A stretch of DNA of 39,838 nt from a virus: positions 1-39,838 of IMG/VR virus record IMGVR_UViG_3300009285_003680; one strand, 5' to 3'. Made by a program: the position numbers and the translations under genes. Under the pieces are notes generated by a model, which was not told where the DNA came from, searched no databases, and worked only from the letters and a program-made list of their open reading frames with translations. Positions 1 to 39,838 of the stretch are shown piece after piece (the stretch's first letter is position 1; the number at the start of each line of letters is the position of its first letter).

Positions 1-4
1 CAAT

Positions 5-41
5 AAAAAACCCCGCCCGGCGATACAACAACCGGACGGGG
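5..41 (-). terminator. Rho-independent terminator
   Basis: Read on the minus strand, a 10-bp GC-rich stem (CCCCGTCCGG with CCGGGCGGGG, one mismatch) encloses an 11-nt loop and is followed at once by TTTTTTA. It lies 60 bases past the stop of the last minus-strand gene, so it probably ends the long leftward transcript. Confidence 0.9.
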
Positions 42-100
42 CGTGTGCAGTATGGAGTTTTATTTATTTTTCATTCTTTTATATCTACCCGACAATCAAC

Positions 101-343
101 TCATGTTTTCTCCTTCTTCCGCCGCTCGATCTCGGCGAGAATGGCCTCGTACACACCATGCTGTTTCTCGCCACCGAGAGATACCCGATTCAGCGCCCAC
201 TCCAATGCCTCGATAGTCCCCTCGGTGCGAGCTTGACGCAGGGCATCACCAATAATTCTATTCCAGTTTTCTTCTCGTTCGTTCCCTAGAGCAAGTTCCA
301 TTTTTCCCAAAACCCCCCAAGCGACATTATTGAAGTCACGCAT
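101..343 (-). CDS. Small accessory protein, ALEWAL paralogue family
   Basis: Unknown function, 80 aa. The start is the ATG of the recurring TTTGACCATGCGTGA junction, preceded by AAGAG. The middle carries a QARTEGTIEALEWAL block also seen, diverged, in the products at 7098-7394 (QARAEGAIETLEWAL) and 8190-8480. The C-terminus is EIERRKKEKT, close to the tails of several other cassette genes. It is helical and charged, with no membrane segment. As the last gene before the terminator at 5-41 it seems to be an outlying member of the 6-9.4 kb array. Confidence 0.75.
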   Translation of the reverse strand: MRDFNNVAWGVLGKMELALGNEREENWNRIIGDALRQARTEGTIEALEWALNRVSLGGEKQHGVYEAILAEIERRKKEKT

Positions 344-355
344 GGTCAAACTCTT

Positions 356-805
356 TTATGCCACAGGTATATGTTTCTCGTATAACTCTTTCCCTAAAGA
401 TACCAATTTCTTCATTTTTGGTTCATGCACTTTGATCCCTTTGTATTCAATCAATTGTGCTTCCAAGTTCTTTATCCGAAATTGTAATTCGTCGTTTTCT
501 TTTTGCAGACAAGCCTTTTCTTCTTTTGACCTCACCAGTTCTATATGAAGACCCTCCAACGCCATTTCGATATCATTAACGGCTCTAAAGGGTTCAAGTT
601 TCCTTACACTTCTGTCCCGCGTAGCAGTTGCAGACTGTCTACCATCCAACCGATGGCGATAAGCCAGTACAGTTGTTCCTGCAACCTGTCTATTCCAGAC
701 AACATGAAATTCAGAAGCAATCTCTTTGTCGCGTGGACGAGGTTGTTTCTTCAACTGCTCGATGATCCAACTTCTCTGCTCTTCTGTAAGCGGAAGACTA
801 GCCAT
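356..805 (-). CDS. HTH plus coiled-coil protein
   Basis: Not assigned to a family; 149 aa. Residues 1-55 resemble a helix-turn-helix segment (basic, with PRPRDKEIASEF followed by TTVLAYRHRL). Residues about 75-125 form a likely coiled coil rich in E, K, L and Q. The start has a good site, AAGGAGCAGGTAATG. It lies just downstream of the TGT-like gene, whose C-terminus has a motif met in small-terminase proteins, so a terminase-small-subunit or DNA-binding role is possible but unproven. Confidence 0.75.
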   Translation of the reverse strand: MASLPLTEEQRSWIIEQLKKQPRPRDKEIASEFHVVWNRQVAGTTVLAYRHRLDGRQSATATRDRSVRKLEPFRAVNDIEMALEGLHIELVRSKEEKACLQKENDELQFRIKNLEAQLIEYKGIKVHEPKMKKLVSLGKELYEKHIPVA

Positions 806-843
806 TACCTGCTCCTTATAACTACTCAGTTCCCACTACTCCA

Positions 844-2706
844 TCAGTCTTTTCTATCAGCGGATCTCCCAGGAATCTGTACACTCTCTCCTGACTCAAC
901 CCCTCCTTGCACATCAAGCACAGTGTCCTTCTTCCCCTCCAATCGCTTTTGCTGATCTTGTTCTTGCAATCCTTCGTCCAACACTTCTTTTTCCTCTGCT
1001 TCTTTTTCGATAATTTGGGCTTCTTTAATTTCCCCCGGTTCTTCACGGCTTTCTCCCGTTTTCCCAAAAAGTCTTTCCAGTATTCCAGGGCCTCCTCTAA
1101 CCGTCAATTCCTCTCCACCCCTGCTTCCATCCATCTGAAGTCTCGCCAATCTCTCCGTCTGCTCAAACAATCTCTCTTGCTCCAAGCTCACTTGTGGATC
1201 AATAATTCCCCCCTGCACCGCTTCAAATAAAGCGTTCTTTATCATACGTTCATGTGTGAACTGAACCAGCCCCTTCATGTACTCAATTGCATCGGCCACC
1301 GTTTCCACATTCGCTTGCTCAAACTCTTTCTGGAACGCGCATACGTGGTCTACTTTGAATTTTGGGCAGGTGTCTCTTATCGGGCAGCTATTGCACGTCA
1401 ACCCCGGCAGCAGCTTGGAATAAAGACCATGCTTTCTTGCATTCTGATTGCCGAGCGGGGCACCCTTTTTAAGTTCAATAGCTGTCTCTTTTACTTCTTC
1501 CAATGGGGAAAGTTCTTCCCTTTGTTTTGCTTCTTCCCTGCTCACCAATCCCTCTTTCTCCATGTAGTGCCGTCTGTAGAATCTCCCCACTTCCAGCGCC
1601 AGAATTTCGGGATCGCCGGATGATTCTCCAATTGTCCCTTCTGCAATGTCTCGAAGAGTCTCTTTTTCGGCCAGTTTTGGCATTTCTACTGGATCTCGGT
1701 GGCACAGTACAAGTGCATCTTTCAACGACACGCGAACCTCTTTCTCATCGTTCTCGTTTTCAATCGTAGGATCGAGAAGAATCTTCCCGGCCCACTCTTC
1801 CATTTGCACTTTTGACATGCTGTCTACAGTATCCGGTTTAGGAAGTGTATCGAATGGAACATGATAATCTTTCCGGCCCCGCATATGGTTGATGTGGTCC
1901 GTAATCTTCTTCCAGGTTTTCAAGTTCCAACGAAGAATCTCCGGTGCCTCGTCTCTCTCGATCTTCTCCCAATCCAGACCAAGACTTTCAATCTCTTTTC
2001 TGTAACGTCGTCTCTGTTGTTTATCCGTGAATCTTAGCTTTACCAACTTATTCCCGACAAAAAGATGTGTCTCGCCAAAGACCTCACACATTTTTGGTGT
2101 CGTGCTGTCAACTGAGTACCACGGATGTTTTAGCATCTTCTCCCAAACCGTAAGTCCCAATCCATGCAACCTGGTTCCATGTTGCTCTGCCACAGAAAAC
2201 AAACCATTCATATGAGGAGCTGGAATCTCTTTTGTACTTCCGCTTAGCGCCACATACCTATATTCTTTGCACATATCGATAAAATCTTCTTTGCTCATCG
2301 TGTCTTGACGATAGACATAGAGAATCAACAGACCTTTTTCTTCCAGCGGCTTGAAATACTTCTCCCTCCATCTTCTTATCGTCTTGAATCCGAAGAACAC
2401 ATCCAGATCCATCTCTACTGCCGCAAAACAATACTTTCCGTACTCTTCCAGCCATTCTACATACTTCCGCAAGTACCTTTTTGCTTCTTTCTTCGTCATG
2501 CTCTCATTTTTCTTCATCAACGTGTTTGCACCACTATCTACCAGGATTTCCACTTGGGGAGTTTTCAATTTCCTGTTCTTGACGGACTCACTTTTTTTGC
2601 CCGTTTGGAGATAATAGTAAGAGATTAGCTGGCTGTTCATGCCACATTCTAATCCAGTGGTATAAAATCTGGGCACTTCCGTCCCGGCAAAAAACAAGTG
2701 AAACAT
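844..2706 (-). CDS. dpdA: TGT/DpdA-like transglycosylase with Cys-rich C-terminal extension
   Basis: Predicted 620-aa protein. Residues 1-220 look like the TIM barrel of tRNA-guanine transglycosylases and of phage DpdA, which exchanges guanine for a 7-deazaguanine in DNA. LVDSGA (Asp57) fits the base-binding Asp, HGLG (181-184) the glycine loop, and YSVDST (Asp200) the nucleophile Asp. The second half is not TGT: residues 414-430 carry GAPLGNQNARKHG, a motif common in small-terminase-like phage proteins, then C438, C441, C447 and C456, then an acidic tail. The start ATG overlaps the RNase H stop (TGATG). The preQ pathway genes at 14.5-19.1 kb support a DNA-modification role. Sequence identity to a characterised DpdA could not be tested. 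Confidence 0.65.
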   Translation of the reverse strand: MFHLFFAGTEVPRFYTTGLECGMNSQLISYYYLQTGKKSESVKNRKLKTPQVEILVDSGANTLMKKNESMTKKEAKRYLRKYVEWLEEYGKYCFAAVEMDLDVFFGFKTIRRWREKYFKPLEEKGLLILYVYRQDTMSKEDFIDMCKEYRYVALSGSTKEIPAPHMNGLFSVAEQHGTRLHGLGLTVWEKMLKHPWYSVDSTTPKMCEVFGETHLFVGNKLVKLRFTDKQQRRRYRKEIESLGLDWEKIERDEAPEILRWNLKTWKKITDHINHMRGRKDYHVPFDTLPKPDTVDSMSKVQMEEWAGKILLDPTIENENDEKEVRVSLKDALVLCHRDPVEMPKLAEKETLRDIAEGTIGESSGDPEILALEVGRFYRRHYMEKEGLVSREEAKQREELSPLEEVKETAIELKKGAPLGNQNARKHGLYSKLLPGLTCNSCPIRDTCPKFKVDHVCAFQKEFEQANVETVADAIEYMKGLVQFTHERMIKNALFEAVQGGIIDPQVSLEQERLFEQTERLARLQMDGSRGGEELTVRGGPGILERLFGKTGESREEPGEIKEAQIIEKEAEEKEVLDEGLQEQDQQKRLEGKKDTVLDVQGGVESGESVQIPGRSADRKD

Positions 2707-3218
2707 CAGTCCCTCACCCGCACAATTTTCGCCCCGCAATACTTCATTGCCTTTAACCTACACTTGTTACTCAACTCGTCGCAATTCTCGTTCCAATGGT
2801 TTCCATCATGCCCGCGCAACCAAGTCCAGATCGCAGTATGAAACTGGGCCTTTCTTCTCAATATCACCCAGAGATCTTTGTTTGTTGTTATCTTCCACCT
2901 ACCGCTCATCCCTTCCACAACATACTTGCTGTCTGAAAAGACTTCCACAGATTGTCCTGGCCCAACCAACTGTGTAAGCTTGTTCATCCCAATAATTGCT
3001 CCCCACAATTCAGCCCGGTTGTTGGTACATTGGAAAAGAGATTTTACTGCTTCCCCGATTTTCTCCCAACCTTTTCCACTCTTCCCGGAATGCTTCTTCA
3101 AAATGATTGCAGATGCGCCGCCAAAACCATTTGGATTTGGGTAGCAAGATCCGTCCGTGAAGACCCTGTAGTTAAAATCAAGGTCCATCAGACCAACTGT
3201 GCTTTTCTCAACCGCCAT
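2706..3218 (-). CDS. rnhA: Ribonuclease HI
   Basis: RNase H type 1, which cleaves the RNA strand of RNA-DNA hybrids, probably to remove primers or R-loops. The 170-aa product has all four acidic motifs: VFTDGS near the N-terminus, NNRAEL, VFSDSKYV, and the C-terminal HWNENCDELS with a preceding RGHDGNH loop. Length is close to that of cellular enzymes (about 155 aa). The chosen ATG has GGAGAGGCGAG before it; another ATG at 3188 overlaps the previous stop but has no ribosome-binding site. The polymerase encoded here lacks a 5'-3' exonuclease domain, so this enzyme may take over primer removal. Confidence 0.92.
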   Translation of the reverse strand: MAVEKSTVGLMDLDFNYRVFTDGSCYPNPNGFGGASAIILKKHSGKSGKGWEKIGEAVKSLFQCTNNRAELWGAIIGMNKLTQLVGPGQSVEVFSDSKYVVEGMSGRWKITTNKDLWVILRRKAQFHTAIWTWLRGHDGNHWNENCDELSNKCRLKAMKYCGAKIVRVRD

Positions 3219-3367
3219 CTCGCCTCTCCATAGCTTGCTTTCGCTCTTCTCTTTACTTCTGTTTTTTCGTGGCCAAAAACCAATCCCCAGCGCCATTTCT
3301 TACCCCATTTCACTTGTGATATCCACAAAACTTTCTTCCTCACCTTCGGGTATCTTCTAAAAGGCAT
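3188..3367 (-). CDS. Small basic protein, hypothetical
   Basis: About 59 very basic residues with many Lys, Arg and Trp; no family recognised. The frame could extend upstream to a TTG at 3427, in which case the first residues would be encoded by the 40-nt direct repeat at 3369-3408. No convincing ribosome-binding site is seen for either start. It overlaps the RNase H start by 31 bases. It may be the 3' remnant of a gene disrupted when the methyltransferase cassette arrived. Confidence 0.4.
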   Translation of the reverse strand: MPFRRYPKVRKKVLWISQVKWGKKWRWGLVFGHEKTEVKRRAKASYGEARWRLRKAQLV

Positions 3368-3368
3368 A

Positions 3369-3408
3369 TCAGAATACAAATACCCTTTTCTCACACCACC
3401 TCTCCCAC
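3369..3408. repeat. Direct repeat, copy A, flanking the methyltransferase
   Basis: Forty bases beginning TCAGAATACAAATACCC, matching copy B at 4453-4492 at 38 of 40 positions and in the same orientation. The pair brackets the methyltransferase gene almost exactly. Confidence 0.9.
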
Positions 3409-3433
3409 TTAAAAACAGCGTTTTCAAAAATTT

Positions 3434-4420
3434 CTATCTCACTGTTTTCTTCTTCTTTTTCTTGAGCGGCAGTTGCTGATTCTCCAAATTAAAATTAATT
3501 TCTGCAAGCACCGAATCAATGCTGGTATCTCTAATCAATTTGTATTTCGGCAAAAACATATTCGATTCAATCTGCTCAATATGTTTGTCCAAATAGGCAT
3601 ACAACTTTTTGTCTGAATCCACTAAGAGTGAATGCCGTCGTTCTTCTATGCAAACACGCCCTGTTGTTCCAGACCCCGCAAAGAAATCTAGAACTATCGA
3701 ACCTTCAAAAGATAGTCCTCTCACAAAGCGTCTGATAAGTTCAGCGGGCTTTTGCGTAGTATGTCCAACCCTTTCAATGGAATTGCCATTCAATCTTCCC
3801 AGTTCCCAAACATTCGTTGGGTTCTTCCCCTTCTCAATACTTTCAGGATTAAGACGCTTATCTCGTTTATATATCTCTTTTGTCGCTTCATCAAAAGGGA
3901 TTCTAACCGCATCTAAATCAAAGTAGTATTTCTTTGTTTTAGACAGCCACACGGCCTCCTCATGTCTATTCGCAAAAAATCGGTGCGCACTCATTCCATT
4001 TTTGTAGTACCAAATAACCAAATTGACGAATCGCAAAGCTGTTTGATGGCGAGTATAATGAAGGATTTCGAGGAGATCACCTTTCTTCAAATCCTGATAC
4101 TGAAATCCCCCAAAAATTACACAGTTTCCTGAGTCAGACAGTGTACGATAAATATGATTCAACCAGTTCTTAGCCCATTCAAGATAGTCTTGAAAAGTAT
4201 CCCACTTCTCTAAATCAAGATTGTATGGCGGGTCAATGAGAATTAATTGAACCGATGAATCAGGTAATGTTTTCAAGAACTCAACCGCATCTTGAATAAA
4301 GAGTCCGTGAATTGTGTGTGATGTTGTGACTCCATCAATTCTTGAACTATGCAACTGACCATTTTTTTTCATGCGGTTCATTGCAATATGTCCACTATTA
4401 AAATGTGACTTATTTGCCAT
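3434..4420 (-). CDS. Site-specific DNA methyltransferase, amino (N6A/N4C) type
   Basis: Class I methyltransferase, 328 aa, acting on the exocyclic amino group of adenine or cytosine. Motif order is that of the beta class: catalytic DPPYNL near residue 85 comes before the SAM-binding DFFAGSGTT near residue 250, with the usual HTTQKPAELI just ahead of it. The C-terminus is a run of lysines. The start at 4420 has AAGGA at good spacing; the ATG at 4429 has none. No restriction enzyme is adjacent, so it probably protects phage DNA as an orphan enzyme. It appears AT-richer than its neighbours and is bracketed by 40-nt direct repeats, both signs of acquisition. Confidence 0.92.
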   Translation of the reverse strand: MANKSHFNSGHIAMNRMKKNGQLHSSRIDGVTTSHTIHGLFIQDAVEFLKTLPDSSVQLILIDPPYNLDLEKWDTFQDYLEWAKNWLNHIYRTLSDSGNCVIFGGFQYQDLKKGDLLEILHYTRHQTALRFVNLVIWYYKNGMSAHRFFANRHEEAVWLSKTKKYYFDLDAVRIPFDEATKEIYKRDKRLNPESIEKGKNPTNVWELGRLNGNSIERVGHTTQKPAELIRRFVRGLSFEGSIVLDFFAGSGTTGRVCIEERRHSLLVDSDKKLYAYLDKHIEQIESNMFLPKYKLIRDTSIDSVLAEINFNLENQQLPLKKKKKKTVR

Positions 4421-4452
4421 GTAGCTCATTCCTTATTGTACTTCTGTGACTG

Positions 4453-4492
4453 TCAGAGTACAAATACCCTTTTCTCACACCAACTCTCCCAC
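4453..4492. repeat. Direct repeat, copy B, flanking the methyltransferase
   Basis: Second copy of the 40-nt repeat (38/40 identical to 3369-3408). On the minus strand it covers the last codons and stop of the gene ending at 4475 and the spacer before the methyltransferase ribosome-binding site. Confidence 0.9.
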
Positions 4493-4681
4493 CGGCAATG
4501 TTCTAATATGAGTAACTTGTACACTCATTATATTGCCAATTTCTGGGTACCAGAGTCTTGCATTACTTTCGTACTCTTCCCGTACCAATTCACAAATTAC
4601 TGGTATGACTTTCTTTCCCTCTTCTGGAAGCAAGACAAATTCAGATGGCATTGCTTGTGTAATAGTCCCACGCAACACCAC
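4475..4681 (-). CDS. Hypothetical protein
   Basis: About 68 aa, no family recognised, mixed beta/alpha composition. The likely start is one of two adjacent GTG codons (4681 or 4678) after TTGAGG, just past the stop of the upstream membrane-protein gene. The last seven codons fall in direct repeat copy B, so the natural C-terminus may have changed when the repeat formed. Confidence 0.6.
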   Translation of the reverse strand: MVLRGTITQAMPSEFVLLPEEGKKVIPVICELVREEYESNARLWYPEIGNIMSVQVTHIRTLPVGELV

Positions 4682-4688
4682 TAAAACC

Positions 4689-5000
4689 TCAATTATTTTT
4701 TTCCGGCTTTCGAGTTTCACTGTTGGATAGCTTCTGTAAGATACTGATAATAAACACTCCAACATGTGCAAGAGCAATAAGAAGTGTGATAAAAACCGCC
4801 GACACTATAGCAGTTACAGGAATACTCCATAAAGGAAACATGACCCAAACCCAAGAAATGTTCCATCCTTCATGTTCTCTTAGCATGAAAAGAACGAGAC
4901 TAATAAACACAAGAGCAACAGGACCACTCGTAGAACTCTTCTTAGTATTCAAAATGATAGGCACAACACCCTCCCTAGCTTGCCAATCAAGACCGTACAT
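4689..5000 (-). CDS. Small membrane protein
   Basis: Predicted 103-aa integral membrane protein of unknown function. Two to three hydrophobic stretches are visible (around residues 24-40, 48-66 and 68-90), followed by a charged tail ending in Lys/Glu/Asn. The start has GAGGTG upstream and follows the previous stop directly (TAATATG). Confidence 0.7.
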   Translation of the reverse strand: MYGLDWQAREGVVPIILNTKKSSTSGPVALVFISLVLFMLREHEGWNISWVWVMFPLWSIPVTAIVSAVFITLLIALAHVGVFIISILQKLSNSETRKPEKNN

Positions 5001-5001
5001 A

Positions 5002-5352
5002 TTACACCTCAAACTTAATTGTCACATTCGGCTCTGTGTTCAGTTGTGAGGAACTTTTCATTTGTTCTATGCAGGAATTTATAGCATCATTAAAACCCTC
5101 TTCGTCACATTCCAAGAATACAGGTACCACTTTCTTCACCCATTCCGGCGTGTCTATTCCGTATTTGTTCACCACCACCAATGGCTTTCCCAATCCGGCG
5201 CAAATTACCAATGTGAAAAATGTTTGTGGATACCTGTCCAAATCCCAAACATCCAATGTCTCCGGACAGATCACAGCCACACAAGAACGAAGCATCTCAT
5301 CAAAACTCTGGTGAGTCTTCACCAACACCATTGCAAAATCTCGACATCTCAC
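5002..5352 (-). CDS. Hypothetical protein
   Basis: A 116-aa protein starting at a GTG that overlaps the upstream stop (GTGA), with GAGG before it. A central Rossmann-like pattern (a hydrophobic strand, then AGLGKPLVVVNKYG) recalls nucleoside 2-deoxyribosyltransferase or SIR2/TIR-type sugar-binding folds, but key residues could not be identified, so no function is assigned. Confidence 0.7.
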   Translation of the reverse strand: MRCRDFAMVLVKTHQSFDEMLRSCVAVICPETLDVWDLDRYPQTFFTLVICAGLGKPLVVVNKYGIDTPEWVKKVVPVFLECDEEGFNDAINSCIEQMKSSSQLNTEPNVTIKFEV

Positions 5353-5540
5353 TTTTCCACCTCAGCAAAATAATAAAACCATTTATCCCCCACTCTCGTC
5401 GTCCCCATCACATATTTATCTGTCCGCTTATTGAACTCGTCGCATAGATGGTCCACGTTGTATTTACGGAGATTCCACTTCCGACAATCGAGAGGAATTT
5501 CCATAATCACTCTCTTCCCAGCCAAGCTATTTCTCCTCAT
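5349..5540 (-). CDS. Hypothetical protein
   Basis: A 63-aa basic protein of unknown function. The ATG at 5540 overlaps the upstream stop (ATGA) and has GAAGAGG before it. The downstream gene overlaps by GTGA, so the unit is translationally coupled on both sides. Confidence 0.65.
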   Translation of the reverse strand: MRRNSLAGKRVIMEIPLDCRKWNLRKYNVDHLCDEFNKRTDKYVMGTTRVGDKWFYYFAEVEK

Positions 5541-6031
5541 TTTTGCCTCTTCATCCACGACTTCAACAATTGCACCGCCGTCAAGCTTGCTATTTTCGGA
5601 AACCTCTCAATCAATTCTTCCACCGGCGGCATAAATGTAGGCACTGTCTTTCCACTTTCCGCCATCACAGGAGCCGCCCTACGAAGAAATCGCGGAAGAA
5701 AAACGACCACCCTGGTTCTCTCTGGATCTTCTTTCGATCTAGGGTATTCATGGAGAACACAGAAATCAAATTCCCCATTTCCAATTCTTTTCGCACCAAA
5801 AGGACTGAGATAGAAGTAAGACCACTTCTCTTTGTCAACCCATTCCGACAATCCAACCCAATCCTCCTCAGAGATCAGAAACCCTCCCACTTGTGGCTGC
5901 CGACTGCCCATTATTTCCCCAGCAATTCCCCAAACACTCTCTTGAGACGCCTTCTGGCCCTCCCACTCGGTCCAATCTCGTCTTGTGATGCCCATTCTAT
6001 CAACTCCTTCAACCCACTTCCAGATTCCCAT
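5537..6031 (-). CDS. Hypothetical protein
   Basis: A 164-aa soluble protein of unknown function, rich in Trp in its N-terminal third (WKWVEG, DWTEWEG). A central beta-rich region is followed by an arginine-rich helix and a C-terminal helix. It starts shortly after a vestigial copy of the junction cassette at 6056-6076 and has only a weak ribosome-binding site, so its translation may be coupled to that cassette. Confidence 0.75.
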   Translation of the reverse strand: MGIWKWVEGVDRMGITRRDWTEWEGQKASQESVWGIAGEIMGSRQPQVGGFLISEEDWVGLSEWVDKEKWSYFYLSPFGAKRIGNGEFDFCVLHEYPRSKEDPERTRVVVFLPRFLRRAAPVMAESGKTVPTFMPPVEELIERFPKIASLTAVQLLKSWMKRQK

Positions 6032-6055
6032 AGATGGAGAATTCTTCCAGCTACG

Positions 6056-6076
6056 TCAACATAATGAATCACGCAT
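6056..6076 (-). pseudogene. Vestigial six-codon ORF after the junction cassette
   Basis: The cassette (AAGGAGCCTGACC then ATGCGTGATTCA) is intact, but the reading frame stops after six codons (MRDSLC). The first four codons match those of the gene starting at 6725. This looks like the remnant of a lost cassette gene whose start signal survived. Confidence 0.55.
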
Positions 6077-6725
6077 GGTCAGGCTCCTTCTCAACGATTA
6101 AGTTCTTTGGCCATTCTGGGTAATGTTCTCTCACAATATCAGCGCATTTTTGAAAAGCACTTTTATATGAAGAGGAGGAAAAAACGGTGAAATCGGCAAA
6201 GATGGCATTGACGGCGGTATAGGAAGCAGAACAGGCGATGGAATAGGCATCGACTACGTGGGCGGCATGGGCGGCATGGGCGGCAGCGAAGGAAACGTAA
6301 GCGAGACAGGAATTGTGATAATTGGCACAGTAGGCAACATGAGCAGCAGCGTAAGCGGCATGGGCTACTTGTTCCAGCGTAACTCCTTGCCCCCTCCGTG
6401 CCCATCTCTCAGCAATATCAACCGCTTGCGATGCTTCCCCTGCCGGTACGCACTTGAGAACAGGCCGTACACAAGCGCACACACAGAGGACGAGCTTCCG
6501 TCGAGACTCGCTTTCCGGCTCTCCGGCCAGCCACCCCAAAAGACACAACATCCAGTCTCCTTGATTGCACATTTGCCATGCAGTCTCCCGATCCGGCTGG
6601 GTTTTCAGCCAAGCCCGTGCCCAAAAGGAGAGCGTCGGATTGACAATACAATCACTCCAGTGATCCGTCATAGGTTTACAATTTGTCATCACCAAGATTT
6701 CATCTTTCGTTTTTGAATCACGCAT
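6069..6725 (-). CDS. Ala/His-repeat protein, putative immunity-type family
   Basis: A 218-aa protein. The N-terminal half has a Trp/Cys pattern (ETAWQMCNQGDWMLCLLGWL) and the second half an alpha-helical run of repeated Ala, Ala-His and Tyr-Ala units before a helix ending HYPEWPK. This layout recalls Ala-rich putative immunity proteins often found near toxins; I infer that only from pattern. Start and stop both lie in junction cassettes: the start is ATGCGTGATTC, and the last six codons (KEPDHA) are the next cassette read as protein. Confidence 0.75.
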   Translation of the reverse strand: MRDSKTKDEILVMTNCKPMTDHWSDCIVNPTLSFWARAWLKTQPDRETAWQMCNQGDWMLCLLGWLAGEPESESRRKLVLCVCACVRPVLKCVPAGEASQAVDIAERWARRGQGVTLEQVAHAAYAAAHVAYCANYHNSCLAYVSFAAAHAAHAAHVVDAYSIACSASYTAVNAIFADFTVFSSSSYKSAFQKCADIVREHYPEWPKNLIVEKEPDHA

Positions 6726-7101
6726 GGTCAGGCTCCTTCTTCCGTTCAACTTCCCTGATCCTTTTTCTGTACGCTACCTCCCCAACCTGCACATTGCAAA
6801 TAGCCCATTTCAAGTTTTTTTCCCTACAACACAAGTAACTGTCGATGCAGTCGGTGCAGTAGGTGCAGCCGATACAGCTTGTACAGTCAGTACAGCGGAA
6901 ACAACTGTCACAGTCGGTGCAGCCAGTGCAACCGGTACAGTCAGTGCACTCTATGCAATCGGTGCAGTCAGTACAGCGGAGACAGCTTGTGCAGTAGGTG
7001 CCGCCTATACACAATATATCCTCCGTTTGGTGCCGTATCTCCGCAAACTCGGCGATAAGTTGCTTCTTTGTCATCGTCAGGACTTCATCTTTCGTTTTCA
7101 C
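6718..7101 (-). CDS. Cys-x-x triplet-repeat protein
   Basis: A 127-aa protein whose residues 37-87 are 17 uninterrupted C-x-x triplets (CTDCTDCIECTDCTG and so on), followed by CC. Such spacing would give a regular coil with one Cys per turn, suited to metal binding or disulfide stacking. The function is unknown. It starts at a GTG overlapping the upstream stop (GTGA, with GGGAGG before it) and ends with the cassette-encoded KEPDHA. The N-terminal KTKDE is shared with the neighbour starting at 6725, which suggests a duplicated 5' end. Confidence 0.8.
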   Translation of the reverse strand: MKTKDEVLTMTKKQLIAEFAEIRHQTEDILCIGGTYCTSCLRCTDCTDCIECTDCTGCTGCTDCDSCFRCTDCTSCIGCTYCTDCIDSYLCCREKNLKWAICNVQVGEVAYRKRIREVERKKEPDHA

Positions 7102-7394
7102 TCCCCACCTCCCTTTCTACGTTCGATCTCGACGTGAAGCCAACGAAGTGTGGCCGATTCTAAATTTCCCCAGAAACAATCCGCAGAGTGTCCGTAACTG
7201 GTGCAATCTTTGTAACAGGGTTGGGCTTCGGGATCGTATTTTTTTGCCAACTCCTTCAGCGCCCATTCCAGCGTCTCGATTGCTCCCTCGGCGCGGGCTT
7301 GGTGAATTGCTTTGAGGAGGATGTTTTCAGACAATTCGCTACCTACCGCAAGCCGATTAATCAGATCATCAACTATTAATTTTATATCACGCAT
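7098..7394 (-). CDS. Small accessory protein, ALEWAL paralogue family
   Basis: A 98-aa protein starting at the junction ATG (MRDIK). It contains QARAEGAIETLEWAL, a near match to the gene at 101-343, then a short Cys/His segment (PCYKDCTSYGHSADC) and the tail HVEIERRKGGGE. Function unknown. The tail codons also serve as the ribosome-binding site (GGGAGG) of the next gene. Confidence 0.75.
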   Translation of the reverse strand: MRDIKLIVDDLINRLAVGSELSENILLKAIHQARAEGAIETLEWALKELAKKYDPEAQPCYKDCTSYGHSADCFWGNLESATLRWLHVEIERRKGGGE

Positions 7395-7635
7395 GATCAG
7401 GCTCCTTCGGGAATCCCTCTCCAATCCCTAACTTGGCATCGCAGTAGGCGGCCCAGAGATCGGAATGAACACCATCTCCATCTGAAGCCCACGCCTCAAT
7501 TCCTCGAACAAGACGTGTCAGCAATCTTGTGGCATCACGTTCAATATCATAATGCGGGCATCGCGTGTGATGGCAAACCCACGCAGGTCGGCTATCGGCC
7601 CAGTTCTGACAACAACATTCTTGTATCTCACGCAT
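7387..7635 (-). CDS. Small Cys/His-containing cassette protein
   Basis: An 82-aa protein starting MREIQECCC at the cassette ATG. N-terminal Cys and His residues (CCC, then CHHTRCPH) could bind zinc; the rest is helical. It ends in cassette-encoded KEPDHA, and its stop overlaps the next ATG by 8 bases. Function unknown. Confidence 0.75.
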   Translation of the reverse strand: MREIQECCCQNWADSRPAWVCHHTRCPHYDIERDATRLLTRLVRGIEAWASDGDGVHSDLWAAYCDAKLGIGEGFPKEPDHA

Positions 7636-7637
7636 GG

Positions 7638-7922
7638 TCAGGCTCCTTCATAAGCGAGATACCACTCGTGATAAATCGCCCTTCCCGAACCCGTTCGTTC
7701 GACCCCGCGCAGGAAAAGTCCGGAGGCGTGGGCCTCAAATTCCATCACATACATATCGCCCAGAAGATTAGCTCCGCTGTGAAGTCCGGAGAAAATAACA
7801 GCACGATGAGCTTTGTCGATGTCAAGAATTGTTCCCGGAATTCCTTTTGGCTTCTGTATTTTTTGTCCCTTCTTATCCAACAAAGAATGAAACGTATAGG
7901 TTCTGTTGGACGGTTTATTCAC
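7638..7922 (-). CDS. Small beta-rich cassette protein
   Basis: A 94-aa protein of unknown function, mainly beta in appearance. It starts at a GTG in a cassette variant (AAGGAGTCTGACCGTGAATAA). Its 3' end shows the cassette read in a different frame: the last codons are GAA GGA GCC followed by TGA, giving EGA instead of KEPDHA. Confidence 0.75.
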   Translation of the reverse strand: MNKPSNRTYTFHSLLDKKGQKIQKPKGIPGTILDIDKAHRAVIFSGLHSGANLLGDMYVMEFEAHASGLFLRGVERTGSGRAIYHEWYLAYEGA

Positions 7923-8193
7923 GGTCAGACTCCTTCACGGTCCGGAACTCATCCCAGGTCATCACGTCCTCCGGTTGGTACACAGTCCACACATGAAACT
8001 TCCCGCAATCCAGACAATGCCACGTCTGACGCTTCGGGTACACTGGGTTGCCTCCCCACGATACTGTCACTTCTTCGATTGGCTCTTCTTTTACTACCTT
8101 GAACCGGCCCAGAAAACCAAAACGATCCATGGAGACTTTGGAGCACCAGCAGACGTGGAAACTTCCAAAGATTCTTCGGAGCCAGCTAATCAC
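7915..8193 (-). CDS. Small cassette protein with zinc-knuckle-like residues
   Basis: A 92-aa protein of unknown function starting at GTG 8193 after GGAGGAG. A CLDC pair in the second half and HVCWC near the N-terminus could bind metal. Its last codons (KESDRE) are a cassette variant, and the stop overlaps the next start by 8 bases. Confidence 0.75.
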   Translation of the reverse strand: MISWLRRIFGSFHVCWCSKVSMDRFGFLGRFKVVKEEPIEEVTVSWGGNPVYPKRQTWHCLDCGKFHVWTVYQPEDVMTWDEFRTVKESDRE

Positions 8194-8480
8194 GGCTTCT
8201 CCTCCTGTGTACTTTTAAGAACATCAATAAACGAGTCAAGTAAGGCTGCCCTTAAACCTTTTGGCAGGGTTACCCACATTGATTCATTCAGGTCTATCCA
8301 CGTTTCAAAACAACTAGAGAATTTCTCTCGCATCTCCGTCACCCCATCGGCGCGGGCTTTTTCGAGCGCGAGTTTCAGGATTGTCACTGCTCTGGTATCC
8401 AGAGGGTTGTACCAATCTTTCGGTTCGATCGAATGCAAAGAACGCCAAACCTCTTCGGCATGTTCTTTCACACTACGCAT
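8190..8480 (-). CDS. Small accessory protein, diverged ALEWAL paralogue
   Basis: A 96-aa protein starting MRSVKEHAEEVW at a cassette variant (GGAATCTGACCATGCGTAG). The segment LEKARADGVTEMREKF aligns with the QARxEGxIExLEWAL block of two other array genes. Mostly helical; function unknown. The stop overlaps the next start (GTGA). Confidence 0.75.
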   Translation of the reverse strand: MRSVKEHAEEVWRSLHSIEPKDWYNPLDTRAVTILKLALEKARADGVTEMREKFSSCFETWIDLNESMWVTLPKGLRAALLDSFIDVLKSTQEEKP

Positions 8481-8631
8481 GGTCAGATTCCTTTCGAGCG
8501 ATCTTACCCCGCGAGGCTCTCTTGCAGAGAGCCATATGTCCCCGCGTTGCTTCTCCTGCTGTCTTGTATCTCTGACCTGCGAGTTCACTACCGTCTATAC
8601 TTGGAAGTCCACAGTTGCAGCTTTGTTCACA
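8481..8631. other. Non-coding gap in the cassette array with a hairpin
   Basis: About 150 bases with no supported gene. A hairpin (GGCTCTC with GAGAGCC, positions 8515-8533) is visible but has no T-run in either direction, so it is not a clear terminator. Confidence 0.5.
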
Positions 8632-8907
8632 TCACCGATCACCAGCATGAAAAACCATCGTTTCATATTTTGTGTTAATGCCAATGTCCTTACCTGGAAA
8701 ATTTTTGGCGAGCCATTTGGATTCTACTTCCTCGCTCCCACCAGAATTTCGTGGATGAACAAATTCTCCGACGGTAGAGATCAAGTATTTACCGACCAGA
8801 GTCGCCAAATGAAATCGGCACCATCTCCCACAAATGAAATGCGCAGAAGAGCCGAACCATTTCCAACGATTCATTGGAACCATTGTCTTCTCCTTAACGT
8901 TACGCAT
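8632..8907 (-). CDS. Small cassette protein
   Basis: A 91-aa protein of unknown function starting MRNVKEKTMVPMNRW at the cassette ATG. No domain recognised; a hydrophobic, aromatic first half and a polar second half. The frame continues upstream, but the strong ribosome-binding site and the shared junction fix this start. Confidence 0.7.
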   Translation of the reverse strand: MRNVKEKTMVPMNRWKWFGSSAHFICGRWCRFHLATLVGKYLISTVGEFVHPRNSGGSEEVESKWLAKNFPGKDIGINTKYETMVFHAGDR

Positions 8908-9115
8908 GGTCAGGCTCCTTCTTCCGCCGCTCGATTTTCGCCAGATGCTTCCTCGCGGCGGCCAGCGCGACGTAGGGGTCCGCATACCGCCCCACGTGGA
9001 TCACTTCTCCTGCTCGCTCTATTGTCGCTTGCCAATCTCCGCCAATCAGGGTTGCTTTCGGCTCCCAACGATTAATACTCACCAGACTTTTCAAGTCATC
9101 GTAGAAATTACCCAT
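8900..9115 (-). CDS. Small cassette protein
   Basis: A 71-aa protein starting MGNFYDDLK after GAGGAAG. It has a beta-rich core and the helical tail VALAAARKHLAKIERRKKEPDHA, whose last 11 residues are the extended junction cassette. Function unknown; short WxxxxxR-type DUF proteins look alike. Confidence 0.75.
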   Translation of the reverse strand: MGNFYDDLKSLVSINRWEPKATLIGGDWQATIERAGEVIHVGRYADPYVALAAARKHLAKIERRKKEPDHA

Positions 9116-9348
9116 TAGACTTCCTCCTTCTTCCGCCGCTCGATCTCTGTAGCGTCTAAACTCCATTGCACCCGGAAGCGCTCTTTAGGAATGATCGGCG
9201 TCCAGAGACCGCTCTCCTCGGCGAGCGCTAGAGAGCCATCTTCGAGCAAGCAGAACCGCGCCTGAATCGGAATGATACCATCGTCTTTTCTCATCGCAGG
9301 AAATTTGGCAGGCTCCCCAGTCTCGTTGTCAATCACTGTGAATTTCAC
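9115..9348 (-). CDS. Small cassette protein
   Basis: A 77-aa beta-rich protein. The GTG at 9348 is preferred because AAAGGAG sits directly before it; the frame opens at 9363. It ends TEIERRKKEEV, another version of the shared tail. Function unknown. Confidence 0.75.
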   Translation of the reverse strand: MKFTVIDNETGEPAKFPAMRKDDGIIPIQARFCLLEDGSLALAEESGLWTPIIPKERFRVQWSLDATEIERRKKEEV

Positions 9349-9359
9349 GTTTTCTCCTT

Positions 9360-9824
9360 TCACGATGGCACCTTTATATCAACAACATCAACATTAGAAG
9401 GAAAGTCTTCATATTTAATCCATTTCAACACCACTTCAGGGTCCAATCCCCCGTTTCCAGAACCGACCAAAGGCAAAGCAACACGAGAAAAACGATATGA
9501 CCATACTCTCAATTGTGATAGGCCTAATCTAATCAATACCGGGTCCGATTTGTTTCTCCACGTTAAGTTAGGTGGATCAGATAGTTTTTTTGTAGGAAAC
9601 ATAATCAATGATCCAGCATGATACGGAACAACCGGAGTAAAACATCTCAATTGTTGACAAACGCCACCCCACCAAACCGGCAACTCAGGATATTTTTCTG
9701 CTGCCTGTTTTGCAAGACCACGGCCCATGACATTTCTTCCATCTGCTTTCCAACCAATATTAACAGGAATAACAATAGTATGAGTCTTCGCAAGAGACCA
9801 GATATTACAATTCAAGAAATTCAT
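9360..9824 (-). CDS. Macrodomain protein (ADP-ribose binding/hydrolysis)
   Basis: A 154-aa protein consisting of one macrodomain. Visible are the N-terminal strand IVIPVNIGWKADG, the phosphate loop NVMGRGLAKQAAEKYP, and LPLVGSGNGGLDPE near the C-terminus. Macrodomains bind ADP-ribose, and some remove it from proteins or DNA; phage versions could counter ADP-ribosylating or NAD-based host defences, which is an inference here. It has no Shine-Dalgarno site of its own, but its ATG overlaps the stop of a 13-codon leader ORF, so translation is probably coupled. Confidence 0.88.
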   Translation of the reverse strand: MNFLNCNIWSLAKTHTIVIPVNIGWKADGRNVMGRGLAKQAAEKYPELPVWWGGVCQQLRCFTPVVPYHAGSLIMFPTKKLSDPPNLTWRNKSDPVLIRLGLSQLRVWSYRFSRVALPLVGSGNGGLDPEVVLKWIKYEDFPSNVDVVDIKVPS

Positions 9825-9862
9825 GTGTAATTACTTTTATGAACTTCAATCACAATAACCAT
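9821..9862 (-). CDS. Thirteen-codon leader peptide coupled to the macrodomain gene
   Basis: ATG at 9862 with GGGAG upstream (spacing about 11) opens MVIVIEVHKSNYT, whose TGA overlaps the macrodomain ATG (ATGA). The main gene lacks its own ribosome-binding site, so this mini-ORF may load ribosomes for it. Confidence 0.4.
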   Translation of the reverse strand: MVIVIEVHKSNYT

Positions 9863-9874
9863 ATTTTTTTCTTT

Positions 9875-9897
9875 CTCCCGCCGGGGGGCGGGGCTAA
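9875..9897 (-). repeat. GC-rich stop-hairpin-RBS cassette, copy 1
   Basis: Minus strand TAGCCCCGCC, then a hairpin closing with GGCGGGAG. It contains the stop codon of the gene ending at 9894 and a GGGAG ribosome-binding site. It matches copy 2 at 10109-10132 apart from the loop. Confidence 0.7.
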
Positions 9898-10094
9898 AAA
9901 TCGTCTGGCCCTTCCGCTGCGCCGTTCAACTCGTCGTAATGCTCCGCCCAGCGCTGCATGCGGTGCCAATGCTTCCGCTCCTCGGCCGGGGTGCGCACAG
10001 GAACCTGCCGGACTTCCGACCCTGATCCGTCCCACACCATCCCCTCAGCGCGGGCCAGTTTTCTCTCTCGCCGCCGTTGCCCTTTCGTGGTCAT
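9894..10094 (-). CDS. Small basic protein
   Basis: A 66-aa hydrophilic protein with a basic N-terminus (KGQRRRERKLARAEG) and an acidic end. Function unknown; nucleic-acid binding is possible. The ATG at 10094 has GGGAGG upstream. It is GC-rich compared with its neighbours and bracketed by two copies of a GC-rich repeat, as if inserted as a unit. Confidence 0.7.
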   Translation of the reverse strand: MTTKGQRRRERKLARAEGMVWDGSGSEVRQVPVRTPAEERKHWHRMQRWAEHYDELNGAAEGPDDF

Positions 10095-10108
10095 TTTCGT
10101 TTGCCTCC

Positions 10109-10132
10109 CTCCCGCCACGGAGGCGGGGCTAA
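10109..10132 (-). repeat. GC-rich stop-hairpin-RBS cassette, copy 2
   Basis: Minus strand TAGCCCCGCCTCC then GTGGCGGGAG. It contains the stop of the gene ending at 10129 and leads into the GGGAGG site for the gene starting at 10094. Confidence 0.7.
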
Positions 10133-10335
10133 TCCTCTCTCGTATCTCTATGCCGCTGCATTTTCCTCTCCGACAGAAGAAGCCTTCGTACCATCAAATC
10201 CGTCACAATAGGTTTCTTCCCATGTCGTACTCTATCGTAACAGACAAAACAAATTGGCCGGGCTTTCTCAAACAAATAATCTACACTTCTTATGTTCCCT
10301 CTACATCTGCAACAAGAAATCAATACTAATGTCAT
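10129..10335 (-). CDS. Small zinc-ribbon-like protein
   Basis: A 68-aa protein with two Cys pairs (CCRC near residue 8 and CFVC near residue 29) spaced as in treble-clef or zinc-ribbon folds, then a basic helical tail. The start overlaps the VWA gene stop (ATGA). Function unknown. Confidence 0.7.
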   Translation of the reverse strand: MTLVLISCCRCRGNIRSVDYLFEKARPICFVCYDRVRHGKKPIVTDLMVRRLLLSERKMQRHRDTRED

Positions 10336-11660
10336 AGCTCATCCACATCCAATCTTTGGAGTCTGTAATTCCCGTCTTCATCCTTGATCGGTTTCCATGT
10401 TTTATCGAACAAAGTAAGCACAGGCAATTTCTCCAGCACTATCTGATATACTTTTGCGCCGCTTTTCTTCTTTAACTCCTCCGCTTTCTTCCGACTCTCC
10501 CCCTGTGACGCCGAATCCAGTCCATCCGATATCACCAAGACTTCCTGCTTTTTCCATTTCTTCACTCCCTTTTCCCGCAAACTTTCCAGAACTTGCTTGT
10601 CGCATGATAATGCCGCAAGAATGGAGGCATACAAAGCCGTGGTACCGGAAGGTTGCATATCTTGAATATACTTAACTCCTTTTCCTAAAGAATCCTTATC
10701 ATGCACAACCATGTAAGGTCCAGGAGCCCCAGAAAACGATTGCACCACATAAACATCCCCTCTTTCACTCACTTTCCGAAGCAGCGCAATAGAGAATGCT
10801 TTTGCAAGAGTAATCTTACCGTTTTTTCTCATTGAAAATGATGTATCCACCAATACATGAAGTATCTGTTTCTCTTCTTTTTCTCCAGACTGTGCTCTCA
10901 CCGACAATGAATTTCTGATTCCCTTCGCAATGAACACATCATCATCCTGTGCATGCTCCAAAGAAGATGCTTTTGACGCATCCAACAACCCGCTTGTTTT
11001 ATGCACAGGATCTCCCACTTGTGTTTTCTTTCCCACCGATGGGCTGATCTCCCCAACCAATCCCTCCAATTGGCAGGAAAGAACATAGATGGGAAGAACA
11101 GCAGGAAACTTCCAAAGGATATCTTCCACTTCGTTTAATTTCTGTGGAACTCTCAACGAATCAAAATATCCGCTATCTCCTGCCATCCCGCAAGCCATCT
11201 GCATAAAAGGATCGGAAAAGATACCCAGCGCCATAATCCAAGAAAGCTCAGGGCTCTGTCCACCATTACCAGTGAAAGCCGCACTCTTTTCTTCCGACAC
11301 CTCAAAACCCTTATGCCCTCTCACGGCAACTTTGACTCTGCAAAGAAGACCCAGGAACTTGTCAGTAGAAACAAGCGCGTTGTCAGATTTGAATAACTGA
11401 AACCATCCTCTAGAATGAAAATCCTCTAACAATAGTTTCTTTCTTGTGGAAGTTACATAATCAAGCCAGTCAGTCTTATCCCCCCTCTCCGACCGGATAT
11501 CCCTCTGTAAATCAACATCTGCCTTGATGGATCTCCCGCCATACTTGAAAATCGTATAGATATCCGCCACCATCGAAGAATCAAAAATCTTATATTTGTC
11601 CGCTATTTCAGCAAGAGCTTTTGCCACTCTTTTTGGAACAATGCTTGCTGTAACTCTCAC
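10332..11660 (-). CDS. VWA-domain protein (ViaA/CoxE-like partner of MoxR)
   Basis: A 442-aa protein with a helical N-terminal region of about 260 residues and a C-terminal von Willebrand A domain. The MIDAS motif DTSFSM lies near residue 270, then SGTTALYAS and VLVISDGLDSAS supply the other metal-binding positions. Such proteins work with MoxR AAA+ ATPases as metal-dependent adaptors, as in RavA-ViaA. Here the ATPase gene is directly upstream and overlaps by ATGA, so the pair is very likely co-translated. Confidence 0.88.
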   Translation of the reverse strand: MRVTASIVPKRVAKALAEIADKYKIFDSSMVADIYTIFKYGGRSIKADVDLQRDIRSERGDKTDWLDYVTSTRKKLLLEDFHSRGWFQLFKSDNALVSTDKFLGLLCRVKVAVRGHKGFEVSEEKSAAFTGNGGQSPELSWIMALGIFSDPFMQMACGMAGDSGYFDSLRVPQKLNEVEDILWKFPAVLPIYVLSCQLEGLVGEISPSVGKKTQVGDPVHKTSGLLDASKASSLEHAQDDDVFIAKGIRNSLSVRAQSGEKEEKQILHVLVDTSFSMRKNGKITLAKAFSIALLRKVSERGDVYVVQSFSGAPGPYMVVHDKDSLGKGVKYIQDMQPSGTTALYASILAALSCDKQVLESLREKGVKKWKKQEVLVISDGLDSASQGESRKKAEELKKKSGAKVYQIVLEKLPVLTLFDKTWKPIKDEDGNYRLQRLDVDEL

Positions 11661-13015
11661 AAAAGACTCCTTATGATTTTCGCAAACGCAGAAATAGGAA
11701 TCGTACTATACGCTTTAGTCATTGGGTATCCGTCATTCTTAATTTCATGTACTAAACTAGTGAGACCCGACAGATCGTGAAGATCGGATTCTCTCTCCAG
11801 ACTTTTATCGTTAAAAACTACTTTCAAAAACCCACAAAATAAAGCACACAGATCCCGCAGCAAAAACACTTCGGAAGATCTCTCAATGGAAACTGACTCT
11901 ACACTATTACGCAAGGACTCTACAAATCTGGAAAGTGACAATGACTTATTCTCAGATATAAGACCTTCCAACCCTTCCTTCATACTGTCATGACCAAGAA
12001 TCCACCTGTTATCAACACCATGTGGAGAATACTTTGTGATCCATACTAGCCCGCAAAGCAGGACATTCATTCTTCCAAAATCTTCCAACGCACCCTCGGA
12101 GACGAGATTCTTTTTGTCCCCACCGTACTGAGCAAGCACGTTCACAATTGAAGAAGCAAACGCCTCCATCTGCTTCCCTTCATGGAGGACAGGCAACACA
12201 AGACTTAGTTCTTCCAGATCTCTCACCGCTACTTTTTCCCGGCCATCCAACAAAGCAACCGCTCTCAATACATTCATCAATCTGAACAATCTCCTATCAC
12301 TGATCTTGACAGAAGAAGACTCAGAAAATTGATCTACCAGAAGCAACAGGGCCTTTCTCGAAGTACTTCTAATCCTTACATCAAAAGCTTTTTTGGAAAG
12401 ATGTTCCAACATTCCATACGGCATCTTTGGGCCATCAAGAAGATCTCCTTTCAACTTCAACAACTTAATTCTGGACTTCACAGACAAAGACTGGATCTTT
12501 GATCGGAACAAGAATCTATCGAACACCGCTTCCGATTCCTCTTTTGCATCGACATAATTGGAAGTAGCGATAGCTGTGTGTAACGGACACACTAATTTCT
12601 GCCGCCCCCTGCTGAATGTTCTTTCGTTTAGAACTTCCAGCAGAGATCTCCTCAAGTTGCCACTCGCATCAAAAAATTCGTCCAAAAACGCGAATGTAGC
12701 CGTAGGCAGCATTCCATCGACGTTGTACTCAATAACTCCTTCTTCTCGTACTTTCTTCGGATTGATCGGCCCAAAAATAGAGTCATCCGTCATATACTCG
12801 TTCAGTTGTATCGAAAACACAGGGCTCTTAAAGCAATTGAACACAGCACGGGATAGATAACTTTTCCCGGTACCTGTTTCACCGAACAAAAGAACGTGCT
12901 CTTTCGTGAGCAATGCCAGAATAATCTGCCGGATCACCCTTTCACGATCCAGAACCTTCTCATTCAGCCAAGTCTCTATTTCCTCTAATCGTGCCAAGCA
13001 GTTTATTGTTTTCAT
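11657..13015 (-). CDS. MoxR/RavA-type AAA+ ATPase
   Basis: A 452-aa AAA+ ATPase. Walker A is GETGTGKS (45-52), Walker B FAFLDEF (108-114), sensor 1 ATSN near residue 148, and an arginine-finger segment FDRFLFR follows. LNEYMTDDSIFGP matches the MoxR-family helix-2 insert. The long C-terminal half fits RavA-sized proteins better than short MoxR enzymes. The pair with the VWA gene suggests a chaperone-like remodelling complex. The start at 13015 is preferred over the GTG at 13036, which has no ribosome-binding site. Confidence 0.9.
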   Translation of the reverse strand: MKTINCLARLEEIETWLNEKVLDRERVIRQIILALLTKEHVLLFGETGTGKSYLSRAVFNCFKSPVFSIQLNEYMTDDSIFGPINPKKVREEGVIEYNVDGMLPTATFAFLDEFFDASGNLRRSLLEVLNERTFSRGRQKLVCPLHTAIATSNYVDAKEESEAVFDRFLFRSKIQSLSVKSRIKLLKLKGDLLDGPKMPYGMLEHLSKKAFDVRIRSTSRKALLLLVDQFSESSSVKISDRRLFRLMNVLRAVALLDGREKVAVRDLEELSLVLPVLHEGKQMEAFASSIVNVLAQYGGDKKNLVSEGALEDFGRMNVLLCGLVWITKYSPHGVDNRWILGHDSMKEGLEGLISENKSLSLSRFVESLRNSVESVSIERSSEVFLLRDLCALFCGFLKVVFNDKSLERESDLHDLSGLTSLVHEIKNDGYPMTKAYSTIPISAFAKIIRSLL

Positions 13016-13025
13016 GTCAAACTCT

Positions 13026-13373
13026 TCACTCCCCACATCGTTTGCACTTCTTTCTTAGCGGCTTGCCACAACACCACTTTTCCCCGTACCGGACATACCG
13101 CTCGCCATAAGGATGAAGCTTTTTGTCATCCCCGATTCTGAACGACAGAGTTTCCGCCGCACACACCCTCCAAGTTTCTGTGTTGCATCCGTTGCATCCA
13201 GTGGCGCAAGGATGGTTCTTTTCCTTGCGCCAGAACTTCTCATTAACCTTCTTACACTCTTTATCACTAAACTTCTCAACCTTCCGGAAGCCACGGCGAA
13301 GGATCTTACCCGGAATAACCGGCCCTTCACCCGTGGCTTCCGTTCTCCCCGGTCCATCACCGGGGCTGCTTAT
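13026..13373 (-). CDS. Cys-rich domain, probable -1 frameshift extension
   Basis: An open frame of 115 codons in the -1 frame relative to the upstream Asp-rich gene. It has protein-like composition: a basic first half, then HPCATGCNGC, a later Cys, and WCC...C..CGE, nine Cys in all, suggesting two zinc ribbons. It has no ATG, no TTG, and only one internal GTG too far in to serve as start. It is entered exactly at the A7 slippery run at the end of the Asp-rich gene. It could instead be a single gene if the A run is one base short in the assembly, or start at a non-standard codon such as ATT. Confidence 0.6.
   Translation of the reverse strand: MSSPGDGPGRTEATGEGPVIPGKILRRGFRKVEKFSDKECKKVNEKFWRKEKNHPCATGCNGCNTETWRVCAAETLSFRIGDDKKLHPYGERYVRYGEKWCCGKPLRKKCKRCGE
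13286..13341. other. Long GC-rich hairpin inside the frameshift extension
   Basis: GGAAGCCAC pairs with GTGGCTTCC, then GGTGAAGG with CCTTCGCC (one G-T), then CCGG with CCGG around TTATT. That is about 21 base pairs in 56 nt, starting only a few bases after the frameshift stem-loop. It could strengthen ribosome pausing or affect mRNA stability. Confidence 0.6.
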
Positions 13374-13393
13374 TTTTTTCCCGTATACTCCCT
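13347..13393 (-). promoter_or_regulatory. Candidate -1 programmed frameshift signal
   Basis: In transcript order: an internal AGGGAG at 13393-13388; an 8-nt gap; the heptamer A AAA AAA in correct phase at 13379-13373; an immediate TAA stop; a 7-nt spacer counted from the end of the heptamer; and a 7-bp GC stem-loop CCCCGGT-GATGG-ACCGGGG at 13365-13347. This is the same order and similar spacing as in E. coli dnaX. Confidence 0.7.
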
Positions 13394-14380
13394 CACCACA
13401 CTATTTGATCTACGGGTAGCTCCTTGTTCCGAACTGCCAAGAACCTTTGACGCCGCCTTCCGGTCTGACTTATCTTTAGAGCCACCACTCAACGCGGCAA
13501 TCGCTGCCAGTCCACTCTTCAACACTTCTCCATCGCCTTTAAGCCCAAGCTTTTCACCAAGTTCTTGAATCTCTTTCTTACTCATCCCCTCAATCTCATC
13601 AGCCGAAGGAAAGCCGCCCTTCTTGCCGGACTTTTTGTTCTTCTTCGGCTTTTCCTCTTCTGCATCGTCATCATCCTCGTCTTCATCTGGCTTAGACTTT
13701 TTTCCTTTCTTCGGTTTCTCGTCTTCATCGTCTTCGTCGTCATCGTCATCGTCGTCGGAGTCCGCATCAAACTTCAGCTTGTCTTCTGGGATGAGATCAG
13801 AAAACTTGACCTTCTTTTTCTCTCCATCCTCCAACTTCACTACAGCTTTGCTGCCATCAATACTCTTGATAGTAACAGCATCAAAAGACCCCTTCTCATC
13901 AGGAGCCTCGATATATGCCTTGTCTCCGACTTTCAACTCAGACTTTTCATCATCATCGTCGTTGTCAGACTTTTTTCCCTTCTTCGGCTTCTCATCATCG
14001 TCATCATCGTCATCATCGTCATCATCATCGTCTTCATCGTCATCATCATCGTCTTCGTCTTCGTCGTCATCATCGTCATCGTCTTCATCATCGTCTTCAT
14101 CAGATTTTGACTTCTTTTCTTTCTTCGGCTTCTCATCCTCATCATCGTCGTCATCATCATCGTCTTCATCAGATTTTGACTTCTTGCCCTTCTTTGGCTT
14201 TTCATCTTCGTCATCGTCGTCATCATCGTCTTCGTCATTGGACTTGGACTTCTTTCCTTTCTTTGGCTCTTCTTCCTCGTCTTCATCTTCCTCTTCCGTC
14301 TCCACCAACTCTTCCACCAAGTCCCCAATCTCTTCCAGAAGCTCTTTGATCTTCTTCGTCGTTTTTCCGGCGTCTGCCAT
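13370..14380 (-). CDS. Asp/Lys-rich repeat protein with Tudor/SH3-like core
   Basis: A 336-aa protein, zero-frame product. An N-terminal helix of about 30 residues precedes repeated units of the form EKPKKGKKSKSDE plus a long Asp run, which alternate strongly basic and acidic blocks. A compact domain (about residues 155-205, ELKVGDKAYIEAP ... FSDLIPED) resembles a Tudor/SH3 barrel. Another Asp-rich stretch and a SAP-like helix pair (SADEIEGMSKKEIQELGEKLG) follow. The function is unknown; DNA or protein scaffolding would fit. A sigma70 promoter lies about 110 bases upstream and a strong GGAGG site precedes the ATG. The gene ends in the frameshift signal. Confidence 0.85.
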   Translation of the reverse strand: MADAGKTTKKIKELLEEIGDLVEELVETEEEDEDEEEEPKKGKKSKSNDEDDDDDDDEDEKPKKGKKSKSDEDDDDDDDDEDEKPKKEKKSKSDEDDDEDDDDDDDEDEDDDDDDEDDDDDDDDDDDDDEKPKKGKKSDNDDDDEKSELKVGDKAYIEAPDEKGSFDAVTIKSIDGSKAVVKLEDGEKKKVKFSDLIPEDKLKFDADSDDDDDDDEDDEDEKPKKGKKSKPDEDEDDDDAEEEKPKKNKKSGKKGGFPSADEIEGMSKKEIQELGEKLGLKGDGEVLKSGLAAIAALSGGSKDKSDRKAASKVLGSSEQGATRRSNSVVREYTGKK

Positions 14381-14490
14381 GTCAATATCCTCCGTTCACC
14401 CAAAAAACCAAAAAACACAACCACACATCTAACAAGCTACACTTTCCCCCTTTCTATGGAAGGCTAAATCTCCCCTATTCACCAGACGGT

Positions 14491-14519
14491 ATTCTAACAG
14501 AATCACTTGCCGATGTCAA
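14491..14519 (-). promoter_or_regulatory. Sigma70-type promoter
   Basis: Minus strand TTGACA, 17-bp spacer, TAGAAT. It lies in the gap between the QueE stop and the Asp-rich gene and would give a leader of about 100 nt ending in GGAGGATATTGACATG. Confidence 0.85.
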
Positions 14520-14527
14520 GAAAAAAG

Positions 14528-15694
14528 CTAAGAAAAACCAACGATTTTATGCCACTGGGGAAGGATTCTAACGCCAAACTCCGCAAGCTCCTTGGACTGC
14601 TCCACCAATCGCCGGTAGTGATTCAGATAATGCTCCCTGTCATTCCGCCAGACAGGAACCAGCACAATCTCGTCAAACCCCCCCCACGCTCTCTTGATAA
14701 GCTTCTCAGCCTCGTAATAGTCAGCGTCATTACACACCACAATTTTCAACTGCACATTCTTCGCGCCAGCAGGAGACCACAGCCCGAATGTACCAAGCAC
14801 TTCTTCCGAATACTTCTCCACTTGCGCCCCACTCATCTTTGGGCTCACCGTCCAACGACCAAACATGGAAAGAAGCTCCCTGCTTGGAGACACATACCCG
14901 GACGTTTCAATCGCCAAACTATACATATTCTTCAAGCATCGGCACAACTCTTCCAGCAATTCACTTGGCTGATCCAATGGCTCCCCACCAGAAAAAACAA
15001 TCAGTGTTCCTGGAGGACATTTGGCTTTGATATCGTCAACAACTTCAGCCACAGTCTTCCCAGTTCCTCCACCCTTCCAGTAGTCATAATCACAATTCTT
15101 GACAGGAAACCCTTCCGCAATGAAGTTGCTGCTCTCCGTTGTGAGGGTTACAACCACTTCCGGATCTTCCCATATTGACATTTTCAATACAGACACTTCT
15201 TCAAAGAATTCTGGGTTCTTCTCCGAGAGCCTAATCAGCTTCGTCCCACTCCCGATAATTCTCTCGATAGGAAGATATTTACCCTTCTTCGTCCAGAACT
15301 TGTGGTCCGGTGTGCAGACCACTTCTTTTCCATCTGAAAAAGTCACCACACAAATCTTTGCTTCCCTGCTCGCCACCCTTTTTACCTTTGTCTCCACAAC
15401 TCTAAACCCAGGTTTATCCGCTTGCGGCTCAAATCCCATAATCGCAGAACCAGGATACGCAGATTCAACAGGCTTCCACTGAAGGTCAGACCCAAGAATC
15501 TTTGTTCCTTTGGCAAAACACCACACACACCCCAAAGAACAACCATAAAATCTGAGAAACGCCGCGTGTCTTCCGATATCTGCACCTTCCCCTTGAATGG
15601 TATCCAGATCAATATAATCTTTTGTAAAGTAGAGTTTGCCTTCTTCAAACACTGGCTTCTTTGACCAGTATTGCTCCGCTCTTTCCCACCCCAT
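14528..15694 (-). CDS. queE: QueE, 7-carboxy-7-deazaguanine synthase, with intein
   Basis: Radical SAM enzyme converting 6-carboxytetrahydropterin to 7-carboxy-7-deazaguanine. The precursor is 388 aa. DTIQGEG and the CX3CX2C cluster motif (Cys52, Cys56, third Cys) are clear, as is the SAM-binding VFSGGEPLDQP. A 142-residue intein (residues 59-200) separates Cys56-Val-Trp from CDYDYW, so the third cluster cysteine is supplied by Cys201 only after splicing. The mature enzyme would be 246 aa, normal for QueE. The start ATG overlaps the FolE stop (TGATG) with AAGGAG upstream. Confidence 0.93.
   Translation of the reverse strand: MGWERAEQYWSKKPVFEEGKLYFTKDYIDLDTIQGEGADIGRHAAFLRFYGCSLGCVWCFAKGTKILGSDLQWKPVESAYPGSAIMGFEPQADKPGFRVVETKVKRVASREAKICVVTFSDGKEVVCTPDHKFWTKKGKYLPIERIIGSGTKLIRLSEKNPEFFEEVSVLKMSIWEDPEVVVTLTTESSNFIAEGFPVKNCDYDYWKGGGTGKTVAEVVDDIKAKCPPGTLIVFSGGEPLDQPSELLEELCRCLKNMYSLAIETSGYVSPSRELLSMFGRWTVSPKMSGAQVEKYSEEVLGTFGLWSPAGAKNVQLKIVVCNDADYYEAEKLIKRAWGGFDEIVLVPVWRNDREHYLNHYRRLVEQSKELAEFGVRILPQWHKIVGFS
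15095..15520 (-). mobile_element. Mini-intein in queE
   Basis: In-frame 142-codon insert beginning with Cys (block A, CFAKGTKIL) and ending in Asn, followed by Cys as +1 nucleophile. Block B has TPDH with the conserved His. Block F is replaced in part (TTESSNFIAEGFPVKN): the usual block F and penultimate His residues are Ser and Lys, changes that some active inteins tolerate. There is no room for a homing endonuclease, so it is a mini-intein that can splice but not home. Confidence 0.9.
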
Positions 15695-16230
15695 CACCTG
15701 CTCCTTATTAGCGACAAAAATTCCGCCCGCAATGTATTAGCTAATTTCCCTCTTTGCGCCGAAGTTATTGTGGTGCTCCTTGCTTTCTTCACACCCCTGG
15801 CCGTCATACAGGAATGACTCGCCCGAACAACCACAAACAGAGCCCTCGCTTTCAGATGTCCCTGAAGATAGTCCGCGATATTCTCAGTCAATGATTCTTG
15901 AGTCTGTGGTTTCCCCGACAAATAATCAACCACTCTCCCAAATTTCGACAGACCTGCCATCCCCTTATTAGGCAGATACCCAATTGAAACTGTGCCTACA
16001 TATAACATCAAATGATGGGGACAAAGGCAGGCCATATCAATCTCGTCCACTACAATCAACTGATCTATAGTCCCTCCACGAAATACTGTGAATTTTGGTT
16101 CTTCTTTCCAGAGTTCTTTGAAAAATCTTGCTACCCTTTCCGGAGTTTCTTTGAAGTCTTCGTGTTGAAGATTCACGCCAATCCCCTTCAAAATTTCCCG
16201 CACTCCACACTCGATTCTTTTTACGTCCAT
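15694..16230 (-). CDS. folE: FolE, GTP cyclohydrolase I
   Basis: Converts GTP to 7,8-dihydroneopterin triphosphate, the first step to 7-deazaguanines. The 178-aa protein has zinc ligands Cys70 and His73 in CLCPHHLM and Cys141 in HSCMTARG, plus the GLSKFGRVVDYLSG and QESLTENIADYL segments typical of the family. It is a little shorter than E. coli FolE (222 aa) and lacks only N-terminal residues. The ATG at 16230 has AAGGTG directly before it, immediately after a terminator hairpin, so expression may depend on read-through or its own weak promoter. QueE follows with a 1-base overlap. Confidence 0.95.
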   Translation of the reverse strand: MDVKRIECGVREILKGIGVNLQHEDFKETPERVARFFKELWKEEPKFTVFRGGTIDQLIVVDEIDMACLCPHHLMLYVGTVSIGYLPNKGMAGLSKFGRVVDYLSGKPQTQESLTENIADYLQGHLKARALFVVVRASHSCMTARGVKKARSTTITSAQRGKLANTLRAEFLSLIRSR

Positions 16231-16242
16231 CCGACACCTTGT

Positions 16243-16272
16243 AAAAAGACCCATCCCGTTGCTGGATGGGTC
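16243..16272 (-). terminator. Rho-independent terminator or attenuator before folE
   Basis: Minus strand 9-bp perfect stem (GACCCATCC with GGATGGGTC, 7-nt loop) followed directly by TTTTT. It ends the queC-queF transcript just before the folE ribosome-binding site, so leaky termination would set the ratio of the two halves of the pathway. Confidence 0.85.
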
Positions 16273-16300
16273 TTATGTGGGGATTGGTGAAAAAGGAGAT

Positions 16301-16438
16301 TTATACCCGACGTCCCCTACGCCGTCCTGTCCTCACACGACCGGGGGCTCTTGCTCCACGAACCGCCCTGGGCCGTCCACGACCAACTCTAGCCCTTCCA
16401 CCCCTCACCGCAGCAGGTCTTTCTCCACCCGTTCCCAT
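16301..16438 (-). CDS. Tiny Arg/Gly-rich protein
   Basis: A 45-aa ORF with an excellent ribosome-binding site (GGAGGG, 6-nt spacing). It contains 16 Arg and no Lys, with RG/RGR motifs up to the C-terminus (RTGRRRGRRV). This would bind nucleic acid or pack DNA. The frame is open upstream to a TTG at 16480, adding DPYLQWYLYGGLF. Another frame (16389-16520) overlaps but has a weaker start. It fills the 260-base gap between queF and the terminator. Confidence 0.55.
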   Translation of the reverse strand: MGTGGERPAAVRGGRARVGRGRPRAVRGARAPGRVRTGRRRGRRV

Positions 16439-16534
16439 GAACAACCCTCCGTAAAGGTACCACTGGAGATACGGGTCCAAGTAACGCTCTCACGCCCTTG
16501 ATGTCACACTCTCCAGACATATGAATTAATAACC

Positions 16535-16972
16535 TCACAGACCCGAAAAGTCAACTGTTCTTCGCACTAAATTCGGGGCCAATTCGCTATCTGGCCCGTT
16601 ACCCCATTCCACGACAGTTTTGATGTTCCCACGAACATTGAAATCCATCACAACCCGCAAAGCATCTTTCCCAACTCCAAGCTGTGCCAACAACTTCTGA
16701 CCAATCAATGCAGGCAAATCCTCATGGAAGAACCCCTCATCCCTGAAACCATTCAACCACAACTTGAGGCTTTTCAATTCTACAATTCTGCCCACTGGAA
16801 TATAAGAAATATAAACAGTGGCAAAATCTGGAAATCCACTCCGAGGACACTTGCAGGTAAATTCCGGGCACCTCATCCGTACAACCGTACCACATAAAGT
16901 GGGCTTGTCTAAACAGACAAGTCCTGCTTCGCTTATCTCTTTCTCCCCGTACAGAAGATCAGATGTCGGCAT
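16535..16972 (-). CDS. queF: QueF, preQ0 reductase (unimodular)
   Basis: NADPH-dependent nitrile reductase that turns preQ0 into preQ1. The 145-aa protein is of the short, unimodular type. The nucleophile Cys42 and the acid Asp49 are present in [19 protein letters not shown]. The NADPH-binding signature ELKSLKLW (65-72) fits the QueF consensus, and GFFHED (80-85) follows. Retention of that signature argues against the QueF-like amidinotransferase that makes archaeosine. The start overlaps the queC-like stop by 14 bases. It predicts that preQ1, not preQ0, is the end product. Confidence 0.93.
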
Positions 16973-17666
16973 GAAGTATCTCCCCAGATAGCGCCCTCTC
17001 TCTCAACAAGGACTCCCTCTGTAAACAAACTTTGCATACCCCGCATTGACCCGTCATGGAATAACTGCACGAGAAAGTTCTGCTCAAATCCACATCAAAC
17101 TTCACTGCCAAGTTAACTACATCTTCTTTTGCCATTCCCATGCGGAGATATGGCGCAAGCAAAGTTGGCGCGTCCGATGCGCAAAACCCACCAGCATCCC
17201 GCAAGTATTCCCATGCATCTAGAAAATCCAGGTCACGATCTACTTTATGCGGATTTTCCGAAGGCTCTTCCCAATGCTGCCCAATGTAAAGATCCATTCC
17301 GTAGTTCGACGCCACTACCGCCGCCGTTGTCAGAACAAGCATCCCCCAACCATTCATGTAGTCAGCATGAAGTGGACTTCTATTTCTCTCTGGAAGAGTA
17401 TCTATAAAAGCAGGGCTTTTTTTAAGTGATTCAGATAATGGATAATTGATTTTTACCGACTCCCGAACAATTGGCCAATCCAACTTCGCTACATGATAAT
17501 CCACAAACCTCTTCGTCAGGGAATATGTCTTCTGCCCGTAATCCACATCCAGAGCAATGATTTTCTGCTGGCCGCCAACTCGAAGACAAAACGTTTCTGG
17601 GAGCTTCACCATCCAATAAAGCAATACAGTAGAATCAATTCCACCGGATGTTAGCACGACAGCCAT
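16959..17666 (-). CDS. QueC-like PP-loop protein (divergent paralogue)
   Basis: A 235-aa PP-loop ATPase. SGGIDST (7-13) is the ATP-binding loop, DVDYGQK matches the QueC DYGQ motif, and [15 protein letters not shown] near the C-terminus supplies a four-Cys zinc site. The QueC substrate loop with GYPDCR is replaced by an unrelated segment ([17 protein letters not shown]). With a canonical QueC gene 0.8 kb upstream, it may act on a different deazaguanine carboxylate or amide. The ATG overlaps the previous stop (TAATG). Confidence 0.85.
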
Positions 17667-18454
17667 TATACCAACCTCTTGTACAGTTCCACACAGATCG
17701 CCAAATCTGAAAGACCCCTCCCCCACGAACGAAACAATGTCCGCTTTGCCGGTGCAATCATAAGACCAAGAGGAACCCCAACTCCACCAGATGCTCCATC
17801 TACATCAAAAAATGTGTTCTGAAATTGGGCATGTACCAACGCGTCCACAGCATATCTGCATAGATCAGCCATGAAAAACAAAACATCCACTACCTGAAAT
17901 CGAATGAACGGATAGATTGTCTCTTCCGTAACCGCCACTACCAGTACAGTGTTCACCAGATTCACTGGGAGATGCAAAGGCACAGAATTACTCGTATCAA
18001 AAGTCACAACATCTGAACATTCCGGAAAGAACTTTTTGTGGGCTTCCGCTATCGGCCCCTTTCCAATCAGCAACAACTGGAACTCTTTTTTCAGTTCCGC
18101 CGGACAACAATCTTCAAAAACATACCTCGTTGTTGCTGCCGTCCGATAAGCCGAGATTCTTCCAGCGTCAAATATAGCTAGGGGCTTCCCTGTCCTGAAG
18201 TCATTCAATACGATAACCGGATTGGCTCGCGGAATCTGCCCAGGAATAGAAGGTGTCCATTTTACCGCACAAAAATCACCCTCTTGAATTACATGCGCCA
18301 ACAATCGGTGACTCCCCGGCTTGTCATATTTGATTGTGGCTACTTCTTCCCGACCGCCGCTGCTATAAGCCCTCTTATATGAATCCCGGATGATCTGTAC
18401 ATACTCTTCATCTTTGAGAATACCGGAAATATCTCCATCCGTGAACAACTTCAT
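17666..18454 (-). CDS. Ornithine cyclodeaminase/mu-crystallin family protein
   Basis: A 262-aa NAD(P)-dependent Rossmann enzyme. Characteristic pieces are NPVIVLNDFRTGKPLAIFDAG, ISAYRTAATTRY, the dinucleotide loop LLIGKGPIAEAH and the C-terminal GRGLSDLAICVELYK. Family members perform cyclodeamination, imine reduction or amino acid dehydrogenation. It is about 60-80 residues shorter than usual, lacking parts of the middle. It lies between two queC genes with stop-start overlaps on both sides (ATGA and TAATG), so a role in the deazaguanine pathway is likely, though none is known to me for this family. Confidence 0.85.
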   Translation of the reverse strand: MKLFTDGDISGILKDEEYVQIIRDSYKRAYSSGGREEVATIKYDKPGSHRLLAHVIQEGDFCAVKWTPSIPGQIPRANPVIVLNDFRTGKPLAIFDAGRISAYRTAATTRYVFEDCCPAELKKEFQLLLIGKGPIAEAHKKFFPECSDVVTFDTSNSVPLHLPVNLVNTVLVVAVTEETIYPFIRFQVVDVLFFMADLCRYAVDALVHAQFQNTFFDVDGASGGVGVPLGLMIAPAKRTLFRSWGRGLSDLAICVELYKRLV

Positions 18455-19101
18455 CCCACCACCAGAGGATCAACAATCCCAACTTCTCTAAATCCCTTTT
18501 CACGCAACAAGCAAGCAGAGCATACCCCACAAGGTGGCTTTTTCCCTTCGTAACAGGTATGTGTTTTTGCTAAGAGTTCCAATCCCTTCATCTCTTGCAT
18601 CCATTCCACAGTCCTTTTCTTGGTGAAATTCATCAAAGGAGTGTGAATCTGGACATTCCAATCAAAAGCTAATGAAAGACTCTTCTCCATTGAATCTATA
18701 AACTCTCTTCGGCAATCTGGATACCCCGAAAAGTCCGTCTGACACATACCCCCCACAATGTTAGACCACCCCAATTCCCAAGCTCTCGCCGCCGCCAAAG
18801 TCAGAAACAGTGCATTTCTCCCTGGCACGAAGGTTGTAGGGAGATTGTTTCGACCCTTCAATGAAATAACCGCATCCTTATTTGACAAAGCAGACTCCGA
18901 CCAAGGCACTACTTTGTGGACTTCCAACAGCACTCCCATCTCTGCCGCGAGTTCTTTAGCGCTATCAATTTCACGTTGGTGCCTCTGACCATAATCAAAT
19001 GTCACAGCCAATACATTTGAAAAAGCGCTCTTGGCCCACAACAAACAAGTCGTGCTATCTTGACCACCAGAAAAGAGAACTACTGCTCCGCTCTCTGCCA
19101 C
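18451..19101 (-). CDS. queC: QueC, 7-cyano-7-deazaguanine (preQ0) synthase
   Basis: ATP-dependent conversion of 7-carboxy-7-deazaguanine to preQ0. The 216-aa protein is canonical: SGGQDSTT (11-18), TFDYGQRHQREID, VPGRNALFLTLAAA, FSGYPDCRREFI and the zinc motif CYEGKKPPCGVCSAC. It starts at GTG 19101 after GGAGATAAAAC. The stop overlaps the next start (ATGA). Confidence 0.96.
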   Translation of the reverse strand: MAESGAVVLFSGGQDSTTCLLWAKSAFSNVLAVTFDYGQRHQREIDSAKELAAEMGVLLEVHKVVPWSESALSNKDAVISLKGRNNLPTTFVPGRNALFLTLAAARAWELGWSNIVGGMCQTDFSGYPDCRREFIDSMEKSLSLAFDWNVQIHTPLMNFTKKRTVEWMQEMKGLELLAKTHTCYEGKKPPCGVCSACLLREKGFREVGIVDPLVVG

Positions 19102-19104
19102 GTT

Positions 19105-19350
19105 TTATCTCCACGTTCCAAGAACGACTACAGCCAATCCCACTCCCAAAAAATCTGCCAACACATCTTTCAGGGATTCTTTTTCATCGTTCTTTCCAGT
19201 CGCCAGTTCGTATATTTCCCAGATCATTCCACCAGCCAGCATGCTTACACCAGACAAAAAAGCATCGCCAATCAGCAACCACAGCACAGAAGTCCCCATA
19301 GCACTGACTACAAAATGCAAAATCTTGTCTTTTGCTGGCGGAACTGCCAT
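19105..19350 (-). CDS. Small membrane protein
   Basis: An 81-aa protein with two or three hydrophobic helices. DKILHFVVSA near the start and GMIWEIYEL...SLKDVLADFLGVGLA recall the YfiM/DUF2279 and VanZ-like group. Function unknown; a lysis or envelope role is possible. The start ATG overlaps the SpoVS-like stop (TGATG). Confidence 0.7.
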   Translation of the reverse strand: MAVPPAKDKILHFVVSAMGTSVLWLLIGDAFLSGVSMLAGGMIWEIYELATGKNDEKESLKDVLADFLGVGLAVVVLGTWR

Positions 19351-19694
19351 CACTGTCTCTCCATCACCTGAAATCTGATTCCAGTAATATGCTCACTAGA
19401 CCCAATCGACGTTGGAACATCTTGAAAACTTGTCAGAAGAAGAATATCAATTCCTTTCATTGCAAGATACTGTCTGGCAATCGTAAGTCCCTTCACCGCC
19501 TGATTCACACTCCCCGCCCCAATCGCCGTCACAAACACTTTCTTCCGGTCCAAAACGTAGTGTGTGACCGCCCCGGCTAGTTTCTTCGGGTAAGTGGTAT
19601 TCGACGCTTTGAAGAAGACTTCCTTCTCGTCCGACTTCTCCACTTCGTCTACCGGAACTTGCTGCTCCGCTGGTGTCTGCTCCGGAACTTCCAT
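19350..19694 (-). CDS. SpoVS-domain protein
   Basis: A 114-aa protein. After an acidic, Pro/Glu-rich N-terminus of about 20 residues, the rest matches SpoVS throughout: FFKASNTTYPKKLAGAV, then AIGAGSVNQAVKGLTIARQ and GIDILLLTSFQDV, ending in a strand before VMERQ. SpoVS affects late sporulation and septation in Bacillus and is also found in Thermus; the fold is Alba/IF3-C-like and may bind nucleic acid. The ATG at 19694 has GGAG at ideal spacing; the one at 19706 does not. Confidence 0.88.
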   Translation of the reverse strand: MEVPEQTPAEQQVPVDEVEKSDEKEVFFKASNTTYPKKLAGAVTHYVLDRKKVFVTAIGAGSVNQAVKGLTIARQYLAMKGIDILLLTSFQDVPTSIGSSEHITGIRFQVMERQ

Positions 19695-19738
19695 GTTCTT
19701 CTCCATGAAAGGACCGGGCCGCTCCTGTCATCATTACC

Positions 19739-19957
19739 CTAACCCTTCTTTCTTCCCGCGTCAACCTCTTTCAAGACGGCATAGGAAACAGCACTATCCA
19801 GCAAACCAGCAATCTTCTGAACCAACTTGCTCTCCCCATAATCCCGTTCTTTCAAGCAGATAAAATAATGAATCCACTCCGCAAGTTCCCTCACGTACTT
19901 CTTGCGGTTCCACTTCTGAAATCTCTGAGACTGATTTCTTTTTCGATTGGCTGCCAT
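19739..19957 (-). CDS. Small basic helical protein
   Basis: A 72-aa protein with a basic N-terminus (RKRNQSQRFQKWNRKK) and an amphipathic helical remainder. Function unknown. It overlaps the 3' end of the nuclease-like gene by 67 bases, which is more than usual here, so one of the two boundaries may be off. Confidence 0.6.
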   Translation of the reverse strand: MAANRKRNQSQRFQKWNRKKYVRELAEWIHYFICLKERDYGESKLVQKIAGLLDSAVSYAVLKEVDAGRKKG

Positions 19958-20256
19958 GTTTTTCTACTCCCTCTCTTTCCCTTCTTGGCCCAGCTTAGCA
20001 GTAATATCTTGCCCCCTGCTTTCAGCCACACTTTCGCTTTTGGTTCGGCCAAGATCTTCTTCAAATGGTGTGAATGATTTGCTCCCGTCGTTGTCTGTAC
20101 TGCCAGAACCCCCTTCTTTGGATGAACCGCGATCAGATCCACAAAACCAAAAAGATCAATCCGTGTACGAATGAAATAGATATACCTTTCCACAATCCCA
20201 CATGTCCAACCCTGCTTCCGAAGATAGGCCAGACTTCTTTGCGTTGGACTTGGCAT
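19891..20256 (-). CDS. Predicted PD-(D/E)XK-type nuclease
   Basis: A 121-aa protein. R-IDLFGFVDLIAVHPKKGVLAVQTTTGANHSHHLKKI fits a small PD-(D/E)XK fold common in phages: the Asp after FV and the VQTTT strand take the places of the metal site, with Gln replacing the usual Glu. Such proteins are annotated as VRR-NUC or resolvase-like. Catalytic competence is uncertain. The start overlaps the upstream stop (TGATG). Confidence 0.7.
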   Translation of the reverse strand: MPSPTQRSLAYLRKQGWTCGIVERYIYFIRTRIDLFGFVDLIAVHPKKGVLAVQTTTGANHSHHLKKILAEPKAKVWLKAGGKILLLSWAKKGKRGSRKTWQPIEKEISLRDFRSGTARST

Positions 20257-20441
20257 CAGTCTTTACACCGCCATAACGGTTCCACAAAGACCACCACACC
20301 CAACACCATCGTCAAAACCACCAAACATGTCATCGGCGCTACAGCGTCTTCCACACCCGTCAACGTCTTATACAAAAGACCCTCCCAGAACAGACAAACA
20401 GAATAAAAGGCGAATGCTAAAGGAAGAAGTAACTTTCTCAT
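20256..20441 (-). CDS. Small membrane protein
   Basis: A 61-aa protein with two predicted transmembrane helices (about residues 4-24 and 36-55) and short loops. Unknown function. The ribosome-binding site (AAGGAG) lies somewhat far from the ATG. Confidence 0.65.
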   Translation of the reverse strand: MRKLLLPLAFAFYSVCLFWEGLLYKTLTGVEDAVAPMTCLVVLTMVLGVVVFVEPLWRCKD

Positions 20442-20651
20442 TCAATTACTTTTCTCCTTCTTGAATCGTTTCAACTCCACAACAAATCTAGCCCAGTGCC
20501 CGTTGCTCTTAAAAAAAGCTCTCTCTATTTTAGTCGCCGACTTGCACCTTCTCTCATGGGCTTGGACACTAACAAAACTTTTCGGATGGTTCAGACGTAT
20601 CTCACTTTTACAAAACAAACACTTCTCAACAGCGATATCCTTCCCTCTCAT
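20442..20651 (-). CDS. Small zinc-finger-like protein
   Basis: A 69-aa basic protein with CLFC (residues 11-14), then HERRC about 20 residues on, consistent with a C2HC zinc knuckle. Function unknown. Good AGGGAG site before ATG. Confidence 0.7.
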   Translation of the reverse strand: MRGKDIAVEKCLFCKSEIRLNHPKSFVSVQAHERRCKSATKIERAFFKSNGHWARFVVELKRFKKEKSN

Positions 20652-20654
20652 ACA

Positions 20655-21119
20655 CTACTCCCTGTGCTTCCCAAACAAACCCATTTCCATCCCTCTTCGA
20701 GTGATTTCACGACTCACAGTTGAATGCTTTCTATCGTAACCGGATTTCAACGCTTTCAAGATCCTCACTTTTGTAGACACCAATACTCTCTTCTTGCGAA
20801 GACTCTGATACTTCTTGTTTCTCTGCACCGCCGCTTCCAGCCGCCATTTCTCCTTACCATCATCGTTCAGTGCCATGATCTCTGCCGACAACAACTCCAA
20901 ATCATTATCCAACCGTTCTTGAACACCTTCCAGCTTCGCCAATTCGTAGTCACTAAATTCCGCGAATGAGGCATACACACCGAGAAGTCTGCCCAGTTTC
21001 CGATTACTCACTTTCGTCAAGTCTTCTGGCAAGCCACTGTACTTCTCCCGCATGATATTTGAGGGTTTCGGAGGAACCGCCAATCCCTTGTTTATGACCC
21101 ATGATTCAGTGTTCTTCAT
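20655..21119 (-). CDS. Helical hypothetical protein
   Basis: A 154-aa protein, charged and almost wholly helical with coiled-coil potential around residues 55-125. No family recognised. The ATG at 21119 overlaps the stop of the Cas4-like gene (ATGA), so the two are coupled and may act together. Confidence 0.75.
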   Translation of the reverse strand: MKNTESWVINKGLAVPPKPSNIMREKYSGLPEDLTKVSNRKLGRLLGVYASFAEFSDYELAKLEGVQERLDNDLELLSAEIMALNDDGKEKWRLEAAVQRNKKYQSLRKKRVLVSTKVRILKALKSGYDRKHSTVSREITRRGMEMGLFGKHRE

Positions 21120-21865
21120 CTTATTGCCGCCCTCTTTCCGCGCCATTCCGTTTCAGGCCAAGATATCTTCTGGTCGTCATCAAAACAAATTCTTCTCCAC
21201 TGGCACCACTTGCACACAGCATCTTTTGGCGATTGCCCAATCCGTGGAAGAAGTTTCTTCTCGTATACCCACCTATGAAGCATTAACACTTTCTTCAGAA
21301 GACGCTTCACTACTTTTGGATCATATTCGACGGAAATATATCTGCGTTCAGAGTCATCCTTTCTCTCATAGAGCAACATCCCCTTCTTCAAGCCGGACAT
21401 CCAAAGATACAGATTTATTTGTTGTATGTGCTCTTCCTTCGCACCCCACGCTAATTGCTTGAAGCCATTCCCATTGATGCTCTTGCCATCTCCCAAAACA
21501 TCTTCTCCACCCAACACAAAAAGACAATCCGCCGTCCCGGCAATACCCCTCTTTTTATTCACCAACCGGAATTCTTTCTTCTTCAAAATTCCAGCCCTTC
21601 GCATTTCTTTATAGAGACGGCGGTGCGTGCTGTGACCAGTATCAAATATCCGTTGTACTCTAGCCTCCAACGCCACCGGAGTCAGACCAGAAAAAGGAGC
21701 AATCATGTTGTATTGGATGCTTCTTCCGCAAGGATGGGAAACTTCAGAAGGATGAACCTCTATATCCCTTCTCTCCCTATCTTCTCCAGCCGCAATAGCA
21801 GCAGAATCAAGAATAGAAGAAATGCTGCCATTCGTTTTCGCTGAAAGTAATTTTGCCAAGCTCAC
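21116..21865 (-). CDS. Cas4/RecB-like nuclease with Fe-S cysteines
   Basis: A 249-aa PD-(D/E)XK exonuclease-type protein. GTADCLFV holds the first metal-binding Asp, GDGKS the D-x-K pair, and QQINLYLW the Q-x3-Y motif. A lone Cys in SHPCGR near residue 46 and three in CKWCQWRRIC near the C-terminus have the layout of the [4Fe-4S] site of Cas4 and AddB. It probably resects DNA ends during phage recombination with RecA nearby. Start GTG at 21865. Confidence 0.88.
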   Translation of the reverse strand: MSLAKLLSAKTNGSISSILDSAAIAAGEDRERRDIEVHPSEVSHPCGRSIQYNMIAPFSGLTPVALEARVQRIFDTGHSTHRRLYKEMRRAGILKKKEFRLVNKKRGIAGTADCLFVLGGEDVLGDGKSINGNGFKQLAWGAKEEHIQQINLYLWMSGLKKGMLLYERKDDSERRYISVEYDPKVVKRLLKKVLMLHRWVYEKKLLPRIGQSPKDAVCKWCQWRRICFDDDQKISWPETEWRGKRAAIR

Positions 21866-21876
21866 AAACTCATTCC

Positions 21877-22089
21877 TTACATAAGACAGGGTTTCACAAA
21901 ATCTTTCTTATGAAGAAGATAGTACACCCCAGCAGGTGCTTCTGTTGCGGCACCACGAAGTATTCTTACACCATTGTCATAATCCAAATCATCATTTATA
22001 ACTTCCTCTTTCTTACCAAACTTGTAATAGGTTATTCTCACCAATTGCCACTTACCACTTCTGTCTATCTCGCTCAAAAGTTCCTCCAC
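21877..22089 (-). CDS. Hypothetical protein
   Basis: A 70-aa protein of unknown function. It starts at a GTG inside the end of the resolvase gene and has no recognisable domain; mixed alpha/beta with an acidic centre. Confidence 0.6.
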   Translation of the reverse strand: MEELLSEIDRSGKWQLVRITYYKFGKKEEVINDDLDYDNGVRILRGAATEAPAGVYYLLHKKDFVKPCLM

Positions 22090-22382
22090 TCAAAATCTTC
22101 TTCCCTCATAATAACAAACGACTTTCCCCACATCGTCAACACCATTACCGGAGTCTTCCCTATGCTAAGTGCGTTATGAACCAGCTTGTCCAAATCATCT
22201 CTCTTCAAGATATACCTTTTCTTGCTGGTGGCTTTTACTTGGATAAGATGCTTCTCGCTTCTCACATCTTCTTTCAAGCCAGAAGGAGAAAGACATCCAG
22301 ACCCAGGTTGAACCCTCCCACCAACTTTCTTTGCGATTTTCTTCTCCGCTTGCCTCCAGTTTTCCATCATGCTTTCGCCCAA
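22074..22382 (-). CDS. Holliday-junction resolvase-like endonuclease
   Basis: A 102-aa protein of the phage PD-(D/E)XK resolvase-like group. GGRVQPGSGCL is the characteristic N-terminal loop, followed by EDVRSEKHLIQVKATSKKRY with the metal-binding Asp and the Q-V-K strand (usual E-x-K). It would process branched recombination or replication DNA. The frame opens with TTG at 22382; the double ATG five codons in could be the real start. Confidence 0.82.
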   Translation of the reverse strand: MGESMMENWRQAEKKIAKKVGGRVQPGSGCLSPSGLKEDVRSEKHLIQVKATSKKRYILKRDDLDKLVHNALSIGKTPVMVLTMWGKSFVIMREEDFEWRNF

Positions 22383-22407
22383 CCCATGTGAACAGGCTGC
22401 AACTTAT

Positions 22408-22584
22408 TCATCCCTTTACAGCAGCAAAGCACACACCATGCTCTTGTATTCTAATAAAATCAGAACAGTCATACCCATGCGCCCCCATAATTTTACGAAG
22501 CTGTTCATCTGTTGGTTCGTCCCATACACCGCCAGCAAAGATCGTGTCCAACCAAGCACGACCCCTAAACACAAAGATTCTAAT
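22408..22584 (-). CDS. Small ORF with apparent ATT start
   Basis: A 58-aa ORF fills the gap after recA. The only well-placed start is ATT, 7 nt after AAGGAG and overlapping the recA stop; the next candidate is a GTG four codons in, too far from the site. The product (RIFVFRGRAWLDTIFAGG ... VCFAAVKG) looks protein-like. Unknown function. ATT starts are rare (infC uses one). Confidence 0.55.
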   Translation of the reverse strand: MRIFVFRGRAWLDTIFAGGVWDEPTDEQLRKIMGAHGYDCSDFIRIQEHGVCFAAVKG

Positions 22585-23581
22585 TTGCTTTCTCCTTAAT
22601 AGATTCTCTCCACGCTTTCCGAAGAAACTTCCGGTTCTCGTTCAAGTATCTTCTGGCTTTCTGATCCGAGGCAAACTTCTTTCCTAAAACAGACAACCCC
22701 TTTCCCCTCTTCTTCACCACATTGTACAACTGACCAAGAGATATCACTTCCCCCGCCGTGTCTATAGTTCTACTCTTAGCCGCCGTGTCATTATCATCAT
22801 AAAAATTATAATTGAACTCTCCCGATTGCGCCGGTGCGCTGATCTTGCTCTTTCTCACCTCAAACGCAACCGTCATCCCGGTCTTCTTTTTATCTTCCCC
22901 TTTTGTGACCCATTTAATTCTCCTCAGAGAAATTCTAGCTCCGGCAAAGAAGCGCCTGCCCTCCCCACCCGGCTCCGTCTCCGGGTTGGCCCACTTCGGC
23001 ACCCCAATTTTCATTCTTATCTGGTTCAGAAGGAGCATAGTAGATTCTGGGTGTGCCCTCATATAACTGATTGCTCTGCGGAGAAACTTATTCATCGCTC
23101 TAGCAAGAAGTCCAGGTTGCAAACTATCTTCTTCTTTTTCCACCGCTGGTGATAGAGAGGCAATCGAATCCACTATGCATAAAACTGGAATACCTTGTTT
23201 GAGAAATATGATAACCGACTCCAACGCCGTCTCTGATGTATCTGGATTCACATACAAAAATCTCTTAGGGTCCACCCCATTGATTTCCAGCCAACTTTTT
23301 TCCAACGCATACTCTACATCCACATACACCACCAAATGCTCATCCGAGATCTTCTGGTAACTAGCCGCCGACCGAAGAGAGATTGTAGTTTTCAAAGAGG
23401 ATTCTTTTCCAAAAACTTCGTACATGTATCCAGCCAGCCATCCCCCCCCAATCGCCAAATCAATAGAAAGACTACCTGTAGAAAAGCGTGTCTTTCTTTC
23501 CGGTATCTCATCCCCCCACATGATTGCTGTGGGACCGTATCTTTTTCTGATTTCTTCAATAGCCTCTTCAAGACCCGGCAT
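22580..23581 (-). CDS. recA: RecA/UvsX-family recombinase
   Basis: A 333-aa strand-exchange ATPase for homologous recombination and replication restart. The core aligns with RecA from RFSTGSLSIDLAIGGG through the Walker B strand (PVLCIVDSIASL) to loop L2 region LLNQIRMKIG and EPGGEGRRFFAGARISLRRI. Walker A is GKESSLKTT (58-66): the glycine before Lys64 is Leu, a change paralleled in T4 UvsX (Phe there). The C-terminal domain is shortened and basic. Good ribosome-binding site; the stop is shared with the next small ORF. Confidence 0.94.
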   Translation of the reverse strand: MPGLEEAIEEIRKRYGPTAIMWGDEIPERKTRFSTGSLSIDLAIGGGWLAGYMYEVFGKESSLKTTISLRSAASYQKISDEHLVVYVDVEYALEKSWLEINGVDPKRFLYVNPDTSETALESVIIFLKQGIPVLCIVDSIASLSPAVEKEEDSLQPGLLARAMNKFLRRAISYMRAHPESTMLLLNQIRMKIGVPKWANPETEPGGEGRRFFAGARISLRRIKWVTKGEDKKKTGMTVAFEVRKSKISAPAQSGEFNYNFYDDNDTAAKSRTIDTAGEVISLGQLYNVVKKRGKGLSVLGKKFASDQKARRYLNENRKFLRKAWRESIKEKAN

Positions 23582-23963
23582 TTTGCTTCCCCCTCTTCAC
23601 TTCTTTTAACCATTCATCATAATGCGCTGTCACATTAGCCACCATTACAGGTACTTCTTCCCAATCAGGATTAAAGAATACATTGACAAGATTTTCAATA
23701 AGTAGTGAAGCTGTGAGATTTTTGATGCTGACAGATCCATAATAATGAAACCCCTTCCAATAATTATATCTAACACGATCAGACACAAAAATAGCCGCTG
23801 TAATAAGATTGTTCTCTTGACAACCCAAAAACAAAACTACTTGGCGAGACAAACGAATCTTCTTTCCCGGATAACACGCTCTTTCAAAGTAGATGGTGTC
23901 TAATTCTCGTAAAAACTCTTCACGGCTTGTAGAAGGATCGGCTTCTTCCGCATACTTTCCCAT
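23568..23963 (-). CDS. Hypothetical protein
   Basis: A 131-aa protein of unknown function, alpha/beta. The ATG at 23963 has GGGAGG before it and overlaps recA by 14 bases at its 3' end. No motif recognised. Confidence 0.7.
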   Translation of the reverse strand: MGKYAEEADPSTSREEFLRELDTIYFERACYPGKKIRLSRQVVLFLGCQENNLITAAIFVSDRVRYNYWKGFHYYGSVSIKNLTASLLIENLVNVFFNPDWEEVPVMVANVTAHYDEWLKEVKRGKQNAGS

Positions 23964-23965
23964 TT

Positions 23966-24256
23966 TTACTTTCCCTCCCACTTCTGTCTCCATGTCCTGA
24001 ACAACTCCAAAGCTGCCCCTAGTACAGCATCTTCAAACGTCTTTCCCTTGGCACTGGAAGAATAATAAGCGCACGAAAAGTTAGCCAGCCATCCAAGATT
24101 TTTCACGTAGCTGACATTCAAATCTACAAAAGCTGTTTCTACAACATGATCCACTATTATATCCCAATCTCTTGTTATCCAAAAATCAACAGGGTAATAT
24201 CCAAGCACTTCTTTGAAAACCGCTTCTTCCAGATCAAGTATGGAAATATCCGTCAC
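23966..24256 (-). CDS. Hypothetical protein
   Basis: A 96-aa acidic protein starting at GTG overlapping the thermonuclease stop (GTGA). It looks like the small phage proteins that describe a substrate-adaptor DUF (YxxxxxDWDxIxxxxVE ... KTFEDAVLGAALELF), but no function is known to me. Confidence 0.7.
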   Translation of the reverse strand: MTDISILDLEEAVFKEVLGYYPVDFWITRDWDIIVDHVVETAFVDLNVSYVKNLGWLANFSCAYYSSSAKGKTFEDAVLGAALELFRTWRQKWEGK

Positions 24257-24747
24257 CTGCCACCCCCGTCATACTCCACCGCGTAACCCTGTTCCACCAT
24301 CCACTCGTTCAGGTTTTCCTCACCAAGATAGATTGTAGCCAGAATACGCCCGTACTTGTCCCGCTTCGGTTCTGAAACCAACCTGGCCTTCTTGCCGATC
24401 TTTTCAGCCAGTTTTTCCCGTGATTCTTTTCCGTCGTCCGTTCCCAATTCGGGAGCGTCAATTCCGTAGAGTCTCACAGAAACATTTACAAGATGTATGT
24501 CAAATCCCAGATCAATACTCACTCGAATAGTATCCCCGTCATACACACTTAAAACATCCACCTCGTTGCCGTGAGTAGAAGAAACAACCGTCGCGTCACT
24601 CTGTTCGATTACACCACCACGAAGAACTACTGACATGAAATAACAAATAACCACCATTGCAAAAAGAAGTAGCAACAATTTAAGTAATGAAAGAATAAAT
24701 TTATTTTCTTGCTCATCCAACTCTTTATAAAATTCAAATATATTCAT
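24253..24747 (-). CDS. Membrane-anchored thermonuclease (SNase family)
   Basis: A 164-aa protein. A transmembrane anchor (about residues 18-42) precedes a staphylococcal-nuclease domain: VLSVYDGDTIRV, VSVRLYGIDAPELG (with the catalytic Arg and Asp), KRDKYGRILATIYL (second catalytic Arg) and WMVEQGYAVEY. It is a calcium-dependent nuclease, probably tethered outside the cytoplasmic membrane where it could destroy DNA of competing phages or salvage nucleotides; that role is inferred. Confidence 0.92.
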   Translation of the reverse strand: MNIFEFYKELDEQENKFILSLLKLLLLLFAMVVICYFMSVVLRGGVIEQSDATVVSSTHGNEVDVLSVYDGDTIRVSIDLGFDIHLVNVSVRLYGIDAPELGTDDGKESREKLAEKIGKKARLVSEPKRDKYGRILATIYLGEENLNEWMVEQGYAVEYDGGGR

Positions 24748-24756
24748 TGTACTTCC

Positions 24757-25023
24757 TCATTCCACAATTTTCTGCTTGTCCAAACACTTCTTACAACACC
24801 CATGACTGATCTCAAACCCCTTCTCCCTGAATTTCTTTTCAAATTCCACCCGCAACTCCATAAACACATGCTCAATTGTCATGGTTACAGACATCCCACA
24901 ATCCGCACACTTGCCGCAATTCACCTCCGTTCCCTGGCAATTCGGGCAAAACGCATCCGACATGTTATCTATTACTGTTGTCACTTCCGGGTGGCACCAA
25001 GAACAAATAGTCACAATACTCAT
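24757..25023 (-). CDS. Zinc-ribbon protein
   Basis: An 88-aa protein with four Cys clusters: CSWC at residues 7-10, CPNC, CGKCADC and CCKKC, enough for two zinc sites. A charged helical segment lies between the last two. Unknown function. The ATG follows the polymerase stop by two bases; the open frame extends upstream inside polA but has no start signal there. Confidence 0.75.
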   Translation of the reverse strand: MSIVTICSWCHPEVTTVIDNMSDAFCPNCQGTEVNCGKCADCGMSVTMTIEHVFMELRVEFEKKFREKGFEISHGCCKKCLDKQKIVE

Positions 25024-25025
25024 TG

Positions 25026-26804
25026 TCAGCCCTTCGCAGTCAACCACGAATCCCCAATCCCTCCAGACGCAAGAATAGGCACCCGCGTTTTCCAAGGAAT
25101 GTCTTCCATACAACTCCTTGTTTCTTCCAATACTTTCTCCGCAAATTTTTCTCGGCAAAGAAAAATAAGTTCATCATGCACCGTCATCAGCATCTTTGCA
25201 TGCTTTCTCAAAAACTCGTTTCGATGGCAATTCAGAATCCCCATAGACATCACTTCTTTTGCCGATCCTTGAATCAAGGCGTTAAAAAGACTTCTCTCCG
25301 CATGTGCCCGCATCTCATCCACCGGAGACCATAATTCCGGAGGAGCTTTCATTCTTCTTCCGGAAAGAAGCGTGATATACCCTTTCGTTCTTCCCTCACC
25401 AATAACTCTGGACCGCAACAGGGTTACTTCAGGAATCCGATTGTTGTACCTCTCCACATAAGATCTTGCTTCTTCAAAAGGAATCCCGACCACTTGTGAC
25501 AACTTCCCGGCTCCCCCGCCGTAAAGCATCATGAATTGCATGGATTTGGCAACCCTACGATCCACGTTCAATTCATCAGCCACCTTCTGATGAACGTCTT
25601 CCCCCTTCTCATAAGCATCTATAAGAATTTTCGCTCCACTGAAATGCGCCGCCAAGCGGACTTCAATTTGGTTGTAATCAACAGCGACAATCTTCCATCC
25701 ACCGGGGGCTCTGAATACTCCCCTCAATCCAAAACTTGCTTTCTCATCAGCGGGAATGGTTTGGAGGGGGGGTGCCTTCACGGAAAATCTGCCTGTTTTT
25801 GCCGCTCCCTGATTGATGGACGCATGAACCCAAGCCATCTTCCCGTTTTGGATGGATCTTAAATGCAACTCGGAATCCGGAGACGTATATGTGTTTCTCA
25901 GTTTAGCCAACCCTCTATGCCGCATAAGATACTTGGCAATCGCCACATCTTTAGACAACTCTGCAAGAACCGATTCATCAGCAGAAGGGTTCCCTGTTTT
26001 GCTGCTCTTCTTGAGAACAGGCAATCCCATTTCTTTGAACAGCACTTCCGCCAATTGTGGATTGGAAGCAATGTTAAACTTATGCCCGGCTTCCCTGAAT
26101 ATCTTCTTCTCCACTTTCACGATCTTTCCAGAAATCTTCCCATCAATCTTCAACAACAACTTCTTATCCACCGGCATACCATTCTCTTCCATCACAACCA
26201 CGGCATCTATCAACGGTCTCTCGGTATCGCGGTAGAATCTCCACTGTTTCTCTTTCTTCAACCGACGGGCGTACAGATTCCTCAACTTCCATGCAGCCAG
26301 CGCGTCTTTTCCGCTGTATTCAACATAAGCTGACAGGCTTTTTGTTTTCTTTGCTTCATTCGCAGCCGCATTATGTGTACCAAGAATCATCCCCACATCA
26401 ACCGACATGATCTCCAAACCCCTGCGTCTATGTGGTTCCAATAATCCGCCCATCAAAAGAGTGTCATCCCATTTGTTAATTATCACACCATTCGATTTGA
26501 AGATGTGAATATCAAAATGCGCATTATGAAAAGCAACGCGCTTGTCTTTTAGTACCTCATTCAAATCCCTGCAAACTTTCTTGACAGGCAAATCTTTTCC
26601 ATCGTCACAATTGTAATAGTCGTAGCACCCAACAGGCAGGACAAAGGCAGCATGCTCATTCCAGGAAAAAGAAATACAAAGAAGCTCTGCAACAATCCAA
26701 TCAGAAGATGTGGTTTCGGTATCTGCCGCAAGCTTCTTCTGCGACTTCAACTCTTTCAGAAACTCCCTGTATGTCGTGTCTTTCCCTACCTCAAGTATCT
26801 GCAT
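25026..26804 (-). CDS. polA: Family A DNA polymerase (3'-5' exo + polymerase)
   Basis: Replicative polymerase of 592 aa without the 5'-3' exonuclease domain. Exonuclease motif I is ADTET (Asp28, Glu30). Polymerase motif A is VAVDYNQIEVRLAAHFSG, motif B RRVAKSMQFMMLYGG, motif C VHDELIF near residue 545. The residue equivalent to E. coli Phe762 is Phe, which is more often seen in lytic than temperate phages. RNase HI elsewhere in the window could compensate for the missing primer-removal domain. Confidence 0.97.
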   Translation of the reverse strand: MQILEVGKDTTYREFLKELKSQKKLAADTETTSSDWIVAELLCISFSWNEHAAFVLPVGCYDYYNCDDGKDLPVKKVCRDLNEVLKDKRVAFHNAHFDIHIFKSNGVIINKWDDTLLMGGLLEPHRRRGLEIMSVDVGMILGTHNAAANEAKKTKSLSAYVEYSGKDALAAWKLRNLYARRLKKEKQWRFYRDTERPLIDAVVVMEENGMPVDKKLLLKIDGKISGKIVKVEKKIFREAGHKFNIASNPQLAEVLFKEMGLPVLKKSSKTGNPSADESVLAELSKDVAIAKYLMRHRGLAKLRNTYTSPDSELHLRSIQNGKMAWVHASINQGAAKTGRFSVKAPPLQTIPADEKASFGLRGVFRAPGGWKIVAVDYNQIEVRLAAHFSGAKILIDAYEKGEDVHQKVADELNVDRRVAKSMQFMMLYGGGAGKLSQVVGIPFEEARSYVERYNNRIPEVTLLRSRVIGEGRTKGYITLLSGRRMKAPPELWSPVDEMRAHAERSLFNALIQGSAKEVMSMGILNCHRNEFLRKHAKMLMTVHDELIFLCREKFAEKVLEETRSCMEDIPWKTRVPILASGGIGDSWLTAKG

Positions 26805-26818
26805 AAATCACTCACATT

Positions 26819-27115
26819 TTAAGAGGCCCTGCCGTCCTTCTTAATAAGCTGTAAACTAGGAACCAGAATTCCCTTTTTTTCTTGCTCCATTCTCTTTGCT
26901 CGCGTTATCTCCAAGAATTTCTGCCCAACAGACATATGTTTTAGAAGATCCGTCAGGAACGACAAAACATCGACATCCCCTCTGACTTCAGATCCAGCAT
27001 TAGGCGTACCCGCAGTTCTAAAAACTAATCCAAACTCTGCGACGTTCTCAAATACCCTCTCACCGACTGCCCCTTTGATAGTAATTGTCACAGGACTTTC
27101 ATCGTTGTACGGCAT
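26819..27115 (-). CDS. Hypothetical protein
   Basis: A 98-aa protein with a beta-rich first half (VTITIKGAVGERVFENVAEFGLVFR) and a charged helical second half. No family recognised. The ATG at 27115 has GGAG upstream; the longer frame would begin with an unlikely hydrophobic stretch. Confidence 0.7.
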   Translation of the reverse strand: MPYNDESPVTITIKGAVGERVFENVAEFGLVFRTAGTPNAGSEVRGDVDVLSFLTDLLKHMSVGQKFLEITRAKRMEQEKKGILVPSLQLIKKDGRAS

Positions 27116-27153
27116 TGGTATTATCTCCAAAAAAAGGAAAATTATATATATAA

Positions 27154-27789
27154 CTATCCACACCACACCTTCACTCTCTGAGCGCGTCTTTTTCGACGCC
27201 TTGTGTAATTGCCCCACTGTTCTGCCATCGCATCGGCAATTCCCTGATAGGTTCTGGCGCGGTCCATCGCTCTAGTCAGGCTCGGTCCCAATTTATTCTG
27301 CCCGCTAGGTGTCTGGTTGGCTCTGCGGGCCTTGCGTCCACCTGGCAACACTTTGGTAGGCACCAACAAAGGCAACCCCTTGAGCCACAAGCATGTCGCC
27401 TTACTCGCATCCTCACCAAACTGCCACGGATGGATAATCTGGTCGGGCTTGCGGATTCGTGTGCTAAGACAGCCAATAGGATTCTCAAGGGCAATATGCT
27501 TTATTGGAGCGCCCAACAGCTTACGAAAGAATTTTGTAGCGTGCTCCGTCATGGCAGCCCGCCCCGGTCTTCTCTTGTTCCAATGCAACCCGCTCCCACA
27601 AACATAGGTACAATCAGGAAAACCAATCATCAAGTCCCAGCCAAGGTGCATCACATCCAGAACGTCATCCACGATATGCGGCCCAAGCGTCTCTGTGGGC
27701 ACAAGGTCACAAGACCAAGCATCATGACCCAAGCGCAAGAACGCATCCCGTACTACACCAGACCGCTCGCAGCCGATAAGCACTCTCAT
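27154..27789 (-). CDS. C5-cytosine methyltransferase-like protein
   Basis: A 211-aa Rossmann protein of a phage family usually annotated as DNA methyltransferase. RVLIGCERSGVVRDAFLRLGHDAWSCDL resembles motif I, IGFPDCTYVCGSG motif IV, and ALENPIGCLS motif VI (ENP). The usual PPC of the catalytic loop is PDC here. It lacks a clear target-recognition domain, so activity is uncertain. The gene begins just after a strong terminator and has GGGGA before the ATG. Confidence 0.75.
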   Translation of the reverse strand: MRVLIGCERSGVVRDAFLRLGHDAWSCDLVPTETLGPHIVDDVLDVMHLGWDLMIGFPDCTYVCGSGLHWNKRRPGRAAMTEHATKFFRKLLGAPIKHIALENPIGCLSTRIRKPDQIIHPWQFGEDASKATCLWLKGLPLLVPTKVLPGGRKARRANQTPSGQNKLGPSLTRAMDRARTYQGIADAMAEQWGNYTRRRKRRAQRVKVWCG

Positions 27790-27799
27790 ATAATTCCCC

Positions 27800-27845
27800 A
27801 AAAAAAGGGTGTGGCAGCAGTCGTGTCGCTAACGCCGCCACACCC
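27800..27845 (-). terminator. Rho-independent terminator
   Basis: Minus strand: GGGTGTGGC pairs with GCCACACCC around a 21-nt loop and is followed by seven T. It lies between the ssDNA-binding protein stop and the methyltransferase-like start, dividing the replication block. Confidence 0.9.
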
Positions 27846-27867
27846 CCCAAAACGAAAGGAATTTCAC

Positions 27868-28548
27868 CTACTCCTCTTCTTCCCTGCTCTTGCTCTTTCC
27901 ACCCCTCTCATCATCTTCCATTTCCTCGTACCTCTTCGCCAACATCTTCTGTTTCTTCTTGTCCGGCGGCGCAAGAAGAGACATAAGATCCATCTCTTTC
28001 ACCATCTTTTTTGCGATCAAACGGATTTTCTTTTTCGCCCTCTTTTCCACCAGCTTGAACGAATACGTCGTCTGCGCCCCATTCCCACGACGACGCACCT
28101 TGAACACCGCAAGCGCCGGGTCTTCCAGTCCGTTATCTTTAATCTCGTCCAACAGCACTTGCCACGCCGTACTGGAAAGCACCAGAACTTGTGGGGAATT
28201 AACGAACGTCTTTCCGTCTTTCTGTCTCGTATACGGCGTCATATTCACCACTTTGTACGCCGCCCTGCGAACCTTCGCAACGCCCCTACCACACAACTCA
28301 CAATCCCCTCTCGAACAAGTATAAGCGTTATACCTCGTATACCCAGCCCGGACTTCCTGAACACTATGGTCCTCATACACCACCGGATCTCCAGGAGCGA
28401 AGCACACCACCCGTGTTTCTCCATCCGGAACGATTACTCTGGGAAGATACTTCCCCCTCTCATTCTTCCGCTCTTCCATGTACTCGTTAATCAGTTCTTG
28501 ATGCTCGCCCGTCAACTTCCAAGACGCTGCTTCTTTCATACTTGACAT
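27868..28548 (-). CDS. Phage single-stranded DNA-binding protein
   Basis: A 226-aa protein. A central Cys cluster (CSRGDCELCGRG) suggests a zinc site as in T4 gp32-type proteins, within an OB-like beta region, and the C-terminus is a highly charged tail ending EEEE as in many SSBs. It sits directly after primase and helicase and before the polymerase. The ATG at 28548 has AAAGGAG; the frame extends further upstream without a start signal. Assignment rests on layout, not on a clear signature. Confidence 0.7.
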   Translation of the reverse strand: MSSMKEAASWKLTGEHQELINEYMEERKNERGKYLPRVIVPDGETRVVCFAPGDPVVYEDHSVQEVRAGYTRYNAYTCSRGDCELCGRGVAKVRRAAYKVVNMTPYTRQKDGKTFVNSPQVLVLSSTAWQVLLDEIKDNGLEDPALAVFKVRRRGNGAQTTYSFKLVEKRAKKKIRLIAKKMVKEMDLMSLLAPPDKKKQKMLAKRYEEMEDDERGGKSKSREEEE

Positions 28549-28552
28549 GAAA

Positions 28553-29455
28553 CTACTCCTTTCCCTTCTTGTTGACCTTAACACCACAACTCACCAACAT
28601 CTCCTGTACTTGCCGTGGAGACAAGTCATGCGGACTTGTCTTATCCGCCCACCTATACCGCAGGCAGGGAACTACTTGCACAAACCTCTTCAACCGCTTT
28701 CGGACATTTATGTACCCATCCAATCCTCCCTGGTCGTTGTCCCCAAACCACACCACTCTTCCAATACCACTCTCCACAAGAAGAGAGGCTTTTTCTCTCG
28801 TCACACCGTTACCAAAACAACAAAGCACGTTCGGATACTTTAATTTCCTCAGCCACAAATAATCTTTTGGACCCTCCACCAAAATTACCGTCTTCGATTT
28901 CTTAGAAGACAGCCTATCCAACCCCCAGATCAAATCTTTCTTTCTTCCCGCCAACGCCTTGTCAATTTTGTACCCCCTGGATCTTCCCACCACACCAATC
29001 AGCTTTCCCCAGATATTCCGGATACCAAAGAAAATCACTTGTTTCCCAGGAAAGCAATCCCACGCCCGGAGAAAGCCGACACTGTAACCCCCCCACGGAG
29101 CCATCCGACCGTGCATGTCCAGAACATATTCCGGAATTTCTGTGGGTTCCACGGGTTCGGATTCTGTCCTTGGTGCATACTTGAATTCCCCAACCATATC
29201 CAGAATTTCTGCGGCTCTCCCATAACCGCATTTCTTCATCCCCATCACAAGCTGAACAAGACTCCCACCTTTCCCGCAGCTAAAGCAAAAGTAACAAGGC
29301 TTTGTGGAACTGACATAACATGAAGCACGTTTCTCCATCCCGCCCTTATGAAAAGGGCAACGGCAAATAAATTCCGTATCCGTTTCGCCGCCAATCCGCA
29401 TTCCAAGTTGTTCTAGAAGATCCCTTGTTCTGTCTCGTACTGTCTGGATCATCAT
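28553..29455 (-). CDS. DnaG-type primase (CHC2 + Toprim)
   Basis: A 300-aa primase that makes RNA primers. The zinc-binding domain has Cys33-x2-His36 and Cys57-x2-Cys60 (CPFH and CFSC). The Toprim domain shows VILVEGPKDYLW with the catalytic Glu and WFGDNDQGG with the DxD pair. It is half the size of bacterial DnaG and lacks the helicase-binding C-terminal domain. The start overlaps the helicase stop (ATGA), so the two are co-translated. Confidence 0.93.
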   Translation of the reverse strand: MMIQTVRDRTRDLLEQLGMRIGGETDTEFICRCPFHKGGMEKRASCYVSSTKPCYFCFSCGKGGSLVQLVMGMKKCGYGRAAEILDMVGEFKYAPRTESEPVEPTEIPEYVLDMHGRMAPWGGYSVGFLRAWDCFPGKQVIFFGIRNIWGKLIGVVGRSRGYKIDKALAGRKKDLIWGLDRLSSKKSKTVILVEGPKDYLWLRKLKYPNVLCCFGNGVTREKASLLVESGIGRVVWFGDNDQGGLDGYINVRKRLKRFVQVVPCLRYRWADKTSPHDLSPRQVQEMLVSCGVKVNKKGKE

Positions 29456-30729
29456 ACAGACTCCTCCGCCATAATGGGCACATCCAATCCCATACCAAAG
29501 GCCCCCACTCTTTCCGAGAAGTCCATTCCCTCCAGATCAAAACCAATCTCCACTTCCGCCGTCTGTCCCTGCCTGCACTTCAGTATCTTGATTGTTCTTG
29601 TACTTAAATTCATCGCCCTGTTTGCCGACCGAACCTCCAAAAGATCATCACTGTCTTGCGACCAGCTTCTTGACCACGCTACGTCTTCAAGAGTGGAAAA
29701 CCCTTTTGACTCCGCCGATCCCTTCAACTGTAACGAAGCCACCAATGGAACATCCAGATCTCTCGCCAGTCTCTTCAGGTCTCTCGATAGATTCACCAGC
29801 TTTTCTACTTTCGTGCCACCCCCCCTATCGTCATCCAACATGTATGCGCCATCTACAAGAAGAATCGTCGGCTTCGGGAACAGACTCTCGAATTTTCCGC
29901 GTAAAGACAACGGCCCACTTCCCTCATCCATTCTGTCATCCCCGATCACATAAAACGGCACCTCGGATTTCTGCTTGTCTTTGAAGAACCTCAAATAACT
30001 CTTTCGTTGCTTCCGCTTCAGCGTTCCCCGTCTCAATCGATCAAACGGTACCCCAGCCAGAATAGAATCCACACGCATGAGCATATCACTGACATTCATT
30101 TCCTTTGAGACTATCATCGGAACTTCTTTTTGCCGCCATGCTTGACACGCCAAATAACAAATAATCCACGTCTTCCCCACCCAAGTGAGCCCCCCCAACG
30201 TGACAAGTCTTCCCCTTCCCAATCCCAAGAGCACCTGATCTATCCCCGGCCATCCCGTGGCCACCCCACTCATTCCCTTCTGCTTACGCCTCTCCAGCAT
30301 CTCATGGTAACGCCCAATCCCATCACTCGACACATTCACAATCTGAGCGCCCACACTCTCCATGCTGTATCTTGAAACTCTTTTCGTCAGTTCTTTCCAT
30401 GTTCGCTCCGGATCATCCAGAGATCCCCCTTGTGCCATTTCCGCAATTTCTTGCAACACCATCCCTTTATGGCGATCCCGGACTTCTTCCAAAAGGGAGG
30501 ACAGATTTGCTTTTGTTTTTACACGATGCCCGAACCCCCGGAATCTCTCCTTAAACACACCCCAGTCAGGAACGCATCCATGAGAGCGATAATGCCGCAG
30601 TAAATACTTCATCTCCCTTCTGCAAAGCCTGAACACTCCCAACAAAAGCCCTTCGCTGAAAAACTTCGCCACTTCTTTTTCGTCTGCACGAAACAATCTG
30701 CTTATCAACCTTTTCTCCGGATGGAGCAT
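29452..30729 (-). CDS. DnaB-like replicative helicase
   Basis: A 425-aa RecA-fold hexameric helicase. Walker A is GLTWVGKT (180-187), and Walker B and its Asp are in TILLVDGAYMLDDDRGG. VASLQLKGSAE matches the motif H3-like QL element, and the extreme C-terminus fits motif H4. The N-terminal 100 residues are helical as in DnaB. The start ATG has GAAAGG upstream. It works with the downstream primase at the replication fork. Confidence 0.93.
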   Translation of the reverse strand: MLHPEKRLISRLFRADEKEVAKFFSEGLLLGVFRLCRREMKYLLRHYRSHGCVPDWGVFKERFRGFGHRVKTKANLSSLLEEVRDRHKGMVLQEIAEMAQGGSLDDPERTWKELTKRVSRYSMESVGAQIVNVSSDGIGRYHEMLERRKQKGMSGVATGWPGIDQVLLGLGRGRLVTLGGLTWVGKTWIICYLACQAWRQKEVPMIVSKEMNVSDMLMRVDSILAGVPFDRLRRGTLKRKQRKSYLRFFKDKQKSEVPFYVIGDDRMDEGSGPLSLRGKFESLFPKPTILLVDGAYMLDDDRGGGTKVEKLVNLSRDLKRLARDLDVPLVASLQLKGSAESKGFSTLEDVAWSRSWSQDSDDLLEVRSANRAMNLSTRTIKILKCRQGQTAEVEIGFDLEGMDFSERVGAFGMGLDVPIMAEESV

Positions 30730-30750
30730 ATGTACCTTTCTTTATTTTCA

Positions 30751-31194
30751 TCAGATCACCAACTCGCCAATTGTTATATGACACTTCTTCCATGACTCGA
30801 ATGGATGAACACCTTGTCTTGAAAACTTCTGCTTGGCCGCCAGAGAAGAAAAATAGATCTTGATGCTTCTTACTTTCATATCTCGATCCAAATACTCTAC
30901 TCCGCTCCATGTCACCACTTCCCTGATTGGATAATTGTTCCTAATTTCCTCCGGCACAGGTGCATCTTCCATCACATAAAAATTCCAATACCCATATTTC
31001 TTCTCGTTATTCCTAATCGTCCACAAAAATTCTCTCCCCTCCCTGGAAAGAGACAAACATTTCCGACTTCGCAGGAACGGAAGTATCTTGGACAAAATCT
31101 TCTTCCAACCGTTCCCAGTTGGAGGATTGCACAGCATCGACGCATCAACCATGATTCCCGGCGCGGCTTCGTTGCTGATATCACCGTGTAGCAT
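30751..31194 (-). CDS. Hypothetical protein
   Basis: About 147 aa, beta-rich, no family recognised. The start is ambiguous: ATG 31194 with GGGGAAG is preferred because it overlaps the upstream gene by only 14 bases; an ATG at 31236 is also in frame. It lies just before the replicative helicase. Confidence 0.65.
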   Translation of the reverse strand: MLHGDISNEAAPGIMVDASMLCNPPTGNGWKKILSKILPFLRSRKCLSLSREGREFLWTIRNNEKKYGYWNFYVMEDAPVPEEIRNNYPIREVVTWSGVEYLDRDMKVRSIKIYFSSLAAKQKFSRQGVHPFESWKKCHITIGELVI

Positions 31195-31702
31195 TCCACT
31201 TCCCCATGCTGAAAAAGATTTCTGTTTTGTCGTCATCACCAATCTTGAAATAAATATCTCCAAACCAATCCTTCGTCATCTCCGTCCCAACCACGGTAAA
31301 CAAAGAGCTTCTCTGCCTCTCAAACACCAGTTGCTTGACGCATCGCGGTTCCATCCCACGCTCCTCACCCACATCCAAAATCCCAACCGCATGAGTCTGC
31401 GCCAAATATCCATTCTTATTTTCCAGATGTTGAGAAACCAAATCCCGCCCGGTCAGGATTGCCGATGTGAACCCACGGTCAGAAAAACACTGGAGCATGG
31501 ACAGAACTAAAAAATCTCTTACTTTCCTGCGTTGACTGGAAACAACCGCAGTCCACCCCTCCCCAAACTCTTCCCCCCTCAATCGTCTCTGCATCGACAG
31601 GAGCGCCCTCTTTGTGTATTTCTCAAGTCCCTTGCAACGGTATGGGCATGCTTCAAACGCCACTCTCCCGATCATGGGCGATTTACCGGCAATCCCAGCC
31701 AC
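31181..31702 (-). CDS. First gene of the replication operon, hypothetical
   Basis: A 173-aa protein with a basic, Cys-containing first half (FEACPYRCKGLEKYTKR) and a mixed second half. No family recognised. It starts at GTG 31702 after AGGAG. It is preceded by a strong promoter and a long folded leader, so it is the first gene expressed in this unit and could be a regulator. Confidence 0.7.
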   Translation of the reverse strand: MAGIAGKSPMIGRVAFEACPYRCKGLEKYTKRALLSMQRRLRGEEFGEGWTAVVSSQRRKVRDFLVLSMLQCFSDRGFTSAILTGRDLVSQHLENKNGYLAQTHAVGILDVGEERGMEPRCVKQLVFERQRSSLFTVVGTEMTKDWFGDIYFKIGDDDKTEIFFSMGKWNATR

Positions 31703-31723
31703 ACCAAGCTCCTAAAAACAACA

Positions 31724-31820
31724 ACCCCTTCACAGGAGGTCCGGGTCCGTCGTCAGCCCCTCTGTATCGTGCGCATCAAACGATACAAGGCTCCGGACGT
31801 CGGACCCCCCATGAAGGGGT
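31724..31820 (-). ncRNA. Highly folded leader element
   Basis: Nested complementarity over 97 nt: ACCCCTTCA with TGAAGGGGT, GGTCCG with CGGACC, GTCCG with CGGAC, AGCC with GGCT, and GTATCGT with ACGATAC around a 9-nt loop, 31 pairs in all. On the transcript strand it is followed by TTGTTGTTTTT and then the ribosome-binding site of the first gene, so it could be an attenuator or a regulatory leader RNA. Confidence 0.65.
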
Positions 31821-31867
31821 CGTCGTCGGCAAAAGGTCTTCGTTGTCATAATGCGCGTACCCCCACA

Positions 31868-31889
31868 CCGTTGAGGACGAACTCAACGG
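31868..31889 (-). promoter_or_regulatory. 5'-end hairpin of the replication transcript
   Basis: CCGTTGAG with CTCAACGG, 6-nt loop, starting within 2-3 nt of the predicted transcription start. Such terminal hairpins commonly protect phage mRNAs from 5'-end-dependent decay. Confidence 0.6.
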
Positions 31890-31897
31890 CAACGGGG

Positions 31898-31925
31898 ATT
31901 TTACCAGACCGTTTCCAAGTGTCAA
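31898..31925 (-). promoter_or_regulatory. Strong sigma70-type promoter
   Basis: Minus strand TTGACA, 16-bp spacer, TAAAAT, with a TGG extended -10. It is the best promoter in the window and drives the replication block through a leader of about 190 nt. Confidence 0.88.
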
Positions 31926-32088
31926 CCAAAATCCAAAAGATTTTTTTCGACTATGCATAACATATGCAACCACCCCACAAGCTAAAAGTCGGCAAAGGGA
32001 GTCTAAAAAGGGAACTAGGATAGGGCTATGGCTGCACAGGATGCCCCAAGACGCGAGATTTAAGAAAACTGGGGGGGGGAGTCATACT

Positions 32089-33153
32089 TCACTCTCTCAA
32101 CCGTCCCTGCTCATCATGGAACCAATCGCCCTTCCACCACTCCGGATCGTTCGGATCATGCCACGGTACGACATAACCGTCTCCAATATCGTACCCGTGA
32201 ATAAACCGATAGTTGGAATCTTTGATCCTCTTCGCCACCCTGCTCCTCACCGCGTCCACCACTTTTGTCCGAACATATATTCCCTTATTCACGTCAAACG
32301 GTTGCAGGTCCGGTTCCCGTCCCGCATCGAACTCCCTCTGACCGCTCTCCGTCAACAGCACCGCCATTCCCTGACAGGTCCGACATGGATTGATTCCGTA
32401 TCGGCACTCTCCACAAAACCGGTAAGTCTTCCTATGCCCTCTGCATTCCCAGCAACTATGCTTTATGCCGCCGGGCAGCCACGTACACTCATGCTTCACC
32501 TTCGCTCTGCCGGTTCTGTGACACTTCCCACATTTCTTCAGTTTGGCGTCTTCCGCCGAAGTCCCCCTGCTCGTATCCCAATACTCACCATCCCCTCCAC
32601 ACACATCACATTCTTCAATCGCTGTGTACTCACACTGATTCACTTCCACATGCAACTGAAGCGCACGAACACAAATACACTCTCCATGCACAATCAATCC
32701 ATCATCGCAGTTCGCGCAGTCTATGTACCTCTTCCCTCCACAGCTATCGCACTTCTTAATATATTCTTTCTTTTTCGCCCATTCTTGAATCGCTTCCCAC
32801 CACTTGTTCCAATACTCTTTCTCAAAACCATGAAAACCAAGATTCTTAGCCCGCTCTGAAGTCCGAATATAATCCGTGTACGTTGTTGGCGGGTTCTCGT
32901 TCACCAGACGCAAAAATCTTTCTTCCTCCGTTTCTCTCGCCCCGTAGATCTCTTCAATATCTTCTTTGTTGATCGTCATTTCGACGGTCATACCGTCTTT
33001 CACGATCCGTACTGTAATAGTTTCTCTTGTCGTTGCAATCACATCGCCATGAATAACCCTGCCATCTTTTAGTTGGATATCATCCGCTGATACGAAAGAG
33101 ACCGAATCAAAAAGACACCGCGCTATCAGTAGCACAATCAGCAATCGTTTCAC
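32089..33153 (-). CDS. Secreted Cys-rich protein with DnaJ-type CxxC repeats
   Basis: A 354-aa protein. A signal peptide (about residues 1-23) leads into a small beta domain starting DDIQLKDGRVIHGDVI, a pattern met in exported bacterial proteins. After a helical linker come many CxxC pairs in the style of the DnaJ zinc domain (CDSCGG, CANCDDG, CDVCGGDG, CGKCHRTGRAK, CWECRG, CGECRYG, CRTCQGM). It ends in a Trp-rich tail. Probably an exported, zinc-binding protein; role unknown. Start is a GTG overlapping the upstream stop (GTGA). Confidence 0.8.
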   Translation of the reverse strand: MKRLLIVLLIARCLFDSVSFVSADDIQLKDGRVIHGDVIATTRETITVRIVKDGMTVEMTINKEDIEEIYGARETEEERFLRLVNENPPTTYTDYIRTSERAKNLGFHGFEKEYWNKWWEAIQEWAKKKEYIKKCDSCGGKRYIDCANCDDGLIVHGECICVRALQLHVEVNQCEYTAIEECDVCGGDGEYWDTSRGTSAEDAKLKKCGKCHRTGRAKVKHECTWLPGGIKHSCWECRGHRKTYRFCGECRYGINPCRTCQGMAVLLTESGQREFDAGREPDLQPFDVNKGIYVRTKVVDAVRSRVAKRIKDSNYRFIHGYDIGDGYVVPWHDPNDPEWWKGDWFHDEQGRLRE

Positions 33154-33407
33154 AGCTTTGTAACCTCCAACCTTCCGCCAAGTCCCGCCATCTCGCAATG
33201 CCAGAAGAAGTACCCTTTTTCATCTCCACGCATTCCCAGTTTGTAATAGGCCACAAGCTTCCCTCCAGAAGATGCTGGCAGAGGAAATCGAACAACAGGT
33301 CTTCCGTCTCCGTAAATCCGATACTTCAACCTTTTCACACCCCCACTCTTATCTCTCTCGATCTCCGGTCCGTAGGGACCATCAAACAGAGGAATGTTAT
33401 TCTCCAT
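33150..33407 (-). CDS. Hypothetical protein
   Basis: An 85-aa protein of unknown function, beta-rich (YRIYGDGRPVVRFPL). It starts at an ATG inside the end of the upstream gene with GGGGG nearby, and is coupled to the secreted protein downstream. Confidence 0.7.
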   Translation of the reverse strand: MENNIPLFDGPYGPEIERDKSGGVKRLKYRIYGDGRPVVRFPLPASSGGKLVAYYKLGMRGDEKGYFFWHCEMAGLGGRLEVTKL

Positions 33408-33882
33408 TTTTCCCCCTCATCGTTTTCACAATCTCATTCCGATTCATCACAATTCTCTCCAAGGTAACTCGCTTTCTCAAAAACCAAAACAGATTCCGCC
33501 TCTCCACCGCATACTGAAGCAACTTCTTCGCTCCCTCTTTCCCGAACTGCTTGATAAGCGCCAGCAACAAAGCCGGTTGCATCCTATTTTCTCTAGCCGC
33601 CGCTTTCGCGCCACAAAACTCGTCCAGTTGTTGTATGTACCACAACATGAAATCCCTCAAACTCCAACTACCAACATCAGATTCCACTTTCTTCTTCAAA
33701 AGTCCCAGCCGCCGAAGGTGCCGCAAATACCGATCTATTTTTCCCGGCCCCACTCCAACCACTTTTGCCAATCTCCCTTTCGGAGTCTTCGGCCACTCGT
33801 TCAACACCACCCACGCTAATTTCGATTCCACAGGAATTGGGCTTCGCAAAACTCTTCTCAAATCCGGTGCAGGTACCTTCAC
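33397..33882 (-). CDS. Winged-HTH-like protein
   Basis: A 161-aa basic protein. Residues 15-70 read as a helix-turn-helix or winged-helix unit (KLAWVVLNEWPKTPKGRLAKVVGVGPGKIDRYLRHLRRLGLL) of the kind seen in phage replication initiators or regulators. The rest is helical and basic. GTG start with AAAGGAG. Confidence 0.7.
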   Translation of the reverse strand: MKVPAPDLRRVLRSPIPVESKLAWVVLNEWPKTPKGRLAKVVGVGPGKIDRYLRHLRRLGLLKKKVESDVGSWSLRDFMLWYIQQLDEFCGAKAAARENRMQPALLLALIKQFGKEGAKKLLQYAVERRNLFWFLRKRVTLERIVMNRNEIVKTMRGKNGE

Positions 33883-33915
33883 AAAAACTCCTTTGTAACG
33901 TGCTCGCCCGCATTG

Positions 33916-34167
33916 TCACTCTTTCCACTTCGTCAAATTCGCCAATACTTTCTTCCCTTCCGGAATCTGTTTGGCGATTTCTTCTTCGACTTCCGCCCAC
34001 AGCTTCTTGAATCCCTTGCGTGTTTTCTTCGTCGGCACAGTTACTTCTTTTCCGGCGGAATAGCCCACCGAATCATAATTGGCCGACAACTTCACATTAA
34101 CCGAAACCCAAATCTTGGAGTTCTTGTTGTCCACCTTCTCTTCCCCCGACTGTTCACTTCTTTCCAT
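33916..34167 (-). CDS. Hypothetical protein
   Basis: An 83-aa protein with an acidic N-terminus, a beta stretch (KIWVSVNVKLSANYDSVGYSAGKEVTV) and a helical tail. It resembles small phage DUF proteins with no known role. ATG at 34167 with AAAAGGAG. Confidence 0.7.
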   Translation of the reverse strand: MERSEQSGEEKVDNKNSKIWVSVNVKLSANYDSVGYSAGKEVTVPTKKTRKGFKKLWAEVEEEIAKQIPEGKKVLANLTKWKE

Positions 34168-34498
34168 TTCCCTGCTCCTTTTCAATCATCCCCTTGTACT
34201 TGTTCTTCAACTTCTCCATCTCTTCCGCCGCCCGTTTGCTGAAGCTGGTCTCTTCAATCGGCAACCCTTGTCTCATCCCACACTCCTCAAACAACAACGA
34301 TAGAACCCCGATTTCTTCACTCGTATACATTCTCCATCCCCTGCCGTTCTTGAACATCGCTTTTGGGATGATCCCATCCCTGTGCCACCGTCTCACGGTA
34401 AGAGGAGACCGCCCAATTCTCTCCGCAAGTTTCCCAATCGGGTACAACTCCATTCTCACGCCGCCGACTATCGTCGATTCAGTCTTTGCTCTTCCCAT
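34154..34498 (-). CDS. MerR-type HTH protein
   Basis: A 114-aa DNA-binding protein. YPIGKLAERIGRSPLTVRRW is a MerR/excisionase-type helix-turn-helix, then a wing (GRGWRMYTSEEI) and a helical coiled tail. It could be a transcription regulator or recombination directionality factor. ATG at 34498 has GGAGAGG; a second ATG at 34453 starts right at the HTH. Confidence 0.82.
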   Translation of the reverse strand: MGRAKTESTIVGGVRMELYPIGKLAERIGRSPLTVRRWHRDGIIPKAMFKNGRGWRMYTSEEIGVLSLLFEECGMRQGLPIEETSFSKRAAEEMEKLKNKYKGMIEKEQGNGKK

Positions 34499-35081
34499 TG
34501 ATCCTCTCCGCGAATCGTTTCCAATAAAAATCCATCGGGGGTATACGACCTGGATCATGGAGTCCCGCACTCGGATGGAACTGGCAATACACACCCTTCA
34601 GTAATCGACAAAATGACAACATCTGAAATTCGCCCTTATCAAAAAACTTTCCCGCAATATCGCCCATCGGAGGCATCGGCTTTCCGCTCAAACTGGATGC
34701 CGCCGTCGCACCGAGAAGAACAATCCATTCCGGGTCCACCAAATAAAGTTGATGAAGAAGATACCTCATACACTCCCGAATTTCCGTCGGCTTTGGTTTT
34801 GTATTTTTCCCATTTCCATCCACCGCCCGATGCTTCACCACATTGAGAAAGAGAATATTCTCTTCCCTGATTCCATTACGCGCCAACAGCTTTCCAAGAA
34901 ACTGCCCGGCAGCCCCAACAAAGCACTCTCCAGTTCTTGACTCCTCTTCACCCGGACCCTCACCAATCAACACAATCTTCGCGGCAGGATTCCCTCTATC
35001 GAGAACGATCCTTCCATTCCCGTGCAAAGAGCACCGCTGGCAATTTTGAATTGTCTCTACATACCGTTTGTACGGATTCAT
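34479..35081 (-). CDS. Family 4 uracil-DNA glycosylase
   Basis: A 200-aa enzyme that removes uracil from DNA. LIGEGPGEEESRTGECFVGAAGQFL is the family 4 active-site motif, and CQFHPSAGL near the C-terminus supplies the HPSA. Cluster cysteines Cys14, Cys17 and Cys104 (IREC) are present, but the position normally in NVVKCRPP is His84 (NVVKHRAV). Either His is a ligand or the cluster is altered. Start ATG 35081 overlaps the upstream stop (ATGA). Confidence 0.9.
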   Translation of the reverse strand: MNPYKRYVETIQNCQRCSLHGNGRIVLDRGNPAAKIVLIGEGPGEEESRTGECFVGAAGQFLGKLLARNGIREENILFLNVVKHRAVDGNGKNTKPKPTEIRECMRYLLHQLYLVDPEWIVLLGATAASSLSGKPMPPMGDIAGKFFDKGEFQMLSFCRLLKGVYCQFHPSAGLHDPGRIPPMDFYWKRFAERINGKSKD

Positions 35082-35377
35082 GTGATCTCTTTGATAGCTT
35101 CTTTGGCTTTTTGTTTCGAGAGTTGCCCCAAACTTGCCCACCAGTTGCTAGAATCACCCTCAAGACGGCCTTGAAGAAGACGCTCAATAACAACTTTGGC
35201 GCAATCATGCGTCTGTGGTTGCCGCAAAAGACGATACAGGTATCCCCTTTGTTTTGGAGTGATTGAATCCCCTCTTTTCATCTCTTCTTTCGACACCTGC
35301 CACGACAAGGACGAACTCAACGGTCTCGAATCAGAATTCAAAAGAGCTTCTCCAAGTTGTCTGAATGTTTTCTTCAT
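35078..35377 (-). CDS. Hypothetical protein
   Basis: A 99-aa basic helical protein of unknown function. The middle (SITPKQRGYLYRLL) is a pattern found in small phage proteins of the DUF3072/DUF932 neighbourhood. Start has GAGGAGTAGCTG upstream. Confidence 0.65.
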   Translation of the reverse strand: MKKTFRQLGEALLNSDSRPLSSSLSWQVSKEEMKRGDSITPKQRGYLYRLLRQPQTHDCAKVVIERLLQGRLEGDSSNWWASLGQLSKQKAKEAIKEIT

Positions 35378-35380
35378 CAG

Positions 35381-35779
35381 CTACTCCTCTTTTACAATCA
35401 ATGCCGGAAATTCTTTGATCTCCGTCACGGATGTCACATCTTTTTGTGACAACTCGCCGCGAAGAAGAAGCTCTTCCAATGTGCCACTGGTCACTTCTTC
35501 CACAGTCTGTCGTTGAATGTACTTCTCCAACCCCTTCTTCCTCAGCATTACTGCGGCTGCATTGCTGTCCACCGTCACCCTCTTTCGCAACTGCACTTGG
35601 CAAAAAATCCCTCCCTCAATTTTTGTTTGATGCCCGTTGCCGTCCACATCTGCGTCTCCCATCTCTTCCATGATCTCCCCACGGAGTTCTTTCTCATGCT
35701 TTTCCAGACTCTCTTTTTCTTTCTTGGTTTTCAGAAACGATCTCAACAGCCCCAAAAACTTTGATGTCTTAATGCTCAT
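35381..35779 (-). CDS. Hypothetical protein
   Basis: A 132-aa protein with an N-terminal coiled coil (KTKKEKESLEKHEKELRGEIMEEMG) and a beta-rich second half; the layout recalls phage host-nuclease-inhibitor or Gam-like small proteins, without a firm match. Good GGAGAAGTGAC site. Confidence 0.7.
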   Translation of the reverse strand: MSIKTSKFLGLLRSFLKTKKEKESLEKHEKELRGEIMEEMGDADVDGNGHQTKIEGGIFCQVQLRKRVTVDSNAAAVMLRKKGLEKYIQRQTVEEVTSGTLEELLLRGELSQKDVTSVTEIKEFPALIVKEE

Positions 35780-35780
35780 G

Positions 35781-36107
35781 TCACTTCTCCTTTTTAGGTT
35801 GCCGTCTCACCACGTTTCTTGGCGCATCTTTGAACGGTGTGTAACCCCTGCACTTCTTTCCCTCACTACACCCGCCACTTTCTCTTGACTTGTTTCTAAC
35901 ACTCCTTAGTTGACAATGCTGACACACCCTCCAATCAACTCCTTGGAATTTATCTGTTCTTCCCACAGTCACAGAATAACCACTCATATCCACAGACATC
36001 TTTTCCCCGCACTTTTCACATTTCTTTTTATCATCAAATCTTTCCAATGACAGATACACATTTTTTTCTGTGTAACCGCAAGAACAGAGCAAATCATAAA
36101 TAGGCAT
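35781..36107 (-). CDS. Zinc-ribbon protein
   Basis: A 108-aa protein that begins PIYDLLCSCG and continues to CEKCGEKM, an FmdB-like zinc ribbon; a second pair (CQHC) and later Cys follow. It ends in a basic tail. Function unknown; probably DNA or ribosome-related. ATG at 36107 has GGAGG. Confidence 0.78.
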   Translation of the reverse strand: MPIYDLLCSCGYTEKNVYLSLERFDDKKKCEKCGEKMSVDMSGYSVTVGRTDKFQGVDWRVCQHCQLRSVRNKSRESGGCSEGKKCRGYTPFKDAPRNVVRRQPKKEK

Positions 36108-36167
36108 ATCTTTATCCTCCAAAATTTTCTGGGGGAAGGGGGGGCTGCGGAATGGGGGGTAGGAAAA

Positions 36168-36195
36168 AATACTGCGAACGACAGTGAGCAGTATT
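36168..36195 (+). repeat. GA-mismatch hairpin 1
   Basis: AATACTGC pairs with GCAGTATT; the loop GAACGACAGTGA can extend by two G-A pairs and two Watson-Crick pairs to a 4-nt GACA loop (plus strand). Confidence 0.65.
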
Positions 36196-36255
36196 CCGCT
36201 TCCGATTACTATTTCCGCCAAACCACAGTTTCATCAGAGCCTCACTGGTCTATGT

Positions 36256-36284
36256 ATTTGCTGTGAGCGCAGCGAACAGCAAAT
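36256..36284 (+). repeat. GA-mismatch hairpin 2
   Basis: ATTTGCTGT pairs with ACAGCAAAT; then tandem G-A pairs, GC/GC, and a GCA triloop on the plus strand. Confidence 0.7.
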
Positions 36285-36292
36285 CCATTGTT

Positions 36293-36319
36293 CGCACTCC
36301 GAACGGAGTGAGGAGTGCG
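36293..36319 (+). repeat. GA-mismatch hairpin 3
   Basis: CGCACTCC pairs with GGAGTGCG; then tandem G-A pairs, AC/GT, and a GGA triloop on the plus strand. Same apical architecture as hairpin 2 with a different stem. Confidence 0.7.
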
Positions 36320-36540
36320 ATTATTATTCTTCTTATTCTTTAGTTGTGGGTTTCCCTCTTCCCCCTTTTATCCCCTATTACCCTTCCATAGTAAGGGTCT
36401 CTCTCTCTTTCATTTTCTACATATACTATATGCTTTACGTGCATATTTTATGTACAACTAATATGTTATTGGAAAAACGATAGCTACACCATGTTTGCTC
36501 TGCATATAGCCCATTTCCGCAACTATTATTAGTCGAGAAT

Positions 36541-36559
36541 CACTTTGTGCCACAAAGTG
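36541..36559. repeat. Short perfect palindrome
   Basis: CACTTTGTG and CACAAAGTG around a single base, 22 bases past the SF2 helicase stop. It has no T-run, so it may be a protein-binding site or an mRNA 3'-end hairpin. Confidence 0.5.
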
Positions 36560-36581
36560 TGATAAATTAGTTTGCATTAGA

Positions 36582-37919
36582 TTATTCCTTTTCCAGAATA
36601 GTTGCTTTTTTGTCATAAAAAATCAATCTTTTTCTGTATGCATTTTCCAGCATCCGACAATCATCAACAAAATCAATTACTAACGCATGCTTCTTTCCAG
36701 GATAGTTTCTTCTAGCTCTTCCAATAGATTGCGCTAAAAGATTAGTGTCTCGAACAGGAGAAGCAAGCACCACAGTATCAATTGGAGGAAGATCACTTCC
36801 CAACGCGATTAGTTGATATGTGCTGATTAATATATTAATCAGTCCTTTTTTTGCCGCTCGAAATCTTGTCTCGTTGCTAATTCCACCACCAAGAAGAAGG
36901 GTGGGCTTTAATCCATATTCCCAAAGAATAGATTTGAGTAGTTTTCCATGCAGCCTTCTCCGTACAAGTATCAGGATTTTCTTGCCGCGATTGTACTTCT
37001 TGATGATTTCTTCCACAATCAATTGGTTTCTGTTTTGGTCATTTGCAAGTACCTTTTCCACTTCCGGCCAGAAAAAAGAATCGTACTGAAAATTAGTCTG
37101 TACTAGTTTTACCAACACAGGAAGAGCTTTTCCCTCCGGTGCTGTGTAACAGACCTTTCCAAAAGAGTGATACATCAGTGGTTCTTTATGGTCTCTCCTG
37201 TTTGGAGTTGCGGTAATCGTCAATCGATACTTCGCCCAAAAAGGTTCCACTGTTTTAGACCAAGCCGGGGCTGGGAAGAGATGACCTTCATCTGCAATCA
37301 ACAACCCAAATTCTTTTATCAGGCTGGAAAAATCTCTTCTGATGAGCGTCTGTACACTCGCCAAGGTAATAGCATATCCAATCTTCCATGTGTCTCTTTT
37401 GATAAGTCCAACAGCATCTCTTCCTATTCCAAATAGTTTTTCAATGTCTTTGTACCAGCCCTCGAATAAGGGCATCCTATGAAGCAGCACGATTGTTTTC
37501 TGTCCAAGATGTGCCGCAACGGAAAGAGCACCCACAGTCTTTCCAGCACTGGTTTCTGCAAGAATGACTCCTCCACCTGTTCTCTTAACGATCTCTCCAA
37601 CTTCTTTCTGCCACGGATACAACTCAATTCTTGGTTCCGGGAACTTGACAGGAACTTCCACACGCTTGTCCTTGATGACCGCTCCATTCACAAAAGGCTT
37701 CACATCAAAGCCGTTTGGAATCAAGAGAGCGTCTGGTTGTCTTACGTAGTTTCTAATGAACTCCGGAATCTTTGTAAACTTGGTGCCCCAAGGAGAGAAT
37801 TTCTTTACCGCCTCAAACTGTGGGTTTCGTATCGTCAGCTTCTGTTGTATCTTTTCAACAGCAGCAGCCCCTACATCGCCAAACGGCACTCTGGTTTTGT
37901 CGGTGATGACAATGCTCAT
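36582..37919 (-). CDS. SF2 DNA/RNA helicase (UvsW/RadD-like)
   Basis: A 445-aa superfamily 2 helicase. The N-terminal 100 residues are a family-specific lead; then PWQKEVGEIV, Walker A AETSAGKT (121-128), DEGH box (210-213), TATPNR motif III, and QSIGRARR motif VI. It resembles phage UvsW, which remodels replication forks and recombination intermediates. A strong promoter and possible operator lie just upstream; it has a 17-nt leader with CGGAG. Confidence 0.93.
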   Translation of the reverse strand: MSIVITDKTRVPFGDVGAAAVEKIQQKLTIRNPQFEAVKKFSPWGTKFTKIPEFIRNYVRQPDALLIPNGFDVKPFVNGAVIKDKRVEVPVKFPEPRIELYPWQKEVGEIVKRTGGGVILAETSAGKTVGALSVAAHLGQKTIVLLHRMPLFEGWYKDIEKLFGIGRDAVGLIKRDTWKIGYAITLASVQTLIRRDFSSLIKEFGLLIADEGHLFPAPAWSKTVEPFWAKYRLTITATPNRRDHKEPLMYHSFGKVCYTAPEGKALPVLVKLVQTNFQYDSFFWPEVEKVLANDQNRNQLIVEEIIKKYNRGKKILILVRRRLHGKLLKSILWEYGLKPTLLLGGGISNETRFRAAKKGLINILISTYQLIALGSDLPPIDTVVLASPVRDTNLLAQSIGRARRNYPGKKHALVIDFVDDCRMLENAYRKRLIFYDKKATILEKE

Positions 37920-37942
37920 GACTTCTCCGTATTTCTGACAAC

Positions 37943-37971
37943 ATTATAGCGCAAGTGTTTGAACAGGTCAA
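37943..37971 (-). promoter_or_regulatory. Sigma70-type promoter
   Basis: Minus strand TTGACC, 17-bp spacer, TATAAT, just upstream of the SF2 helicase. The leader to the ATG is about 17 nt. The spacer contains TGTTCAAAC, similar to a half of the neighbouring palindrome. Confidence 0.88.
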
Positions 37972-37983
37972 GGAAAATCTTTA

Positions 37984-38005
37984 GGGTATGAACTTGTTCA
38001 TACCC
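37984..38005 (-). promoter_or_regulatory. Palindrome: operator or terminator
   Basis: GGGTATGAAC and GTTCATACCC separated by two bases, between the virion gene stop (38021) and the helicase promoter. No clear T-run follows. Either a weak terminator of the structural transcript or a dimeric repressor site. Confidence 0.65.
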
Positions 38006-38020
38006 ATAAATAATTGGGAG

Positions 38021-39133
38021 TTATGACTTCCCTCCACCCATCGCGGTCCAATTTATCTCGGCCCGTTGGGTGAACGCAGTAGAGGCATACACTTGAAAGC
38101 CGCTTTGGGTGCGGTAGCCGATCTTGAGAGCAGTCGAAAGATCCTCGTCTCCCGCCGAGATTTCTGGAGTGATCTGGATGCACCTCACAATGAAAAACGG
38201 GACACGGAAAGAGACACCAACATTCTTGCTTCCAGCCGTGAGAACGGTTCTCCCATATTCCACTCGATCCATGTGGTACATGGAAGCCAGACGTTGGGGA
38301 GCCGGTTGCTGGAAATAGGGTCTCCAATCTTCCAAGCTGTATTGTGTAATGGGTCGAATAGTTCCAGCAGCCCCCGTTCCATCATCTTGTACTATTACTG
38401 CCACTACTGGAATGTTGGAAGTGTAGTTTGGGATTTGTGGGTATGCCGCCCCGGAGAGAGTAGCTGATTCCGGTCCAGACCACATTCGTGTTTTTGCATC
38501 CTGATCTACTGTAAACACAACTCGCATGTAGTTATTTGGAGACATGGAAGGAGTCTGAAATTGGTAAGTAGGCCCAAGATTGATTTCTCCACCGCCAAAC
38601 GTGTAGGAATAAGTATGGTCTGTGAAAAATCTACCTGATGTAACCCTGAAGCCTTTTTTATTATCCAAAGAGGGATCAGCGTAGGCTTGAAATTGACCAG
38701 ATGTGGTATTTATTCTATGTGCCACGCTTGGAAAATGCCGACTTACTGTAACATCCCGACCTAGAATAGTTTGAGTTTGAGTGATGGCGTCAGAACGATT
38801 GTTCATATCCGCTGCGTCTGCTACTGTTCCAAATCCTGTATAAGAAACTAATGTAGCATCGTCTAAGTCATCTGCATGATGGGTGATTACCCCCAGTGTG
38901 TAATCAACATAAAATTCTCCTGATTGAGTGGGAAAGTATGTTCTCTCTGTATAGGTCTTGGAACCAGAAACGGAGATAGTTGATCCAGTGTCAGGAATTT
39001 CGGCTAGTTTGTATTCGTAAGGAGAAGTAGTGGGAATAGTATGAGATTCATTGGAAATTGCAATTCCAGAATCTCTTCGGTTCACTTCAGTAGCAAACGA
39101 ATCCAAGGAACCGTCAAATACACTTGGGCACAT
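38021..39133 (-). CDS. Virion-type protein, probably tail or fibre
   Basis: A 370-aa beta-rich protein high in Thr, Ser, Tyr and Gly (TSPYEYKLAEIPDTGSTISVSG, FTVDQDAKTRMWSG). That composition and its place beside another virion-type gene suggest a structural component such as tail fibre or neck/appendage protein. No specific family recognised. Good AGGAAGG site before ATG. Confidence 0.7.
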   Translation of the reverse strand: MCPSVFDGSLDSFATEVNRRDSGIAISNESHTIPTTSPYEYKLAEIPDTGSTISVSGSKTYTERTYFPTQSGEFYVDYTLGVITHHADDLDDATLVSYTGFGTVADAADMNNRSDAITQTQTILGRDVTVSRHFPSVAHRINTTSGQFQAYADPSLDNKKGFRVTSGRFFTDHTYSYTFGGGEINLGPTYQFQTPSMSPNNYMRVVFTVDQDAKTRMWSGPESATLSGAAYPQIPNYTSNIPVVAVIVQDDGTGAAGTIRPITQYSLEDWRPYFQQPAPQRLASMYHMDRVEYGRTVLTAGSKNVGVSFRVPFFIVRCIQITPEISAGDEDLSTALKIGYRTQSGFQVYASTAFTQRAEINWTAMGGGKS

Positions 39134-39139
39134 ATCTAA

Positions 39140-39793
39140 CTACCTTCCTCTTGCAGATGTTTTTTCACCAGCCAAATCAACGGTTACTTTTTCTTCTCCA
39201 GGAAGTTTGAATCCGAGATCCTTGAAAGACTTTACAGTCTCCATATCCAGTACATTGATAAAAACAAGGAACACCCCCAAAGGATTCTGGAGGCCATGAG
39301 AAGTACTTGTTCTTCCGTATGTTGACTGCCCATATTTCGTCACTCCGTAGAATCTAGGTTGGGGAGCTACATCAAAATATATTTCAGCCGCCAGACGTCC
39401 ATTAGTTCTTGGTTCTTCTGGTGACTGTACCCTGAATACAATTGGAATCTTGCTATTTTTGTATAACGTACCGATGACTCGTTTATTATTTCCGCCCATG
39501 CTGGTAAATCCTTTGTTGTCAGGATTTACCGATACCCAGTTTGCTTGGGATATTTCTTGTCCTCTCTCATCCGAGTCCCCAAAAGAGCGAAGTCCAATTC
39601 TGCACCCCTTCAAATCTTCTCCATCATCTTGATCTCGAAGCCACCACAAATCCAAAGAAAAATCTCTCTGTGTTCCGGGAACATACCAATTCACCGGAAT
39701 CATACGAACAACTTCATTTGTAGTGGAATCGCCGTCATCATCCGGCACAATTAGTTCCAAACCGCGAGAAGGTGTTTGATTGAAACCGCCCAC
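39140..39793 (-). CDS. Virion-type protein
   Basis: A 217-aa beta-rich protein with patterns such as LELIVPDDDG and RMIPVNWYVPGTQRDFSLDLWWLRD, in keeping with a structural role like its neighbour. Starts at GTG 39793 with GGAGG. No family recognised. Confidence 0.65.
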   Translation of the reverse strand: MGGFNQTPSRGLELIVPDDDGDSTTNEVVRMIPVNWYVPGTQRDFSLDLWWLRDQDDGEDLKGCRIGLRSFGDSDERGQEISQANWVSVNPDNKGFTSMGGNNKRVIGTLYKNSKIPIVFRVQSPEEPRTNGRLAAEIYFDVAPQPRFYGVTKYGQSTYGRTSTSHGLQNPLGVFLVFINVLDMETVKSFKDLGFKLPGEEKVTVDLAGEKTSARGR

Positions 39794-39795
39794 GA

Positions 39796-39838
39796 TTATC
39801 CTCCAGAATGCGCTGCGAGAATTTTAGCCATTTTTCTT
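39796..39838 (-). CDS. C-terminus of an upstream gene (partial)
   Basis: The minus strand entering the window reads in frame to MAKILAAHSGG and a TAA at 39796, whose last codons contain the GGAGG site for the gene starting at 39793. It could be the end of a gene beyond the window or a short ORF starting at the ATG. Confidence 0.5.
   Translation of the reverse strand, partial: RKMAKILAAHSGG

Follow-up and report, generated by a model that had tools for sequence, protein, structure and literature searches.

A candidate -1 programmed ribosomal frameshift at the end of an Asp-rich phage gene next to a MoxR/VWA gene pair

The stretch of DNA that was analysed, here called the window, is the 39,838-base IMG/VR virus record IMGVR_UViG_3300009285_003680, a single metagenomic contig on which the minus strand carries every recognisable gene. 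The window encodes replication proteins (PolA, a DnaB-like helicase, a primase, a UvsX-like recombinase and a helicase), DNA methyltransferases, and a 7-deazaguanine set comprising a DpdA-like transglycosylase, two QueC-like proteins, a QueF-like protein, GTP cyclohydrolase I and a QueE-like protein. The putative frameshift site lies at the junction between an Asp-rich ORF and a MoxR gene, and the features of this region are listed below, from upstream to downstream on the minus strand.

14491-14519, minus strand: promoter-like sequence TTGACA-17-TAGAAT with an extended -10 (TG), shortly before the Asp-rich gene
14389-14393, minus strand: Shine-Dalgarno (SD) sequence GGAGG, 8 nt ahead of the ATG of the Asp-rich gene, read directly from the sequence
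13370-14380, minus strand: Asp-rich ORF in frame 0, 336 aa
13388-13393, minus strand: internal SD-like AGGGAG, 8 nt (TATACGGG) upstream of the heptamer
13373-13379, minus strand: slippery heptamer A AAA AAA, in phase
13370-13372, minus strand: frame-0 stop codon TAA, abutting the heptamer
13026-13373, minus strand: -1 frame extension of 115 codons, closed by TGA (13026-13028)
13347-13365, minus strand: hairpin 1, a 7-bp G+C-rich stem (CCCCGGT/ACCGGGG) with a 5-nt loop, candidate stimulator
13285-13342, minus strand: hairpin 2, 12 perfect bp and an additional inner stem
13202-13232, minus strand: hairpin 3, 11 perfect bp with a 9-nt loop, within the -1 frame
11657-13015, minus strand: MoxR-type AAA+ ATPase gene, next after the -1 frame (bpMoxR PF20030, E=4.4e-39)
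10332-11660, minus strand: VWA-domain gene, following the MoxR gene

The 336-aa protein consisted of Asp/Glu/Lys-rich repeats, with 88 Asp and a pI of 4.2. An SH3-like domain (Pfam Myosin_N) was detected mid-protein when the isolated domain was used as the query (E=2.2e-8); it is encoded at about 13760-13940 of the window (minus strand) and sits between poly-Asp stretches of the phage protein. The promoter-like site ahead of the gene matched the consensus at 11 of 12 positions and was the best of 10 such sites in the 10-18 kb region, where their total count was not above that in shuffles. At the other end of the region, the MoxR ATG at 13015 lies 10 nt past the TGA of the -1 frame, a gap that corresponds to the usual gene packing in this phage; a GTG at 13036 would overlap the -1 frame.

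The preliminary description had proposed that the 3' end of the Asp-rich gene carries a slip site with its flanking signals, and when the minus strand was read directly every element was present at its position. The ORF ends in GGA AAA AAA TAA, and a 7-nt spacer (TAAGCAG) separates the A7 run from hairpin 1. Two general traits of -1 frameshift sites are present, an in-phase heptamer of the X XXY YYZ type inside the overlap of two frames and a 3' structure, hairpin 1, at 7 nt, within the usual 5-9 nt. The distances over which stimulators of -1 shifting work are reported as 9-14 nt for SD sequences and 5-9 nt for 3' structures (PMC5009743). The AGGGAG spacing of 8 nt is just short of the former range, and a GGTGA that overlaps AGGGAG stands 13 nt before the heptamer.

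Taken individually, the SD-like sequence and hairpin 1 were unremarkable: pairing as strong as that of AGGGAG occurred at 11% of positions, and a stem of at least 7 contiguous bp at 5-9 nt downstream was found at 4.6%. In-phase A6R heptamers numbered eight in the 57 genes of the window, two of them A AAA AAG within the Lys-rich repeats of the Asp-rich gene itself, and only the A7 at 13373-13379 abuts a stop codon. A survey of 2,987 ORF ends (from ORFs of 150 codons or more in the window and in the retrieved loci) returned an A6N heptamer within the last seven codons in 10 cases. One of the 2,987 ends, namely this site, had such a heptamer together with a stable hairpin, an SD-like site and a long, start-less extension in the -1 frame; since the site had been chosen by eye, the figure estimates rarity and is no clean P value.

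The same arrangement would result if the A-run had lost one base, by an assembly or read error or by a real mutation. The true or ancestral gene would then encode 451 aa in one continuous frame, without any programmed shift. A-runs are hot spots for indels, one added base joins both frames exactly, and the record is a lone contig with no relatives that contradict this reading. However, the window contains 24 runs of at least seven identical bases, 20 of them inside ORFs, and ten of these runs, spread over at least nine genes of recognised family, leave the reading frame intact. Among these genes are a methyltransferase (T8), QueE (C8), UvsX (C8), PolA (G7) and DnaB (two C7). A lost base would also leave the SD-like site and the adjacent hairpins as a coincidence, with a joint chance of roughly 0.5% if they are independent. 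We therefore regard it as a serious alternative on which we would not bet; if it holds, the locus warns that chance alone can place a convincing set of three signals at an A-run.

Slippage could also take place during transcription, with RNA polymerase adding an A to the run so that some mRNAs contain the fused frame. This would give the identical fused protein from the same A-run, and the mechanism makes a second product by homopolymer slippage in Thermus thermophilus dnaX (PMC5009743) and in spa13. The runs in those two cases are longer than the phage A7, and reported transcriptional slippage runs are of more than 7 A (PMC3711429). Moreover, slippage by the polymerase needs neither an SD sequence nor a hairpin, both of which surround the phage heptamer, and we consider it improbable here.

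The 115 codons of the -1 frame were predicted to encode a Pro/Gly-rich linker followed by a basic, Cys-rich domain with nine Cys (pI about 9.5-9.6). With 336 codons before the shift, the frame lengths add up to the 336-aa and 451-aa products that had been proposed, and the predicted junction peptide of the 451-aa fusion contains ...TGKKISSPGDGPGR. The statement that the -1 frame has no usable start of its own was borne out as well: there was no ATG, GTG or TTG before codon 70, where the first standard start, a GTG at 13166, would leave 46 aa.

To assess coding potential, a classifier was cross-validated on phage genes of similar G+C content against spurious open frames (AUC 0.96-0.98). The -1 frame scored p=0.78 by LR and p=0.67 by RF, like many small genes of the window, and 2-3% of spurious open frames scored as high. 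A plain codon log-odds score was ambiguous. The -1 frame obtained -0.014, compared with means of 0.093 in frame and -0.096 out of frame, which places it below 99.8% of true gene segments and in the top 3% of out-of-frame ones. The extension had been described as protein-like and with nine Cys; its coding-like character stands by the classifier, while the Cys-richness was rejected as proof of a real domain, because spurious open frames show it more often than genes do. At least nine Cys per 100 aa were present in 3 of 84 spurious out-of-frame open frames and in 2 of 2,749 real in-frame segments. The Cys-rich tail had no credible match in Pfam, PHROGs or PDB sequences, and a single-sequence AlphaFold model of it was uninformative (pLDDT 45).

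The Cys-rich part might instead be a separate protein that begins at a non-standard codon, for example codon 20 of the -1 frame, an ATT preceded at a good distance (6 nt) by an SD-like GAAGGG. ATT and ATA starts are very rare, which counts against this reading. Furthermore, the ATT site is buried in hairpin 2, and the sole standard start, the GTG at codon 70, directly abuts a GGAGG. An independent start is in our estimate very improbable.

Other ORFs of the region were rejected as genes. Frame 0 remains open for about 104 codons past the TAA, and the 101-aa ORF that starts there at a GTG (13360) had no SD near its start, a low coding score (p=0.15-0.23 for frame 0) and no match in a search for its family. 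The two antisense ORFs tested, on the plus strand at 13113-13568 and 13123-13419, both had coding p below 0.04.

The RNA downstream of the heptamer was predicted to be unusually structured. Hairpins 1 and 2 jointly reached -54.6 kcal/mol per 100 nt (z -5.2), and by G+C-corrected folding energy the window of one hundred nt that starts at the heptamer and stop ranked first among 3,974 such windows of the minus strand. Hairpin 2, far stronger than hairpin 1, and hairpin 3 were absent from the preliminary description. On the minus strand no T-run follows hairpin 1, 2 or 3, and they were consequently rejected as intrinsic terminators, unlike the structure at 27800-27845. A search of the hairpin region against Rfam gave just sub-threshold, low-complexity matches.

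The structure at 27800-27845 (minus strand) lies between an SSB-like gene and a methyltransferase gene and is a strong terminator, with 12-nt arms that are 92% complementary, followed by TTTTTTT. A gap of ~390 nt near 31690-31925 (minus strand) contains a promoter-like TTGACA-16-TAAAAT, then a very stable long hairpin with a T-rich end. This hairpin (-118 kcal/mol over 31690-31960) is a candidate phage non-coding RNA.

That the other strongest structures of the window, at 27.8 kb and 31.8 kb, occupy gaps between genes is the main argument for yet another reading, in which the -1 frame is untranslated and 13029-13369 is a structured spacer (an attenuator, a processing site or an mRNA-stability element) ahead of the MoxR-VWA pair. 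Three strong hairpins within 165 nt, the weak plain codon score of the -1 frame and the fact that frame 0 is likewise open by chance fit such a spacer. However, of the frames put to the classifier the -1 frame alone was scored as coding, out-of-frame segments that stay open for 115 codons occurred just once in 950 in the genes of this phage, and the T-run is lacking after every hairpin. In light of this evidence an untranslated spacer appears unlikely.

Homologues of the Asp-rich or Cys-rich part were sought in 50,697 phage records, in viral contigs and in genome contigs, and none was found; the Asp-rich protein was searched both whole and by domain. The 83 whole viral records that encode a relative of MoxR, QueC or GTP cyclohydrolase likewise yielded no homologue of either part, in a search whose control recovered the query in its own record. 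A single match to the tail (in locus L179) was antisense to a cardiolipin-synthase-like gene and contained a stop codon, and was dismissed as chance. Kin retrieved through MoxR (80 loci), PolA (80), GTP cyclohydrolase (80) and QueC were all distant and lacked the gene pair; the closest matches by identity were about 31% for PolA, 38% for MoxR and about 44% for GTP cyclohydrolase. As no homologue was available for a comparative test, our confidence in a frameshift is capped.

The site had been described as dnaX-like, and the comparison with E. coli dnaX held in part. All three parts of the signal are real: an SD-like AGGGAG, an A-rich heptamer read by tRNA-Lys and a G+C-rich hairpin a few nt downstream, and in both systems two products would share an N-terminus. 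The heptamer, the SD spacing, the position of the stop and the order of the products differ. The phage gene is a different one, with A AAA AAA as heptamer where dnaX has A AAA AAG and with an SD spacing of 8 nt. Its stop is in frame 0, so that the shifted product is the longer one and not the short form of the E. coli type. In E. coli, ribosomes shift less readily on A_AAA_AAA than on A_AAA_AAG, and the reversed layout, with a stop directly after the shift site, has been described in some bacterial dnaX genes (PMC5009743).

In insertion-sequence OrfA-OrfAB systems the shift likewise fuses a first ORF to a longer second one, with SD and stem-loop stimulators and A_AAA_AAA/G signals; frameshifting is proven for an A_AAA_AAA cluster that has a stem-loop (PMC4066793). 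The phage site differs from these in that transposase features are absent and the appended part is 115 codons of unknown family. A minor, C-terminally extended -1 product would be shared with the G/GT tail assembly chaperone and the Ig-like domain shifts of phages. In contrast to these, the present site lies in a region of DNA-replication and 7-deazaguanine genes, its extension is Cys-rich and basic, its neighbours are QueE and MoxR/VWA instead of the tape-measure gene that follows a G/GT tail chaperone, and there was no PHROG match.

We favour a -1 programmed frameshift that yields 336- and 451-aa products from a non-structural phage gene, because the signals are exact, the -1 frame is coding-like, and the combination of features was found once among 2,987 ORF ends. 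It explains the most with the least and stands well ahead of any one rival; we place its probability at roughly 0.5. Ribosomes on the acidic-protein ORF would pause at A AAA AAA, held by pairing of AGGGAG with the 16S rRNA behind and by the hairpins ahead. The majority would stop at the adjacent TAA and release the 336-aa protein, and a minority may slip back one base with two Lys-tRNAs and continue with ATA AGC AGC. By analogy with a natural 7-A cassette (A_AAA_AAA), for which 10% frameshifting was measured (PMC3711429), the slipping fraction may be on the order of 10%. The slipped ribosomes would produce the 451-aa protein, in which a flexible linker carries a basic, Cys-rich tail that probably binds zinc. 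Such a tail could direct a fraction of the acidic protein molecules to a partner, e.g. nucleic acid or the MoxR/VWA machine.

A broader version of this reading is tentative. In an orphan phage lineage, a frameshift of reversed dnaX type may operate in a non-structural gene and would fix the ratio of a free poly-acidic SH3-domain protein to a minor form with a basic zinc tail, made as the first product of an operon with a MoxR/VWA chaperone-like pair. In a review, phage -1 frameshifts were mostly in head and tail genes. If the present one is real, it belongs to a known class and lies in an unusual gene. As a signal-driven shift, it would extend the known range of phage frameshifting to a non-structural, acidic protein encoded next to a MoxR/VWA pair. 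It would also reveal a protein overlooked by standard gene calling, as the Cys-rich part lacks a start codon.

Several minor observations were made around the locus. In frame 0, the stretch encoded at 13055-13130 (minus strand) reads MTKSFILMASGMSGTGKSGVVASR; it includes a perfect Walker A motif, GMSGTGKS at the C-terminus of the 101-aa ORF, that is preceded by a strand-like segment. Out-of-frame Walker A motifs occurred at about 0.0006 per 100 aa (2 in 332,000 aa); the motif is probably a coincidence, and it could be a gene remnant. On the plus strand at 13347-13379, hairpin 1 and the CTGCTTATTTTTTT after it look like an intrinsic terminator, with no plus-strand gene evident. Upstream of the Asp-rich gene, the QueE-like radical SAM protein (14528-15697, minus strand, 389 aa) has a possible intein: its match to a 247-position PHROG profile is spread across residues 33-387, and residues 99-137 gave a sub-threshold match to Pfam Intein_splicing (E 0.0017). 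Both QueC-like genes (16959-17726 and 18451-19101, minus strand) belong to one 7-deazaguanine cluster, the former canonical (E 3e-66) and the latter divergent (E 7e-18). A 262-aa ORF of the same cluster (17666-18454, minus strand) had a Pfam match to ornithine cyclodeaminase/mu-crystallin that was significant (E 1e-6) and partial.
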